From Thermoproteota archaeon (GTDB lineage Archaea; Korarchaeota; Korarchaeia; Korarchaeales; Korarchaeaceae), in contig JAOZGJ010000039.1 of NCBI GenBank assembly GCA_027491785.1, forward strand, positions 1 through 60,069: a stretch of 60,069 nucleotides of DNA, given 5' to 3'. A model generated the notes under the pieces. It did no database searches, had not been told where the DNA came from, and saw nothing but the letters and a program-made list of their open reading frames with translations. Numbering within the stretch: the first letter of the stretch is position 1; the number at the start of each line of letters is the position of its first letter. The position numbers and the translations under genes are program-made. Positions 1-60,069 of the stretch are shown piece after piece.

Positions 1-938
1 ACTAGGATTCCCTTTGTGCTTAGTGCTTCCCTTATCCTCTCTGCTTTCTCGATAGTTATAGCGGTGACTGTATTGGAATATCTTCCAATTTCTCCCGGCT
101 TGGGGAAGAGTTCGAAGCCCATGTCTAAGAGTTCCTCCCTCATCATCCTGGAGATGGCTTCATGCCTCTCAATTCTCCTCCTTAGGCCCTCCTCATGCAC
201 CTCGATTAATGCTTCTCTTAGTGCGTTAAACAGAGGAAGTGCTGGAGTAAATGGTGTTTGATCTGAAGAAGCAGCTTCTCTATACTTTATCAAATTTAAG
301 TAGTAGTTGGTGCTCAGGTACCCATCCCAATCCCTTATCATGACAGGAGCTAGCCCAGGAGGAGCTCCTATGCACTTTTGAACTCCACCAGCTAGGGCTT
401 TAGCATTCCACCTCTCGGCTTCAACTTTCATCCCTCCTATGGAACTCACAACATCGACCAGTAAGTGAACCCCTCTATCTTGAGCCAGATCCGAGATTGC
501 ATCCATCCTATGTTCGATCCCCGTAGAGGTCTCATTATGGACTACTAGGAGGTAATCGGAATCGCTGAGCGAAGAATCAACCTGCTCAATGGTTGGAGTT
601 TGACCCCAATCAGTCCTCACGCGTGATACATCCCCATAGATGGAAGCTATATCTCCAAGTCTCTCACCGAACTTACCATCTGATATAACGGCTACTCTCC
701 TGCCTGAGGAGAAGCCTGAGATTACCGCCTCTACTCCTGCTGTAGATGAGCCACTTATAACTAAAACATCACCTTCCCCTCCAAATAGGGGTAGGAGTAG
801 ATCTCTGATATCCTTATAGATCTCTGAGAATTCTTTCCCTCTATGATAAGGCATCGGGCTGCTTAGTGCCTTCATAACCCTGTAAGATGGAGTAGTCGGA
901 CCCGGAATGAAGTTAAGGGCGTCCGAACCATTTCTCAA
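1..938 (-). CDS. class-V aminotransferase (alanine/serine:glyoxylate type), 3' end cut by window
   Basis: I translated this by hand on the minus strand; the frame is open from position 938 to the window edge, about 312 residues. The N-terminus contains NFIPGPTTPS, the middle has SGSSTAGVEAV (phosphate loop) and HNETSTG, and VDVVSSIGG followed by GVQKCIG gives the PLP aspartate and the expected Schiff-base lysine. This is the fold-type-I class-V family (COG0075) that transfers amino groups to or from glyoxylate, pyruvate or hydroxypyruvate. The start is a TTG at 936-938 behind GGTGAGG, which makes it overlap the 3' end of the upstream dehydrogenase by 26 bases. That tight coupling to a D-2-hydroxyacid dehydrogenase suggests a serine-forming or serine-degrading pair. 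The exact substrate is inferred. Confidence 0.88.
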   Translation of the reverse strand, partial: MRNGSDALNFIPGPTTPSYRVMKALSSPMPYHRGKEFSEIYKDIRDLLLPLFGGEGDVLVISGSSTAGVEAVISGFSSGRRVAVISDGKFGERLGDIASIYGDVSRVRTDWGQTPTIEQVDSSLSDSDYLLVVHNETSTGIEHRMDAISDLAQDRGVHLLVDVVSSIGGMKVEAERWNAKALAGGVQKCIGAPPGLAPVMIRDWDGYLSTNYYLNLIKYREAASSDQTPFTPALPLFNALREALIEVHEEGLRRRIERHEAISRMMREELLDMGFELFPKPGEIGRYSNTVTAITIEKAERIREALSTKGIL

Positions 939-2253
939 GGATCCTCACCACCTCCCTCGTTATCCTCCTATCAGATTCCAAGGTGTTACCGCCGATGTGT
1001 GGTGTCAGCACGACATTCTCAAGCTTCCTTAATCTCTCGTAGAGAGCATCTTCGAAGGGTGGTTCCTTTGGAAACACGTCTAAGGCGGCTCCTTTAATTT
1101 TACCCGATTCTAGGGCATCCAGTAAAGCTTCTAATTCAATGAGCTCTCCTCTGCCCACATTAACTATTATAGCACCTTCTCTGGCAATCTCAAGTTCTCT
1201 CCTTCCTATTATACCCCTAGTTTCCTCTGTCAGGGGAGATGCGAGTACTATTATCTCGCTATCCCTGAGAATCCTCTCCAAGGGCTTACCGCCATCCCTG
1301 TACTTATCATAGAAGGATACTTCCATACCAACGTTCCTCAAGATGGAGGATATCTCGAGACCCACTACTCCCATAGATATTATACCAACTTTCTTGCCCA
1401 CAAGCTCGAACCCCTTCAATCTCCTCTTAGCCCAGTCACCTGACCTCATCTTCCTGTCTCCTAGGCTTATTCCCCTAGCCAAATCCAAAATTAAACCAAG
1501 CACGAGCTCAGCAACAGCCCTAGCTCTCACAGGAGCTCTTTCAACTACAATAGCTCTTCTCTTAGCCTCGCTAAGATCCACGTGATCGAGACCATGCGTT
1601 GCAGTTACCACGAGCTTTAATCTCTTAGCTGCCTTGAACTCTTCCTTCCCCAGCTTCTTACTTGTCCTTATGACAACTACGGTTGATTCTTCTATTCTAT
1701 TCCAGTCTCTGGTGACCTCTCCAAGTTCCTCAAGCTTGGGATCCAAATCTCTAGGCAGGTTATCTGCTATAAGGAAGAGCTCTCCTTTCTGCTTCCTAGT
1801 ATTAAAATCGCCTCCTAACGGAGCCTCCTTAACATCGATCAGGCCTGTTGGAACATCGCTCATTACCACTAACTCATCCTTAAGCCTCCTAGTTATCCTC
1901 ATTGCAGCAGTCAAAGCATCTCCAAAGGTTTTATACGGATTGACTATATCAGAGAGATATCCTAAGCTGAATATAGGCTCTGAAGCAGCTAAAAAGTCAG
2001 GTTTGGTTAGCATGGAAGCGACAGGAGCTAGGCCCCATCCCAAAGAGGCTATGGTAGCACTTTCCCTTATTCTAGACAACCATTCAATGCTCTCACTTCT
2101 GGTCACTAGATCATAGAAGTCCTCTTCCCTCATCCCAGCGAGATGCCTAGCAAGCCTGTTGATACATGGATCCCAGAAGTAGGAACAATCAATCGATCCA
2201 AAGGGCACCACCTCGGAGGTTTGAAAGGTTAACACCTCCAAGGAAGGCCCCAT
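913..2253 (-). CDS. D-2-hydroxyacid dehydrogenase (SerA-like) with 155-residue N-terminal extension
   Basis: Residues about 155-446 are a D-isomer 2-hydroxyacid dehydrogenase: a Rossmann segment with GIISMGVVG ending in an acidic YDKY, the catalytic Arg in NVGRGE, the Glu in FPKEPPF and the His in TPHIGG. The first glycine of the usual GxGxxG is Ser. Family members are normally 310-330 residues, so the first 155 residues are extra. That part is not low-complexity and reads as a real protein domain, but I do not recognise it. The start is ATG behind GAGG. Stop and downstream TTG overlap by 26 bases, so it is probably translated together with the aminotransferase, fitting 3-phosphoglycerate or hydroxypyruvate chemistry. 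Substrate not proven. Confidence 0.85.
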   Translation of the reverse strand: MGPSLEVLTFQTSEVVPFGSIDCSYFWDPCINRLARHLAGMREEDFYDLVTRSESIEWLSRIRESATIASLGWGLAPVASMLTKPDFLAASEPIFSLGYLSDIVNPYKTFGDALTAAMRITRRLKDELVVMSDVPTGLIDVKEAPLGGDFNTRKQKGELFLIADNLPRDLDPKLEELGEVTRDWNRIEESTVVVIRTSKKLGKEEFKAAKRLKLVVTATHGLDHVDLSEAKRRAIVVERAPVRARAVAELVLGLILDLARGISLGDRKMRSGDWAKRRLKGFELVGKKVGIISMGVVGLEISSILRNVGMEVSFYDKYRDGGKPLERILRDSEIIVLASPLTEETRGIIGRRELEIAREGAIIVNVGRGELIELEALLDALESGKIKGAALDVFPKEPPFEDALYERLRKLENVVLTPHIGGNTLESDRRITREVVRILEKWFGRP

Positions 2254-2363
2254 CCATCCTCAGGGCGACAAGACCTCCCATCAGGGACACCTGAGCCGAT
2301 AATTACCATATCTACATATAAATGTTGCCTACAGTCAGGGAAGAGCTAGCGCCTTGATGGAGT

Positions 2364-2392
2364 GAAGCGTTCCATAGCGTTCCAAACGCTTC
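2364..2392. promoter_or_regulatory. inverted repeat and 10-bp-spaced direct repeat upstream of secreted-protein gene
   Basis: GAAGCGTT (2364-2371) and AACGCTTC (2385-2392) form a perfect 8-base inverted repeat. In addition AGCGTTCCA occurs at 2366-2374 and again at 2376-2384, exactly one helical turn apart. The element lies 20-50 bases upstream of an A/T-rich TATA-like stretch (2413-2423), the position expected for an activator site in archaea. The rest of the 2254-2429 gap shows only A/T-rich promoter candidates for the two divergent genes. Function as an operator is inferred. Confidence 0.45.
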
Positions 2393-2432
2393 CCTAATTA
2401 CTTCATGTAGCAGGTTAAAATAATGAGGGTTG

Positions 2433-3341
2433 ATGAGAATGATGAAAATGAAGATATTACTTCCGGTCCTCCTGATGATATCTCTACTCATAGTCCCTGT
2501 ATATGCTTACGGATCTAATCCCAATTCCAGCTCTAACCCAAGTTCAGGTTCAAGTGATAAGCTGGCTCAGAAGCTTCTATCCTCCTATGAGAATCTTAAA
2601 ACATTCCTGCAGAATTTGAAGGGCAAAGTAGACCCATCCACAGCCCAGAGAATAGAAGATGTCCTGTCAAAGAGTGATGCACTGGTTGAGGACGCGAAGA
2701 GCGACCTGTCCAGCGGAAATACCACGTCAGCCATAAGAAAATTGAAGCAAGCTCTCTCATTCATTAGAGATCTACTGAAGACCCTCAGAAATATAGAGAC
2801 CGTAAAAGAAGGAGCTAAGCTTAATTACTTCATTAGGAGAGCTTCGGAAGCTCTAAAAAGAGCTTGGTTCGTGACTAAAAATCTTGAGAGGAAAGGAGTC
2901 AACATGTCGAATGTTGAAGGGAAACTACAGGACGTAAAATCTCTTCTTGATGAAGCTAGATCTCTCTTAGCATCTGGGAATGTTAATGAGACTAAAAGCA
3001 AGCTGAATGACGTAAGAATGGCTTTAAGGGAAGTATACAGGGAAATAGGAAAGGAGGCAAGGGAGCACCTAAACTTAACGAGGGAGAAAGTTGTAAAGAG
3101 GATAAAATTCATTGAAGGAAGCGCGGAGAGATGCATAGCCAAGCTCGAACTCCTAGAAAATAGGCTTAAGGGCGCCAATAGGACAAATGCCGCAAACAGG
3201 GTGGATATGCTCAAGAACAAAATACTTCAGACGCTGGAATCCCTTCACAGTCATATGAAGAACGGGGAGAGGCAGAAGATCATTGGAGATGTTAGAGCCT
3301 TAATCAGATATCTCAGGTTCTGCAGAGGCTTCAGACATTAA
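2433..3341 (+). CDS. secreted helical-repeat protein, function unknown
   Basis: The N-terminus is a typical signal peptide (Lys/Met-rich start, LLPVLLMISLLIVP, then VYAYG), followed by a Ser/Asn-rich linker (about residues 27-45) and a C-terminal 250 residues predicted to be almost all charged amphipathic helix. Internal similarity is visible: segments around DAKSDLSSGNTTSAIRKLKQ and EARSLLASGNVNETKSKLND share the pattern (D/E)A(K/R)S-L-SGN-(T/E)-KL, about 85-90 residues apart, suggesting tandem helical hairpins. Several N-x-S/T sequons fit a surface protein. Starts at TTG 2430, ATG 2433 and ATG 2439 are all in frame; GAGGG at 2425-2429 and the TATA-like stretch do not decide between them. 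No enzymatic motif seen. Confidence 0.75.
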   Translation: MRMMKMKILLPVLLMISLLIVPVYAYGSNPNSSSNPSSGSSDKLAQKLLSSYENLKTFLQNLKGKVDPSTAQRIEDVLSKSDALVEDAKSDLSSGNTTSAIRKLKQALSFIRDLLKTLRNIETVKEGAKLNYFIRRASEALKRAWFVTKNLERKGVNMSNVEGKLQDVKSLLDEARSLLASGNVNETKSKLNDVRMALREVYREIGKEAREHLNLTREKVVKRIKFIEGSAERCIAKLELLENRLKGANRTNAANRVDMLKNKILQTLESLHSHMKNGERQKIIGDVRALIRYLRFCRGFRH

Positions 3342-3381
3342 TGAGGACATCGGAGTGATTAGAAAGCCTGCCACAATACTC

Positions 3382-3389
3382 TTTTTTTT
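3382..3389 (+). terminator. T8 terminator
   Basis: A run of eight T residues lies 41 bases after the stop of the secreted helical protein. Archaeal RNA polymerase terminates at such T-tracts without needing a hairpin. The rest of the 3342-3519 gap shows no gene. Confidence 0.6.
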
Positions 3390-3519
3390 GCTTATCATTA
3401 GATTGAGATCTGCCGGTAGCTATGACGATCCCTTATTGCCTCTATGATGTGCCATCTCTCTCATTAAGGGATCTGCATTAAACCTATAACTTTCCCCTCC
3501 TCATTTTGATTGATCCTGC

Positions 3520-4368
3520 ATGAAAGGAACCCTTGCATGGCTGACATGCATTATCCTGATGTCATCATTGAATGCCGCGGCGCAATATCAGGGGATGTCC
3601 ATAACGGTCTATCCTGATGGATGGTGCAAGATAGAGGAAATGCTGAACGTTTCGGATGTCATCATGGAGATCCCCCTGATAGGGGAACCATCATACGTAA
3701 CCGTATTGGATGAAGATGGCCTCCCTCTCAACTATACGGTGGAAAATCTCACACTCATCGTAGATGCCGGAGCCTCAACCCTTCTGAATATAACTTATGA
3801 TACCCAGAGCCTGACATTCAAGCAGGGCTTGGTCTGGAGCCTTAACCTGACCGAAAACTTCTCCTCACCAATTGAGGTAAGGTTTATTGGTGCTCCAGAT
3901 ATAGTCGGGATATCCAATACCCCTCTGAGCATAAAAGAGGGTCCTGACTACTTGGAGCTAGTGATGAGCGCACCGTTCTACATAGAATACGTGTATACAT
4001 CGCCTTCAGTAGAGGGTAAGCAAAAGGAGGGATTACCTTACCTATACATACTCTCTTTAATTATCGCCCTGGTAGTTGCCTCCCTATGGTGGCTTAATAC
4101 CAAGAGGAGAGCTAAAAGCCCTATCTATCTAGATAGCGTGGATCTCTCTATACTATCCTCCCTATCCGGCGGAGAGAAGTCTCTCTCAGGGTTAAGGAGG
4201 GAATTATCTATACCGAAGACCACCTTATGGAGGAGGGCAAGAAGGCTAGAGGAGAACGGCCTGTTGGAGGTAAGGAAAACTCCAACAGGAAACGTGCTGA
4301 GGATCACAAAGAAGGGAAGAAATGCCGTCAAAGAAGAGGAGAGAAAGAAAGATGAAAACAGCATTTGA
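3520..4368 (+). CDS. membrane-anchored winged-helix transcription regulator
   Basis: The order is signal peptide (1-22, ending NAAAQ), an extracytoplasmic beta-rich domain (about 23-170) with several N-x-S/T sites, one transmembrane helix (about 174-193, LYILSLIIALVVASLWWL), a basic stop-transfer KRR, then a cytoplasmic winged helix-turn-helix (about 205-270: LDSVDLSILSSL, then IPKTTLWRRARRLEENGLL as recognition helix and TPTGNVLRITKKG as wing). This layout matches archaeal membrane-bound one-component regulators that sense outside and bind DNA inside. It overlaps the downstream MFS gene, which is its probable target or partner. Ligand unknown. There is no clear ribosome-binding site at ATG 3520. 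Confidence 0.8.
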   Translation: MKGTLAWLTCIILMSSLNAAAQYQGMSITVYPDGWCKIEEMLNVSDVIMEIPLIGEPSYVTVLDEDGLPLNYTVENLTLIVDAGASTLLNITYDTQSLTFKQGLVWSLNLTENFSSPIEVRFIGAPDIVGISNTPLSIKEGPDYLELVMSAPFYIEYVYTSPSVEGKQKEGLPYLYILSLIIALVVASLWWLNTKRRAKSPIYLDSVDLSILSSLSGGEKSLSGLRRELSIPKTTLWRRARRLEENGLLEVRKTPTGNVLRITKKGRNAVKEEERKKDENSI

Positions 4369-5503
4369 TTCTAAGAGAGGGCTCCTCATAGTTCTCGTAG
4401 GATCTTTCCTCGTTGGCATCTCCCTCTACATATACCAGCCCATATGGCCTTTCCTAGTGGAGGAAGCCGGGGTTGATGCATCCACTTATGGTCTCATAGT
4501 TTCCGGAGCTAATGTCCTAGAATTCGCAGTTAGATGGATCTTCGCCTCATTCTCCTCACCAGCTCTGACATTCCTGCTTGGATCTCTGGGGATAGCGGCA
4601 TCCTCAGCAGCGATCTTAGTGAACGTATCGCCCCTAGCTATCTTCAGTTCTCTTGCCTTGGCTAGAATAGGAAGAGCTCTACACATAATGGGGAGAAATC
4701 AGGTAACTAGCCTTCTCCTCAAGGAGAAAGCCGGGACTGTTTTCAGCTCTGTGAGAGTATCTTGGCAGATAGGGACTGTAGTGGGACCAGCATTAGGAGC
4801 TGCTCTTGTCGCGATAGCAACTCGTAACCTAGCCTTGTCCTTCGGCCTCTTCTTTGGATTGCTGGCAGCCCTCATGATTTCTCCCTTGTTAGGGGAGTTC
4901 GGGCTTAAAGGGAAGGGGAAGATTGCTTTCTGGAGGGGATCCCTGACCCCTGAAATAAGGGGAATAGTCGGTCTAACGGTCCTCAATAACTTTGCCAGGA
5001 ATGCTTTCTTTCCATTTCACTTGGTTCTAGCACCTGCGATATTCGGTGCTAAGGTGGAGCATATAGCCTTAGCTGCGGTACTTGAGGGGGTAACATCAAT
5101 ATCCTTCAGCGTACCTATTGGCTGGCTCTCCGACAAGATCAGGGATAAAAGGATCATACTGGGTCTCTCCGAGGCTTTCATGGTCCTAGGCATATTTGTA
5201 TATGTAATGCCCTCTGTTGGCATACCTGGATTCCTAACGGCAGCCATCTTGCTTGGATTGGGATCCGCTAGCTATGCCCCCATAGTTACTGCAGTAGTCT
5301 CGGAATTAGCCCCTAGAAACCCTCAAGATGCAGTAGCCTTCCTCTCAACAGCGATATCCCTCTCAAGGCTTCCAGCTCCGATAGTGACGGGAGCTCTGAT
5401 AGCAGCGTTTAACTACTCTATAGCCTTTGCATTCTCCTCCATCTGCCTACTGATCGTTGGGATAGCCATGTTCTTGCTATCAATAAGGGCAATGAAAAAG
5501 TGA
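4352..5503 (+). CDS. MFS transporter, likely exporter
   Basis: A 12-helix major facilitator: the loop between helices 2 and 3 and the mid-protein loop GWLSDKIRDKRIILG (the MFS A-like motif, here in the second half) are clear, and LARIGRALHIMGRNQ follows helix 4. I chose ATG 4352 because GAGGAG lies 9 bases upstream and the resulting N-terminus (short, basic, then hydrophobic) is normal; an upstream in-frame ATG at 4322 would add ten very basic residues. Either start overlaps the membrane-bound regulator upstream, so the two are translationally coupled. That pairing suggests drug or metabolite efflux under control of the regulator; substrate unknown. Confidence 0.85.
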   Translation: MKTAFDSKRGLLIVLVGSFLVGISLYIYQPIWPFLVEEAGVDASTYGLIVSGANVLEFAVRWIFASFSSPALTFLLGSLGIAASSAAILVNVSPLAIFSSLALARIGRALHIMGRNQVTSLLLKEKAGTVFSSVRVSWQIGTVVGPALGAALVAIATRNLALSFGLFFGLLAALMISPLLGEFGLKGKGKIAFWRGSLTPEIRGIVGLTVLNNFARNAFFPFHLVLAPAIFGAKVEHIALAAVLEGVTSISFSVPIGWLSDKIRDKRIILGLSEAFMVLGIFVYVMPSVGIPGFLTAAILLGLGSASYAPIVTAVVSELAPRNPQDAVAFLSTAISLSRLPAPIVTGALIAAFNYSIAFAFSSICLLIVGIAMFLLSIRAMKK

Positions 5504-5592
5504 AGCTTCTTCAGTAACTATTCCATATCAATTGACTCATTGATTATCAGCTTGCCTTGAATTTATCGGTCAGGTCGGCTAGTGTTAGTATA

Positions 5593-6306
5593 CTATACCG
5601 ATCTAAGTAGGGATCCAAGGCCGGAGACAGGTTCACCTATCCCTAGATGTCTGAGGGCCATCCATAGAGTAGCTGAGTTGCTAGATATCACTGGTTTCTT
5701 CAGATCCGCCTCCAATCGCTCAAGTACCTCGAAGGTCCTGAAATTAGTGCAGCTTATGAAGAGAACATCAGATTCCTGTTTAAAAGCACTCCTACCAAGC
5801 TGGTAAGCGATTTCCGGGCGTTGTTTACCTATATCAAGGTTATCCTCTAGGCCTAGCCCTTCAAGAGCCACTACTTCGAATCCACTATCTTCTAGGAATT
5901 TTCTCTCTCTTTCGTTAACTTCCTCTATGTAGGGAGTTGCCAGTGAGATACGTCTGGCCCCTATATGCTTTAAAGCCTCAACAACAGCTGTTGCTGTTGC
6001 AATGGCTGGTATCCCTGTTTTATCCTCTATCTCCGATGTTAATTTCAGATCATAGCCAATTCCTCCGACTAAGCTCCCAGTAGTGCATCCATAGGTGATC
6101 AAGTCCACTCCTGCATCGGCTAATCTATCTGAAGCATCTCCCACGTACTTCTTCATCTCCCTTAGCTCCTCTACATTCACTTTCCTCAATTTGACACGCG
6201 CGACATGAAGGGAAACTCCCTCCGGAAGAAAACGCCTGAATTCTTCCTCCATAGTTGTATTGGAGGAAGGAACTATCAAACCCAACCTGCCTCTCCACCC
6301 GTACAT
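5593..6306 (-). CDS. Asp/Glu/hydantoin racemase or maleate isomerase family protein
   Basis: The 237-residue length and the two catalytic cysteines (Cys74 in TYGCTTGS and Cys186 in FISCTNFR) place it in the Asp/Glu/hydantoin racemase - arylmalonate decarboxylase - maleate isomerase superfamily. The N-terminal GLIVPSSNTTMEEEF is characteristic of the maleate isomerase/AMDase branch. It is the last gene of the liv transporter operon (one base between it and livF) and stands opposite hyuA-hyuB, so racemisation of a hydantoin or amino-acid derivative, or isomerisation of a dicarboxylate breakdown product, is likely. The exact reaction is not decidable from sequence. Confidence 0.8.
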   Translation of the reverse strand: MYGWRGRLGLIVPSSNTTMEEEFRRFLPEGVSLHVARVKLRKVNVEELREMKKYVGDASDRLADAGVDLITYGCTTGSLVGGIGYDLKLTSEIEDKTGIPAIATATAVVEALKHIGARRISLATPYIEEVNERERKFLEDSGFEVVALEGLGLEDNLDIGKQRPEIAYQLGRSAFKQESDVLFISCTNFRTFEVLERLEADLKKPVISSNSATLWMALRHLGIGEPVSGLGSLLRSV

Positions 6307-6307
6307 A

Positions 6308-7021
6308 TCAGGTCAACCCCAGGTAAGCTCTTTTAACATCCTCGTCCTTGAGCAGTTCGCTACCAGTCCCCTGCTTGACTATCTTCCCGGTCTCAAGGAC
6401 ATATGCCTTATCCGATAACTTTAGCGCTTGATATACGTTCTGCTCCACAAGCAATATAGTATAACCCTGATTTTTCAGCTTCCTTATTAAATCTAGAGTC
6501 ATTATCACGAGCTTCGGAGCCAGCCCTAGGGAAGGTTCATCTAACATCAGGATCTCAGGTCTCAGAACTAGCCCCCTAGCTATGGCGAGCATTTGCTGCT
6601 CTCCACCGCTTAGAGTACCTGCGAGCTGGTTTTTCCTTTCCCTTAATATGGGAAATAGGTTGAATAACTCCTCTAATGTATCTTGAAATTTGCTCCTGGC
6701 CCTCTTTGTATAGGCCGCGGCCCTTAGGTTCTCCATGACCGTCAACCTAGGGAAGAGCTGTCTTCCCTCTGGTACATGGGCTATCCCCATCTCCACTCTC
6801 TTGTAAGGCTCCTCCCTCGTTATATCCCTGTCCTTGAATAATATCCTACCTGACTTGGGTATCAGGAGTCCCGAGATCGTCTTCATTATGGTGGTCTTCC
6901 CGGCCCCATTAGCTCCAACTATGGAGGTAACAGTCCCACCCTCCACCTCGAATGATACTCCCCACAGAGCCTGAGCATCACCGTAGAACACGTCTATCTC
7001 ATCGACTTTAAGTAGGCTCAT
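6308..7021 (-). CDS. livF: branched-chain-type amino acid ABC transporter ATPase LivF
   Basis: Complete ABC ATPase: Walker A GANGAGKTT, signature LSGGEQQ, Walker B ILMLDEPSLGLAP and the H-loop region, with the LivF-typical VEQNVYQAL near the end. The length (237) is normal. GGGAGGAG sits two bases before the ATG and the gene overlaps livG by 4 bases (ATGA). It forms the heterodimeric ATPase with LivG on the cytoplasmic face of LivHM. Confidence 0.95.
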   Translation of the reverse strand: MSLLKVDEIDVFYGDAQALWGVSFEVEGGTVTSIVGANGAGKTTIMKTISGLLIPKSGRILFKDRDITREEPYKRVEMGIAHVPEGRQLFPRLTVMENLRAAAYTKRARSKFQDTLEELFNLFPILRERKNQLAGTLSGGEQQMLAIARGLVLRPEILMLDEPSLGLAPKLVIMTLDLIRKLKNQGYTILLVEQNVYQALKLSDKAYVLETGKIVKQGTGSELLKDEDVKRAYLGLT

Positions 7022-7737
7022 AACTCCTCCCTCCCTAGATACGCCTCAATGACCCTCGGATTACTTGCGACCTCGTCGGGCGTTCCCTCAGCTATCTTGA
7101 CACCGTAGTCCATTACTATGATCCTCTCCGAGATGTTCATTACGGCCCTCATGACATGCTCGACCATGAGTATCGCGATACCCGATTCATTTATCTCCTT
7201 CAGTAGCTTCAGGAACTCATCGACCTCGGAGGGATTAAGTCCAGCTACGACCTCATCCAAAAGCAGTAGATCTGGTTCTATAGCCAGAGATCTGGCTAGC
7301 TCTAGCCTCTTCTTCTCTGGAAGATTGAGAGAGGCAGCTTTCATGTTCCTCTTATCGTAGAGGCCGACGGTCCTCAGTATCTCGGAGGCCCTCCTCATGG
7401 CTTCGTCTACATCGGGATGCTTGAGGAGAGACCCTACAGCAACGTTCTCGAGAGTCGTAAGATTGGGGAGAGGCTTAACTATCTGGAAAGTCCGACCTAT
7501 TCCTAATCTAGAGATTTCGTAGGGCTTCCTTCCAGTTATATCCTTTCCTTTAAATATTATCTTTCCCCTATCTGGCTTGTAATATCCTGAGATCAAATTA
7601 AATAGCGTAGTCTTCCCGGCCCCATTGGGTCCTATCAGTCCCAGCCTCTCTCCTTTCTCCAGACTAAGTGAAACGTCATTTACTGCTATAAGCCCTCCAA
7701 ATCTCTTTACTACCCTATCCACCCTCAGGAGCTCCAC
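7018..7737 (-). CDS. livG: branched-chain-type amino acid ABC transporter ATPase LivG
   Basis: Walker A is GPNGAGKTT and Walker B is LLLLDEVVAGLNPSE, with VEHVMRAVM downstream as in LivG. Two sites depart from the usual: the signature region reads LNLPEKKRLELARSL instead of an LSxGQ-type sequence, and the residue after the Walker B Glu is Val rather than Pro. In a heterodimeric ABC pair this would make one ATP site weaker; variant C-loops do occur in LivG proteins. GTG start behind GGAGGGAAGG; overlaps livM by 23 bases. Confidence 0.93.
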   Translation of the reverse strand: MELLRVDRVVKRFGGLIAVNDVSLSLEKGERLGLIGPNGAGKTTLFNLISGYYKPDRGKIIFKGKDITGRKPYEISRLGIGRTFQIVKPLPNLTTLENVAVGSLLKHPDVDEAMRRASEILRTVGLYDKRNMKAASLNLPEKKRLELARSLAIEPDLLLLDEVVAGLNPSEVDEFLKLLKEINESGIAILMVEHVMRAVMNISERIIVMDYGVKIAEGTPDEVASNPRVIEAYLGREEL

Positions 7738-8800
7738 TTTCCTTCCCTCCCCTCAGATATCCCTTCTTCTCTAACCAACCCATGATTCCCTCTGGGGCCA
7801 CTAGAGAAATTATTAGGAGTATTAAACCAAGGACGAACACATGTAGACCGTAAAAGCGCGGAAATCTAGAGACTATGTAAACCCTCACATACTCGCTCGC
7901 TGGGACGAAGATAAATGATCCAACTATAGGCCCTATGAAAGAGTATATTCCTCCCAGTATGCCAGCTATCGTTATGTAAACGGAGACAGTTATGAGGTCG
8001 AAGACAGCGAATGGATCGATGAAACCGTACCTGACAGTGTATATTCCCCCACCTATCCCGGTGAAGAGCGCGCTGAAAAACATGGCTATCATCTTATACT
8101 TGAAGGGATTTATTCCTAGGCTCATGGCAGCATTCTCATCCTCCCTCACTGCTTGCATGTAGTAACCGGTTCTGCTCTTCACCAGAGGATACAATACTAG
8201 CATTTCCAGTCCTAAGATGCCTAGCGCAAGGTATATGTAAACATAAGAACCTGCATACTGTAAATAATATAGCTCCTGTCCTTCTGGTACTATTGGAGCT
8301 TGTAAGCCAGCGGATCCCCCTACATAATCCCAAGAGATGAAGATCAGTTTGAATATCTCTCCCACCGCTATAGTAGCTAGGGCAAACCAATGGCTCCTAA
8401 GCCTGAAGAGTGGAATCCCTAGGGCTAGTCCCACGAGGGCGGCCATGAAGCCTCCAACAAACATTCCGATCCATGGGGTAACCCTATAGTAGAGCATAAG
8501 TATCATAGTAGTGTAAGCCCCTACTCCAAAGAATACTGCGTGACCGAAGCTAAGCTGCCCGGTGTATCCCTCCAAGAGGTTCCAAGCCATGGCCGTTATA
8601 GAAAACATCAAGGAGAGGAGGAGGGCATTAGCAGGAAATGGTAGATTCATCTTCCAGAAGATGATCGGAGCTATGAGAAGGATCACACTCACTATAAGGA
8701 AGTAGATACCTTTCCTTCCACTCAGCCCCTCCCTTAAGGAGCTTATGACAATATTTCCCTTTCCCCTCCCCTTTCTATTTTCCTCAGTCTGTTTTAGCAT
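7715..8800 (-). CDS. livM: branched-chain-type amino acid ABC transporter permease LivM
   Basis: A 361-residue polytopic protein with the LivM hallmarks: AWNLLEGYTGQLSFGHAVFFGVGAY around residue 90, RLRSHWFALAT, the EAA-like cytoplasmic loop near AVREDENAAMSLGINPFKYK and SFIGPIVGSFIF towards the end. The first 30 residues are hydrophilic and basic. GAGGTGATC lies four bases before the ATG, confirming the start. It pairs with LivH to form the membrane channel. Confidence 0.94.
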   Translation of the reverse strand: MLKQTEENRKGRGKGNIVISSLREGLSGRKGIYFLIVSVILLIAPIIFWKMNLPFPANALLLSLMFSITAMAWNLLEGYTGQLSFGHAVFFGVGAYTTMILMLYYRVTPWIGMFVGGFMAALVGLALGIPLFRLRSHWFALATIAVGEIFKLIFISWDYVGGSAGLQAPIVPEGQELYYLQYAGSYVYIYLALGILGLEMLVLYPLVKSRTGYYMQAVREDENAAMSLGINPFKYKMIAMFFSALFTGIGGGIYTVRYGFIDPFAVFDLITVSVYITIAGILGGIYSFIGPIVGSFIFVPASEYVRVYIVSRFPRFYGLHVFVLGLILLIISLVAPEGIMGWLEKKGYLRGGKESGAPEGG

Positions 8801-8804
8801 GAGA

Positions 8805-9680
8805 TCACCTCTGCTCAGTGCCGAAGAGACCTGTTGGCTTCACTAATATTATTAGAATGAATAAGAGAAAGGCGACGACGTCCTTCAGAGATGGGGAGAT
8901 GAATAGAGCACTGACCGATTCTGCCACACCTATTATGATACCGCTCACATAGGCACCGAATACGCTACCAAATCCTCCAAAGACAACCACTATGAAGGCG
9001 ATAAGGGCGTAAAAGCCACCTATCTCAGGATATATCGGCAAGAAAGTAGCTATAAGGGTACCCCCAACGGCGGAAATCCCTACTCCCAGACCGAAAGCCA
9101 GCCAATACATCCTCTTGACGTTTATTCCCATGAGATATGCGGCCATCCTATTCTGGGAGACCGCCCTAAGGGCTACGCCTGTGTACGTGGTCTTGAGGAA
9201 TATGTAAAAGGAAATTGCAACGCCTAGGGATACTACTAAGGCTATAAGCCTAGGTAACTGGAGGCTAATAGTCCCAAATCTATAGGTGATATCGGCATAG
9301 GGCGTAACCACCCTTCTAGTATAAGGACCGAAAGCCGCCTCGGCTCCATACCTTAACATAAGAAGGAGGGCAAACGTAGCCGTTATCTGACTGACCATAG
9401 GGGCATCTAAGACCTTCTCTATGACCACTTTCTGGGTTAACACGCCTAGAGCAAATACCACAATGAAGGAGAGGGGTATGCTCAGAATCGGGTCTACTCC
9501 TGCCAAAGCAAATGCCCAGTAAGTCACAAAAGAACCTATCATCATGAAATCTCCTTGAGCGAAGTTTATCACATCCATTATACCCCAAATAAGAGCGAGA
9601 CCCATAGATACGAGGGAATAAACGCTCCCTATCAATATCCCACTCACAATAGAATTAACTATATATCCTAATCCGATCAA
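8805..9680 (-). CDS. livH: branched-chain-type amino acid ABC transporter permease LivH
   Basis: Polytopic permease with LivH motifs GLALIWGIMDVINFAQGDFMMIG near the N-terminus, TGVALRAVSQNRMAAYLMGI in the cytoplasmic EAA loop and the VVFGGFGSVFGAYVSG segment. Two TTG codons stand six bases apart; the first (9686) abuts the GGAGGG site, so the second (9680) has the proper six-base spacing and is my choice. The gap to livM is four bases. Confidence 0.93.
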   Translation of the reverse strand: MIGLGYIVNSIVSGILIGSVYSLVSMGLALIWGIMDVINFAQGDFMMIGSFVTYWAFALAGVDPILSIPLSFIVVFALGVLTQKVVIEKVLDAPMVSQITATFALLLMLRYGAEAAFGPYTRRVVTPYADITYRFGTISLQLPRLIALVVSLGVAISFYIFLKTTYTGVALRAVSQNRMAAYLMGINVKRMYWLAFGLGVGISAVGGTLIATFLPIYPEIGGFYALIAFIVVVFGGFGSVFGAYVSGIIIGVAESVSALFISPSLKDVVAFLLFILIILVKPTGLFGTEQR

Positions 9681-9694
9681 GATCAACCCTCCAT

Positions 9695-9700
9695 AAAAAA
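9695..9700 (-). terminator. intercistronic T6 tract between livK and livH
   Basis: On the minus strand a T6 run follows a C/T-rich stretch directly after the livK stop and overlaps the leader of livH. In archaea a tract of this size can cause partial termination, which would leave more mRNA for the binding protein than for the permeases. Partial termination is inferred. Confidence 0.4.
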
Positions 9701-9713
9701 GGGGAAAGGGAGG

Positions 9714-11012
9714 TTAGCCCCTCTCGCTCCACTTAGGCATGGGGAAGACTGGTTCGGTGGTGGCGAAATCCTCAGGGTAAACGGTATGGTACTTACCGTC
9801 CTTCATCATCTGAACCACGATTCCCTGGCCTAATATGTTCTGTCCGTTCTGATCGAATTTAACACCCTTCCAAGGCATTATCAGCTCACTTCCAGGTATA
9901 TTGAGGCTCGCTAAAGCATCCCTTATGGCCTTCCTGAAGGCCTCTAGATCAGTGGGCTTAGCCTTCTTACCAGCTTCCTCTAAAGCATAGTAGAGCACCC
10001 ATACTCCTGTGTAATCTCTAGCTGAGTTTCCATCTAGATCTACCCCGTACTTCTTCTTGTAAGCGTCATTCACCTCCTTGAGCTTGGGTATCTTATTTCC
10101 AAGATCCCAATTGAAGACCTCCCTGGAGAATATGTAGAATCCTGCCTTACCTACCTGCTGCACATAACTCGGGTTTATGAATCCTGCATCCTGAGCTAAT
10201 ATGGCTTTAGGATTGAAGTTCCTCTGCTTGATTGTCTGGACGAAGAGTATTGCATCTTGGACGTAGCTGGCCACCAGCACTAAGTCGGGATTCGCAGCCT
10301 TAAGGGTATCTACTTCGCTATCCATGGAAGTTATTGTGGCTGCATGATAGCTAACCACCTTCACTATCTGATATCCTGCCTGAGAGAAGTATTTCTTCCA
10401 AGCTTCAGCCGTTTTGGTTCCCCATTCGGTATCCTCATGTATTATGGCTATTCTCTTTATCTGATTTCCATATTTCTTATTAAGCCAGTTTACGAAGTCT
10501 ACATGCTGCTTAGCAAACATCTCATCATGAGGAGTAGTCCTAAAGAACCACTTATATCCTCTCGCAGTTAGCGTGGGAGAAGTGGACTCTGGATTCAGCA
10601 TTGGAACCTTATATTTCTCGCATACCTCACTGACAGTCTTGGTAACTGCACTTTGATATGAACCGAGCATTGCAACAACTTTTTCCTCCGTTATAAGCCT
10701 TTCAGCCTCAGCAGCTCCCGTTTCCGGTTTTCCTGCGCTATCTCCATAAACTAGGACGATCTTAGCTCCTCCCAGGCTCTTTATTCCGCCAGCGGAATTT
10801 ATTTGCTCAACTGCGAACTCTAAACCTCTCTTGAGATCTGCACCTGTTTCAGCCAGTTTGCCCGATAGGGGTAAAACAACCCCGACCTTGACCTCCTTTA
10901 CTGATGGGCCACCGCCTTGCATCAACAGAACTGCAGCGCCAACTATTATGATGACGATTATTACGATAAGGGCGGCTAGAAGGGACTTACTTATTCCTCT
11001 TCTACCTACCAA
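9714..11012 (-). CDS. livK: ABC transporter substrate-binding protein LivK-like, membrane-anchored
   Basis: Type-I periplasmic-binding fold of the branched-chain/amide cluster: KVGVVLPLSGKLAETG, then INSAGGIKSLGG, MLGSYQSAVTKTV and the C-terminal region around FRKAIRDALASL. An uncleaved N-terminal helix (LLAALIVIIVIIIVGAAVLL) anchors it outside the cell. The open frame reaches 11066, but AAGGTGG (11018-11024) lies five bases before a TTG at 11010-11012 and the TATA box AGATATATAT lies at 11051-11060, inside the longer frame; I therefore start at 11012 (432 residues). Ligand is unknown: amino acid, amide or hydantoin-type, judging by the neighbours. Confidence 0.92.
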   Translation of the reverse strand: MVGRRGISKSLLAALIVIIVIIIVGAAVLLMQGGGPSVKEVKVGVVLPLSGKLAETGADLKRGLEFAVEQINSAGGIKSLGGAKIVLVYGDSAGKPETGAAEAERLITEEKVVAMLGSYQSAVTKTVSEVCEKYKVPMLNPESTSPTLTARGYKWFFRTTPHDEMFAKQHVDFVNWLNKKYGNQIKRIAIIHEDTEWGTKTAEAWKKYFSQAGYQIVKVVSYHAATITSMDSEVDTLKAANPDLVLVASYVQDAILFVQTIKQRNFNPKAILAQDAGFINPSYVQQVGKAGFYIFSREVFNWDLGNKIPKLKEVNDAYKKKYGVDLDGNSARDYTGVWVLYYALEEAGKKAKPTDLEAFRKAIRDALASLNIPGSELIMPWKGVKFDQNGQNILGQGIVVQMMKDGKYHTVYPEDFATTEPVFPMPKWSERG

Positions 11013-11170
11013 TGTGACCACCTTTAATCTTGTTAGAGCATCCAGCTTACATATATATCTTTCCATCTATTTGGAAAAATTTTTGAAAAATACCCCGGTG
11101 CAGTTCCAGTTAAGATTAAAAGTAAGGTAAATATCTTTAATGGTTAAAGCATATCCGGCAGGGGTAAATC
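11013..11170. promoter_or_regulatory. divergent livK / hyuA promoter region
   Basis: Minus strand: TATA box AGATATATAT at 11051-11060 and AAGGTGG at 11018-11024 for livK. Plus strand: A/T-rich TATA candidates at 11115-11141 and GGGGT at about 11162-11166, five or six bases before the hyuA ATG. The two transcription units of one catabolic island thus share a region of about 150 bases where a common regulator could bind; I see no convincing palindrome in it. Confidence 0.6.
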
Positions 11171-13216
11171 ATGTGGAGGGCAGGGATCGATATAGGGGGG
11201 ACCTTCACCGATATAGTACTTCTAAATGAAGAGAACGGGGAATTAAAGGTAATTAAAGTTCTAACAACGCCTAAAAATCCAAGTAAAGCTGTTTTTCATG
11301 GACTCAGAGAATCGGGCATAGGGCTCGATGTGATAAGAATGCTGGTGCACGCTACTACCCTAGGTACTAACATGTTCCTAGGTCAAGAGGGCCTTAAACC
11401 ACCCAAAGTCGCTCTAATAACAACAAAAGGGTTTAGGGACGTCATAGAGATAGGGAGACAGCGCAGACCTGAACTCTATAATCTGTTCTTTGAAAAACCA
11501 CCTCCCTTAGTTAAAAGGAGAGATAGATACGAGGTGGAGGAGAGGATAGATGCTTGGGGAAACGTAATCACTCCCTTGGATGAGGAAGGTGCGAAGAAGC
11601 TTGCCAACGATTTATGCAGGAGAGGTTATGATGTAGTGGCTGTGTCCTTCCTTCATAGCTATTTGAACCCATCTCATGAGAGAAAAATGCTCTCAATCCT
11701 GAAGAGGAGATGTCCAAAGCTGGATGTGGTCTTATCCTCTGAGATAAATCCGGAGCATAAGGAATATGAGAGGACCAGCACTACAGTAGTTAACGCGTTC
11801 CTGAGAAAACTTCTATCTGGATATCTAGAAAAACTGAAACAGAATCTAGGAAGGAATAGGTTCAAAGGAGAGCTTATGATAATGCAGAGCAATGGAGGAG
11901 TATCAAAATCGGAGTACGCAATTGAGAGACCAGCAGCTTTCATAGAATCTGGGCCAGCAGCCGGTGCGGTGGCAGTAGCCTATTATTCGAGACTCACTGG
12001 CGATGGTAAAGTCATAGGATTTGACATGGGAGGGACAACAGCTAAAGCTTCCACCATCATTGGAGGGGAGCCGACAGTAACTACTGAGTACGAAGTAGGT
12101 GGGAAAGTGCATGCTGGCAGGCTCGTTAAGGGATCAGGATATCCCGTTAGATTTCCCTTCATAGATCTGGCGGAGGTCAGTGCCGGTGGAGGAACGATAG
12201 CTTGGGTTGATGAGGGAGGTGCCCTCAGAGTAGGGCCTATAAGCGCTGGCGCAGATCCTGGACCCGCTTGCTATGGGAAAGGTGGTGAAAAGGCCACCAT
12301 AACTGATGCAAATTTCCTGCTTGGGAGGCTTGGGAAAAAGCTAGCAGGAGGGAACCTCATACTGAGAGAGGATCTTGCAGCTAGGGCTATTAGGGAGCTA
12401 TCTGACTACCTGGGACTTGAGGCTGAGGAAACCGCTTTAGGGATATTGAAACTTGCCAATACCATTATGGCTAAGGCCCTCAGAATAGTGACTGTTGAAA
12501 GGGGCCAAGATCCTAGGGACTTCGTTATGTACGTATTTGGAGGAGCAGGACCCCTCCATGGAGCATATCTAGCTAAGGAACTTGAAGCTAAAGAGGTGCT
12601 CATACCAATTCATCCGGGGGTTTTCTCGGCATTTGGCCTTCTCCTCACAGATTACAGGGTTGATGAGGCTAGGAGCGTTATGAAGTTAGCGGAAGAACTG
12701 GATGATGATGGGGTAGAGGGTATGATAAGGGAGCTTGAAGCTAGAGCATCGAAAGAGCTAAGAGAGCTTAAGGACGTACTGGTAAACCCCAGTCTCGACA
12801 TGAGATACAAGGGACAGGCTTACGAGCTGAATGTTCCTTGGAAAGGATCGGTCGATCTCGCGATAAGAGACTTCCATGCTACCCACGGCAGGATGTACGG
12901 ATTTTCGTCTCCTGATGAACCCGTTGAGGTAGTCAATGTCAGGGTATCCCTAGTGGGGTCCCTAAGGAAGCCTGCAGTTCCTAGGACTGAGGCTGTAAGG
13001 CATGTACCCGAAGCCGAGGGCAAGCGATCTGTCTACTTCGAGGACATTGGATGGGCAGATACTCTGGTCTATAATAGATCCAAGTTGAAGCCGGGAGCTG
13101 CCTTGAAGGGTCCAGCTGTCGTTGAAGAATATGATTCTACAACGCTAGTACCCCCCGAATACAGCCTGTTAGTTGACGAGTACGGCAATCTCAGGATAGG
13201 ATTGGAGGTGATCTGA
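11171..13216 (+). CDS. hyuA: hydantoinase/oxoprolinase family subunit A
   Basis: 681 residues, the normal size of HyuA. The N-terminal actin-like ATPase motif GIDIGGTFTDIVLL is at residue 5, the second glycine-rich motif GFDMGGTTAKAS near 283, and FGGAGPLHG near 457. ATP-dependent ring opening of hydantoins, oxoproline or acetone-type carboxylation are the known activities; the family is too broad to choose. Its stop and the hyuB ATG overlap by one base, so A and B are made as a complex. Confidence 0.92.
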   Translation: MWRAGIDIGGTFTDIVLLNEENGELKVIKVLTTPKNPSKAVFHGLRESGIGLDVIRMLVHATTLGTNMFLGQEGLKPPKVALITTKGFRDVIEIGRQRRPELYNLFFEKPPPLVKRRDRYEVEERIDAWGNVITPLDEEGAKKLANDLCRRGYDVVAVSFLHSYLNPSHERKMLSILKRRCPKLDVVLSSEINPEHKEYERTSTTVVNAFLRKLLSGYLEKLKQNLGRNRFKGELMIMQSNGGVSKSEYAIERPAAFIESGPAAGAVAVAYYSRLTGDGKVIGFDMGGTTAKASTIIGGEPTVTTEYEVGGKVHAGRLVKGSGYPVRFPFIDLAEVSAGGGTIAWVDEGGALRVGPISAGADPGPACYGKGGEKATITDANFLLGRLGKKLAGGNLILREDLAARAIRELSDYLGLEAEETALGILKLANTIMAKALRIVTVERGQDPRDFVMYVFGGAGPLHGAYLAKELEAKEVLIPIHPGVFSAFGLLLTDYRVDEARSVMKLAEELDDDGVEGMIRELEARASKELRELKDVLVNPSLDMRYKGQAYELNVPWKGSVDLAIRDFHATHGRMYGFSSPDEPVEVVNVRVSLVGSLRKPAVPRTEAVRHVPEAEGKRSVYFEDIGWADTLVYNRSKLKPGAALKGPAVVEEYDSTTLVPPEYSLLVDEYGNLRIGLEVI

Positions 13217-14874
13217 TGGTAGATCCCATCACTGTGGAGGTCATCAAAAGCTCTTCCTCTTATATAGCGGAGGAGATGGGGATAGTACTCAGGAATTCAG
13301 CTTATTCTCCGAACATAAGGGACAGGATGGATCATAGCTGTGCTATTCTCCTTGAGAACGGGGAGCTAATAGCCCAAGCAGAGCATATACCAGTTCATCT
13401 GGGTAGCATGGCCGTAGGCGTCAAGAACACCATAAGCTACCTAAAGAGGATGGCCTTGGCCTTGGAGAAAGGAGATATAATCGTCCTCAACGATCCTTAC
13501 ATAGCTGGTACCCATCTCAATGATGTAACTTTGATAAAACCCCTCTTCCATAACGGTGAGATCTACGGATATGTGGCGAACAAGGCCCATCACGTTGATG
13601 TTGGAGGGATGGTACCAGGGAGCATAAGTGGGAATGCTAGGGAATTGATTCAGGAGGGAATCGTGCTTCCACCCTTGAAGATAGTGAGAGGGGGTCATTT
13701 GGATGAGAACATTCTCAATTTAATTCTCAGCAATGTAAGAGTTCCCAGATATACAAGGGGTGATCTAAAGGCTCAGATAGCGGCCCTCAATGTTGGAGAG
13801 AAGAGGCTATCCGATCTCATAGGCAAATATGGAATAGAAACTGTTATCGAATCTTGGAATAGGATAATAGACTATACAGCGAACTATCTCAAGGAGAAAA
13901 TAAAGGAAGTTCCTCCAGGAACCTATAAGGCTGAAGATTACATGGAAGGGAATGACAGGCTCATAGCGATAAGGGTAAGCATATCTATAGAGCCCGATTC
14001 CATCACAGTGGATTTCTCCGATACGGACGACCAAGTGGATATGCCCATAAACGCTGTTTATGGAGTAACTGTAGCTGCAACGTCCTATGCCATAAAGGCT
14101 GCCCTTGATCCAGATCTCCCCATGAACTACGGTTTCTTCAAGGTGGTTAGCATCAAGACGAGGGAAGGGACCTTGGTTCATCCGAGAAAACCAGCTCCTG
14201 TGGCTGCTGGTAATGTAGAAACGTCCCAAAGAATAGCAGAAACTGTTTTGAAGGCCCTCTCTAATCCACTTGAGGATAGAATACCTGCTGCTTCCCATGG
14301 TAGCATGAACAACGTGATGGTCGGAGGGATACATGAAGGTAGAGGGTGGGCTTTCTATGAGACGATAGGTGGCGGTATGGGAGCTAGGCCGGACAGGGAT
14401 GGTGTAGATGGAGTTCATACTCACATGACCAACACGATGAACACTCCCATAGAGGTGATAGAGAGGGAGTGCCCAGTTCTATTCGTGGAATATAGCCTCA
14501 GAAAGGATTCCGGAGGACCGGGTAAATATAGAGGAGGACTCGGGATAACTAGAGCTTTTAAGATACTCTCAGATAGGGCTACTCTATCCATAGCGACAGA
14601 GAGAGTTAGGTTAAAGCCATGGGGGCTGAAGGGAGGGCTTGACGGGGCAAGTGGCAGACACTACGTGATTCGAGCGAACGGCGAGTTCATTGAATTGAAG
14701 GCTAAGGATACAATGGAACTCAGGAGAGGAGATACGGTCTACATAAACACTCCAGGTGGCGGGGGTTACGGCAGGCCCAGCCTAAGAGATCCTAAACTTG
14801 TAAGGGAGGACTTACTAGATGAGAAGATATCTCCAGAAGCAGCATCAAAATATTATGGAGTGAATTCCCTCTAA
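13216..14874 (+). CDS. hyuB: hydantoinase/oxoprolinase family subunit B
   Basis: 552 residues with the HyuB signature regions: DPITVEVIKSS at the start, NDPYIAGTHLNDVTL near residue 93, NKAHHVDVGG near 120, ASHGSMNNVMVGG near 358 and GGGMGARPDRDG followed by HTHMTNTMNTP near 390. Ends with the typical TPGGGGYGRP. It is the catalytic or partner subunit of the HyuA ATPase. Position opposite the liv operon suggests that the imported substrate is hydrolysed here. Confidence 0.92.
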   Translation: MVDPITVEVIKSSSSYIAEEMGIVLRNSAYSPNIRDRMDHSCAILLENGELIAQAEHIPVHLGSMAVGVKNTISYLKRMALALEKGDIIVLNDPYIAGTHLNDVTLIKPLFHNGEIYGYVANKAHHVDVGGMVPGSISGNARELIQEGIVLPPLKIVRGGHLDENILNLILSNVRVPRYTRGDLKAQIAALNVGEKRLSDLIGKYGIETVIESWNRIIDYTANYLKEKIKEVPPGTYKAEDYMEGNDRLIAIRVSISIEPDSITVDFSDTDDQVDMPINAVYGVTVAATSYAIKAALDPDLPMNYGFFKVVSIKTREGTLVHPRKPAPVAAGNVETSQRIAETVLKALSNPLEDRIPAASHGSMNNVMVGGIHEGRGWAFYETIGGGMGARPDRDGVDGVHTHMTNTMNTPIEVIERECPVLFVEYSLRKDSGGPGKYRGGLGITRAFKILSDRATLSIATERVRLKPWGLKGGLDGASGRHYVIRANGEFIELKAKDTMELRRGDTVYINTPGGGGYGRPSLRDPKLVREDLLDEKISPEAASKYYGVNSL

Positions 14875-15011
14875 TGAGATGGTATAGCGTTACACTGGAC
14901 CTAGGGAAATGCTGTCAATATACTATCATCAATCTAGCCGTTTCAGATATTTTCCTTATACCATAACTTTTTAGAGACATCTCCCTTAAGGTGAAAAGAG
15001 AGGGATGGATT

Positions 15012-15440
15012 ATGCCTTATATGAAGGTAGGAGATCTCCTAAAGGGTTACGGATTCATAAGTATAACACCAGATGAGACTGTGAGAGATGCCGCGAAGGT
15101 CATGGTGTCCAAGGGGATAGGATTCTTAGTAGTTGTGGATTCGTCAGATCCAAGAAAGCTTCTTGGAGTCATCTCTGAAAGGGATGTCATAAGAGCCGTA
15201 GCTAGTAATAAGGAGAACTCCAAGGTAGAAGAGCTTATGACTAGGGAAGTAGTTACAGTAAGAGATACCGATACCCTCTATAAGGCAGCTAAGCTCATGA
15301 AGGAACATAGCATTAGGCACTTGGTTGTGGTGAACGAGGAGGGAATACCTGTAGGAGTGCTCTCAATAAGAGATCTGACCTATGAAGAGGGAGCTCTCAA
15401 GGCTCTCGCTGAAGAAATCGAGAGCGAGTTCTCCCTTTAA
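15012..15440 (+). CDS. tandem CBS-domain protein
   Basis: Two CBS domains fill the whole protein (about residues 3-60 and 68-125), each with the ADRV-like end (GVISERDVIRAVA and GVLSIRDLTYEE). Such stand-alone pairs bind adenine nucleotides or SAM and regulate other proteins. ATG 15012 has GAGGG seven bases upstream; the open frame also reaches a GTG at 14991. A TTATA box near 14956 fits. The last 44 bases overlap, tail to tail, with the tyrosine phosphatase gene. Confidence 0.85.
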   Translation: MPYMKVGDLLKGYGFISITPDETVRDAAKVMVSKGIGFLVVVDSSDPRKLLGVISERDVIRAVASNKENSKVEELMTREVVTVRDTDTLYKAAKLMKEHSIRHLVVVNEEGIPVGVLSIRDLTYEEGALKALAEEIESEFSL

Positions 15441-15891
15441 ACCCGAACTTGAAACTGTAATAGAACCATACGGCATTATACTGCTGCTGGCTCTCTATGG
15501 AGCATGGCCTGATCGATCTCAGTTGCTCGATAGCATCATCCGGCGTCATTCCCTTAGATACTAGATAGGCCGCAAGCACCGTTCCTGTCCTTCCGCAGCC
15601 AGCTAGGCAGTGAACCAAGATCTTCTTACCTTCCTTTATTTTGCTCCATATCAACTCTATTATTTTATCCAATATTTCTATGGGTGGGGCTGCGAATTCC
15701 TCAATCTCGAAGAGATAGTTTTCTATACCCAGCTCTCTCATTCTTTCCCTAACGGGATCGCTTAAGGGAACCAGTGATATGATTACCCTTATTCCTTTCG
15801 TATACAACCAGATGACTTCCTCCTCATCGTAGACGTATGATGAGCCAGCGACATGCTTGTCTACGAAGGAGAAGTTGGATGGTTTCCTCAT
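15397..15891 (-). CDS. dual-specificity/tyrosine protein phosphatase
   Basis: 164 residues with the P-loop HCLAGCGRT (His94, Cys95, Arg101) and a plausible general-acid Asp upstream (near Asp45 in VPLSDP). Similar to the small archaeal Cys-based phosphatases. It follows the MFS-DUF47 gene by ten bases and probably belongs to that operon; its 3' end overlaps the convergent CBS gene by 44 bases. Substrate unknown; a phosphoprotein, phosphoinositide-like or polyphosphate substrate cannot be distinguished. Confidence 0.87.
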   Translation of the reverse strand: MRKPSNFSFVDKHVAGSSYVYDEEEVIWLYTKGIRVIISLVPLSDPVRERMRELGIENYLFEIEEFAAPPIEILDKIIELIWSKIKEGKKILVHCLAGCGRTGTVLAAYLVSKGMTPDDAIEQLRSIRPCSIESQQQYNAVWFYYSFKFGFKGRTRSRFLQREP

Positions 15892-15901
15892 GTAGATCCC
15901 A

Positions 15902-17719
15902 TCACACCGGCCAGGCCATGTGCTTGAAAGCTATGACCCTCAGGACGTCTGAGGCATCTTCAACAGCATCCACCATGTTCTCAGTTAACTCGATAAAATC
16001 TCTCAGATTCAGGAGCGGCATGAGGTCCATTTTCGTATGAAGGAGCTCTTCCATCGCCCTCTGATGTAACTCATCAAATATCGTCTCGATCTCATCTATC
16101 TCGCTTACTGTCTCGAGAGAATCCTCTAAGTCTATCCTAATAAGCTCCACAGCCCTATAAAGTCTATTGGCTATCCATCTCGAAACTTTAGCCATCTCAC
16201 TCATGAGTTTCCTTATGCTCAGAGGAATTGTATCGGGATCCAAGGTCTTAAGCCTCCTAGAAGCACCTAAAGCGAAGCTAGCTACCCTGTCAACCCTACC
16301 GACTAGCCTAGCAAAATCTGCTTTATCCTGCCCGCTTAAACTGCTCAGCCAAAGTTGTCTATCTATGGCTATTTTAAGCTCATCGGCCTGATTTTCATAC
16401 TGCTTGATGAGTCGAAAATTCTTCTGATCCTTCTTTCCCTTAGAATAACTCTCTACCATACTGGAAAAGCTCTCAATGACCTTCAATATAATAGAGGCAT
16501 GTTCAACGACCATATCAAACGCTGGCCAGAAGGGACGTGTTTCCTTCATCAAGAATATTAGGGGAGATCCTAACGCTAGGAGGAGGGAAGTTATAACGAA
16601 CGTTCCACCGAACCCGTAAATCTCACCGATCATTCCCAAGGTTAAGGCCCCGGTTATGTATCCGAAGTCCCTCAATGAAGTGTAAAGCCCTATGGATCTA
16701 CCTCTAACTGCTGGAGGGGCAGCATCAGCTGATATCGCCGGGAGGATGGGATAGTATAGGCCTACTCCAACCCCTAGGAGCACGGAAGCCAAGGCTAAAT
16801 AGAGAGAGTTCTCAAAGGAGTGTATCAAGTATATGCTCAGTGCCTTCAAAGAGAACCCTAAAAATGTGGGGATCCTCCTACCAACAGCGTCAGATATCCT
16901 ACCAGAGAAAGGCATTAAAGAGGCCCATGCAAGGGTATTCAATCCCTGAATGATACCTATTCGAATATTATCTAATCCAATGGAGCTGAGATATATGGGT
17001 AAGAGACCCCAGACAAGGGCATCGGAGAACTGAGCTGCATGCCCGAGGAAGTAAGTCAATCTGAGGGTAGAGCTCCTCAGGCACATTGAGTATGCGTGAA
17101 GTGTGGGAACATCCTCTCTCGCTTCTCCCTTAGTTTCGGAGATTCCGGTGACGGAGAGAACTACAGCTATAGCTGAAGCCACAAGAGTTATGTAAAAGGC
17201 ATCAGGTAAGCTGCTCACTTCAGATACGTAGCCCCCTAGGAAAGCACCTACTGTATATCCACCATATACAGAAGATTCCATTATTCCTAGGCTGAGGCCA
17301 TGTCTCTCCTTCCCTCCAGCCTCTGAGAGTATTATCATTATCCCCGAGTCTATAAGCCCCTGGCTCCATCCCATGAGGAGGAGCGACGCAGCTATCATGA
17401 TGAGATTCACACTGTATATGAGGAGAGCAGTTCCAATGAGAAAGGTGGAGGTTCCCATAATGACTGTAATCTTCCTTCCAAGCCTATCAGCTAAATAACC
17501 AGCTAATAGGTCAGCAAATCCTTTAAATAGACCAAATGAGAGTATAGGCAGGAGAACAATGAACAGATAAGCGAATTCTTGACTTATGAATCCCTTCACG
17601 TATAGGGGAAGTACTACCCTTTGCACGCCCATTCCAGTTCCTATGGAGAGAGCCGTCATAGCAGCAGCGAACATCACTCCGCTTTTAGTTCTCTCCAAAG
17701 GGTTTCCCTCCAGTATCAA
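15902..17719 (-). CDS. MFS transporter fused to C-terminal DUF47/PhoU-like domain
   Basis: Residues 1 to about 395 are a 12-helix major facilitator with the A motif GYLADRLGRKITVI between helices 2 and 3 and a second copy GRISDAVGRRIPTF. Residues about 405-600 are a soluble all-helical domain with the DUF47 (PhoU-related) pattern: YENQADELKIAID, RVDRVASFALGASRRLK, RLYRAVELIRIDLED and LTENMVDAVEDASDVLRVIAF. DUF47 proteins normally sit beside Pit phosphate transporters as separate polypeptides. The fusion to an MFS carrier suggests an oxyanion (phosphate or similar) transporter with built-in control. A TTG start overlaps the TorD-like gene by 4 bases. Confidence 0.8.
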   Translation of the reverse strand: MILEGNPLERTKSGVMFAAAMTALSIGTGMGVQRVVLPLYVKGFISQEFAYLFIVLLPILSFGLFKGFADLLAGYLADRLGRKITVIMGTSTFLIGTALLIYSVNLIMIAASLLLMGWSQGLIDSGIMIILSEAGGKERHGLSLGIMESSVYGGYTVGAFLGGYVSEVSSLPDAFYITLVASAIAVVLSVTGISETKGEAREDVPTLHAYSMCLRSSTLRLTYFLGHAAQFSDALVWGLLPIYLSSIGLDNIRIGIIQGLNTLAWASLMPFSGRISDAVGRRIPTFLGFSLKALSIYLIHSFENSLYLALASVLLGVGVGLYYPILPAISADAAPPAVRGRSIGLYTSLRDFGYITGALTLGMIGEIYGFGGTFVITSLLLALGSPLIFLMKETRPFWPAFDMVVEHASIILKVIESFSSMVESYSKGKKDQKNFRLIKQYENQADELKIAIDRQLWLSSLSGQDKADFARLVGRVDRVASFALGASRRLKTLDPDTIPLSIRKLMSEMAKVSRWIANRLYRAVELIRIDLEDSLETVSEIDEIETIFDELHQRAMEELLHTKMDLMPLLNLRDFIELTENMVDAVEDASDVLRVIAFKHMAWPV

Positions 17720-18270
17720 ACCGTCCTCAGATCCTTCAACTCATTCTCTAAGAACTCCCTTAAGAGAACACAGACCTCTCTATAGAAGGAAATTCTGGAA
17801 TTTTTGATCACACAGTCACAGAACTGGGGAACCCATCGAATAAGGTGATCCTCTATGAAAGATCTGGCCTCCTCAAGGGCCCCCTCCCCTCCTACTAGGT
17901 AAAGGTACTTTAGAACCTCAAGCTCCACCGATATATGCTCTGGAGGCTCTTTGAATTCCTCCGAAACCTCTACACCAAAGGATCTCATCCTGTTCTCCAC
18001 ATCAACCGCGTACTGGGACATGAGCGTTCTATCCTCTGTCCTGTAGACCGACTCATAGGGAGGACAGGGCACTTCCTTACCGAACCTGAAAAGCCTAGTG
18101 TATTCCTGATTCATGATACTCGCATCTTCCATCTCAACCTTAGTTAGGGGGAAGCGATCTTGTATCTTCTCCCAGGATTCCCTCAGCTCAGCTAGCCATT
18201 CCTTAGTAGGTCTGAGGAATGCTAGGATAAAGAAATTAAGTAAATCGACGCTTTCTTGTCGGGTGGACAT
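17716..18270 (-). CDS. TorD/DmsD-family molybdoenzyme chaperone
   Basis: 184 residues, all-helical, with the family pattern YTRLFRFGKEVPCPPYESVYR, then PEHISVELEVLKYL (the usual ExPDHI motif) and HLIRWVPQF (the usual H-L-x-W-x-P-F). TorD-like proteins hold the catalytic subunit of molybdo- or tungsto-reductases during cofactor loading. No such reductase is present in this window, so the chaperone is separated from its client. A TATA-like AATTATTTATTA lies near 18291-18302, about 25 bases before the ATG, so the mRNA is probably leaderless and starts the TorD-MFS-phosphatase operon. Confidence 0.82.
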   Translation of the reverse strand: MSTRQESVDLLNFFILAFLRPTKEWLAELRESWEKIQDRFPLTKVEMEDASIMNQEYTRLFRFGKEVPCPPYESVYRTEDRTLMSQYAVDVENRMRSFGVEVSEEFKEPPEHISVELEVLKYLYLVGGEGALEEARSFIEDHLIRWVPQFCDCVIKNSRISFYREVCVLLREFLENELKDLRTV

Positions 18271-18301
18271 AAGGCTAGGGGCCGCTCAAGCTAATAAATA
18301 A

Positions 18302-18688
18302 TTACCTTACGCACCAGAAGGGTAGATACTTCTCCCCAACACCTTTGAGCTTCCTTAGTTCGCTTTCCATCTTCAAGATGATCCCCGAATCCCCCTCCAC
18401 AAGTCCTATCTCCACACAGGATTCTCCCGCATGGTGGTGGGTTCTAGTAATGAGGCAATCACTGTACTTCTCCAGCACCTTGGAAACTCTTTCTCCACTT
18501 TCCCTTTGTGACACAACGACAAGTATTCCGCGGCATGTATGGTGGGTCATTAAATGGGTTCTATCTTCAATAGCCTCCATGAGGATGTCTTGTATAAGCT
18601 CAGATCTGCTAATACCTAGATGCTTTGAGAGATCATCTATCTTCTCTACTAGTTCCTCTGGGAGAGATATACCGAACCTCCTCTTCAT
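18302..18688 (-). CDS. nikR: NikR-like ribbon-helix-helix metal regulator
   Basis: Residues 1-42 are a ribbon-helix-helix (RFGISLPEELVEKIDDLSKH) and 53-128 an ACT-like metal-binding domain (RGILVVVSQ through EIGLVEGDSG to KYLPFW), the NikR arrangement and size. His85 and Cys91 align with two of the four high-affinity nickel ligands of E. coli NikR, but the positions of His76 and His87 are Leu and Thr here, with extra His84 and His86. The metal may therefore differ. It is the third gene of the metal-transport operon, two bases after the permease, and probably controls the divergent promoter. Confidence 0.82.
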   Translation of the reverse strand: MKRRFGISLPEELVEKIDDLSKHLGISRSELIQDILMEAIEDRTHLMTHHTCRGILVVVSQRESGERVSKVLEKYSDCLITRTHHHAGESCVEIGLVEGDSGIILKMESELRKLKGVGEKYLPFWCVR

Positions 18689-18690
18689 CC

Positions 18691-19494
18691 CTACCTCCTC
18701 ATCAACGATATTATGTAGAATACCAACATAACGATGCCTATGACACCTGAGGGCGCTAGGCCAGTAGCTACGCTCAGTATCAAGCCAATCATCCCTCCAG
18801 CTAAAGAGAGCAGCAACCCTAAAAAGACGGCATTTTTCCCACTTTTAGCTAGAGAGGAGGCTGTTATACCAGGTAAAAGAACCATCACATGCTCTACCAC
18901 GAATCCCACTGCTCTCAACAGTCCTACAGTAGCTATGGCTAGGGAAGCGACCATCATGGCGTCGTATATTGAAACCCTTATACCAGACAGCCTCACGAAA
19001 TCCTTATCAACGCCTATCAATATATGCTCCCGAAGGAAGGGAACTATAAGGAAAAATACTATGACGGAGACTGCTAGCATGAAATAGACATCCTCCCATG
19101 TTACAAGCAGAGGATCCCCTATTATATAGGACCAAACACTAGTTTCCATTGGAAATGCTGTCAAAATATAGTAAAGAGCTATTACAGTGAAGGAGACACT
19201 AATGGAAACGAATATTGCAGTTGCTTCATCTGATCTGACCCCCCTAGATAGGAGAAGGGATACCATTGAGACCAGAGCGAGACTAAAGAGTACGGAACAC
19301 ACCTCAAACGGGCAGCCGATCAGGTTCAATGATATTATGGCGAGAAGAGCTGAAAGTAGAGCCGAATGCGGTAAAGTGCCTGCTAAGAATAAGAGTCTTC
19401 TAGATACTACTACGGGGCTAAGGATCCCATAAACTACGGAAGCTAGACCGACAACTATGACCCATCTAGGATCCATCATAAGCTCAAACGGCAT
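18691..19494 (-). CDS. metal ABC transporter permease (ZnuB/MntB family)
   Basis: Eight or so hydrophobic helices and the family segment FLAGTLPHSALLSALLAI near the N-terminus, with LLPGITASSLAKSGKNAVFLG and LAPSGVIGIVM near the end, as in cluster-9 (Zn/Mn/Fe) permeases. GGTGG inside the end of the ATPase gene lies six bases before ATG 19494, which I take as the start; the frame itself is open to 19524. Either start overlaps the ATPase gene. Adjacent NikR-like regulator suggests Ni or another divalent metal. Confidence 0.88.
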   Translation of the reverse strand: MPFELMMDPRWVIVVGLASVVYGILSPVVVSRRLLFLAGTLPHSALLSALLAIISLNLIGCPFEVCSVLFSLALVSMVSLLLSRGVRSDEATAIFVSISVSFTVIALYYILTAFPMETSVWSYIIGDPLLVTWEDVYFMLAVSVIVFFLIVPFLREHILIGVDKDFVRLSGIRVSIYDAMMVASLAIATVGLLRAVGFVVEHVMVLLPGITASSLAKSGKNAVFLGLLLSLAGGMIGLILSVATGLAPSGVIGIVMLVFYIISLMRR

Positions 19495-20251
19495 ATCCAT
19501 CCACCACGTGGACGCATTTCTCAACTAGGAAGACGCTTCTACCATAGACCTTGCTCAGAAGATCCTCCCTTAGCACTTCCTTTGGGGGACCAAGTGCAGC
19601 TATCCCTCTGTTTACCACCATTAGCATTTTCGCTTTATCTAAAAAGAAGCTAGGGTCGTGGCTGCTTACCAATACTAGCTTATCCTCAGCGAGTTCCTTT
19701 ATCATCTTAACTAAATCCACCCTTCCCATCGGGTCTACCGCTGTCAAGGGCTCGTCCATTATCAGGACAGGGGGGTCCCATACTAGAGATCTGGCTATGA
19801 ATACCCTTTGCCTTTGACCCCCACTAAGCTCAAGGAGGGGCTTCTTCCTTATATCCCATATCCCCACTTGCTCCATTACCTTCCTCACTCTAGTCTTCAT
19901 TTCCCTTGGAAATCTTATTCTGGGAGGTCTTCCCCTAAGCGCGATAGCGGATTCCACTATTTCCATCACATTAATCGGAAAGCTATAGTCTTCAGCTTTG
20001 AACTGAGGAACATAGCCCACTAGCTTACCAGCTTCCTCTGCTTTTCCGGTTACATCTATGCCATTGATAAAGACCTTTCCCTCTACTGGGATGAGTCCCA
20101 ATATCCCCCTGAAGAGTGTGGTTTTCCCAGCTCCATTTGGTCCTATAACAACTATAAGGCTAGGACCTTCTAGCTTAAAGTTTTCCCTTCTAAATACAAC
20201 TTCTTCCCCATAAGAAACTGTCAGATCAGATACTTCTATTGTAGGGGACAT
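19484..20251 (-). CDS. metal ABC transporter ATPase (ZnuC/MntA family)
   Basis: Walker A GPNGAGKTT, Q-loop YVPQFKAED, signature LSGGQRQ, Walker B VLIMDEPLTAVDP and H-loop SSHDP are all present in 255 residues. First gene of the metal-uptake operon (ATPase, permease, NikR-like). Starts at ATG 20251 just downstream of the promoter with two GTGCAC boxes; GGAGATG lies close to the start. Confidence 0.92.
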   Translation of the reverse strand: MSPTIEVSDLTVSYGEEVVFRRENFKLEGPSLIVVIGPNGAGKTTLFRGILGLIPVEGKVFINGIDVTGKAEEAGKLVGYVPQFKAEDYSFPINVMEIVESAIALRGRPPRIRFPREMKTRVRKVMEQVGIWDIRKKPLLELSGGQRQRVFIARSLVWDPPVLIMDEPLTAVDPMGRVDLVKMIKELAEDKLVLVSSHDPSFFLDKAKMLMVVNRGIAALGPPKEVLREDLLSKVYGRSVFLVEKCVHVVDGYAV

Positions 20252-20259
20252 CTCCTATC

Positions 20260-20297
20260 GTGCACAAATTATATCTTATCCTTATAAAGATGTGCAC
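20260..20297. promoter_or_regulatory. divergent metal-transport promoter with paired GTGCAC boxes
   Basis: GTGCACA at 20260-20266 and TGTGCAC at 20291-20297 form a perfect 7-base inverted repeat around a 24-base A/T-rich core; each half contains the self-complementary GTGCAC, with centres 32 bases apart (three helical turns). The core holds TATA-like sequences for both directions (for example TTATAAAG at 20282-20289). This is the shape of a repressor site for a dimer-of-dimers such as NikR, placed where binding would block both promoters. Assignment to the NikR-like protein is inferred. Confidence 0.65.
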
Positions 20298-20310
20298 ATA
20301 GTAATACCTA

Positions 20311-21303
20311 ATGGATGCAAGAGGGTCCCTTCTGCTCATACTCCTGCTTTTGCTATTCCTACTGCTAACGTTACCGATCCCAGCATACGCTAGACCTAGA
20401 GGATTGGTAATAGTAACTACCTTTCCAAACTTGGCTTCAGATGCTAGGCTACTAGCATGTAGCTCAGATAGTATAGAAGCCTTGGTTCCACCTGGAGTAG
20501 ACCCTCATGAGTACGAGCTCAGGCCAAGGGATATCAGCTTACTTTCAAGCGCTGATATAATAGTGTCGACAGCTCACACTCCTTTCGAGAAGATGATTCA
20601 TGATAAGGTGGTTAATGGGGAAATAAGAGCCCATCTTATTGAAATTCCCAGGATTAAAGGAATTATACTTAGGGATAATCCTGTCACGGGGCAGCCCAAT
20701 TACCACATGCCCATATACGATCCTAGGAACTACATGATATTCATAAGTGAACTCAAAAGGATCATGAGCGAGCTGAATCCAGCATGTACCTCAGTATACA
20801 GTAGGAATTATGGGAGAATAGAGGAAAAAATTGAGGAGATTATTGAAAAAACGCCTAAGATGAATGTAACAGCTATAGCGGTCACACCTGTCGCTCAATA
20901 TGCGGTGGAGTGGATGGGCGTCAAGGTGAAATATCTGCTCCTTAAGGATGTGGGCGTCCCTGCAACCCCTCCTGAGCTGATGGAAATGAGGAGAGAGGCC
21001 ATGCTTGGAGGGATCGACATAATGATACTTGTGGGTAACAGCAAGACCCAGCTTAATATAAAGGCCGAGGAATTGGCAAGAGAATCTGGTATTCCTTCTA
21101 TAACAATACCTTCTCCCCTTGAGAGCAGGAGCATTCCAGATAAGCTTTTGGACGTTGTAAATGACTTCTCTAACATTAATGAAACAAGCTGGAGAGGGAG
21201 AGAGGAGATCAGATACAGCATCGTCCCACTTGCGGTATCATTTCTAATCGCAATACTCTCCCTCTGGGGCATTGCATATATATTAATGAACCAAGAGAAG
21301 TGA
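20311..21303 (+). CDS. metal ABC transporter substrate-binding protein (ZnuA-like), C-terminally anchored
   Basis: Signal peptide (LLLILLLLLFLLLTLPIPAYA), then the cluster-9 binding fold: LVPPGVDPHEYELRPRD supplies the first ligand His, TAHTPFEKM and the NYHMPIYDPRN segment supply further candidate His/Asp ligands, and the long interlobe helix follows near ELKRIMSELNP. No His-rich loop is present. A C-terminal transmembrane helix (about 305-325) anchors it to the membrane, as is common in archaea. Transcribed divergently from ATPase, permease and NikR-like genes across the GTGCAC promoter. Confidence 0.87.
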   Translation: MDARGSLLLILLLLLFLLLTLPIPAYARPRGLVIVTTFPNLASDARLLACSSDSIEALVPPGVDPHEYELRPRDISLLSSADIIVSTAHTPFEKMIHDKVVNGEIRAHLIEIPRIKGIILRDNPVTGQPNYHMPIYDPRNYMIFISELKRIMSELNPACTSVYSRNYGRIEEKIEEIIEKTPKMNVTAIAVTPVAQYAVEWMGVKVKYLLLKDVGVPATPPELMEMRREAMLGGIDIMILVGNSKTQLNIKAEELARESGIPSITIPSPLESRSIPDKLLDVVNDFSNINETSWRGREEIRYSIVPLAVSFLIAILSLWGIAYILMNQEK

Positions 21304-21397
21304 TTGGATAATGGAAGAGCTAGTGGAATAGGAGAGAGTGGACGCTATGTTACTGGGCTGGATAGGTGTTATAAGAATCTCTTGATCTTTTAGATAT

Positions 21398-21646
21398 ATG
21401 AGCGAGTGGGCCAGGAGAGCTCATCACTACCTCAACGTAACGGGTAGATTTAGAGGATTCAAGAATCTGAGTGAGGGACAGAAGTACCAGATTGTTAAAG
21501 AGGGCCTGATCGAATTCCTTAAGCTGAATCCGATATCTAAGGAAGAGGCAGAGGAGGCACTGGAATGGTTTCTATCGAGGAAAAAGGTTCATGAAGCTAG
21601 GGCTTTAGCTAAGATAATGAAGCTCAAGATAGGTAGGAGGAAGTAG
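21398..21646 (+). CDS. small basic protein, unknown
   Basis: 82 residues, helical, with a basic C-terminal tail (AKIMKLKIGRRK). I do not recognise a family. The reading frame looks coding and a TTATAA-type box near 21368-21373 places transcription start at about the ATG, so it would be leaderless. Its last 23 bases overlap the convergent pcp gene. The basic tail could mean nucleic-acid binding, but this is only a guess. Confidence 0.5.
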   Translation: MSEWARRAHHYLNVTGRFRGFKNLSEGQKYQIVKEGLIEFLKLNPISKEEAEEALEWFLSRKKVHEARALAKIMKLKIGRRK

Positions 21647-22259
21647 CCTCCCTAATTATATTGAGCGCTATCTCTATGGCCCTCTTCAAGGTGAGCATAG
21701 GAAGGCTAGGTACTGGCTTTCTTATCCTAGAAGCCATCTCTGATGAATAGGGAACGTGAATGAAACCAGATATGGCCTTTAAACCCAATCTATCCACGGT
21801 TCTCAGGCTTTTATACATCACATAGTTGCATAGGTAGGTTCCAGCTGAATAGGAGAGAAAAGCAGGGATGCCTGCAGATCTCATTGCTTCGACTATTTTC
21901 CTCGTAGGAATCGTTGCCATATAGGCTAATGGACCATCCTCTTCTATGGGCTCATCAACGGGCTTCATACCATTGTTATCTGGGATCACAGCATCTACGA
22001 TGTTTACCGCTATTCTCTCAACCTTTATTACTGGCCTTTCTGGTGCGAGTCCCAAGTTCAGGATGGCAGTAGGCTCATGCTCCCTTATCAGCTCCTCTAT
22101 GATATGGCCTGCCTTTGAGAAAGATACTGGAAGAACCTCACCTATTATATCTCCACCCTCTAGCTCCCTCACAATCCTGCCTGTCGGGTTCTCTTGGATA
22201 TCTCCCCATCGCTCAAATCCCGTTAGTAGTATCAAGTGCGCTCCCTCGGGTCTCACCAA
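21624..22259 (-). CDS. pcp: pyrrolidone-carboxylate (pyroglutamyl) peptidase
   Basis: 211 residues with the complete C15 catalytic triad at the classical positions: Glu81 (KVERIAVN), Cys144 (SAGTYLCNYVMY) and His168 (GFIHVPY). TGFERWGDIQENPT at the start is also typical. It removes N-terminal pyroglutamate from peptides in the cytoplasm. It overlaps the aldo-keto reductase gene by 7 bases and so is probably cotranscribed with it. Confidence 0.95.
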   Translation of the reverse strand: MVRPEGAHLILLTGFERWGDIQENPTGRIVRELEGGDIIGEVLPVSFSKAGHIIEELIREHEPTAILNLGLAPERPVIKVERIAVNIVDAVIPDNNGMKPVDEPIEEDGPLAYMATIPTRKIVEAMRSAGIPAFLSYSAGTYLCNYVMYKSLRTVDRLGLKAISGFIHVPYSSEMASRIRKPVPSLPMLTLKRAIEIALNIIREATSSYLS

Positions 22260-23200
22260 ATGACCCTCGAGATCTTAACTCTACTGCTTGCTTCTTCCAG
22301 CCTTAGCCACTCATCGAAGCTCATTCTCCAGCCAGCAGCATTAACATTATCCTCTACCTGTCTAGGATCCTTCGCTCCTGGTATCACTATCAAGTTATCG
22401 CTGGACATGAGCAACCAGTTTAGAGCTACTTGGGCTGGGGTCTTTCCGTGCTTCTCACCAATATCTCTGAGTATCTTCACAACATCATATATCTGTCTCA
22501 TGTTATCGGGATGAAACAGCGCAGATCCTCCTCTCACATCATCGAACTCCGGTAGATTATCCGGTGCGTACTTCCCAGTTAGAGCTCCCTTCGCTAGCGG
22601 TGACCAAGCAATTACGCTTAGCCCGTACGCCTCAGCGTAGGGTATTATCTCCTTCTCAGCGTCCCTCTCCACAAGATTGTATCTGACCTGATCGCTCATT
22701 AAATCCTCAGTCGATAGGCATGACCAAGCCGAATCCATTAGTTCTACAGGGAAATCGCTCAGCCCTATATATCTGATAACTCCCTTATGAACCAACTCCT
22801 CTAGGGCCCTCATGTACTCACATGTTGGGAAATTATTCCATAGAGGGGGCCAGTGGACCTGCATCAGATCTATATAATCAGTACCTAATCTCTCCAAACA
22901 TCTCTTCGTTCCTTTAAATACATCATATCTCGATAAGAATTCACCTGGAAGTTTTGTAGCTATAACAACATCCTCCCTTACCCCCAGTTCCTTTAATGCC
23001 CTTCCTAGAAATTGCTCGCTCATACCTCTCCCATACACAGCCGCTGTGTCGAAGAAGTTTATTCCAAGCTCCACGGCTTTCTCCACTATGAGCTTCGCAT
23101 TTTCATACTCCGTGACTCCCCAAGAGTCGCTAAATTGCCAGGTTCCAAGACCTACGGCAGAAATCTTTACATCAGATGTCCCTAGATACCTGAACTCCAT
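22253..23200 (-). CDS. aldo-keto reductase
   Basis: An (alpha/beta)8 NADPH-dependent reductase with the catalytic tetrad: Asp and Tyr in FFDTAAVYG, Lys in VVIATKLPG and His in LMQVHWPP. The NADPH pocket SPLAKGALTGK is present. The frame is open to 23272, but the family N-terminus is MEFRYLGTSDVKIS, and the extra 24 codons run through a probable TATA element; I start at ATG 23200 (315 residues). Substrate unknown. Confidence 0.9.
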   Translation of the reverse strand: MEFRYLGTSDVKISAVGLGTWQFSDSWGVTEYENAKLIVEKAVELGINFFDTAAVYGRGMSEQFLGRALKELGVREDVVIATKLPGEFLSRYDVFKGTKRCLERLGTDYIDLMQVHWPPLWNNFPTCEYMRALEELVHKGVIRYIGLSDFPVELMDSAWSCLSTEDLMSDQVRYNLVERDAEKEIIPYAEAYGLSVIAWSPLAKGALTGKYAPDNLPEFDDVRGGSALFHPDNMRQIYDVVKILRDIGEKHGKTPAQVALNWLLMSSDNLIVIPGAKDPRQVEDNVNAAGWRMSFDEWLRLEEASSRVKISRVIW

Positions 23201-23291
23201 ATGCCTTTCACTACATACTACCTTAAATCGGTTCATGTGGGTGAAAACAAAAGGCTTATTACTCTCCACCATCTGAGGACCCCGAGGCTAA

Positions 23292-23717
23292 ATGGACGAA
23301 GTTGAGCAGATAGGGATGAACTGGGATCGCTTCTCCCAGAGAATAAGGGAAGATCCCTATGAATTCCTCGAGCTAGGACCCGATGATCTCAGGAATACGA
23401 TAATGCACAGTCTCGTACCTCTAGCTAGGTTTCTAGGGGTTAAGGCAGTTGTATATGAGTGCGGCAGGTGGTATGCTAGAATAGAGAGGATGGAGCTAGA
23501 TTTGGACGAGCCAGAGCTAAGCGAGGTCATGGACAAGGAATGCTACATATCCCTAGAGGATGAGAATGGGTGCGATGTCGTGGTACTAGCGATAAGAGAG
23601 GATGAAACAGGGGATTTAGAGGCTTTCACAAGGTCAGCGGGTGAAATCTTAGATATAATAATTAACGGAAAGGCCTGTGAGAACCAAGATGTCCCTTGGG
23701 ACGACTTCTCTTGGTAG
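23292..23717 (+). CDS. acidic protein of unknown function
   Basis: 141 residues, strongly acidic, with no transmembrane segment and no motif I know. The centre (VYECGRWYARIER) looks like a beta hairpin and the end (ACENQDVPWDDFSW) is rich in aromatic and acidic residues. CGAGG lies four bases before the ATG. It precedes the metallo-beta-lactamase gene by 38 bases, but that gene has its own TATA-like element, so an operon is uncertain. Confidence 0.65.
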   Translation: MDEVEQIGMNWDRFSQRIREDPYEFLELGPDDLRNTIMHSLVPLARFLGVKAVVYECGRWYARIERMELDLDEPELSEVMDKECYISLEDENGCDVVVLAIREDETGDLEAFTRSAGEILDIIINGKACENQDVPWDDFSW

Positions 23718-23755
23718 AAAGCTAACTTAAAAATAGTTCCCTTCTATTTCCTCAT

Positions 23756-24598
23756 ATGGATGTTGAGCAGTTAGAGATCTATGTTCTCGCTGAAGAACAT
23801 GCTTCAGGAATGTTCTGGGCTCAGCACGGCATATCCTTCCTCCTAAAGGTTAGAATCGACGGTACTACCTACAAGCTACTCTTTGATATGGGGAACAGCT
23901 GGGAACCAATAAAGCACAATTTATCTCTACTGGGAGAGGACCTTAATGGATTAGTGGGGGTTGTCCTATCTCACAGGCATTATGACCACACAGGTGGCTT
24001 GAAAGGATTTCTCAAGGAGTTGAATAAGGAAGTTCCAATAATATCCCATCCCGACCTCTTTAAGCCTAATTTTGTACTTCCCTTCAGGGATATAGGTATT
24101 CCATACAGGAGAAGAGAGTTGGAGGAGCTTGGGGGCAAATTCATTCTTTCTAGAGATCCTATAGAGATTCTACCTGGGATAGTAACAACAGGCGAAGTAC
24201 CTAGAATTTCAGAACTGGAGAGTAAGATGACCATAGATACTTACACCCTAGAGAATGGGAAGCTCATCAAGGATCCTCTGATGGATGACAGCTCTTTAAT
24301 AGTGAAGATGGATGATGGATCTGTTATATTAACTGGTTGCTCCCATGCAGGGATCATCAATATATTGAAGCATACCATCAATTTGGCTGGTCCCATTAAG
24401 GCTGTAATAGGAGGGTTTCATTTAATTAGTGCAGATAAGGAGAGGATAGAAGGTACTGTAAGGGCCTTCAAGGAGTTAGATATTAAGGAAGTATACACAG
24501 GTCATTGTACAGGCATAACTGCTGAATGTGCCTTCAGAAACGAATATGGAGAGAGATTCAGGCAAATGGCTGTAGGGAAAATATATAGATTCTCCTAA
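23756..24598 (+). CDS. metallo-beta-lactamase-fold hydrolase of the COG1237 type
   Basis: Metal motifs are SHRHYDHTGG (residues about 70-80), TGCSHAGIIN and GGFHL, the pattern of the COG1237 branch annotated as dihydropterin ribofuranosyl-aminobenzene phosphate synthase. That annotation ties it to pterin (methanopterin-like) chemistry, but the activity of the family is poorly established. A TTAAAAATAG stretch about 25 bases upstream suggests a leaderless start at ATG 23756. Confidence 0.83.
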   Translation: MDVEQLEIYVLAEEHASGMFWAQHGISFLLKVRIDGTTYKLLFDMGNSWEPIKHNLSLLGEDLNGLVGVVLSHRHYDHTGGLKGFLKELNKEVPIISHPDLFKPNFVLPFRDIGIPYRRRELEELGGKFILSRDPIEILPGIVTTGEVPRISELESKMTIDTYTLENGKLIKDPLMDDSSLIVKMDDGSVILTGCSHAGIINILKHTINLAGPIKAVIGGFHLISADKERIEGTVRAFKELDIKEVYTGHCTGITAECAFRNEYGERFRQMAVGKIYRFS

Positions 24599-24983
24599 AG
24601 TATATTAGAGAGTAAAGCTCTGCTAGATCATCCTTTCTCCTCTCTCGAACAAGATCGCTTCTCTCTAAAAAATTTAGATGCCATCTTAAGCTCCCTAGGT
24701 TTATCTTTCTAGATCCCTAGCTACCTGCCTCGGGTATACACCAGATTTACCCTCGAGCAAGCCATGGATCTATAGAAGGATTCGCCTTCTTAATGACCTA
24801 TAGCCTAACTCCCAACTTGGATCAAACGCGTAGATCAGAAGCCTATCTTAGGGTAATCAACTTGGAGATATCTGGGTCTAAAAACTAACTAATAGATGTA
24901 AAAGAAGTAGGAGGAGCGGCTACCTCTATGAGCATGGCAGTGGAAGAAGCTGCTGTGATAATCGTCTGGTGAGGGCTATTATA
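24599..24983. other. 385-base gap without a gene
   Basis: No credible coding region, tRNA or repeat seen. A short plus-strand frame near 24903-24973 (14 codons from ATG 24930, after GGAGGAG) could be a chance peptide or a gene remnant. A/T-rich stretches occur at 24664-24675. Confidence 0.4.
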
Positions 24984-26314
24984 TTACATACCTCCCTTTC
25001 TCCTTACTCCATATTTATTCAATGTTTGAGATCTCGTTAGGAGAGATCTCTTCCTTACTCTCCTATACATGAATTCTATGGCAGCGAATGTAATGACTGT
25101 AATCCATATGGTATAAAACACGCGTCTATCTACCTGCCATTGGTAGTACATAAGTAACGAGAAGATGGCTAGAACCACCACTAGGCTTAGCGCCACCAAT
25201 GACTTGCGAGCTCCTGTTTTATCAACCAATCTCAGATGGGAGATTATGGCAAATATATAAACTAGAAGAAACGTAGCACTGCAAATGGCGGCAATTCCAT
25301 CTATATTAAACAAAAGAGCGAAAAGAAGCCCTAAACCTGCCGTTATGTAGAGCCCTTCCGAGGCAGAGAACCATGTTTTCCTCTCGAAGATGGGAGGAAG
25401 TTCTCCCTCCTTGGCAAGGGCATAAGCTATATTAGCTCCCCATAAATCGTGGCATTTGTGGCTGAGGATGTAGAGAATAAAGCTCCTATAGAGATGAAAG
25501 CGAAGCCAAGACTCCCCAAGAAGGGCTTAGCTGCTTCAGCTAGCGCATATTCCTTTGCCTTAACGAGTTCCTGAATAGGAAGGTTTCCAACTGCAACTAT
25601 AGCTATGGAAATGTAAACTGCTGTCACTATAAGGAGACTTAGGCATATGGCCCTAGGCACATTCTTCTTCGGGTTCTCAATATCCTCTGATGCATTGGTG
25701 ATCAGCCCGAAGCCCGTATAGCTCAGGAAGAATATTGTTGCTGCATAGACAGCGCCCATTAGGTGTCCAGCATCAAACTGGGGCATTACGTACCCCGGTT
25801 TTATGAACCAAAGTCCACCAAAAACAAAAATTCCTAGAACAAGGAGTTTACCTAAGACTATAAAGGACTCTGTTCTACCAACAGCCTTGGATCCGAAGAA
25901 ATTCAGCGCTGTGAACGTAATTACAACCATGGTCTCAACTAGATCGAATAAGAAAGCAGATCTTTCCATCCCAATCAATGCGAGAAAATAGCCAGAAAAT
26001 GCATTCGCAAATAGAGATAGAGAAACCACATAGCTCATCCACATGAGAAATGCTAGAGTACCCGTCAATTCGTTATCTCCCAAGCCCTGTAATATGAATT
26101 CTATGGGTCCCGCATTCGAGACGAACCTAGATCCAAGTTTAGCGTAGTTATATGCTACGAAGTAAGCAGCAAACGAGGAGAGCGTAAAAGCTAAGGGTAG
26201 ATCTCTCCCTGCGACTTGGGCTCCAATTCCCAAAATAGAAAATATGATAGCCCCTATTATTATCCCGACAGCTATGGAAGTCGCTTCCCATAACGAGAGC
26301 TTTCTTCTCCTCAA
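24984..26314 (-). pseudogene. APC-family amino acid permease, single-base frameshift
   Basis: Two adjacent frames make one permease. The upstream part (from TTG 26314) carries the APC start EATSIAVGIIIGAI and helices 1-8 and ends at a stop at 25427 soon after SSATNATIYG. Restoring one base in the run of four G (plus strand CCCC, 25438-25441) continues it as GANIAYALAKEGELPP, open through the frame ending at 24984, giving 443 residues, the normal size. Without the repair the protein lacks its last four helices. It is either a recent pseudogene, a homopolymer sequencing error, or (less likely) programmed frameshifting. Confidence 0.88.
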
Positions 26315-26451
26315 ATTATATCTTTTCTATAGAATTATGGGATTTCTTAAATTTTCCGATCCATCTTAAAGGTCTTCTCTTGAGGATAAGCCCTTAGGTA
26401 ATGCAGAGGTCAATAGCAAATTAATTAAATTTCTTAGAGGTCTACCTTGTA

Positions 26452-27312
26452 ATGAAACAGAATTTAGAGGAGCTCCTTCTAAAGTTCCAAAGGAATGAGA
26501 TAACCGAGTATAATGTATATTTAAGCCTAGCTAGTAGATCTAAAGGGAAAAATAGGGAGATACTTGAAAGGATAGCTAAAGATGAGCTTAGGCATTATTC
26601 TATTCTCAAAAAACATACAGGCAGAGATGTGGAGCCCGATGCTGCGAAGATATTCCTATACTCCCTGATCGCTAAAATCTTTGGGGTGACCTTTGCAATA
26701 AAACTGATGGAAAGAGGAGAGGAAATAGCTCAAGAGGGCTATCAGCTTATTATGAATGATATACCTGAGGCTGCTTCACTCCTTAAGGAAGAGGAAGAAC
26801 ACGAAAACGAATTAATAGAGCTTATCAAAGAGGAAAGAGTGGAGTATGTAGGATCTATGGTCTTGGGACTAAATGACGCTCTCGTTGAATTAACAGGAGC
26901 GCTAGCAGGCCTTTCATTCGCTCTTCAGAATTCTAGGATTGTTGGAATGGCTGGTCTCATAATGGGAATTGCTGCCAGTCTATCTATGGCTGCATCAGAG
27001 TACTTATCTAGAAGATCTGAGGGTACTGGAAATCCACTCAAAGGTGCTCTGTATACTGGATTGGCCTATATAATTGCTGTATCTATACTTATAGCACCAT
27101 TCTTCACGATAGAATATATATACTCTTCATTAATGGTCATGTTTCTCGCTGTCGTAGTTATAATAGCAATATTCACATTCTATGTCTCCGTCGTGAAAGA
27201 TCAGTCTTACAAGAAACTCTTCGCTGAGATGGTAGGTATAAGCTTGGGAGTATCCGTAGCATCATTCGTCATAGGATGGGCTGCGAGGATCTTGCTTGGA
27301 ATAGAAATATGA
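26452..27312 (+). CDS. ferritin-like domain fused to VIT1/CCC1 metal transporter
   Basis: Residues 1 to about 130 are a ferritin/rubrerythrin-like four-helix domain with candidate iron ligands in ERIAKDELRHYSIL and EEEEHENEL. Residues about 130-286 are a VIT1/CCC1-type membrane domain with five helices (GSMVLGLNDALVELTGALAGL, then SLSMAASEYLSRRSE). This is the layout of membrane-bound ferritin A-type proteins that export iron or manganese. A TATA-like ATTAATTAAATTT lies near 26419-26431; AGAGGT follows. Confidence 0.88.
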   Translation: MKQNLEELLLKFQRNEITEYNVYLSLASRSKGKNREILERIAKDELRHYSILKKHTGRDVEPDAAKIFLYSLIAKIFGVTFAIKLMERGEEIAQEGYQLIMNDIPEAASLLKEEEEHENELIELIKEERVEYVGSMVLGLNDALVELTGALAGLSFALQNSRIVGMAGLIMGIAASLSMAASEYLSRRSEGTGNPLKGALYTGLAYIIAVSILIAPFFTIEYIYSSLMVMFLAVVVIIAIFTFYVSVVKDQSYKKLFAEMVGISLGVSVASFVIGWAARILLGIEI

Positions 27313-27365
27313 TCGAAGGATAATCGAAGGGCTAACCTACTACCTGGATTACTTGATGAGTAATA

Positions 27366-27390
27366 GAATAAAAGGAAAAGAAAGAAAAAG
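27366..27390 (-). terminator. T-rich terminator after the oxidase operon
   Basis: On the minus strand several T-tracts (T5, T3, T4, T4) follow one another within 40 bases of the CydA-prime stop at 27406. This is a typical archaeal multi-tract terminator. Confidence 0.6.
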
Positions 27391-27405
27391 GGCGAAAGGT
27401 GACGG

Positions 27406-28551
27406 TCAATCCCTGAGGATTAAATAGAACAAGGCTGCTACTGCTATCAGAAGCGGTATTAGGAACACTATCGTTATTGCATAAAGTTCTGGTAATGTTG
27501 CAAGGCTATTGGCGTTAGTGGTTAGGAGGGCCTGCTTGAATATGATTGGTAGGGAGTTGACTACTTCCGGCTGGGCTATGAAATAGGGAAGCTGGCTATG
27601 CATATTCAGGAGCTCCCCTGTTAATATCGTCGCCATGCCGGCCGGTCCGGCGATTTCTGCCCATCCAAGGACCTCATCTAGCTTAGATAACCCCCTAAGC
27701 ACGTATATTACGGCGAAGAACTGAATTAGCACGAATATCATCTTGATGACGAAGAGCCAACCGTAGTTGTACTTAGGACTGGCCCCGAAGAGGAAGCCGA
27801 ATATGTTCTCGAACTTATACTTCGATACGCTCAGACTTATCGCATACCAAGGCCCGAATATCACCATCAATGCTAGAAACAGAGCCCCGTACTCGATGAA
27901 CTTCCCGACAAGCTCTGAGTATCTTTCCTTATTTGAGCCAGCCTTAGCATACCTATATGCATAGGCGGAGGCGAGCATTAGAGATCCCGCAGCTAATGCT
28001 CCAAATACGCTCTTCAAATAGAGAGGTAGGAATGTAGGATTGGTTAAAGCCTCTAACAGATCTAAATAGAGCTTAGGTTGTAGGTGCAGGCCTGTTGGTA
28101 CGTTGAGGAATGCAAATACGGCCCTGAACCCGAATGGTATTATATAGCCGGTCAGAGCTAGTAGGGCTCCTATTGTGAGGTGTAGATTACCGGAGATCTT
28201 GTCCCAGAGGTACCAGTAGAGGACTATCGTGAGGAACCTCAGTGCTATCATGAGTATCGCTATGCCGAAGGGAGCAAAGGTCAGGTGACCAGCTAGCCCT
28301 AAGAACTGGGGATAGAAGCTCAGGAGAGATACTGTGAATGCCGTTCCAAAGACGCCAGCTATTGCATATGTACTGGCATAGTACCTCATCAGGTTCTTGG
28401 CCCTGTCCATCAGGAAATCATCATTCCCCTTCCTAGCCATCCACTCGAGCAAGGGTATGAAGGTCGCTAAGGCAATATCCAGATTTACTAGGATTATATG
28501 GAGCCCGAATGTGAGGGAGATAATAGCAGATACTGGCAGAGGTGCCTGCAT
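27406..28551 (-). CDS. CydA-prime: CydA-like second subunit of a bd-type quinol oxidase
   Basis: About nine hydrophobic helices. It is not CydB: its first half aligns with the N-terminal half of the neighbouring CydA (GLHIILVNLDIALA, GVFGTAFTVSLLSFYPQ, ALRFLTIVLYWYLWDKI), and the GELLNMHSQLPYFI segment occupies the place of CydA's GRKPW motif. The EFG and GRKPW motifs themselves are lost, so it probably carries no full haem set. Archaeal CydA/CydA-prime oxidases of this type have been described. GGAGGTGATC, four bases before ATG 28551, fixes the start and removes the apparent overlap with cydA. Confidence 0.85.
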   Translation of the reverse strand: MQAPLPVSAIISLTFGLHIILVNLDIALATFIPLLEWMARKGNDDFLMDRAKNLMRYYASTYAIAGVFGTAFTVSLLSFYPQFLGLAGHLTFAPFGIAILMIALRFLTIVLYWYLWDKISGNLHLTIGALLALTGYIIPFGFRAVFAFLNVPTGLHLQPKLYLDLLEALTNPTFLPLYLKSVFGALAAGSLMLASAYAYRYAKAGSNKERYSELVGKFIEYGALFLALMVIFGPWYAISLSVSKYKFENIFGFLFGASPKYNYGWLFVIKMIFVLIQFFAVIYVLRGLSKLDEVLGWAEIAGPAGMATILTGELLNMHSQLPYFIAQPEVVNSLPIIFKQALLTTNANSLATLPELYAITIVFLIPLLIAVAALFYLILRD

Positions 28552-28555
28552 GGGA

Positions 28556-30142
28556 TCACCTCCTCCACAGGAACCAGTAAACCCCGATGACCAGCACCGC
28601 AAGTATTGCTGCTAGGAACACAGCTATGCCAGCAAGCTGCCAAGCGGGTGGCGGGTTTATCGTATACTCAGTCCTGACATCCATTATTCCATATATGGCC
28701 CATGGCTTCCTTCCCATCTCCCTTACTCCCCATCCTAGAAAGCTCGTTATATGGGCTATAGCAGGCGATATCACCCCGAGCCAAAGGCTCCATTTGGGGG
28801 GCATTCCTCTATAAACTAGAAATACCATAACTAAGGCAATAAGTCCCAGCAGGACTCCCAATCCTATTTTTGTGTAGTATAGGTAATGTATGATGAGAGG
28901 AGGTCTATATTCCGGCTTTATTAGGTCATATGAAGGAAGCTGGGCTTTTGGAGATCCATAAGCAAGTAAAGGCATTATCTGCTTGGTTAATGGTCCCATT
29001 CCGATCATCTCAGGCAAGCTCTTTATTTGGGACGTTGTTGCTTCCATTGCAGCGAACTTCTCCGGGTTGTGCCTCGCTACCGCTTCACCCATCGCATGAC
29101 CAAATGCCGTACCTTGGAGGGCTACTACTATGAGAGCTACGATGGCCGCGAACTTGAGCCCCCTGATGAAGTACCCTCTTTCATCCTTTCCTGACCTGAG
29201 AAGCCTAAGGGAGTAACCTCCCATCACCGTGAAGGCTGACACGGTTAGGGCAGCACCAAGTGCGTGCAGGTACGTCGCTAGGTAGCCTCCCGATAGGAAG
29301 GTTATCACAAAAGCCCCAACGTTCTTCACGGTATTAGCTACTATCTGATCTATTACTGATTCAAGCGGCAGGGAAGATACCGATTTAAGGGCCTCAGGTT
29401 TTATAACTGCCGCCAATGTACTAGCTCCCACGGTCTTCCCGCTGAAAGCCTCATACATGAGCGTCCTCACTAGACCAGATGGGATAGTCACGGTTACTTG
29501 GTTATGAGAGACGCTGAGTATCTTCACCCCAACTGCGGCCAGCTTGTTGACGTCCAATATCTGGGCCAACTGGGCTGGCACTATCAACAGGACATCAGGG
29601 GGAGCCCAGCTCGATGGACCTACCATCGGGTTGTAGTGAGCAATTACGTTGGCCGGAGCCTGCATGAAAGAATTAACGCTCAATATCATTGCTCCTGAGA
29701 ACCAAGCTCCTATAAATGCCAAAGTACCGACAAGCACGTGGACCTTGGGCGACATCTTGTCCTCGGCATAGAAGTACATGTATACGAAAACAGCCTCCAT
29801 TATGAAGGCGAAGATCTCCATGTAGAGGGGAAAGTATATGTACCTACCCGCAGCTTCCGTCAGGTTTGGCCACAGTAAAACTAGGCCGAACTCCGAGGCA
29901 GTTCCTGTAGCAGCTCCAACTGCAAAAACGGCCACGAATCCCTTGGCTAGAGTCCTAGAGATCTTCTTCCAATGATCGTTTCCCGTCCTTAGCCAGATAA
30001 TCTCGGCAATCACTGCAAGAAAAGGCAGACCAAGGACGTACTGTAAGATAAACCAATGAACTTCTATCCCTATCATTGAGAGGAGCCTTGCCCAATAGGC
30101 TGGGTAAGAAGCCCACTGGGAAATTATTCCTATAGGACTCAT
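28556..30142 (-). CDS. cydA: bd-type quinol oxidase catalytic subunit CydA
   Basis: 528 residues. His29 (IEVHW) fits the high-spin haem ligand; GTASEFGLVLLWPN, the NSFMQAP segment (157-163), His293 (YLHALG, low-spin haem ligand region), EKFAAMEATT and EMGRKPWAIYG are all CydA landmarks. Between FMQ and His293 lie about 130 residues, roughly 95 more than I recall for E. coli, so there is a large insertion in the loop there. It reduces O2 with electrons from quinol at the membrane. TATA box at 30162-30173 places the mRNA start at the ATG (leaderless). First gene of the two-gene operon. Confidence 0.93.
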   Translation of the reverse strand: MSPIGIISQWASYPAYWARLLSMIGIEVHWFILQYVLGLPFLAVIAEIIWLRTGNDHWKKISRTLAKGFVAVFAVGAATGTASEFGLVLLWPNLTEAAGRYIYFPLYMEIFAFIMEAVFVYMYFYAEDKMSPKVHVLVGTLAFIGAWFSGAMILSVNSFMQAPANVIAHYNPMVGPSSWAPPDVLLIVPAQLAQILDVNKLAAVGVKILSVSHNQVTVTIPSGLVRTLMYEAFSGKTVGASTLAAVIKPEALKSVSSLPLESVIDQIVANTVKNVGAFVITFLSGGYLATYLHALGAALTVSAFTVMGGYSLRLLRSGKDERGYFIRGLKFAAIVALIVVALQGTAFGHAMGEAVARHNPEKFAAMEATTSQIKSLPEMIGMGPLTKQIMPLLAYGSPKAQLPSYDLIKPEYRPPLIIHYLYYTKIGLGVLLGLIALVMVFLVYRGMPPKWSLWLGVISPAIAHITSFLGWGVREMGRKPWAIYGIMDVRTEYTINPPPAWQLAGIAVFLAAILAVLVIGVYWFLWRR

Positions 30143-30161
30143 ATTGGATCTGAAAGGTTAC

Positions 30162-30173
30162 TTTATATATAAT
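30162..30173 (-). promoter_or_regulatory. TATA box of the oxidase operon
   Basis: ATTATATATAAA on the minus strand, centre 25 bases from the cydA ATG at 30142, with no ribosome-binding site between: a leaderless archaeal promoter. Confidence 0.65.
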
Positions 30174-30290
30174 TAATATAAGATTTTGGTTAGATTTCCA
30201 AACTATTTGTTTAACGATAGACGTAGTGACATTATGATTCGTATCCTAATGTCATGGAGCAACTCTAGTACGGGCAGAGCAGAGAGCTAT

Positions 30291-31163
30291 CTATTCTCTG
30301 AGTCTACTCTCAAAGAGAATCCTGTTCTTCAATTTACCCACTCCCCATACTTCTATCTCCACTATATCTCCATGATTAAGGAGTTTAGGGGGATTAGAGA
30401 ACCCTCCAACACCAGAAGGTGTACCAGTAGCTATTAGATCACCAGGTTCCATGGTCATGCCTTTACTTAGGATCATAAGGATATCCCAAGGCCTGAATAT
30501 CATCTGACTAGAGCTAGCATACTGCCTTCTCTCTCCATTAACTAATGTGGTAACCCCTAATTCATCGAAGTTAACTGAAGTATCTATCCAAGGCCCTATT
30601 GGAGCGAAACCATCTATGCTCTTTCCCCTAACCCATTGCCCATCTCTTCTCTGTAAGTCCCTAGCGGTAACATCATTGAAGGCGAGGTACCCAAGTATGG
30701 ATTCCTTCGCAGCTCTTTCATCCATCCTCCTTCCTCCGTTTTTCAAAATGAACGCTATCTCACCTTCGTAATCTACCTCCCTTACGTAGTCATCCGGCAC
30801 GATCACATCGGAGTATGGACCGTTCAGAGCGGTTCTAGGCTTCATAAATATAACTGGCTCCTTCGGTGGCTCAAAGCCAGTTTCAGCAGCATGTTCAGCG
30901 TAGTTCTTTCCTAAGCATATGATCTTAGGCGGATCTGTGATGGGCCTGAGGAGCCTAACCTCATCCAGGGGGATGGTCCTCCCGAATGATTTGTCCTCTA
31001 GCCTAAGGACGTCATCAATTACCGGAAGCTTTATCAGCTCATCCAAAGTGGGGGGCATTTCCCTGCCGAGTTTCTTGCCTATCTCCTCGGAGGGTACGAT
31101 CTCACCATCGTATTCAAGTCCATAGTCAATCGCCTTATCATGAATATACCTGACTAATCGCAT
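30291..31163 (-). CDS. fumarylacetoacetate hydrolase family protein
   Basis: 290 residues. The FAH core has CLGKNYAEHAAE, the metal-binding Glu pair in VDYEGEIAF and Asp in FNDVTARDLQ, and GDLIATGTPSGVG. Members cleave or decarboxylate acylpyruvates, oxaloacetate or ring-opened homoprotocatechuate. It lies 24 bases after a HAD-family phosphatase gene and may be cotranscribed; that context does not define the substrate. Confidence 0.9.
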   Translation of the reverse strand: MRLVRYIHDKAIDYGLEYDGEIVPSEEIGKKLGREMPPTLDELIKLPVIDDVLRLEDKSFGRTIPLDEVRLLRPITDPPKIICLGKNYAEHAAETGFEPPKEPVIFMKPRTALNGPYSDVIVPDDYVREVDYEGEIAFILKNGGRRMDERAAKESILGYLAFNDVTARDLQRRDGQWVRGKSIDGFAPIGPWIDTSVNFDELGVTTLVNGERRQYASSSQMIFRPWDILMILSKGMTMEPGDLIATGTPSGVGGFSNPPKLLNHGDIVEIEVWGVGKLKNRILFESRLRE

Positions 31164-31187
31164 AATGAATTTAGAGGGTAGTGCTAA

Positions 31188-31991
31188 TCAAGCTTTCGCG
31201 AGATCAATATGGACTATCTCCCTCAACTCGATCAATATTGCGTGGGGTATCATCAGGTTCTCCGGAACGTATCCATAGAGGATATCTTCCCTCATCTTCT
31301 CCTGAAGCAATCCTTCCTTTAAAGCCTTGTCTACCCTGGAGAACGGATCATAAGGCTTGAGTTCCTTCCATTCCCTAGCTATCAGGAAAGCTAATAGTCC
31401 AGCTTGCTTGGCCCCAGCTATATCATGACTTGGTGAGTCTCCTATATGGAAGGCTCCCCTGCAGTTACAGATATTCATCGCTACTCTGAATGCCTCTGGT
31501 CTTACCTTAAGGTATCCCAGTCTGTCAGTTGTCAAAATAGAGTCAAAGAGGTCGTAAATTCCTAGTTCCCTTAAGATAACATCCTGATACTTTGAGAGAC
31601 CGCCCGTCATCACGCACACCTTATAGCGTCTCTTTAAGGCCCTTACTGTTTCAATAGAATCCTCGTAGATGGAGGTAGAACCGCTCCTGACGGCATCAAG
31701 CAAGAGCGAGAGGGCATCGAATTGCTCATCCATCTCGACTCCAAGCATGCTCATGGCCCGCGGTAAAATGGTATCCCAATCGAATGCATGTAAATAGTCT
31801 CCCAACAAGATCCTTTCTCTCATTATCTCCCTTACCTTTTCTCTAAGAAGACGGATAGCTTCTTCACGACTTATATCCCTACTCCTAGATAGAACCTCAG
31901 CTGGTTTACCTAGCAGATATTCTCTATAGCCGGTTCTAATAATGGTGTGATCTAGATCGAGGAACGCGCACCTCATTCGGCTCATATGCAT
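31188..31991 (-). CDS. HAD-superfamily hydrolase
   Basis: Motif I FLDLDHTII supplies the two Asp; motif II is VMTGG, and motif IV GDSPSHD. The helical cap follows motif I, as in phosphoglycolate-phosphatase-like HADs. Three in-frame ATG (31991, 31985, 31976) precede the core; the last gives the most usual HAD N-terminus (MRCAFLDLD). Substrate unknown. Confidence 0.82.
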   Translation of the reverse strand: MHMSRMRCAFLDLDHTIIRTGYREYLLGKPAEVLSRSRDISREEAIRLLREKVREIMRERILLGDYLHAFDWDTILPRAMSMLGVEMDEQFDALSLLLDAVRSGSTSIYEDSIETVRALKRRYKVCVMTGGLSKYQDVILRELGIYDLFDSILTTDRLGYLKVRPEAFRVAMNICNCRGAFHIGDSPSHDIAGAKQAGLLAFLIAREWKELKPYDPFSRVDKALKEGLLQEKMREDILYGYVPENLMIPHAILIELREIVHIDLAKA

Positions 31992-32111
31992 GATTGAAAG
32001 GGAAAAACTTTCCCTTATTCGCGGGAAGTTTGAGAAGAGGAAGTAATTCCCTTGAAGGAATAAGAAAGTGGAAAAAGCTTTATGATGCTATCTCATGCTA
32101 AATTAACGTCC

Positions 32112-33095
32112 TCAGCTCATCAGTAGCTCTCTTATACTGGAGCACACTTCCCAAGTCCTCATATTACCTCCGACATCTGGGGTGGTATAACCTAACTCGC
32201 AAGCCCTCCACACAGCCTCTTCTAGGTCGTTAGCTGCTTCTCTGTAGTTAAGCCATTTAAACATCATCGCCGCAGAGAGTAGAGTGGCCATCGGATTTGC
32301 GATTCCCTTACCAGCTATATCAGGTGCTGTCCCGTGTACTGGTTCGAAAATAGCCCTCTCATCCCCTATGTTCCCACTTGGATACATTCCCAGCCCTCCT
32401 ATATATGCGGCCGCCAAGTCGGCCAATATGTCGCCGAACATGTTAGGTGTTATGATGAGGTCGAAGGGCCTATCCATCGCTAGCCTCATGGCAGCGGCAT
32501 CAACGTACATATCCCTATAGCTAAAGCCTTCCTCCTCCGCTAGAGATGAGCATACATCTCTGAATAGCTTGCATCCGAGCAGAACATTAGCCTTGTGAAT
32601 CACGTAAACATTCCTCTTTCCATTCTCCCTAGCATATTTATAGCCGTATCTACATATCCTCTCACTACCTCCCCTAGTTATTATCCTCAGATCGACCGCT
32701 ACATCCCTACTCGACCACCCTGCCTTAACGTAGAGGCCCTCTGTGTTTTCCCTGATTATCGTCACATCGAATCCTTTAACCGCGTTGGGAACAGGATAAG
32801 CCTTAGCCGGCCTTAAATTCACATACAAGTCGAGTTTCTGCCTCAGTGGAAGGATCACTTCCTTGGCTGTCTCTCCGACAGCTACCATCAAGGTGGCATC
32901 TGCCTTCCTCACACCCTCAAAGGTTTCTCTTGGAAGGGCAGTACCTCTCCTCTCCTTAGTCTCATCCCCTGCATCATATAGCCTAGTTTCCAGAGCCATG
33001 CTATGCTTATCCGCTAGGGTCTCGAGTACTGGAATGACCGCTTCCATGATCTCCGGACCTACGCCATCACCTGGAATTAGAGCTATTCTCGGCAT
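32112..33095 (-). CDS. leuB: 3-isopropylmalate dehydrogenase (beta-decarboxylating dehydrogenase family)
   Basis: 327 residues: IALIPGDGVGPEIM, VNLRPAKAYP (substrate Arg), IIRENTEGLYV, ITPNMFGDILADLAA (metal Asp) and EPVHGTAPDIAGKGIANP (NAD site). The family includes isocitrate, tartrate and homoisocitrate enzymes; the leuABCD context favours isopropylmalate. Last gene of the operon; overlaps leuD by 29 bases. Confidence 0.88.
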   Translation of the reverse strand: MPRIALIPGDGVGPEIMEAVIPVLETLADKHSMALETRLYDAGDETKERRGTALPRETFEGVRKADATLMVAVGETAKEVILPLRQKLDLYVNLRPAKAYPVPNAVKGFDVTIIRENTEGLYVKAGWSSRDVAVDLRIITRGGSERICRYGYKYARENGKRNVYVIHKANVLLGCKLFRDVCSSLAEEEGFSYRDMYVDAAAMRLAMDRPFDLIITPNMFGDILADLAAAYIGGLGMYPSGNIGDERAIFEPVHGTAPDIAGKGIANPMATLLSAAMMFKWLNYREAANDLEEAVWRACELGYTTPDVGGNMRTWEVCSSIRELLMS

Positions 33096-33582
33096 GTAAC
33101 CTCCTCCTCAGATAGGGAACCAAACCTCCTGCTTCTAGAATATCCATCAAAAATTCTGGAATACTCGTTCCTCCTAGCTCCCTATTCTTGGCAGGAATCC
33201 TCACGATCCCTGCCTTAATATCTACTTCTATGTATTCCCCATCCTCTACAGTATCGCTTATTCCAGGGACCTCCATTACTGGAAGGCCCACGTTGATCGC
33301 ATTTCTGAAGAAAATGCGGGAGAAGCTCTCCGCTAATACTATCTTAATTCCCGCATACTTCAGGGCTAAAGGGGCTTGCTCCCTACTCGAGCCATAGCCA
33401 AAGTTCCTTCCTGCTACTATAATTCTCCTCTCCTTAACCTTATCCCCAAACATGGGATCTAGATCCTCCATCGCATGGGTTCTAAGTATGCCTGGATCAG
33501 CTCCGTGCTTAAGGTAGCGCCCAGGAATTATCACGTCCGTGTCCACGTCGTCCCCGTACTTTATCACCCTTCCTCTAATCAC
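33067..33582 (-). CDS. leuD: 3-isopropylmalate dehydratase small subunit
   Basis: 171 residues, the usual archaeal size. DVDTDVIIPGRYL at the start and NFGYGSSREQAPLAL, the swivel-domain substrate loop, are diagnostic. Works with LeuC, whose stop overlaps its start by four bases. Confidence 0.92.
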   Translation of the reverse strand: MIRGRVIKYGDDVDTDVIIPGRYLKHGADPGILRTHAMEDLDPMFGDKVKERRIIVAGRNFGYGSSREQAPLALKYAGIKIVLAESFSRIFFRNAINVGLPVMEVPGISDTVEDGEYIEVDIKAGIVRIPAKNRELGGTSIPEFLMDILEAGGLVPYLRRRLHAENSSNSR

Positions 33583-34829
33583 ATAATCACCTCCCTAGGA
33601 TCGGTTACTCTGCCAGTGAGGGCGCTAGCTGCCACAGTACTTGGGCTTGCTAGGTAAACTCTGGAATCCGGATGGCCCATTCTTCCCCTGAAGTTCCTAT
33701 TTGAGGAAGATATACCCACCTCTCCAGGTCCCAAGACCCCTAGATGAGCTCCTAGGCAAGGCCCACAGCTGGGAGGTCCTATTACAGCCCCGCTCTCTAA
33801 TAAAGATTCTAGAAGCCCCATTCTCAGGGCTTCCCTGTAAACTCTTCTGCTACTTGGTATTACGATGAGCCTGACCTTCTCGCTAATCCTCTTACCTCTA
33901 AGGATTCTTACTGCTGCTTTGAGATCGCTCAGCCTTCCTCCGGTACATGATCCTATGAAAGCCTGGTCTATCTCCTCATCTACCTCGCTCGCAGCTTTAA
34001 CATTAGCCGGTGAGTGAGGAGCCGCCACTAAGGGCTCTAAAGAGTTGACATCGAAGACGAGTTTATCTTCAAAGCTTCCCTTATCCGAGTACTCGGGTCT
34101 CGGGGACCTCCTAGCTCTTCCCTCCAAGTACCTAAATGTGATCTCATCCGGCGATATGAAACCCGTCTTAGCCCCGGCCTCAACAGCCATATTGGTGAGC
34201 ACGAATCTCTCATCCATCTCCAATTCTCTTATTGCCGATCCATCGAATTCTAGAGCTTTATATATAGCACCATCAGTTCCTATGACTGATATGACTTGCA
34301 AAATAAGGTCCTTAGCATGAACGAAATCTCTGAAGCTTCCCTCACCCCTCACCAGTATCGTGGGGGGTACCTTGAACCATAACTTGCCTAAAGCCATAGC
34401 TGCAGCCATTTCCGTAGCTCCTATTCCGACAGCAAATGCTCCTAGGGCTCCAGATGTGGGAGTATGCGAGTCGGTACCTATCAAGATATCTCCAGGAACG
34501 ACATGCCCTCCTTCTGGCATGACCACATGGCATATACCCCCTCTTCCGACCTCGTAATAGGCACCGAAGTTGAAGCGCAGGTGGAATTCCCTCAGTCTCC
34601 TGCTCAATATAGCTGATTCTATGTCTTTCGCTGGGACGAAATGATCCTGTATAGCTATTACCCTCTCAGGATACTTAACCTCAGCTCCTATATCATTTAG
34701 GGCGTCCTCAACCAATGCCCCCATTGGATCATGTATCATGTAGGTATCTATTTCAGCCTCCACAATGTCGCCGACGTTAGCGTCTCTTCCGGAAGCCCTG
34801 CTTAATATTTTCTCAATGGCCGTTCTCAT
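33579..34829 (-). CDS. leuC: 3-isopropylmalate dehydratase large subunit
   Basis: 416 residues of aconitase fold. Fe-S cluster cysteines are in IGSCTGGRL and in PSCGPCLGAHLG; IGTDSHTPTSGALGAFAVGIG is the family signature. Isomerises 2- to 3-isopropylmalate with LeuD (homologous archaeal pairs also act on citramalate or homocitrate). Overlaps leuA by 17 bases. Confidence 0.92.
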   Translation of the reverse strand: MRTAIEKILSRASGRDANVGDIVEAEIDTYMIHDPMGALVEDALNDIGAEVKYPERVIAIQDHFVPAKDIESAILSRRLREFHLRFNFGAYYEVGRGGICHVVMPEGGHVVPGDILIGTDSHTPTSGALGAFAVGIGATEMAAAMALGKLWFKVPPTILVRGEGSFRDFVHAKDLILQVISVIGTDGAIYKALEFDGSAIRELEMDERFVLTNMAVEAGAKTGFISPDEITFRYLEGRARRSPRPEYSDKGSFEDKLVFDVNSLEPLVAAPHSPANVKAASEVDEEIDQAFIGSCTGGRLSDLKAAVRILRGKRISEKVRLIVIPSSRRVYREALRMGLLESLLESGAVIGPPSCGPCLGAHLGVLGPGEVGISSSNRNFRGRMGHPDSRVYLASPSTVAASALTGRVTDPREVIM

Positions 34830-36377
34830 TAGTCATCACCTTATTCAGGGCATCGACGAGGGCTTCCATGCTAGCTTCCACTATATCTTCGCTGAGGCCA
34901 AATCCCTCAGCGGCCATGCCATCGGACTCGACCTTCACATATACTTCCCCTACGGCGTCAGTTCCTTTACTTACAGCGTTGAGCTTGAACCTTGAAAGCC
35001 TGAACTTTGGCATTCCATCTATGGATTTAAGGGCGTTAGCTATTGCATCTATCGGTCCTACTCCCCAGCCCGCGCTTCTAATTTCCCTTCCCTTAAGCCT
35101 CACCTCGATCCATGCAGATGGAGTCACTCCCTTGCCTGTTATGACCGTCCATTTCGGTACTTCCATGAGCCTAACCCCTGTCTCCCCAACAACTTCCGCT
35201 ACTATCTTGGAGAACCTCCTCTCAGTTATTTTTATCCCCTTATCTCCCAATTCCTTTATTTTAGCAACTATGAGGTCAAGCTCCTCCTTACTAACATCGT
35301 ATCCCAGCTGTTTGACTGCTTTTTCCACGGCATGCCTTCCCGTGTGTTTGCCGAGTACTATACGCCTTTGCATCCCGACTGCCTCTGGAGAAAGGGGCTC
35401 ATATGTGCTAGGGTGACCCAGTATTCCATGTACATGTATGCCTGATTCATGTGAAAAGGCATTGTCTCCAACGATAGGAGAGTTAGGCGGGACTTGTATC
35501 CCGGTAAGTCTCTCCACAAGCTCTGAAACAGATCTAAGCTTTGAAAAGTTTATTCTCATCTTAATGCCATAGAGGAAATGCAAGGATGTGACAAATTGCT
35601 CTAAAGAGGCATTTCCAGCTCTCTCTCCTATACCATTCACAGTTACATGAGCCTGTTGGGCTCCTGCCTCTATACCAGCCAGCGAATTTGCAACAGCTAG
35701 ACCGAAATCGTTATGGCAGTGGACGCTTACGGGGACCTTAAGCTCCCTAACTACTATGCCTACGAGGGATCTCATGGCAGGAGGGGACATGACCCCTACA
35801 GTATCGGGTATATCTATCCTATCCGCTCCGGCCCCCTCTACGGCCTTGAATATTTCAATCAAGAAATCAAGCTCGGTTCTTGTCGCATCCTCGGCTGAGA
35901 ATTCTACATTTACTCCTCTAGATTTAGCATACTCTACTGCCCTGACCGCCCTTTCAAGAACCTCTCCCTTGCTCATCCTAAGCTTGTACTTTCTGTGAAG
36001 TGGAGATGTGGCAATGAAGACGTGGATAGTATCCACACCTAAATCTGCAGCTAGATCGATATCCTTCTGGGTTGACCTGGCAAGGGCGCATACTTCAGAC
36101 TTTACGCTTCCCTTAATATCCCTTACCGCTCTGGCTATATCTTTAACGGAATTAGCCTCTCCGCTCGATGTTATCGGGAATCCTGCCTCTATTGCATCTA
36201 CTCCTAGATCATCCAAGGCGAGTGCTATCTCCACTTTCTCCTCTGGAGTCAAAGAAACGCCCGGAGTCTGCTCCCCATCCCTCAAAGTTGTATCAAAAAC
36301 CCTAACTCTCTCAGGGAGATTGAGGCTCTCCCTAACGGAAGAATCGAAGCTAGATACGTAGGCTACTCTAGTTCCAA
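34813..36377 (-). CDS. leuA: 2-isopropylmalate/citramalate synthase, 5' end out of frame
   Basis: The main frame (34813-36285) holds the TIM barrel with the catalytic RDGEQTPGVSLT, VHCHNDFG metal motif and HESGIHVHG, then the C-terminal allosteric domain from about residue 370. That frame's first possible start is TTG 36285, which lies in the conserved VFDTTLRDG and would remove the first barrel strand. Yet the same frame stays open upstream and encodes the normal beginning (NLPERVRVFDTTL) but has no start codon. A TTG at 36375-36377 behind AAGGTGG is correctly placed but one base out of frame (stop after four codons). One missing base near 36363-36368 would explain everything. Confidence 0.82.
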
Positions 36378-36417
36378 GGGACCACCTTCCGTGGTAGAGG
36401 AATCAGTAATTAAAAAT
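36378..36417 (-). promoter_or_regulatory. leu operon promoter and ribosome-binding site
   Basis: On the minus strand TTTTTAATTA (about 36409-36417) serves as TATA box, putting transcription start near 36388; AAGGTGGT (36381-36388) follows and stands four bases before TTG 36377. The rest of the gap to 36578 holds nothing I recognise. Confidence 0.55.
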
Positions 36418-36578
36418 GTATCCCTTATACAGGCCCGCACAGATGCGTCAATGGAATCACGATATCATCTTAACGGTAGGAAGGAGAAAATTTCATAAGG
36501 TGGGTAGATAGGCAGTAGAAAGGGAGAAGGCGGGAAGAAAGAGGAGGGAAATGATTTCTTAGCTACGGAGGCTTTATT

Positions 36579-38807
36579 CTAGTAGACGTAAGTCTCCTCC
36601 TTTCTTTCTTCGGGAGGTGCATGGGCCCTTAGAGTCTTCTTAACTTCCTCGAAGTACTTCAATATATCTTCCGTCAGACTCGGCTTTATCGAGCTTAGAG
36701 CCTGCTCAAAATGCCTCATCTCAACCTTCTCTGCCTTTATATCCTCCCTAAGAGCTGCCATGGCTGCTTCCCTAACTAATGCCGCCAGGTCAGCTCCACT
36801 GAATCTTTCGGTGGCTAAAGCGATCTTCCATAGGTCCACATCATCAGCTAGAGGCATGTTCTTCGTCTGAACTTTCAGTATCTCGAACCTCGTATTTAGA
36901 TCAGGAGGTCCAACGTAAACAAGTCTCTCAAGCCTTCCAGGCCTAAGAACAGCAGGATCTACTAGATCAGGTCTGTTAGTGGCTCCTATGACAACAACAT
37001 CTCTTAAGGGTTGTATTCCATCGATCTCAGTCAGCATCTGGCTAACTACTCTCTCCGTGACCCCTGAGTCTATGTTGATCCCCCTTCTGGGGAACAAGGA
37101 ATCTATCTCGTCTATGAATATTATGGCTGGGGCAACTTGCCTAGCCTTCCTAAACACCTGCCTCACGGCTTTCTCGCTCTCTCCTACCCACTTGCTCAGA
37201 AGCTCAGGTCCCTTGACACTTATGAAGTTGGCTTCACTCTCGTTGGCTACTGCCTTAGCTAACAGCGTCTTACCACATCCTGGAGGCCCATATAGGAGTA
37301 CTCCCTTCGGAGGTTCTATTCCCAGCCTCTTGAACGCATCTGGATTCTTCAGAGGAAGCTCCACTACCTCCCTCAATTCCCTCTTAACTTCTTCCAGTCC
37401 TCCGACATCACTCCATGAGACATTGGGTACCTCTATGGATATCTCCCTAAGGGCAGAAGGTTGAACCAGCTTCAATGCCTCCATGAAATCATCTCTGGTA
37501 ACTTCCAGCTCCTCAAGTATTTCTATTGGTATAGTCTCGGCCTCTAGATCTATCTTGGGCAGGACCCTCCTCAGGGACGCCATGGCTGCTTCCCTAACTA
37601 ATGCCGCCAGGTCAGCTCCTACGAACCCATGAGTTATATCAGCAAACTCGTTCAGGTCCACATCATCAGCCAGGGGCACGTTCCTAGTATGTATCTGAAG
37701 TATCTCCTTCCTCCCCTCCCTATCTGGGACCCCTATCTCTATTTCCCTATCGAATCTCCCAGGCCTCCTCAAAGCTGGATCTAAGGCTTCCGGTCTGTTA
37801 GTGGCTCCTATGACAATTACCTCGCCCCTTCCCTTCAATCCATCCATCAAGGCCAATAACTGGGCCACAACCCTCCTTTCAACTTCTCCAGTTACCTCAT
37901 TCCTGTTAGGGGCTATAGAATCTATCTCATCTATGAATATTATGGAAGGGGCATTCTTCTCTGCCTCCTCAAATATCTCCCTGAGCCTTTTCTCGCTCTC
38001 TCCGTAATACTTGGACATTATCTCGGGCCCCGATATGCTTATGAAATGAGCATTGCTCTCGTTGGCTACTGCCTTAGCTAACAGCGTCTTACCACATCCT
38101 GGAGGCCCATATAGGAGTACTCCCTTCGGAGGTTCTATTCCCAGATGCCTGAATAGTTCAGGATGTTTGAGAGGAAGCTCGACCATCTCCCTTATCCTCT
38201 GGATCTCCTCCTTCAGACCTCCTATATCCTCGTAAGTTACGGTTGGTAATATGATCTTAGAGAGCTCTACGGGCTTCTCCCTGACCTCTATCACGGTACT
38301 GGGGCCAACCTTACCGAAAGATCCCGGAGTGACGTTCACAACAACAAGGGGAATGAACCTCTGGAATATGGGTATTAGCACTATGTCCCCTTTCGTCACG
38401 ACGAAATCGAACAGCCTCCTCTTGACCCAGCTGTGAAAATCAGGGGCTACCCTTATCATATGATCCTGAGGGGCTAAAATTACCCTATTCGCCTCTCCAA
38501 CATCGATCGGCCTTACTCTTACCTTCTCCCCAGTCCTCACACCCGCGTTACCCTTGATTATCTTATCCATCCTTATATACCTAGTGCCAACGTCCATGCT
38601 CACAGAGGGCATTACCCTCGCATGGGTCACCCTTGATCCATATATCCTCACATAATCGCCGCTCGTGAGATTGAGTTGCTTCATTATCTCTGGATCTATC
38701 CTGACTATTCCCCTACCGAAATCGGTCTGTTTTAGCACATCAGCAACGATAAGCGTTACATCTTTCACATCCTTATCCTCCCTCTTTGAAGGCTGCTTCT
38801 TCCTCAA
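36579..38807 (-). CDS. Cdc48/VAT-type double AAA+ ATPase
   Basis: N-domain (about 1-185, double-psi barrel with [14 protein letters not shown]), D1 and D2 AAA modules with Walker A GPPGCGKT near residues 237 and 510, Walker B IIFIDEID in both, and arginine-finger regions RRPGRFDRE and LRPGRLERL. It unfolds substrates, feeding proteolysis. The C-terminus ends TYVY, not a clean HbYX. The start is TTG 38807 (six bases after GAGGTG) or GTG 38816, which is too close to it. D1 and D2 share stretches of identical DNA (89 and 41 bases), pointing to gene conversion. Confidence 0.94.
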
Positions 38808-38879
38808 CGACCACACCTCGTTTCCTACTCTATGGAAGGGTTTATTAATTTTGCACGATAAGCACCGGACGTCAGGACG

Positions 38880-39137
38880 ATGGATATACCTCTCATAAAC
38901 TCTGGAGCCAATATGAAAGCGGATCTCCTACTTAGAGGGGAGTATATAAACGTTTACACGAGTGAAATATTCACCGGTAAGATAGCAGTGAAGGACAGTA
39001 GGATCCTGTGCAATGACGAGGAAATGGAGGCAAGGGAGGTCGTAGATGTCAATGGAATAATAGTTCCTGGGTTAAAGGATGCCCATATAAATATAGAGAG
39101 CAGCAAGCTGACACTCAAGGGATTGGTTGATGTGTAG
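38880..39137 (+). pseudogene. adenine deaminase remnant with internal deletion
   Basis: The first 70 residues match the N-terminus of adenine deaminase ([37 protein letters not shown]). The usual metal motif HxHxESS reads HINIESS, so the second His is lost. Directly after ESS come KLTLKGLVDV and a stop; the LTxKGLVDV end resembles the C-terminus of adenine deaminases, as if some 480 codons between two LT sites were deleted in frame. A TATA-like TTTATTAATTTTG at 38840-38852 and an ATG remain. No enzyme activity is expected; another use of the peptide is conceivable. Confidence 0.75.
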
Positions 39138-39179
39138 GGGAAGGAGCCAATTCCTCCAGTACTGGAGGTGACCTGATGA

Positions 39180-39863
39180 ATGGAGATAGGTGTTGAGGTA
39201 TCTCCCTCTAAGAAGGGAGTGTTCCTGAGGAGAGTAGCAAGCCTCATGGGGAAGGTTGATTTCATATCGATACCTGATTCCCCCTTTGGAAGACCAGCGC
39301 CCTCCTCCCTAATAATGGCCACTCTCCTTAAGGTCATAGGAATGGAGACAATACCCAACTTCAGGTTAGCAGATAGGAACGAAGTATCCTTCCTATCCGA
39401 AATGATGGGTATCAGAGAGTTAGGTATCGATAGGGTCCTCCTAGTTGGAGGGGATCCTCCGATCATAGGGAAACCTACTGATCTAGATCCTGTAAGGGCT
39501 ATCTCCCTCTTAAAAGACTGGGAAATAGATCTAGAGATTGGAGTAGCATCTTCTCTGAGGCCTAGCGATAGAATCAAGAGGAAGCTAGAGGCAGGAGCAG
39601 ATTTCGTAGTCACGCAGCCCATACAGAGGGTTAAGGATCTGATCCCCCTATCCAATTTCATAGGGGATGTTCCCCTCTATGCAATGATCATGCCAACGCT
39701 GAGCGAGCTCGAGGATTATGTACTCAGAGCGATGGAGATAGAGGAAGTACTGGAGATCGATTATAAAGCACTGCTTGATGATCTCAGGGAGTCAGGCTTA
39801 GTCAAGGGAGTAGTGATAAGCGTACCTAGGAGACCCTCTAAGGTACATGAGATCCTAAGGTGA
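39180..39863 (+). CDS. methylenetetrahydrofolate (or methanopterin) reductase, MetF-like, short
   Basis: 227 residues with the MetF pattern: EVSPSKKG at the start, PNFRLADRNE, DRVLLVGGDPP, a GVASSLRPSDR segment and GADFVVTQPI. Typical MetF is near 290 residues, so this is a short archaeal version. It reduces methylene-pterin to methyl-pterin using flavin. GGAGGTGA lies eight bases before ATG 39180 (an out-of-frame ATG at 39176 is closer). Its stop is four bases before mtrH, so the two act in series. Confidence 0.83.
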   Translation: MEIGVEVSPSKKGVFLRRVASLMGKVDFISIPDSPFGRPAPSSLIMATLLKVIGMETIPNFRLADRNEVSFLSEMMGIRELGIDRVLLVGGDPPIIGKPTDLDPVRAISLLKDWEIDLEIGVASSLRPSDRIKRKLEAGADFVVTQPIQRVKDLIPLSNFIGDVPLYAMIMPTLSELEDYVLRAMEIEEVLEIDYKALLDDLRESGLVKGVVISVPRRPSKVHEILR

Positions 39864-39867
39864 TGCT

Positions 39868-40764
39868 ATGCTTAAGCTGGGGGGAAAGTTAGGTGAAAAT
39901 CCTCCTCTGATGATCGGTTCCATATTTTACAGAGGTGATAGAAGAGTAAAGGACCATGAGAGAGGTATATTTGATGAAAACGCTGAGAAGAAATTAATAA
40001 ATATGGATATAAAGGCTGCCAAGGATCTAAATTTTCCCTATGCCATAGATGTGATAATCTCGAGCAAGAGAGCTGCTGAACCCTATCTAAAATTCGCATC
40101 GCAATTCGATGTTCCAATATTGGTGGATGGATTAACATCAGAGATCAGAGCCTATGCCTACGAGACTACGGCTAAGTTGGGAGTGTCAGATCTCGCAATT
40201 GCCAACGCAATATACCCTGATAGCACCGATGATGAGATCAGGGCCATAAAGAGATCTAGGATAAGGAGGGCTATTTTAGTGGCTTTTGACCCTAAGAATG
40301 CATTAGATAGCTTAAATCCAGAGAAAAAGCTTTCTTTATTGGAAGAAAATCTTATTCCCAAGGCTGAAGAATCCGGTGTGGAGCAGATATTGGTGGATGT
40401 CGTGGTACTCGATCCAGCTTCCCTATCGTCTGTAGCTAGCTCCCTATCCTATCTGAGGGACAAGGGGTATGTAGTAGGATGCGCACCGGCTAATGCCCTT
40501 GCCTTCCTGAGCAAAGCCAGATATGGTGCAGATGCCTATCCTATGCTCACAGCGGCATTATCTTACCTGAGAATTAAGGGTGCTGATTTCATGATATTCG
40601 GCCCTGCTGGCAGGTTTAAAGGGATAGCAAAAGGTCTAGCCTTCTTAGAATCCTTACTTGCTCTAGACTCAAATATACCCAGAGATAGATTGAAGAACCA
40701 TCCTTTTATAGTATTGAAGGGGCTACAGAGAGTTTTCCAAGAGATGTCCAGAAGCAACCCGTAA
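39868..40764 (+). CDS. mtrH: MtrH-like methylpterin:corrinoid methyltransferase
   Basis: 298 residues matching subunit H of methyl-H4MPT:coenzyme M methyltransferase: IGSIFYRGDRRVKDHERGIFD at the start, PILVDGLTSEIRAYAYE, then DLAIANAIYPDS and SYLRIKGADFMIFGPAGRF. MtrH transfers a methyl group from a pterin to a corrinoid. No MtrA-G genes are in the window. AGGTGATG precedes the ATG by five bases. With MetF just upstream this suggests a methyl branch feeding a corrinoid protein in acetyl-CoA synthesis, methionine synthesis or methylotrophy. Confidence 0.88.
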   Translation: MLKLGGKLGENPPLMIGSIFYRGDRRVKDHERGIFDENAEKKLINMDIKAAKDLNFPYAIDVIISSKRAAEPYLKFASQFDVPILVDGLTSEIRAYAYETTAKLGVSDLAIANAIYPDSTDDEIRAIKRSRIRRAILVAFDPKNALDSLNPEKKLSLLEENLIPKAEESGVEQILVDVVVLDPASLSSVASSLSYLRDKGYVVGCAPANALAFLSKARYGADAYPMLTAALSYLRIKGADFMIFGPAGRFKGIAKGLAFLESLLALDSNIPRDRLKNHPFIVLKGLQRVFQEMSRSNP

Positions 40765-40870
40765 CTTAGCTAGGTGGAATATCTCGATCTCTAGAGGACT
40801 GCTTCACGGAGGGTTAACTAGTAGTTAAGCGGTAGGAAGACAAGCAAGTCTCTGAGGCCTTGCAGTGAAC

Positions 40871-42073
40871 CTATGAAGGGGTATCAATGCCTACCAACTT
40901 CAAGGCTTCGGCTCCTAGTTTCTTTCCAAGCTCTCTAGCCATAGAGAGATCCTCTGGTTTAGGCTTTCCCTTAAACAGCAGCTCTTCTATCACGGGAATC
41001 TTCAAGTTCTCAAATTCTCTCATAACAGCCTTTGTCCCCCCTCCTCCCCAACTGTAAGATCCTAGAACAGCAGCTACCTTATTCTTAGGCCTATATTCCT
41101 TTAGAAGATCCATGTATATTGTTATTCCGAAGAAAGGCTTTCCGTTATGGGTGGAAGTCGCCACGAGTATGGCGCTCGCCTCCAACGTATAAGCCAAAAG
41201 ATCGTCGTAGTAAACGTTAGAGCTATCCACTACTATGGGCTCCAGACCTGCCTCCCTTAACCCGTCGGCAGCAGCCTCAGCCATTTTCGCGGTATTCTCA
41301 TATTGGCTCCCAACTACAATCAAGGCCTTCTTGGAGGGTTTCCAAGAGGACCATTTCTCATATAAGGAGATCACCTCATCTGCATTCCTATGGAGGGCAC
41401 CATGGGAGGGGGCTATGATCTTAGGAGATATCTCCTTTACCTTTGCCACCGCCTTAGAGACCATCCTATCGAAGGGCATCATGATAGAAGCATAGTAGTC
41501 AATTAGCTCAAAACCGCTTGGATCTTCCTCGTAGAAGACCTTATCACTGGCTCCATGCGACCCAAACAGGTCGCATGTGAAGAGTATGGACTCCTCTTCC
41601 AAATAGGTGAGCATGGTATCCGGCCAGTGAACCATCGGTGCCAGAATGAACTTGAGCGTCCTATTACCTAAGCTTATTTCCTCACCATCTCTAACCTCCC
41701 TTGACCTTTCCATTGGAAAGTCTGCCAGTGATTCTCCTATGGAGAGAGCTTGCTTCGTTCCTAGCAATATAGCGTTAGGCGCTATCTTCATGAGATCAGC
41801 TATCGTACCGGAATGATCAGGTTCGGTATGCTGCGTTACTATGTACCTTATCTCCTCAGGATCTGTTACGCTCTTTAAAGAATCAAAGAATTCATCAGAG
41901 AATCTAAAATCAACTCCATCTATTATAGCTACGCCTTCGCTTCCCTTAACCACATAGAAATTGTAGGATGTCCCCCTTGGAATCGGCCAGAAGTTCTCGA
42001 ACTTATCCAATTTCCTATTAAGAATTCTAATTAGAGTAACATCATCCGTTAAGTTCTTCTTAAACCAGTCCAT
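40871..42073 (-). CDS. fprA: flavodiiron protein
   Basis: Diiron ligands are all visible: His82, Glu84, Asp86 and His87 in QHTEPDHSG, His149 in VHWPDT, Asp168 in CDLFG and His224 in APSHG. The flavodoxin domain begins near residue 255 (ALIVVGSQYENTAKMAE) with ATSTHNGKPFFGI and GSYSWGGGG binding FMN. It reduces O2 (or NO) to water in the cytoplasm. The frame is open to 42121 but ATG 42073 gives the family N-terminus and leaves room for a promoter shared with sfsA. Confidence 0.94.
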   Translation of the reverse strand: MDWFKKNLTDDVTLIRILNRKLDKFENFWPIPRGTSYNFYVVKGSEGVAIIDGVDFRFSDEFFDSLKSVTDPEEIRYIVTQHTEPDHSGTIADLMKIAPNAILLGTKQALSIGESLADFPMERSREVRDGEEISLGNRTLKFILAPMVHWPDTMLTYLEEESILFTCDLFGSHGASDKVFYEEDPSGFELIDYYASIMMPFDRMVSKAVAKVKEISPKIIAPSHGALHRNADEVISLYEKWSSWKPSKKALIVVGSQYENTAKMAEAAADGLREAGLEPIVVDSSNVYYDDLLAYTLEASAILVATSTHNGKPFFGITIYMDLLKEYRPKNKVAAVLGSYSWGGGGTKAVMREFENLKIPVIEELLFKGKPKPEDLSMARELGKKLGAEALKLVGIDTPS

Positions 42074-42132
42074 GCGATCACAGGATAATTGTGAGGGTAA
42101 TCGATAAAAAAGATTGACCAATGGTTCCCTGG

Positions 42133-42834
42133 ATGCGCATATATGATGAGTTGAATGCCGGTAGATTCATAGAGAGACCAAACAGGTTCCTTGTGATAAT
42201 CAAGACCTTGGGAAATAGAAGGAAGTGCCACCTGAGAGATCCTGGAAGGCTAACTGAACTGCTCAAGCTAGGAGTTCCCATAATTTTCATGGAAAAGAGG
42301 AATAACGTAAGAAAGACGAATTGCGAAGTTCTCTTGGTATGGAGCGGTTCAGTGTGGGTAATAGTAAACTCAGGCCTCCACAACGATCTAGCGGAGGAAG
42401 TCCTGAGGAGTAATCTGATACGAGAGTTATCGGGATTCCATGAGATAAAGAGAGAGGTACACTTCGATGATAGCAGGATAGATTTCCTCTTGGAAGGAGA
42501 TAATAGCAAGATGCTCTTGGAGGTCAAGGGATGTACCCTAGTAGAAGAGGGAAGGGCCTACTTTCCCGATGCCCCTACAGAAAGGGGGAGGAAGCACGTG
42601 ATCAGCCTAATTAAGGCATTAGATAGGGGTTATAGAGCAGCTATCCTCTTCTTGGTTATGAGACCTGATGCTAGATCCCTTGCTCCAAATTGGAAAACTG
42701 ATAGGGAATTCTCAGATTATCTGAAGAGGGCTGTGGAGAGGGGTGTGGAGGCCTATGCCCTTACCTTTGCGTATATATCTAGGAATAGGAACATAGTTCC
42801 AGTCAGTAGGATACCAGTAGTCCTACAACAATGA
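42133..42834 (+). CDS. sfsA: SfsA family protein
   Basis: The N-terminal OB-like segment GRFIERPNRFLVIIKT and HLRDPGRLTELL and the nuclease-like core (DFLLEG, LLEVKGCTL, FPDAPTERGRKH) are diagnostic. Annotated as sugar fermentation stimulation protein; a DNA-binding or nuclease activity has been proposed. A TAAAAAAG stretch at 42105-42112 places the mRNA start near ATG 42133, which gives the usual N-terminus; the frame also contains ATG 42121. The end overlaps the convergent glycosyltransferase gene by 12 bases. Confidence 0.9.
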   Translation: MRIYDELNAGRFIERPNRFLVIIKTLGNRRKCHLRDPGRLTELLKLGVPIIFMEKRNNVRKTNCEVLLVWSGSVWVIVNSGLHNDLAEEVLRSNLIRELSGFHEIKREVHFDDSRIDFLLEGDNSKMLLEVKGCTLVEEGRAYFPDAPTERGRKHVISLIKALDRGYRAAILFLVMRPDARSLAPNWKTDREFSDYLKRAVERGVEAYALTFAYISRNRNIVPVSRIPVVLQQ

Positions 42835-45186
42835 CTTCTCAGCATGCCTCCTCGCTCCCCAGTAGATCAGTAAGATGGAGAGGATCACCATTGATATGAA
42901 CGGATCCGAGCATGGACTGGTGGGACCTGAAGGGTTACATTTGAACAGAGGTCCGGATATCATACTGGGAACAGTCCATGTGAGAGCAGGAATTACGGCA
43001 AATAACTCCATAATGGAAGTACTTGCGGAAGCACCAGCTATCAACATTACTGAGAGGGGTATTAGGGCCCAAGATGGTCTTCCACCCGCTACCAATAGGA
43101 ACAAGCCCATGGCCAACACGGATTCCTCATATCCCCTCCTAGAAAGCAGTACAACTATGACCCCAGCAGCTAATGTCCCAATTAAAACAGAGTATAATCC
43201 CATTAATGGCCAGAGAATTCCTCCAATGACATCTTTAGGCCAATTAAAGAATCCTTTAATTGGAGATAATATGAGGAGACCTAGCAGTAGGGCTAAGAGG
43301 TCTTTTTTCCTTCTCCTTGATATTATAGTAATCGAGAGGGCTAGATTTAGTGGATTTAATGCTGAAGCTAGTCCAACGAGTAAGGAACCAACTAGCCTCC
43401 TTTCCCGTGATATGAAGAGGAGCCCATCTAGTGCTAATGCTAGGGAGAGGAGGGTCCAATCATACCCTGATAGAAATATGAGAGCTAAGATTGGCATATA
43501 CTCCAGCTTTCGAGCCAATTCTCCCGAATCCAGCGAGAATATCAACGAAGATAGGAGTATCAAAGAACTGTAAATAAGCCCCCTGACCCACATCTCACTT
43601 GATATTTGCCCTAAATATTGGGTAAGCACATTGGATAATCCATAATCCTCCAGACCAAGTAAAACTGCTGGACTTTGAGGCAGGAGAGCCATGTAGTAGA
43701 GAGCCAGTGAGGAGAAGACCGATGTAATAGCAGCTATTATAAGAGCAAGGGATCTGCGATCCATGTCTAGGAAAACCCTGAGAAAGGATAGCTCCCCTGG
43801 GAGAGGTATCTCCTCCCTTCCTAGGAGGGCGCCAAATATCCTTCTCCAACCACTGCTCAAATATCTATCTAATTCCCTTTCCCTGATTGTGAGGTAAAAG
43901 AGAGCAGAAGAGAAAGATAATGCAACTGCAGGAGATAATTGAACGGCATAAAAGCTGTAAAGCGTTCTATTTCCCTTCATAAAGACGCCAGTATATCCCA
44001 AAACTATGGAGGCGACGAATAGCATGGGTATATAGTCCCTCCTCCTCTCAATTAGGGCAGGTAGGAGCATTATCGTGAAGAGGAAGACTATCGAGTAACT
44101 GACCAAGTTGACCCTGGCAATTAGGTCCGGATTGTAATGCAGCGCCATGGGCGCCACATTAAAGAACCATCCCCAAGGCGGGGATGGTACAGGCCCGCTT
44201 CCCCTACTTGTTGTATGCCAAGCGATCGCGCTTAAATTTTCTTGAATCCATCTCCTCAGCCCGAAGTGAATTATCAGGGGTAGCGATACCAAAGGATATA
44301 CTAGAGCCGGAACTAGGGACTTGATCAGGGAACTTGCTACTTTCTCCCTCCTGTAAACTCTGAGATAGAGATATATCGCGAGAACAACGAACAGTCCGCT
44401 AAACTTCACGGAAAAAGCTAGCCATGCGGCTATGGAAGCGGCCAAAGGTCTATCATAGATCACTAGAAGTATGGCGAGGGACGTGAAGAAAGCGAGGTGT
44501 ATGTCGAGCATGGCGACCATACTCATAGCCTTGAACATTGGATCTAATGCTAGGGATAGGGACGCTATAACTCCCCAGAATGGGTTAAGCATCCTATTAC
44601 CGGCTAAATAGACGATTATTATCATGAAAAAAGCTTCAATAAGCCCAGGTATCCTCCAACTGATTGGCTTATCCCCCAGTAGGATCATCGACAGCATCAT
44701 CAGGTACTTACCTAGGGGGGGATGCTCCAGATTCAAGTAATCATATATGCCGCTTTTGGAAGGGTATTCGAAACCTGTCCTAATTTTCTCCACATCATCA
44801 CAGTATTTAAGCCTCGATATATTAGACTGGGGTACTTTGACCCATAGAACAGGGATCTTATCTCCGGTAGTTGTGTAGTTGGATCTCACAATGCTCCCTC
44901 CTAGGGAGCTGAGACACTCACCTATCTCGCTCAGGTTACTCTTGAGATACTCCTTGGATGGAAAGACCAAAGTTGCATATGCATACCCATCCCTCACATA
45001 TCTAACGTTGTAATTGAAGAGTTCACTGAGGAGGTTTCTCGAAGCTGTTGCATACCACACCTCATCGCTTATGTAGTAATCATCTCCTCTATATTTCCCC
45101 GAAGATATGTCTAGGTAAGCATTTATGAAGAAGCCTGTAGCTATGAGGAGAGCGAGGATTAGACCTAAGAGGAAGGATTTTTCCAT
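42823..45186 (-). CDS. dolichyl-phosphate-mannose:protein mannosyltransferase (PMT/GT39-like)
   Basis: 787 residues, 14 or more helices. The first outer loop has the acidic GT-C motif YISDEVWYATASRN and the second LEHPPLGKYLMML. An extra 90-residue extracytoplasmic segment (about 45-135) lies between helix 1 and the LEHPP motif. It transfers mannose from a dolichyl-phosphate donor to proteins outside the cell. It starts one base after the stop of the dolichyl-phosphate mannose synthase gene, so donor and transferase are made together. Confidence 0.87.
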   Translation of the reverse strand: MEKSFLLGLILALLIATGFFINAYLDISSGKYRGDDYYISDEVWYATASRNLLSELFNYNVRYVRDGYAYATLVFPSKEYLKSNLSEIGECLSSLGGSIVRSNYTTTGDKIPVLWVKVPQSNISRLKYCDDVEKIRTGFEYPSKSGIYDYLNLEHPPLGKYLMMLSMILLGDKPISWRIPGLIEAFFMIIIVYLAGNRMLNPFWGVIASLSLALDPMFKAMSMVAMLDIHLAFFTSLAILLVIYDRPLAASIAAWLAFSVKFSGLFVVLAIYLYLRVYRREKVASSLIKSLVPALVYPLVSLPLIIHFGLRRWIQENLSAIAWHTTSRGSGPVPSPPWGWFFNVAPMALHYNPDLIARVNLVSYSIVFLFTIMLLPALIERRRDYIPMLFVASIVLGYTGVFMKGNRTLYSFYAVQLSPAVALSFSSALFYLTIRERELDRYLSSGWRRIFGALLGREEIPLPGELSFLRVFLDMDRRSLALIIAAITSVFSSLALYYMALLPQSPAVLLGLEDYGLSNVLTQYLGQISSEMWVRGLIYSSLILLSSLIFSLDSGELARKLEYMPILALIFLSGYDWTLLSLALALDGLLFISRERRLVGSLLVGLASALNPLNLALSITIISRRRKKDLLALLLGLLILSPIKGFFNWPKDVIGGILWPLMGLYSVLIGTLAAGVIVVLLSRRGYEESVLAMGLFLLVAGGRPSWALIPLSVMLIAGASASTSIMELFAVIPALTWTVPSMISGPLFKCNPSGPTSPCSDPFISMVILSILLIYWGARRHAEKSLL

Positions 45187-45187
45187 T

Positions 45188-46228
45188 TTACCACCATACT
45201 ATCTTTCTACTTAAGGCATAATTCACTAAAAAGCCAATTAATATCCCAATGAACTGAGATGTAAGGGATTCTAATCCAATGATCCTGAAGAGAGCCACTG
45301 AAACGGCATATTGCACTATTATGCCAGATGCATTTGCGAGGTGATATCTAAAGATGCTTCCCGCGATTCCTGCTTTCCTCTTCCTTCTGAATGTCCATAG
45401 ATCATTGAGGAAGAAGTTGCTCAGGACAGATATTTCTATGGCCAAAGCGGAAGCTATCTCATGGGCTATGCCTAGGGCATAGTGGAGGAACCACAGGACC
45501 CCTAAGTTGACTAAGGTACCAAAGGCTCCCACTAAAGCGAACCTAATTATAGGAGATGAGAGATCGAGAACATGAAGCACGTAGCTCACGATAACTTTGG
45601 CCCCAAGTTTTGATGAACCACTCCTCCTGAGCCCAAACGTGTAAGGAACCTCGCATACCCTATCATATTTCCCTTTAACTAGGATCTCCATGAGTATCTT
45701 GAACCCCCGGGGGTTCAACTCAACGCCGTCCAAGATCCCCCTTCTGAACATGAAGTAGCCTGATGCAGGGTCCTTAACCCTTCTAACTCTTGGAAGTAGG
45801 ATCCAAGCTAGAACTATGGAACCTCTGGAGATCAGTTTCCTCAACGGGCTCCAATTCTCTACGGATCCTCCCTCGATATACCTAGATGCTATGGCTATAT
45901 CGCATCCTTTCTCTATCCTCTCATACAGAGCTGATAGTACCTCTGGAGGGTGTTGGAGGTCCGCGTCCATGACAGCTATGATATCTCCTCTAGCTGCATT
46001 CATACCGTCCATGACAGCCGAAGATAGACCTAGCCTCTTCGGTCTGACGATAATCTTCACGGGATAGCTCGAGGATAGCTCCCTCGCCTTGTCGGCAGTT
46101 CCATCAGGTGAGTTATCATCTACCAATACTATCTCATAGCTTAATCCTCGGAGAGACCTTTCTATCCTGCTAAATAACTCTTCTAGATTATCCCTCTCAT
46201 TGTAGGTCGGTATTATGATACTGATCAC
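45188..46228 (-). CDS. dolichyl-phosphate mannose synthase (GT2) with C-terminal GtrA domain
   Basis: Residues 1 to about 225 are a GT2 transferase (ISIIIPTYNERDNLEELF, VDDNSPDGTADKA, VMDADLQHPPE). Residues about 225-346 are a GtrA-like four-helix membrane domain (RFALVGAFGTLVNLGVLW, FFLNDLWTFRRKRK). This fused arrangement is typical of archaeal DPM1. It loads mannose on dolichyl phosphate at the inner membrane face and probably helps flip it for the PMT-like enzyme. Confidence 0.92.
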   Translation of the reverse strand: MISIIIPTYNERDNLEELFSRIERSLRGLSYEIVLVDDNSPDGTADKARELSSSYPVKIIVRPKRLGLSSAVMDGMNAARGDIIAVMDADLQHPPEVLSALYERIEKGCDIAIASRYIEGGSVENWSPLRKLISRGSIVLAWILLPRVRRVKDPASGYFMFRRGILDGVELNPRGFKILMEILVKGKYDRVCEVPYTFGLRRSGSSKLGAKVIVSYVLHVLDLSSPIIRFALVGAFGTLVNLGVLWFLHYALGIAHEIASALAIEISVLSNFFLNDLWTFRRKRKAGIAGSIFRYHLANASGIIVQYAVSVALFRIIGLESLTSQFIGILIGFLVNYALSRKIVWW

Positions 46229-46282
46229 CTGATGGAACCTCCACAGTCGACTCGGACTTCAAAGAAAGTAAAAAATTACCCC

Positions 46283-47323
46283 CTAGGAAATCTTCCAATA
46301 TCTGGACAATATCTCCTTGGCATCATCTACCACAAGCCTCGATCTTCTAATAACGTTCTCATCCTCTACAGGAGCCTTTCCTTCGATGTCCAGTGGATTG
46401 TAATCTATCTCGAGATCAGAACATCCTCTGAGAATAGATAGCCATCCCCAGTTTCTTACCTCAGGATGGTAGCCGCTTATCAAGAGTTCAGCTTTGAATC
46501 TAGCCTTCAGCTCAAATATCCATTTTCCTATGCTCCAAAGCCCACTCAATGTCTGGCCAAGCTGAGTAAGAGGGTCCAAAAAATGGGGATCGCTACCTCC
46601 GTGGGCTATCAATAGGTCTGGGCTAAACGACTCTATGATAGGCTTTACTACCTCTTCAAAGGCCATTTGATAGGATTTAGGTCCAGCTCCAAGTGGAAGT
46701 GGTATATTTACTGTAAATCCTTCCCCCTTGCCCTTTCCGACCTGTCTCACGAATCCTACCCCTGGATATATCGTGGTCGGATCTTGGTGAATGCTTATGT
46801 AAAGAACTGAATCATCTTCATAGAATATATCCATGGTACCGTTGCCATGATGAGCATCGTGATCGAAGATGGCTACTGACTCAACTTTTCCCCTCCTCTG
46901 AGCCCATCTCGCAGCCACAGCGATATCGTTGATGAGGCAAAAACCTCCCCCATAATTTATACCAGCATGATGAGCGCCACCGAATCCAAAAGCAAGCCCC
47001 TCCTCAAGAGCGACTCTGACAACTGATAGGGACGAATGTACCAAGCTCATGGCCGCTTCCCACATACCCCTAAATACCGGTGTGTCCATGGAAATCATTC
47101 CATAGCCCATATTGCTCTTTCTTTTGATGAAATTGAGGTACTCCGAACTGTGGACGGCCAGAAGGTCCTCTAAACTAGGTGGATCTCCTAAGTGACCGAC
47201 TATCTCAAAGGGTTCCTCTCTTCTTCGAATGAATTCAATGAATAGTGGAAAGCGATCACCGCGAAACGGGTGACCGGGACCGAAATCATAGGTAGATATG
47301 GAAGGATCATATATCAGCTTCAT
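46283..47323 (-). CDS. histone-deacetylase-family / AcuC-like deacetylase
   Basis: 346 residues with the zinc-hydrolase motifs GGAHHAGINYGGGFCLIND, FDHDAHHGNGT (metal His/Asp), HQDPTTIYPG and HGGSDPHFLDPL. The catalytic-Tyr loop reads LISGYHPEV rather than the common GGY. Family members act on acetylated lysine, polyamines or acetoin-related enzymes; target unknown, and no histone gene lies in the window. Confidence 0.9.
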   Translation of the reverse strand: MKLIYDPSISTYDFGPGHPFRGDRFPLFIEFIRRREEPFEIVGHLGDPPSLEDLLAVHSSEYLNFIKRKSNMGYGMISMDTPVFRGMWEAAMSLVHSSLSVVRVALEEGLAFGFGGAHHAGINYGGGFCLINDIAVAARWAQRRGKVESVAIFDHDAHHGNGTMDIFYEDDSVLYISIHQDPTTIYPGVGFVRQVGKGKGEGFTVNIPLPLGAGPKSYQMAFEEVVKPIIESFSPDLLIAHGGSDPHFLDPLTQLGQTLSGLWSIGKWIFELKARFKAELLISGYHPEVRNWGWLSILRGCSDLEIDYNPLDIEGKAPVEDENVIRRSRLVVDDAKEILSRYWKIS

Positions 47324-47398
47324 CGCGCTAGATTGAAGGGCTTAACTTAATTCTTAGCGGTAGGAATATAAGGTAAGGCTGAGCCCTCCCCACGAGAG

Positions 47399-48193
47399 AT
47401 GAAGCTGGCGAACTGGAGAGAAATAAGCTCTGCTATCGATAAGGCTAATCTGATACTGGAGGTAGTTGATGCCAGAGATCCTTGGACCACTAGGAGTAGG
47501 AAGTTAGAAGGGATAGCTGCGAGGAAGGGCAAGAAGTTACTACTAGTAATAAATAAATCAGACCTAGTTCCCAAGCAGATTTTGAATCAATGGATCGATG
47601 TATTTGGAAGAGAAGGAATTAAAGCAACCTACGTAAGTGCTAGGGAGAGATTAGGCACGTTAAAACTGAGAAAATTCATAAAAAGGGAAGCACCTCAACT
47701 TCCAGCGAAAGTACTGATAGCAGGATTCCCTAAGGTGGGGAAGAGCTCGATAATTAATGTCCTTAAAGGTCACAGCTCTGCCTCAACCAGCTCAGTGCCG
47801 GGAAGCCCTGGGTACACCAAGCACTTTCAGCTTTACAAGATAGATAGGAATCTCTACATAATAGATTCCCCTGGCATATTACCTGTGGAGGGAGGGCCAC
47901 TTGAGATGGCATTACGTGGATATCCTCCCGAGGATCTAAAGGATCCAGTGGAAGTAGCTTTGGCTCTCCTGCAAAGGATCTCCATCTCCAACCCTAAATT
48001 GATCAAGAAAGTCTACGGGATAGAGGAAGGAGAGCCCATCAAGATATTAGAAAGCCTCGCATTAAGGAGGGGCTGGAAGTTCAAGGACGGAGAACCCAAC
48101 TTAAGCGAAGCAGCTAGGCAAATAATAAGGGATTATCATAGGTACAAGCTGGTCTTCTACGTGACACCTAAGGATCTAGGCTTGCTTACTTGA
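47399..48193 (+). CDS. circularly permuted GTPase of the YlqF/RbgA-MJ1464 type
   Basis: G motifs appear in permuted order: DARDP, then NKSDL (G4), then SARER (G5), GFPKVGKSS (G1), GSPGYTK (G2) and DSPGI (G3). A C-terminal helical domain follows. Such proteins help assemble the large ribosomal subunit. An AATATAAGG box near 47367-47375 suggests a leaderless or short-leader start at ATG 47399. The end overlaps the convergent DUF123 gene by 8 bases. Confidence 0.92.
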   Translation: MKLANWREISSAIDKANLILEVVDARDPWTTRSRKLEGIAARKGKKLLLVINKSDLVPKQILNQWIDVFGREGIKATYVSARERLGTLKLRKFIKREAPQLPAKVLIAGFPKVGKSSIINVLKGHSSASTSSVPGSPGYTKHFQLYKIDRNLYIIDSPGILPVEGGPLEMALRGYPPEDLKDPVEVALALLQRISISNPKLIKKVYGIEEGEPIKILESLALRRGWKFKDGEPNLSEAARQIIRDYHRYKLVFYVTPKDLGLLT

Positions 48194-48602
48194 ATTGAAG
48201 CTCAATTACCTTTCCTAGGCTCCTCAGCCCGTTCCTCAGATGACTTAGATCCTTCACTAAGAAGAGATGGGTGAGATCCTCTCTCCTGTCTGAACAGCCG
48301 AACCCAGCTATTATTGGATTTCCTTCGTTCATCATGAATGAAGAGAGGGTTGCCTCATCCCATCCTATTAGAGCAAACGCTCCCACAATCTCAATGCCCT
48401 CGCTCTCTGTGAGGTAGTCTATATGCCATCTCCTCACCTTGCCTCTCCTTATATGCCTACCTAATCTAGCGCCTAAACCTCCAGGTCCCTTTGCTGAGCC
48501 TACGTAGGCTATTAAGCCCTCAGGTATGGCCACCCTGCCCAAACTACCGACATTCAGGACTACGCCCTTTGATCTCATGACGAGGAGATAGGCACCTTTC
48601 AT
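48186..48602 (-). CDS. DUF123 (GIY-YIG-like) nuclease-fold protein
   Basis: 138 residues: GAYLLVMRSK, LIAYVGSAKGPGGLGARLGRHIR and WHIDYLTE are the DUF123 landmarks, a family related to GIY-YIG and often fused to endonuclease III in other archaea. A DNA-processing role is inferred. ATGA overlap of four bases with the upstream HAD gene. Confidence 0.88.
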   Translation of the reverse strand: MKGAYLLVMRSKGVVLNVGSLGRVAIPEGLIAYVGSAKGPGGLGARLGRHIRRGKVRRWHIDYLTESEGIEIVGAFALIGWDEATLSSFMMNEGNPIIAGFGCSDRREDLTHLFLVKDLSHLRNGLRSLGKVIELQFK

Positions 48603-49369
48603 TCCCCAGATGTCAGTAAGTCCCTCAAGCTTCTCAGTACGTACTTTGGGCGTGGTCTTACCCTCCCCAATTCCTTTGTAGCTCCCGTTAAAACGAGAGC
48701 TGAATCCATGCCAGCCCTCAATGCGCCTAAGATATCCGTCTCCACTCTATCGCCTATTACTAGGGGTTTTTCTGCACCAACTTGGCTAGAGGCCCTCAAG
48801 AACATTATCGGATTTGGTTTTCCAACAACTATATCAGGAGGTCGCCCACAAGCCCCTGATATTGCTGAAACCATGGAACCAGCTCCAGGTATCGGTCCTT
48901 CTGGGGTTGGGAAGGTTCTATCTTCGTTGGTAGCTAAAAATAGCCTTCCAGCTAAAATATTCCTCAAGGCGACTGTAAGCTTCTGATAATCGAAGTTCCT
49001 ATCCATTCCGACGCATACTTCTCCCTCCTCTTTCACGGATATACCTCTCTCCTCCAACTCCATAGTGAGCCCTCTCTCCCCCACAACGAAGCAGCTCTCA
49101 ATGCTCATAGCTGAGGAGAGATCAGCTAGTGTACTCGCACTAGTTATGATATGGTCTTGCCCGGCCCATTTCACTCCAATATCCCTGAGAGCCTCTGCTA
49201 CCTCTCTTCTATGCCTAGTTGAGTTATTTGTAACGAACCTAATCTCTATCTCACCGTAAATTTCATTCAATGTCTCTACAGCTCCTTTTATCGGCTTATT
49301 TTCGAGCCAAACGACCCCGTCTAGGTCTATGAGAAGGAGATCATAGTCTTCTAATCTAAGTTCTGACAT
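48599..49369 (-). CDS. HAD-IIA phosphatase (NagD/4-nitrophenylphosphatase-like)
   Basis: 256 residues. Motif I LLLIDLDGVVW, motif II FVTNNST, the Lys in GKPNPIMF and motif IV VIGDRVETDILGALRAG. The C2-type cap lies between. Physiological substrate unknown; phosphoglycolate and nucleotide monophosphates are typical. Overlaps amzA by 14 bases and DUF123 by 4. Confidence 0.9.
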   Translation of the reverse strand: MSELRLEDYDLLLIDLDGVVWLENKPIKGAVETLNEIYGEIEIRFVTNNSTRHRREVAEALRDIGVKWAGQDHIITSASTLADLSSAMSIESCFVVGERGLTMELEERGISVKEEGEVCVGMDRNFDYQKLTVALRNILAGRLFLATNEDRTFPTPEGPIPGAGSMVSAISGACGRPPDIVVGKPNPIMFLRASSQVGAEKPLVIGDRVETDILGALRAGMDSALVLTGATKELGRVRPRPKYVLRSLRDLLTSGE

Positions 49370-49907
49370 TCAAAACACCCAATTTGGAGAGGCATAGGTC
49401 GCAGGGTTTCCAGTCCTTCCTATCTACATCCCAGATGGACAAGCTAAACCTCATGACACAGCTAGGGGTTAAGCAATGTCTCAAACCTAGGAGATGACCT
49501 AGCTCGTGGCTCGCCTCCTTCAATGCCCTCAAGAGGAAGAGTGATCTATCTTCTTTCTCTCCGTAGAACTCTGGTCTGAGCCTAGCTAGGTAAACAGCTC
49601 CAAATCTTCCTCCCAGCTCAGCTTGGCCGAAGACGAAATTCATTCCCGGGGCATAGGCATCGTCATCTACGATCACGAGGACCTTCTCGTCGGACGCCCA
49701 TCTATCTTTACTCCTCAAATAAATTAAGAAATCCTCACTCCTAAGCTGGGAACTCCCAAGATCGTATAATGAAGGAGGTATCCCTACACTATCGAAATCT
49801 ATCCTGATCTCAACAGGGAAGGCTTCAGGCAGCCTCTCTGCTAAAAACTCCAAGATCCAGTGGTAAACAAACCCAGCTGGAACTAGGACTAGTTTAGCTA
49901 CAGACAT
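49356..49907 (-). CDS. amzA: archaemetzincin zinc protease
   Basis: The metzincin motif HELGHLLGLRHC is followed by the archaemetzincin cysteines (CLTPSCVM and CDLC) that bind a second zinc. 183 residues, the normal archaeal size. AGGTG lies six bases before ATG 49907; a GTG at 49916 overlaps that site and is less likely. It leads the operon amzA-HAD-DUF123. Confidence 0.93.
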   Translation of the reverse strand: MSVAKLVLVPAGFVYHWILEFLAERLPEAFPVEIRIDFDSVGIPPSLYDLGSSQLRSEDFLIYLRSKDRWASDEKVLVIVDDDAYAPGMNFVFGQAELGGRFGAVYLARLRPEFYGEKEDRSLFLLRALKEASHELGHLLGLRHCLTPSCVMRFSLSIWDVDRKDWKPCDLCLSKLGVLNVRT

Positions 49908-49939
49908 TCTTTTCACCTATGCTGATTGACGTGAATATA

Positions 49940-50233
49940 TTAAAGCATCCCCTTAACTACCTTAAGGAAGTAGGGATCGCTCTCATGGACAATTCTCCTT
50001 ACCTTAATTCTTCTGCCTTTCAAGGTTATCTCATAGTCGGCTAGAGCATACACCCCCCTCGGAGAAATCCAATTGCCCTTATGGTAGGAAAGAGGAGCCT
50101 TTACCTCTGCATGATAACCCTCCTCGGAATAGAACTGATCTGGCCATTTCTGATCTGTCTTAAGGTGAACCAGCTTCAATCCTGGAGCCCATGCTACATC
50201 ACTAATGCTCTTCGCCTCCTTCACCTTAAACAT
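49940..50233 (-). CDS. conserved-looking small protein, unknown
   Basis: 97 residues from ATG 50233, which has AGGGGG five bases upstream and a TTTTTAAG TATA-like element about 30 bases upstream; the frame itself is open to 50320. The sequence (YHAEVKAPLSYHKGNW, ALADYEITLKGRRIKVRRI) reads as a small beta-rich domain. No family recognised. Confidence 0.6.
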   Translation of the reverse strand: MFKVKEAKSISDVAWAPGLKLVHLKTDQKWPDQFYSEEGYHAEVKAPLSYHKGNWISPRGVYALADYEITLKGRRIKVRRIVHESDPYFLKVVKGML

Positions 50234-50303
50234 ACTGCCCCCTTGGTGGTTATCCTTCCTGCTTAAAAAGGAGAGGAGGATCTTGTGTTCCCCGCTTAAT
50301 ACC

Positions 50304-50951
50304 TCAGTAATAGAGATCATAACTAACCTCGTACATGGGCTTCGGTCTAAATCTCCTCATGAGTCCCCATATAAGTCCAACAATAAAACCTCCCGCATGG
50401 GCCCATATGTCTACATTAGCTGAGAATCCTCCAAATATGACGAATAATGCTATGAATATCGTAGATGTACTCAGTTTCCCCGTCATTCTATACTCCATGG
50501 CTACCATGTATCCAAGTAAGCCCATTATCGCTCCAGATGCGCCAACACCCACGGCTCTCATATCTAGGAAAGCTGATAGGATGTTACCTACTATACCTGA
50601 TGCAAAATACATGAGGAGATACTTCCACTTCCCCACCGATAGCTCCACTACCTTCCCTAAAATGTAGAGGGCATACATGTTGAGACCTATATGGAGGATA
50701 TTCGCATGCAGGAACATTGATGTAATTAGGGTCTCATATCTCCCAGTCAGGAGATAGATACCGGAGCTACCGTATCGATAGAGGATCCCCACATCCGCTT
50801 CAAATAGCCTAGGAGCTGTCATGACATATGTGCCTATGTTAGCTGAAAGCAGCAGGTTGGTAGCATCTGGGATATCTGAGTACGTCTTCATTAAGACAAG
50901 GAGAAAGAGGCCTACACCTAGCCCCAACAGGACGTTCATGAGAGTTATCAT
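50304..50951 (-). CDS. rhomboid family intramembrane serine protease
   Basis: Six hydrophobic helices. Catalytic Ser in GVGASGAIMGLLG and His in IWAHAGGFIVG; HIGLNMYALYILG is the conserved helix-2 segment. It cleaves membrane-spanning substrates. GTG 50960 overlaps the flavoprotein stop by 4 bases; ATG 50951, five bases after GGTGAG, is my choice. Confidence 0.9.
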   Translation of the reverse strand: MITLMNVLLGLGVGLFLLVLMKTYSDIPDATNLLLSANIGTYVMTAPRLFEADVGILYRYGSSGIYLLTGRYETLITSMFLHANILHIGLNMYALYILGKVVELSVGKWKYLLMYFASGIVGNILSAFLDMRAVGVGASGAIMGLLGYMVAMEYRMTGKLSTSTIFIALFVIFGGFSANVDIWAHAGGFIVGLIWGLMRRFRPKPMYEVSYDLYY

Positions 50952-50956
50952 GGCAC

Positions 50957-52090
50957 TCACCGTATCATGTACCTAATCATCTCGGCTGCGGCCGAAGCGC
51001 TTGCAACAATATCTTCGGTAGCTAATTTAAGAATTTTTACAATGGGAAGGGCTGAGAGGGGGGCAGTTTGCTTATCGACCTTAAATTCCCTCTCTATGAG
51101 ATATTCCTCCTCCTTTAGTGTGGAAAATATCTCATCGATCTTACTCGGCGGAAGCGAATCTAGATATCTTCTTATACCTCTTCCCAAGATTATCTCTCTC
51201 CTGTTAGCCTTCCACCATACCGATTCATATTTTCTGAAGGCTCTTTCAATGTTTTCGCTTTCATTTATGGATTTTGCTAAGATACGAGCTGCTCTAGACG
51301 CTAGAAGAACTCCTCCCCTACTTATCGGCTTTATCTGACCAGCAGCATCTCCTATCAACGCCACTCTCCCCCTATGAAATCTCTTCCTAGTTCTAGCAGG
51401 TAATAGCCCTCCTTCATATCCCCTCGCGGGTTCATCGCTGATGTAGTAGGTCCATGAGAGCAGATCATCATTAGGAGATCCGAGGGCACCTACCTTCCTT
51501 CCACCTTTCCACGGTTGAAGCCAAGTAAACTTACTACCTCTAACAACTCTCACTATATATCCCTCCTCGGACTTACCTCCCAATATCCTCTGGATTCCCA
51601 ATTCAAACGGTAACCTATCGAAGTTCACAATTTCAGCTACTCTGGAGAGAACACCATCTGCTCCTATCAGGGCCTCGAAATGGATTACATTACTTCCAAC
51701 TTTCGCTTCCCCGCTGGATGATAGCCCTTTAAAGGTAGAAGAGAGCATCCCCTTCGCACCTTCAGATGTGGCTAAATCCCAGAGATCCCTATCCATTAAT
51801 TCCCTGTCTACCACCTTGGCAAGGGGCTTTCTTATTTCTAAGGAAATACCTCTTGGAGATATGAACCTCGCCCAATTAATTTCAGATAAAACCCAGCTTT
51901 CATCAAAGTAAACAAGCTCTCTGATTGCTTCTAAACCTAGGATTCCAGAACAATGGTGTGGATATCCTATCCTCGGCTTCTTTTCTACTATTGTAACATC
52001 AAAACCTGACTTAGCGAGGAGATAGGCCAGAGAAGAACCGGATACTCCCCCACCCACGACTAAGAAATCAGTTTTCAACTCTTTCAACAC
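50957..52090 (-). CDS. geranylgeranyl reductase family FAD-dependent oxidoreductase
   Basis: 377 residues: FAD motif FLVVGGGVSGSSLAYLLAK, then IGYPHHCSGILG, GADGVLSRVAE and VALIGDAAGQIKPISRGGV. In archaea the family saturates the isoprenoid chains of membrane lipids. The length is slightly below the usual 390-450. It overlaps the thioredoxin-fold gene by 23 bases. Confidence 0.9.
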   Translation of the reverse strand: MLKELKTDFLVVGGGVSGSSLAYLLAKSGFDVTIVEKKPRIGYPHHCSGILGLEAIRELVYFDESWVLSEINWARFISPRGISLEIRKPLAKVVDRELMDRDLWDLATSEGAKGMLSSTFKGLSSSGEAKVGSNVIHFEALIGADGVLSRVAEIVNFDRLPFELGIQRILGGKSEEGYIVRVVRGSKFTWLQPWKGGRKVGALGSPNDDLLSWTYYISDEPARGYEGGLLPARTRKRFHRGRVALIGDAAGQIKPISRGGVLLASRAARILAKSINESENIERAFRKYESVWWKANRREIILGRGIRRYLDSLPPSKIDEIFSTLKEEEYLIEREFKVDKQTAPLSALPIVKILKLATEDIVASASAAAEMIRYMIR

Positions 52091-52340
52091 CAGGGATCTC
52101 TATCTTTCCCTCTGATACGAGTTTCCCATTAATTATCAATGCGGGCACCCTTCTTATCCCGAACTCCAGTACATACTCCTGCCCCTCTGGCTCTAGAACT
52201 GATACTTCCCTGAAATTGAAACCAGACTCCTTAGCCCATCTCCTGACGAATACGGCAGAATCTAATGATGATTTACATATGGGGGAAACTAGTATTATTA
52301 CCTCTTTCTTCTCTCCTTTCTCTTCATCCTTGATAGCCAA
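52068..52340 (-). CDS. thioredoxin-fold small protein with CxxS
   Basis: 90 residues with a thioredoxin-like pattern: EVIILVSPICKSS, FREVSVLEPEGQEYVLEFG, the cis-Pro turn RRVPALIING and a closing GKIEIPGV. The active site is C-K-S-S, that is a single Cys with Ser in place of the resolving Cys. Such forms act by glutathionylation-like or scaffold chemistry, or pass electrons with a partner. Its frame overlaps the upstream winged-helix gene by 43 bases and the flavoprotein by 23; the start (TTG 52340) is uncertain. Confidence 0.75.
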   Translation of the reverse strand: MAIKDEEKGEKKEVIILVSPICKSSLDSAVFVRRWAKESGFNFREVSVLEPEGQEYVLEFGIRRVPALIINGKLVSEGKIEIPGVERVEN

Positions 52341-53092
52341 TTTCTATCCACCAACCTATACGTGTAAGGCTTTCTGCTATCGTTCCTTGCTACAAATCCC
52401 TCAGCTATTAAATCCTTCAGGTAACGCCTCACCGTCACCTCCGCGAGCTCAAGCCTAGATGCTATCTCGACAGGTTTAAGGGGCTTTCCAGCCTCTTCTA
52501 GTACCTGAAGCACCCTATACTTCCCACTGACCTGAGGAGTTACTGCTTTCTTCAGTGAGGCAATCTCTTCCTTGTATAGGTCTCTCTCAGCCCTAGCTTT
52601 AGCTATATCGTACATTAGCTTGGAGAGGAAGTTCCTCACCTCCTCAATGGTGCCATCAGCTACATCGTTGCCCTTAGGCATCCACTTGAGGTAGCTAGAT
52701 AGAGTTTCCCCGGTCTTATTTATTATTGTAGAGAAAAGAGCTTCCATGAGATCCTTTACAGCTTGGGTGATGACAGCTATCTCCCTTTCTTCCAATTCCC
52801 TTACTTCCTTTGACCTTATCAAAAAAGAAAGATCCTGCTGAAATTGTGAGGCAAACTGTTCCTTCTTTATCCTGAAAAGGTCAGTGAGGCTGTTAGTAAG
52901 GAGCATTGGGATGTGGTTTATCGCCTCCATGCTCTTCTTATATGATGTCAGGAGATCGAATACAGGACCTTCATCTAATGGATATATCTTAGATAAATAT
53001 TTTAAATGCTCCTCGATTTTCTTATTTAACTGATCCTCATAATCGTTAAAAGTGACACTTTTATTTCCTAGCAAATCTCCGTCCAATAGCAA
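52298..53092 (-). CDS. coiled-coil protein with C-terminal winged helix-turn-helix
   Basis: Residues about 1-185 are helical, coiled-coil-like (long heptad-like stretches around SKEVRELEEREIAVI and YDIAKARAERDLYKE). Residues about 195-250 are a winged helix (YRVLQVLEEAGKPLKPVEIASRLELAEVTVRRYLKDLIAEGFV). A basic tail ends it (RMKRKERRKR). Likely a DNA-binding regulator that oligomerises; target unknown, perhaps its own operon. TTG start behind GGGGGAT. Confidence 0.72.
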   Translation of the reverse strand: MLLDGDLLGNKSVTFNDYEDQLNKKIEEHLKYLSKIYPLDEGPVFDLLTSYKKSMEAINHIPMLLTNSLTDLFRIKKEQFASQFQQDLSFLIRSKEVRELEEREIAVITQAVKDLMEALFSTIINKTGETLSSYLKWMPKGNDVADGTIEEVRNFLSKLMYDIAKARAERDLYKEEIASLKKAVTPQVSGKYRVLQVLEEAGKPLKPVEIASRLELAEVTVRRYLKDLIAEGFVARNDSRKPYTYRLVDRNWLSRMKRKERRKR

Positions 53093-53141
53093 TCCCCCAT
53101 TTCAAGGGCAGGATGGAACTAAAAACCTACATTTTAAAAAT

Positions 53142-53975
53142 TTACTTAATGTCCGTCGGTTTTATCAAGAAATCCACTCTTATCTTATAAATTCGTGGGG
53201 AATAGCTTGATACTACTCTGAATCCGATGGAAGTGGCTTCCCACCCCATCCTCATGGCTTCGGCTTTAAACATGTCCTCGGCCCTTCTAAAGGCATCGTC
53301 GCCTCCCCAATAGTAGAAATGGATGATCCCTCCGTTTCTCTTCAGGGCTCTGATTGCATATGGGATGAAGAGGTAAGCCCCCTTCGGAAGGGGCATCACC
53401 ACCCTATCAAAGAGCCCGTATAGAGCAGGAGTCACGAAAGCTACATCTCCCTCTATTGGAAATACCTTATGGCCGATCTTATTAAGGAGCACATTTTCTT
53501 GAAAATATCTTGCGGCTATAGGGTTTAATTCTATTCCCAGCACCTCCACTTCCTTAGCTTTGGCCATAGCAATAGCATAGGGTCCAACTCCAGCGAACAT
53601 CACTAAAATTAATTCCCCATCTCTGACCTGCTTAGCTAAGAGTCGCCTCTCGGTTGCCTCTCTCGGTGAGAAATACACGTATCTGGGATCTAGCTTCAGT
53701 CTGTAACCATATTCTTTGTGTATAACTTCCGTATCTTCAGATCCCGCTATGAGTCGAAGGGGCCTAACCCTGAATTCCCCTTCCCTAGCTCCAACCTTCT
53801 GTAGAACGGATTTTACGTGGGAATGCCTTCTCATTATGTCTCTCGCAACCTCTAGGGGAGATAGGCCTTCTGGCACCTCAACTACAGCTACTGCGCCTGT
53901 TTCCCTCGATCCTATGAGATCATATGGGATCCTCCTAAATCCTCTATTACCCAAGCCCATACACCCTAATGGCAT
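53142..53975 (-). CDS. Trm5/Taw2-family tRNA(G37) modification enzyme
   Basis: 277 residues: SAM site VMFAGVGPYAIAMAK, GIELNPIAARYFQENV, and the MPLPKGAYLF motif in place of NLP, with IIHFYYW as final strand. The family contains the m1G37 methyltransferase Trm5 and the wyosine aminocarboxypropyl transferase Taw2; the short length is nearer Taw2. It overlaps tatD by 29 bases. Confidence 0.88.
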   Translation of the reverse strand: MPLGCMGLGNRGFRRIPYDLIGSRETGAVAVVEVPEGLSPLEVARDIMRRHSHVKSVLQKVGAREGEFRVRPLRLIAGSEDTEVIHKEYGYRLKLDPRYVYFSPREATERRLLAKQVRDGELILVMFAGVGPYAIAMAKAKEVEVLGIELNPIAARYFQENVLLNKIGHKVFPIEGDVAFVTPALYGLFDRVVMPLPKGAYLFIPYAIRALKRNGGIIHFYYWGGDDAFRRAEDMFKAEAMRMGWEATSIGFRVVSSYSPRIYKIRVDFLIKPTDIK

Positions 53976-54705
53976 TATGTGTTGTTATCCTCGCCAATTC
54001 CTCTACATTGTATCCCTTCATCTCCGCTATGAATTTGGCTGATATCTTTATGTTGGCAGGCTCATTTCTCTGCTTAGGATCAGGGGCCAAGACAGGAGAG
54101 TCCGATTCTAGAACCATATTATCCAGTGGAGTTGCCTCAGCGACCTTTTGAACGTTTTTAGATCTAATCACATTTGTTGGGATACTTACGATCCACCCCT
54201 TACTTACTGCAAATTCAACATCCTCTTTCCTCCCTCCAAATGCATGAAGTACCACTCTAGTAACCTCTTCTTCATCAAGCAATCTGAGCACGGGCCTCTG
54301 TGCCCATAAGCTATGAACGACGAGGGGCTTATCTATCTCCTTAGCCAACTTTATGAACCTTCTGAATACCTCCTTTTGCTTTTCCTTAGGGGGACCTGTT
54401 CTTGCAACCCTGTAATCCAAGCCAACTTCGCCAACAGCAACTATATCATCGCTATACTCTTCAATGAGCTTTAAAGTATCCTCTACCTTCCTTTCATCGC
54501 CATACTCAGCTACATCTAAACCAATCGATATATTAACGAACCTGTTTCTCCTGAACAACTTTAGGGCCTTGATCGAGTCCTCTGGGTATATGGGAGAAGT
54601 CACAACCCCTATTACCCCGCTCATAACTGCTCTCTCAATTACTTCATCTCTATCGGAATCAAAGGCATCATCCTCCAAGTGACAGTGAGAGTCGAACAGT
54701 TCCAT
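53947..54705 (-). CDS. tatD: TatD-family metal-dependent hydrolase
   Basis: 252 residues, amidohydrolase fold: DSHCHLEDD at the start, GEVGLDYR, VVHSLWAQRPVL, VLHAFGG and LESDSPVLAP give the metal ligands. Members are 3'-5' exonucleases or D-aminoacyl hydrolases. It starts directly beside the TtuA-like gene (no gap) and overlaps the methyltransferase gene downstream. Confidence 0.92.
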   Translation of the reverse strand: MELFDSHCHLEDDAFDSDRDEVIERAVMSGVIGVVTSPIYPEDSIKALKLFRRNRFVNISIGLDVAEYGDERKVEDTLKLIEEYSDDIVAVGEVGLDYRVARTGPPKEKQKEVFRRFIKLAKEIDKPLVVHSLWAQRPVLRLLDEEEVTRVVLHAFGGRKEDVEFAVSKGWIVSIPTNVIRSKNVQKVAEATPLDNMVLESDSPVLAPDPKQRNEPANIKISAKFIAEMKGYNVEELARITTHNAIRVYGLG

Positions 54706-55593
54706 CTAGAGAACCTCCCTATTCAGCCTCTCCTTCAATCTGCAGAAGGCGCATATCCTCCCTGATGTCGGATAGCCGCACCTCTCGCATAAATTTATTT
54801 TCCTAGGTGGTGGCTCGGACATCTTAGCAAGCTTTCTTAGGGAGCTAACGAAATTTACTAGAGAGGAAGGCCACTGCCTTCTTATCTGATAGAGTAGGGG
54901 TTTTATCACCGCTTGTTTGTCCTTACCCTCGTAGGGGCATTTGGTCGAACACGTACGTAATCCCTTGACCCTGACGTAGTTTAAAGAATCGGCATCACTG
55001 ACCCAAAAGAGAGGTTTTACCTTTCCAGCCATCTTGTATTTAGGGAGAGGAGGAGTTACAGAATCATATTGGTAGAAAAGATAGTTTAAAGAGTGATTTA
55101 TCAGGTTATTGAGGCCGAAGTAGGCCATATCATCGAGGTTATGTCCCGTGGCAACGTAATCGTATCCCCTCTCTATGGCATATCTGTTAAGCAAGTACCT
55201 GTTCACCACGCCGCATACCAAGCAGGCAGCTCTTGGATCGTTAGGAACGTTGATACCCCATTCCCTCACATCTATTATGTAGCTTTCTAGTTCTAGTTCA
55301 TCAACTAGGGATTTAAAGACCTCTAGGCAGTCAGGAGCCATTCCTGTATAAACAATAGCTGCTCCAAGCTTTAGATCGTATTTCTCAGCTAATAGACCAG
55401 AAGAGTGAAGGGCGGCTATGGAATCTTTTCCTCCTGAGACGCCGAATAATATAGAGCTTCCCCTCTTGACCTTCCTGAGGACGCGATCTACCCTCTTCAA
55501 GAAGTACCTCTCAAAGTGATCTTCGCATACCCAATAGCCCAGGTTCTCAACAAATATGGTACCCTCTCGCCGACAGTAATGACATTTCATCAT
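54706..55593 (-). CDS. TtuA/Ncs6-like tRNA 2-thiolation enzyme
   Basis: 295 residues. N-terminal zinc CHYC...CxxH, PP-loop LFGVSGGKDSIAALH, catalytic/cluster cysteines in ACLVCGVVN and CSTKCPY, GHNLDD, and a C-terminal zinc pair CERCG ... CAFC. Adenylates and thiolates a tRNA uridine or cytidine, giving heat-stable tRNA in TtuA. The TATA box 55613-55620 puts the mRNA start at ATG 55593 (leaderless). First gene of the unit with tatD and the methyltransferase: a tRNA-modification cluster. Confidence 0.9.
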   Translation of the reverse strand: MMKCHYCRREGTIFVENLGYWVCEDHFERYFLKRVDRVLRKVKRGSSILFGVSGGKDSIAALHSSGLLAEKYDLKLGAAIVYTGMAPDCLEVFKSLVDELELESYIIDVREWGINVPNDPRAACLVCGVVNRYLLNRYAIERGYDYVATGHNLDDMAYFGLNNLINHSLNYLFYQYDSVTPPLPKYKMAGKVKPLFWVSDADSLNYVRVKGLRTCSTKCPYEGKDKQAVIKPLLYQIRRQWPSSLVNFVSSLRKLAKMSEPPPRKINLCERCGYPTSGRICAFCRLKERLNREVL

Positions 55594-55612
55594 CTAACAT
55601 CAAACAAACTAT

Positions 55613-55620
55613 TTATATAA
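55613..55620. promoter_or_regulatory. palindromic TATA box shared by ttuA-like gene and tRNA-Trp
   Basis: TTATATAA is self-complementary and lies 24 bases from the leaderless ATG on the minus strand and 34 bases from the mature 5' end of tRNA-Trp on the plus strand (a ten-base leader). A further TTTAAAG at 55631-55637 could serve neither gene at the right distance. Confidence 0.5.
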
Positions 55621-55667
55621 CCTCCTCTAATTTAAAGAAAGGAAGGTCAAGGGGCCGTGGCCCAGTC

Positions 55668-55704
55668 TGGCTCTCTCCCTGTGATTGGGGAGGATGCCCT
55701 GGAA
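55668..55704 (+). other. D-loop intron of tRNA-Trp (37 bases)
   Basis: Exon CCAG (55662-55665) pairs with intron CUGG (55699-55702), flanked by three-base bulges UCU (55666-55668) and AAA (55703-55705). Cutting after the second base of each bulge yields a perfect D loop. The intron body folds as GGC...GCC and CUCCC...GGGAG. The helix outside the 3' bulge is weak, so this is a relaxed motif. Boundaries are inferred. Confidence 0.75.
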
Positions 55705-55725
55705 AGGCAGGGCGGCGGGCTCCAG

Positions 55726-55747
55726 TCATTGGAGCAATGAGGGGGAG
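55726..55747 (+). other. anticodon-loop (37/38) intron of tRNA-Trp (22 bases)
   Basis: CUCC (55720-55723) pairs with GGGG (55742-55745); the bulges are AGU (55724-55726) and AGA (55746-55748), and an inner UCAUU/AAUGA hairpin caps it. Cutting after the second base of each bulge gives the canonical 37/38 site. At 22 bases it is too short for a box C/D guide, unlike the long tRNA-Trp intron of many euryarchaea. Confidence 0.88.
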
Positions 55748-55802
55748 ACCCGTAGGGCGTGGGTTCAAATCCCACCGGCCCCACCACCTTCCATTAGGGG
55801 GC

Positions 55803-57245
55803 GTGGTCCCAACGAATATTGCTGCTGTTAGGTCATCGGACAAGAGCGTGAGAAATGCTGTCAAATACACATTGGATTCACTGGGTCTCTTCTGGGAGGA
55901 GGTCGAGGAGCCCGATCCCTTGAGGCACTCCGTCGCGATATTCCCTGAAGCAGCGGAGTTTGTGCCGATCGTAATCCCCTCCATATTCATCGGAGAAACT
56001 GCCATTTCCTATTATGGCGGAGAGAAGAAGGAAGTGGAGAACTCTCCACCGGAGCCAGCTGGGTTCCTCAATGTGAATAATGTAAGGATTCCCTATTTTG
56101 GAGTTAAGTACGAGCCTAGTGGGGATAGAATCTTGAGACAGGCCCCCCTCTATGCTAAGGATAATAACTTGCTTCTGGGTTATGATCTCTTCAGGAACAT
56201 TAGCTATTTTCTCAAAGGAGGAGAATCTTCATTAAATATTAGGAGGATAAAATCCAGCGATAAGAGGTTTGATCCAAAGGTCCTAGAGGAGATAAGAGGA
56301 ACGCCTCCCTCAATACCTATTGTAGACGTTCATGCCAGATTCCTCCTTTCATCGATACTCCTCCTTCATAAGAGGGAGGGTTTTCCCCTGATTATGAAGA
56401 AAGTCCCTCCTTCCGGTTATAACGGAGCTTTATCGGTATCTGTACCTGTATTCAGGACTGGAAGATCTAGATTTAGATTTAACCCATTTAGAAAGCCGGA
56501 ATCTTGGATAGAGAGCCTCGCTAGGCATGCAGACCCTCTATCCTTCTTCGTGGGTAGGGGAGATGACTATACCCCTTCCAAGGTGAGGGACCTGCTCCTC
56601 TCATTGGAGGAAAACGGGCATGAAGTTGGCCTTCTCGCTTCCCTTAGAGCCTCTATAGATCACATGGTCATATCAGAGGAATATGAGGAGCTTACAAGTA
56701 TTATAAAGAGGGGAAACGTAGGGATAAGGTTCAAGGGCATAATTTCAACTTTGGTAGATGCGTGGAAGTCAGCAGCTTATGTTAGATCCAGTTATGTACT
56801 AGCTGGCGAGCTATCTAGAGGAATAGGCTTTTCACTGGGGATAAGCTATCCATTCAAGCCTAACGACTTGGTGTGGAATATACCTGTAGTTGCTAGGGTT
56901 TCAACGACCGATTCCGCAAGGAGAGTGGCGGATCTAGTAGCTAGGTGGGAGTGCGTAGTGGATGTGGATGCCTTAAATGACTTATCCGCTATTTCCTTGA
57001 TTAGGAACGCCCAGGAGAGGGGCATATGGGTTACCACGCCTACTGAGATAATAGAGAGGTTCAGATCTGTGTCTGAGATTAAGGGCTTGTTCAGATACGA
57101 TAGAAGGTACCTAGAAGGCAAGATGACATCCTATTCTGATGTGGAGGATCTACAACTCAGGATAATAAGTCCAGAGGGCAAGGATATACTCCTAAAGGTA
57201 GATCTAAAAGGGAATAGGCCCAAAGAGATTAATGTCCCTGTATAG
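55803..57245 (+). CDS. unknown protein, perhaps degenerate polysaccharide-deacetylase-like
   Basis: 481 residues from GTG 55803, which is the first start after the tRNA; the frame itself runs back into the tRNA gene. No signal peptide or membrane helix. The region about 240-400 (IDHMVISEEYEELTSIIKRG, then GIRFKG and YVLAGELSRGIGFSLG) has the order of a NodB-type carbohydrate esterase but lacks its Asp-Asp and HxxxH metal ligands, so activity is doubtful. Start and function uncertain; the 3' end overlaps the convergent repair gene by 17 bases. Confidence 0.6.
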   Translation: MVPTNIAAVRSSDKSVRNAVKYTLDSLGLFWEEVEEPDPLRHSVAIFPEAAEFVPIVIPSIFIGETAISYYGGEKKEVENSPPEPAGFLNVNNVRIPYFGVKYEPSGDRILRQAPLYAKDNNLLLGYDLFRNISYFLKGGESSLNIRRIKSSDKRFDPKVLEEIRGTPPSIPIVDVHARFLLSSILLLHKREGFPLIMKKVPPSGYNGALSVSVPVFRTGRSRFRFNPFRKPESWIESLARHADPLSFFVGRGDDYTPSKVRDLLLSLEENGHEVGLLASLRASIDHMVISEEYEELTSIIKRGNVGIRFKGIISTLVDAWKSAAYVRSSYVLAGELSRGIGFSLGISYPFKPNDLVWNIPVVARVSTTDSARRVADLVARWECVVDVDALNDLSAISLIRNAQERGIWVTTPTEIIERFRSVSEIKGLFRYDRRYLEGKMTSYSDVEDLQLRIISPEGKDILLKVDLKGNRPKEINVPV

Positions 57246-58101
57246 CCTCCTTGGAATACTTGTGAGCTAATATTAGGGGTAGGGGCTGTCTACCCTTCCT
57301 CCAAAACTTCAGTGCAATTTTCTTGCTGCTTCTCACATCGGTCAGATATCCTGGAGATATATAGCCCTTATTCACCAACGTACCGACCTCTTCCCCATCC
57401 AAGAGGATGAGATCTCCCTTGACCTCGCCAACGAGCTTAGACTTCGCTACCCCTATGGAGGGCCTGTTTAGGAGGAGTCCTAGGTGAGATGCCTCGCCAA
57501 ATCTCCTTGGATGGGCAAGTCCATGGCCGTCCACAAAGATTACATCGAAATCACATGACTTAGAGGATGGGTACATACCTCTGAGTTCTCTGAACGCTAG
57601 GTAGGTCGGCACGTATGGTACCTGTGGGATGAACCTCTCATGCCTCACCTCCAAGATCTCCAACTCGCTGCTCAAGCTCACGCAGGTACCCGCCGCATAG
57701 TCTTTCCCGTAACTCACATCTACACCAGCAGCCACTTCTGCATCTTCAAGTGGGATTAAACTCAATTTATCGGCGAGATAGAGCTGATCTCTAGCCATTA
57801 TCTTGAAGATGGGCCATACACGAATTTCCGAATGAAAATTCCCGCTTAAAAGATCATCTAGTCCTCCTTCCTCCCTTATCCTCTCAATAGCTCCTGGTAG
57901 AGGCTTGCCTTCCGATGAGACCACCCTCCACCAAGGAATTTCAGGCATCTCACTAGCTATTTTCAGGCATTCATTTCTTACTGCCAGCGAAGCCCTAACA
58001 TCTCCCATCGCTTCAGCTATTATCTTAAAAGTAGTTACCTTACCAGCCGGTATGTCCCTCAAGGCCTCAGCTAGGATCTCCTGAAACTTGGATCGGGGCA
58101 A
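57229..58101 (-). CDS. nfi: alkyltransferase-like (ATL) - endonuclease V fusion
   Basis: Residues 1 to about 90 are an MGMT-like DNA-binding domain (FQEILAEALRDIPAGKVTTF and EIPWWRVVSSEG). The active-site PCHR is PWWR here (Trp57-Trp58), so it cannot accept alkyl groups and is ATL-like. Residues about 100-290 are endonuclease V: AGVDVSYG (Asp128), PYVPTYLAFRE wedge, FVDGHGLAHPRRFGEASHLG and IGVAKSKL. It nicks DNA 3' of deaminated bases such as hypoxanthine. An AGT-EndoV fusion with active Cys is known from Ferroplasma. TTG start behind GGTGGTGAG. Confidence 0.9.
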   Translation of the reverse strand: MPRSKFQEILAEALRDIPAGKVTTFKIIAEAMGDVRASLAVRNECLKIASEMPEIPWWRVVSSEGKPLPGAIERIREEGGLDDLLSGNFHSEIRVWPIFKIMARDQLYLADKLSLIPLEDAEVAAGVDVSYGKDYAAGTCVSLSSELEILEVRHERFIPQVPYVPTYLAFRELRGMYPSSKSCDFDVIFVDGHGLAHPRRFGEASHLGLLLNRPSIGVAKSKLVGEVKGDLILLDGEEVGTLVNKGYISPGYLTDVRSSKKIALKFWRKGRQPLPLILAHKYSKEAIQGH

Positions 58102-58140
58102 CTCACCACCGTTTTAAATAAGGAGCATATCAATAAAGGG

Positions 58141-60054
58141 ATGACCAAAGATCCCTTAGGCTCTTTCAAGTATGGGTTTGCTCACGAGGTTAATAGAGTC
58201 CTCTCTCAACTCGGATCTTCCCTTGAATTCAATCCACTCCAAGTAGCTAGATCGCCCAAGGACAAGAAAGCCTTTGGACTCCCTGTAGGGTTCAAAGCCG
58301 CAAAAGAGCTTAAAAAGAGACCAGAAGAAGCTGCTGAGTTAGTAGCCGAATCTTTAAACCTTAATAAAATCCCTTACGCCTCTAAACTTGTTATAATGGG
58401 AGGATACCTCAATGTACTGATAGATAGGGACTCTCTGTTCAAAGATGTCCTGAATCTGGCGGGAAGGGAGGAGCTAGGAAAGGGGGATAAGAAGGGCGCT
58501 ACAATAATGGTGGAGCATACAAGCGTTAATCCGGTTCATCCCTTACACGTTGGCAGTGGCAGAAATGCAATAATAGGGGACTCTTTCGCGAGAATCATAG
58601 CCTATCTAGGCTGGAATGTTAGGAGGCACTACCTAGTGAATGACTGTAATCTACAAGTCGCGATATTGGCCGCTGGGAGATCCAAGGTAAAAGATTTGAA
58701 ACCTAAAGGGAAGAGGGATCATTGGTATGGGCTTATATATGCTATGGCCAATGCCGCCTTGGAGATATGGAAGATAAAGGAGGGAAAAACCGAAGAGGGG
58801 GAATCCTTAAGCGAGTGGGAGGAAACAATTGAAAGGGTTAGGTCCCAAGATCCTCAAATCGCTGAAGGGATAAGGGAGATAACGGAAGATTATGTGATGA
58901 ATCTCCTCAAGAGATATCAAAGGGGGGATGAGGAAGCTAAGCTCCTGTTCAGGGAGGTATCGGAGTCCGTACTTGACGGATTCATTGAGACCTTGGGAAG
59001 AATGGGTATAAAGTATGACCAGTTCGACTGGGAGAGCGAACTGATATGGAAGAGCTGGGTATCAAAGGCCATTGAGAAACTTAGGAAATCCGGTTACTTG
59101 GGAATGGATGGAAATGCTATATACGTAGATCTCGATAGGGCGATAAGGGAGAGAGAGGATATAAGAAGGATATTTGGGATGACAGAGGAACACCTGAATT
59201 CTCTAATATCTCAGGGTAAGCTCAGCGAGATAGTCCCCCCTAGATTCTATCTAACTAGATCAGATGGAACTTGGCTTTACACGGGTACAGATGTGGCGTA
59301 CTCCCTCTACAAGATAGAGACGACCGATGCTGAGAGATGTTATAACGTTATAGCGACAGAGCAGACCCTTGAACAGAGAGAAGTCAGGGCAAGTTTAGCC
59401 TTAATGGGGTATGACCCAGATTTCCTAATACATCTAGCATATGAGATGGTGAACCTCATAGGAATAAGGATGTCCGGGAGGAGAGCTGTCTATATAACTC
59501 TTGACGATCTCTTGGATGAAGCTAAAAGGAAGGTTATCGATATATTGGCTAAAAGAGGGATAAAGGAGAGGGAAGAAATGGAGGAGATAGCTGAGAAGGT
59601 GGCCATTGGCGCCTTGAAATACGCTTTGATAAATGTATCTCCAATGAAGGTGGTTCAGTTCAGATGGGAGAGGGTCCTAGATTTCGAGACAAATAGCGGA
59701 CCCTTTGTTCAATACTCTTACACTAGAGCCTATAATATATTGAAGAAAGCCGATCGTATTCCCAAATCTTTCGATCCATCTAAATTGAATTCAGATCTGG
59801 AGGTAGAGCTTGTATACATGCTTGCTAGGTTTCCAGAGAGGGTTCAGAGTTCATATTCCCTTCTCAGACCGGATCTAATATCCCAGTATGCGAACGACCT
59901 AGCTTCTCTATTCAACAAATTCTATGAGGAACATCCGGTCCTCACCGCTCCTGAAGGTGTTAGAGAAGCAAGAATAAAACTGGTTCAAGGGGTTAAAGGT
60001 GTTCTAGGTAAGGCCCTAGATCTAATAGGGGTTCCTAGACTGGAGCGCATGTAG
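58141..60054 (+). CDS. argS: arginyl-tRNA synthetase
   Basis: 637 residues, complete. Class-I signature HTSVNPVHPLHVGSGRN (HVGS as HIGH), YLVNDCNLQV, the ArgRS-typical GTDVAYSLYKI and a C-terminal DALR domain with YSYTRAYNILKKA. The KMSK loop is replaced by MSGRRA, common in ArgRS. A TTTAAATAAGG box about 25 bases upstream fits a leaderless start at ATG 58141. Confidence 0.95.
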   Translation: MTKDPLGSFKYGFAHEVNRVLSQLGSSLEFNPLQVARSPKDKKAFGLPVGFKAAKELKKRPEEAAELVAESLNLNKIPYASKLVIMGGYLNVLIDRDSLFKDVLNLAGREELGKGDKKGATIMVEHTSVNPVHPLHVGSGRNAIIGDSFARIIAYLGWNVRRHYLVNDCNLQVAILAAGRSKVKDLKPKGKRDHWYGLIYAMANAALEIWKIKEGKTEEGESLSEWEETIERVRSQDPQIAEGIREITEDYVMNLLKRYQRGDEEAKLLFREVSESVLDGFIETLGRMGIKYDQFDWESELIWKSWVSKAIEKLRKSGYLGMDGNAIYVDLDRAIREREDIRRIFGMTEEHLNSLISQGKLSEIVPPRFYLTRSDGTWLYTGTDVAYSLYKIETTDAERCYNVIATEQTLEQREVRASLALMGYDPDFLIHLAYEMVNLIGIRMSGRRAVYITLDDLLDEAKRKVIDILAKRGIKEREEMEEIAEKVAIGALKYALINVSPMKVVQFRWERVLDFETNSGPFVQYSYTRAYNILKKADRIPKSFDPSKLNSDLEVELVYMLARFPERVQSSYSLLRPDLISQYANDLASLFNKFYEEHPVLTAPEGVREARIKLVQGVKGVLGKALDLIGVPRLERM

Positions 60055-60069
60055 CAAGCTATCCTCTGG

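Follow-up and report, generated by a model that had tools for sequence, protein, structure and literature searches.

An MFS carrier fused to a DUF47 domain beside a metal-type ABC operon in Korarchaeaceae

The window, by which we mean the whole 60,069-nt stretch analysed here (Korarchaeaceae GCA_027491785.1, JAOZGJ010000039.1, positions 1-60,069; contig C41 in the genome analysis), raises the question of whether three adjoining minus-strand genes of apparently unrelated theme form one system, and what the carrier among them transports. The initial annotation had joined them as three ORFs with a 4-base overlap and a 10-base gap, and this layout was confirmed: torD, encoding a TorD-family chaperone, overlaps the MFS-DUF47 carrier gene by 4 bases (17716-17719), and 10 bases (15892-15901) separate the carrier gene from that of an HC(X)5R phosphatase. 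Upstream of torD on the same strand lie genes absent from that annotation, which encode a NikR-like regulator, an ABC-3 permease and an ABC ATPase. The features are as follows.

15397-15891, minus: phosphatase of the dual-specificity/tyrosine type; residues 94-101 form the HC(X)5R motif (Pfam; solved PTP relatives)
15902-17719, minus: MFS carrier fused to DUF47 (PhoU_div), 605 aa, TTG start (MFS_1 6.9e-40 and PhoU_div 7.5e-19 in Pfam; homologues; AlphaFold model)
15929-16552, minus: residues 390-597 of the carrier, its PhoU-like DUF47 domain, containing E442/D446, E545/D549 and E580/D584 (Pfam; alignment; profile matches)
17716-18270, minus: TorD/DmsD/NarJ-family chaperone, torD (PF02613 3.3e-29)
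18271-18301, minus: 31-base gap between regulator and torD; a TATA-like stretch lies some 27 bases ahead of torD and may be a promoter of its own (by inspection only)
18302-18688, minus: NikR-like ribbon-helix-helix regulator (Pfam; below the NikR equivalog cut-offs)
18691-19524, minus: ABC-3 metal-type permease (PF00950 6.6e-28)
19484-20251, minus: ABC ATPase of the same transporter (Pfam; best model MntA, below its cut-off)
20260-20297, plus: GTGCAC-N26-GTGCAC, a candidate operator that encloses a TATA-like element (sequence comparison across genomes)
20311-21303, plus: ZnuA-type metal-binding protein, divergent (PF01297 1.4e-18)

Gene order of torD, carrier and phosphatase in relatives

The MFS-DUF47 carrier is present in 9 of 16 genus genomes, and all three genes stand together in six of these nine, one of the six having a split torD; some of the gene orders come from a simple ORF caller, whose calls run too far at the start of genes and at a few loci omit the ABC ATPase. 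Four of the carrier-bearing genomes lack an intact torD, the gene being absent from G002, G006 and G007 and split in G001, while in G003 torD and the phosphatase gene flank a remnant of the carrier. Seven genus genomes have no intact carrier, and in five of them the gene for the phosphatase comes directly after that of the NikR-like regulator. In G002 the carrier and the metal operon are on different contigs. When gene neighbourhoods fetched from other lineages were searched by BLAST, neither torD nor this phosphatase was found beside the carrier; the expectation that the three genes would be neighbours in relatives held for six of nine carrier-bearing genus genomes and for none of the neighbourhoods fetched from other lineages. 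In the phosphatase tree only 1 of 12 branches was starred, which fits a carrier gained at this locus as well as one lost from it.

torD is a member of its family (Nitrate_red_del; 102.1 bits against a cut-off of 22.2), with matches to solved DmsD and TorA-chaperone proteins. Chaperones of the TorD/DmsD/NarJ type are usually, though not obligatorily, encoded beside their client enzyme; the window's torD differs, as none of the four matches to PF00384 (molybdopterin) in the genome is on contig C41, in agreement with the earlier remark that no molybdoenzyme gene is nearby. Six of the seven genus genomes with this torD (one of the seven, in G001, is the split gene) encode a PF00384 protein some 1,210 aa long, as does one of the nine others (Fisher p 0.009, relatedness not controlled). 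The exceptions are G009, which has torD without this protein, and G002, which has the protein without torD. The phosphatase matches PTP-SAK (7.5e-16) and DSPc (5.7e-14; 52.5 bits against a cut-off of 33.5); its active-site motif is HCLAGCGRTG, and HC(X)5R is present in 10 of 10 homologues from the locus.

In the initial annotation the three genes were read as a single system handling molybdate, tungstate or a respiratory oxyanion. That they adjoin, overlapping slightly, in several of the genus genomes speaks for this, as does the co-occurrence of torD with the 1,210-aa protein, which in the window's genome is formate-dehydrogenase-like and in the others was judged by length alone; relatedness among the genomes, however, can by itself produce such a link. 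Against it stand the carriers with no torD or a split one, the pair retained around the carrier remnant in G003, the neighbourhoods from other lineages, and the five carrier-free genomes in which the phosphatase accompanies the ABC and NikR-like genes. Nothing among the annotated neighbours indicates molybdate, tungstate or a respiratory oxyanion. We therefore consider a single three-gene system very improbable; torD, carrier and phosphatase probably do not belong together.

Domains, conserved residues and spread of the carrier

The novel part of the locus is the carrier. The proposal that its C-terminus carries DUF47 was upheld by profile search: the last 200 residues match PhoU_div/DUF47 (PF01865) with 68.4 bits against a cut-off of 24.4, over profile positions 3-212 of 214, and this domain also matches the solved PhoU-like proteins 3l39 (6.8e-14) and 2iiu (2.7e-9). 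Fifteen homologues align across both domains, and the AlphaFold model (mean pLDDT 88.1, pTM 0.77) has the MFS fold, with NorA, VMAT2 and OxlT as its nearest relatives by structure. By profile, the carrier part is nearest to NorA and YajR (3wdo among the best matches); YajR belongs to the MFS and bears an extra, ferredoxin-like domain in the cytosol at its C-terminus.

Thirty-five fusions passed the length and coverage filter, and the 32 distinct ones were aligned. E442, D446, E545 and D549 are invariant in all 32 and in 20 of 20 hand-picked stand-alone DUF47 domains. In the carrier part, R34, E148, Y152, D332 and D351 are present in 32 of 32 fusions and D233 in 31 of 32, with E148, D233 and D351 placed by the model as conserved acids within predicted helices. 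E222 and D307 of NorA, which we take to be its proton-coupling acids, align by eye with W237 and G320; acids of the NorA type are not kept, so that the coupling site differs from that of NorA.

Matches to the fusion were also found in 36 of 227 genomes of one Asgard phylum, and 32 of these run through most of DUF47, reaching profile position 548 or beyond of 593; those in G421, G423 and G426 end inside DUF47 at 443-456, and that in G360 breaks off at 283, where it meets the edge of its contig. Fused and stand-alone DUF47 domains fall on the two sides of one tree branch (support 98/94), a sequence tree that allows a single origin of the fusion. Since it is spread across Korarchaeia and Asgard archaea, MFS-DUF47 is suggested to be an old invention. 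Among the titles and abstract openings listed from the open PMC literature, none describes the fusion.

The metal operon and its candidate operator

The ABC-3 permease has weak matches to permeases for zinc and other metals. The regulator resembles nickel regulators of the NikR type in its RHH and NikR C-terminal Pfam matches and differs in falling below the equivalog cut-off (44.1 bits against 105 for PRK04460, NCBIfam). The nickel ligands of NikR are H76, H87, H89 and C95 (E. coli numbering), and by eye H89 and C95 alone seem to be kept. GTGCAC-N26-GTGCAC was found in 14 of 16 genus genomes, always at the ABC/binding-protein locus, and a single genome from beyond the phylum, G035, has a similar arrangement of regulator and motif. 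It differs from known NikR sites, given in an excerpt of PMC545781 as an N13/14 inverted repeat. The motif probably controls the metal operon and the divergent binding-protein gene, and the NikR-like protein would be the regulator that acts there; together they provide a defined candidate archaeal metal regulon. As an operator for the carrier itself the motif was rejected, as it was not found upstream of the carrier in the stretches from G002, G006 and G007.

Substrate and control of the carrier

Considering gene order and domain make-up together, we have proposed a tentative model, favoured here at less than even confidence, in which the window carries a mosaic of two units. One would be a metal-uptake operon of ABC ATPase, permease and NikR-like sensor, which in sister genomes ends with the phosphatase, together with the divergent binding-protein gene; the other would be MFS-DUF47, here preceded by torD and lying between sensor and phosphatase, with torD serving a molybdoenzyme encoded elsewhere. 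We infer the substrate, direction and gating of the carrier: it may transport phosphate or a metal-phosphate complex by ion coupling, and its cytosolic DUF47, by binding metal and phosphate at the E/D clusters, would open or shut the carrier, acting within one chain as PitR does beside Pit. Of the original idea, the anion carrier controlled by its own DUF47 survives as the leading guess, with the domain in place, and the sharing of a system with torD and phosphatase does not.

Evidence on phosphate points both ways. None of the 16 genus genomes yielded a PiT, and G008 (96% complete) has the carrier without PiT and without PstC above cut-off; against this, 13 of the 16 have a PstC that passes the cut-off, and for these MFS-DUF47 as sole phosphate route was rejected. 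In the Asgard phylum PiT is equally common with the fusion (27/36) and without it (150/191; Fisher p 0.66), so the fusion is no simple PiT replacement, and replacement as a general rule was discarded, although no PiT was found in the genus. None of the relatives by profile and fold (NorA, YajR, VMAT2, OxlT) is a phosphate carrier, and two MFS-only relatives with the charged set adjoin an MBL-fold hydrolase and a TrmB regulator rather than phosphate genes.

These relatives by profile and fold and the two MFS-only relatives would fit a carrier of an organic compound, as its drug-antiporter-like part suggests, with DUF47 reporting energy or phosphate state, and a urocanase gene adjoins one fusion and is also near one MFS-only relative. 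Against this reading, which we regard as unlikely, the NorA coupling acids are not kept and neighbours vary across lineages. Alternatively, the carrier may move divalent metal or serve the metal regulon as a relief valve, with DUF47 as metal sensor; this would agree with its position downstream of the metal-type ABC genes and that of the NikR-like sensor in the window's group, with the acidic clusters of DUF47 and with the three acids in predicted helices. We regard it as quite unlikely, since in G002 the carrier and two candidate operator copies are on three different contigs, none of 20 annotated gene neighbours outside the genus is a metal transporter (that of L070 is a LysE-type translocator), and the TATA-like stretch before torD suggests separate transcription. 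The neighbours were rejected as a guide to substrate, as no constant one was found among those annotated outside the genus and no clear substrate-pointing one beside the MFS-only relatives.

SPX, a eukaryotic family other than DUF47, is N-terminal in SPX-MFS proteins. Plant SPX-MFS/PHT5 vacuolar phosphate transporters resemble MFS-DUF47 in fusing MFS to a phosphate-related domain (abstracted from PMC4821872). According to excerpts of PMC13170248, Pst, Pit and NptA each occur with a PhoU-like regulator, and PitA is present in 97.8% of genomes with PitR in a set of 926 bacterial genomes. The view that DUF47 is usually a separate partner of Pit agrees with these excerpts and, for archaea, with those of PMC9239043. 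PitR with PitA is alike in having DUF47 and a regulator tied to a carrier (PMC13170248), and differs in that PitR is a separate protein beside Pit, whereas DUF47 here is fused to MFS in a genus without detected PiT. NptA likewise joins carrier and C-terminal PhoU-like domain in one chain (PMC13170248); NptA, however, is a sodium-phosphate transporter, not MFS, and its domain is PhoU-like, not DUF47. It is possible, though rather doubtful, that MFS-DUF47 adds a fourth kind to the phosphate carriers that have a PhoU-like regulator, the others being Pst/PhoU, Pit/PitR and NptA-PhoU. It would then be an ancient carrier of archaea, common to Korarchaeia and Asgard archaea, whose own domain would detect phosphate or metal-phosphate, so that no partner is needed. 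With sensor and carrier in one chain, PhoU-like gating of transport is directly testable by a cut near residue 400. If DUF47 does act in an MFS carrier, control by this sensor extends to one more carrier fold, unrelated to the others.

Gene order and a candidate operator in the window

The initial annotation had placed torD, the MFS–DUF47 carrier gene and the phosphatase gene in this order, with a 4-base overlap between torD and the carrier gene and a 10-base gap before the phosphatase gene, and these coordinates were confirmed. Their description as a three-gene operon held for adjacency and not for extent, as an ABC ATPase, an ABC-3 permease and a NikR-like gene are also located on the same strand. 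The window corresponds to contig C41 of a 1.79 Mb assembly.

Features around the carrier gene in the window (the ABC, NikR-like and binding-protein genes were assigned by Pfam)
14991-15440, convergent with the phosphatase gene, 3' ends overlapping: CBS-domain gene
15397-15891, minus: HC(X)5R phosphatase
15902-17719, minus: MFS–DUF47 carrier
17716-18270, minus: torD
18302-18688, minus: NikR-like RHH regulator
18691-19524, minus: ABC-3 permease
19484-20251, minus: ABC ATPase
20260-20297: GTGCAC-N26-GTGCAC, 5' of both the ABC genes and the binding-protein gene, the two copies flanking a TATA-like stretch
20311-21303, opposite in direction to the ABC genes: ZnuA-type binding protein

The GTGCAC-N26-GTGCAC pair was present in 14 of the 16 genus genomes (15 sites; judged by position, each is where the ABC genes begin, where the binding-protein gene begins, or where both do) and absent from G007 (78% complete) and G014 (70%). 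In G002, the ABC and binding-protein halves are on different contigs, each with one copy. Outside the genus, the pair was found in 3 of 25 genomes: the G035 site is part of an ABC/binding-protein locus that also has a NikR-like gene, and those of G016 and G020 may be due to chance, because the pattern read backwards, used as a control, gave matches in 3 of 41 genomes. For the looser GTGCAC-N20-32-GTGCAC, the chance expectation in the window was 0.01. The gene order suggests that the NikR-like protein binds this putative site. Known NikR sites are inverted repeats with N13/14 rather than N26 (PMC545781).

By inspection, a TATA-like stretch within 18271-18301 lies some 27 bases ahead of torD, and the other torD genomes have a similar one; this is a possible leaderless promoter. 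Hydantoinase/oxoprolinase A and B genes (11171-14874) and a pyroglutamyl peptidase gene about 7 kb off (21624-22259) possibly form a pyroglutamate route.

Architecture and distribution of the fused carrier

The C-terminal DUF47 domain proposed for the carrier was borne out by Pfam, with DUF47 at residues 390-597 and MFS matches up to residue 394. The AlphaFold model was confident (pLDDT 88.1), NorA, VMAT2 and OxlT are among its top Foldseek hits, and the DUF47 part matched 3l39 and 2iiu in profile search. Among 32 distinct fusions aligned, R34, E148, Y152, Y322, Y323, D332 and D351 were invariant and D233 was kept in 31. Two of seven aligned MFS-only relatives (G367 and G169) kept all of R34, K66, E148, Y152, D233, R350 and D351, and the remaining five kept at most some of them. 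DUF47 was probably a later addition to a pre-existing kind of carrier.

An MBL-fold hydrolase, a TrmB-type regulator and an MFS carrier form the same set of three genes in two genomes (L165 6825-9585; L170 3850-6812), and both carriers have the charged residue set common to MFS–DUF47. A urocanase gene lies directly 3' of an Asgard MFS–DUF47 gene (L142 2325-6381), and a second one near the MFS-only relative in L165.

The carrier was detected in 9 of 16 genus genomes, the window's own included, and in six of eight other genomes of the family (E <= 1e-20), and profile search reproduced both counts. It also matched in 36 of 227 genomes of the phylum of G391 (E <= 1e-40), 32 of these matches reaching near the end of DUF47. 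In another member of this phylum, G139, the locus is identical to its counterpart in Candidatus Baldrarchaeum yapensis, and we take the phylum to be Asgard. A contig scan with two narrow peptide patterns gave 18 loci, from Korarchaeia and from records labelled Baldrarchaeota, Odinarchaeota and Thermofilaceae. In an unrooted DUF47 tree with long branches on several rows, one branch separated 32 fused from 20 stand-alone domains (support 98/94; 96% of 200 bootstrap trees); the fusion could therefore have arisen once, which is the simplest reading. Among the papers listed by searches of the open-access literature on DUF47/PhoU and MFS, no description of this fusion was found.

torD and the phosphatase as neighbours

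The trio had been read as a candidate for one oxyanion system. Its gene order is real in part of one genus, and the three genes are probably not one system. In the neighbourhoods retrieved from other lineages, BLAST detected no torD and no counterpart of this phosphatase next to the carrier, and 20 annotated carrier neighbours there had no common theme.

Within the genus, torD adjoins the carrier gene in G000, G004, G008, G009 and G015. In G001 it is broken into two ORFs, and the carrier-bearing G002, G006 and G007 gave no torD match. In G003, torD and the phosphatase gene are open and flank a carrier remnant whose DUF47 part contains stops (L050 8552-8984). The dN/dS of torD, where computable, was 0.05-0.08, except for 0.36 in one very close pair. 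Paralogues of torD share contigs with molybdopterin enzyme (PF00384) genes in G004, G008, G016, G027 and G028; the second copy of the window's genome has no PF00384 gene on its contig, C58, but is located at the contig end. The same genome encodes formylmethanofuran dehydrogenase subunit B and a FwdD-like part in one frame (L103 1818-5251), adjoining an amidohydrolase gene.

The phosphatase gene adjoins the carrier gene in all nine carrier-bearing genus genomes. It also directly follows the NikR-like gene, without a carrier, in G005, G010, G011, G012 and G013 (the ORF caller missed the G011 ATPase, the start of which can be seen in the sequence), and homologues 40-47% identical occur away from the carrier in G018, G019, G020 and G022; the phosphatase is therefore not tied to the carrier. 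An intact carrier is also lacking in G003 and in G014 (70% complete), which complete the genus set; G014 had no phosphatase match. The dN/dS of the phosphatase, where computable, was 0.07-0.15.

Proposed substrate and gating

Beyond the observed architecture, invariant residues and gene orders, a substrate can be proposed by analogy. A PhoU survey reports that each PhoU clade is tightly linked to one carrier family and that PitA is present in 97.8% of genomes bearing PitR, the stand-alone DUF47 regulator (PMC13170248), and on this pairing a DUF47 domain joined to an MFS carrier points to phosphate. The counter-evidence is that PiT coexists with the fusion in Asgard genomes, that PstC is present in 13 of 16 genus genomes, and that the MFS part is drug-carrier-like in profile and fold matches. 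Phosphate or metal-phosphate is a tentative assignment, to which we give somewhat less than even weight; on this proposal, DUF47 would gate its own carrier in a PitR-like manner. The MFS–DUF47 fusion itself is real and widespread in two archaeal groups.
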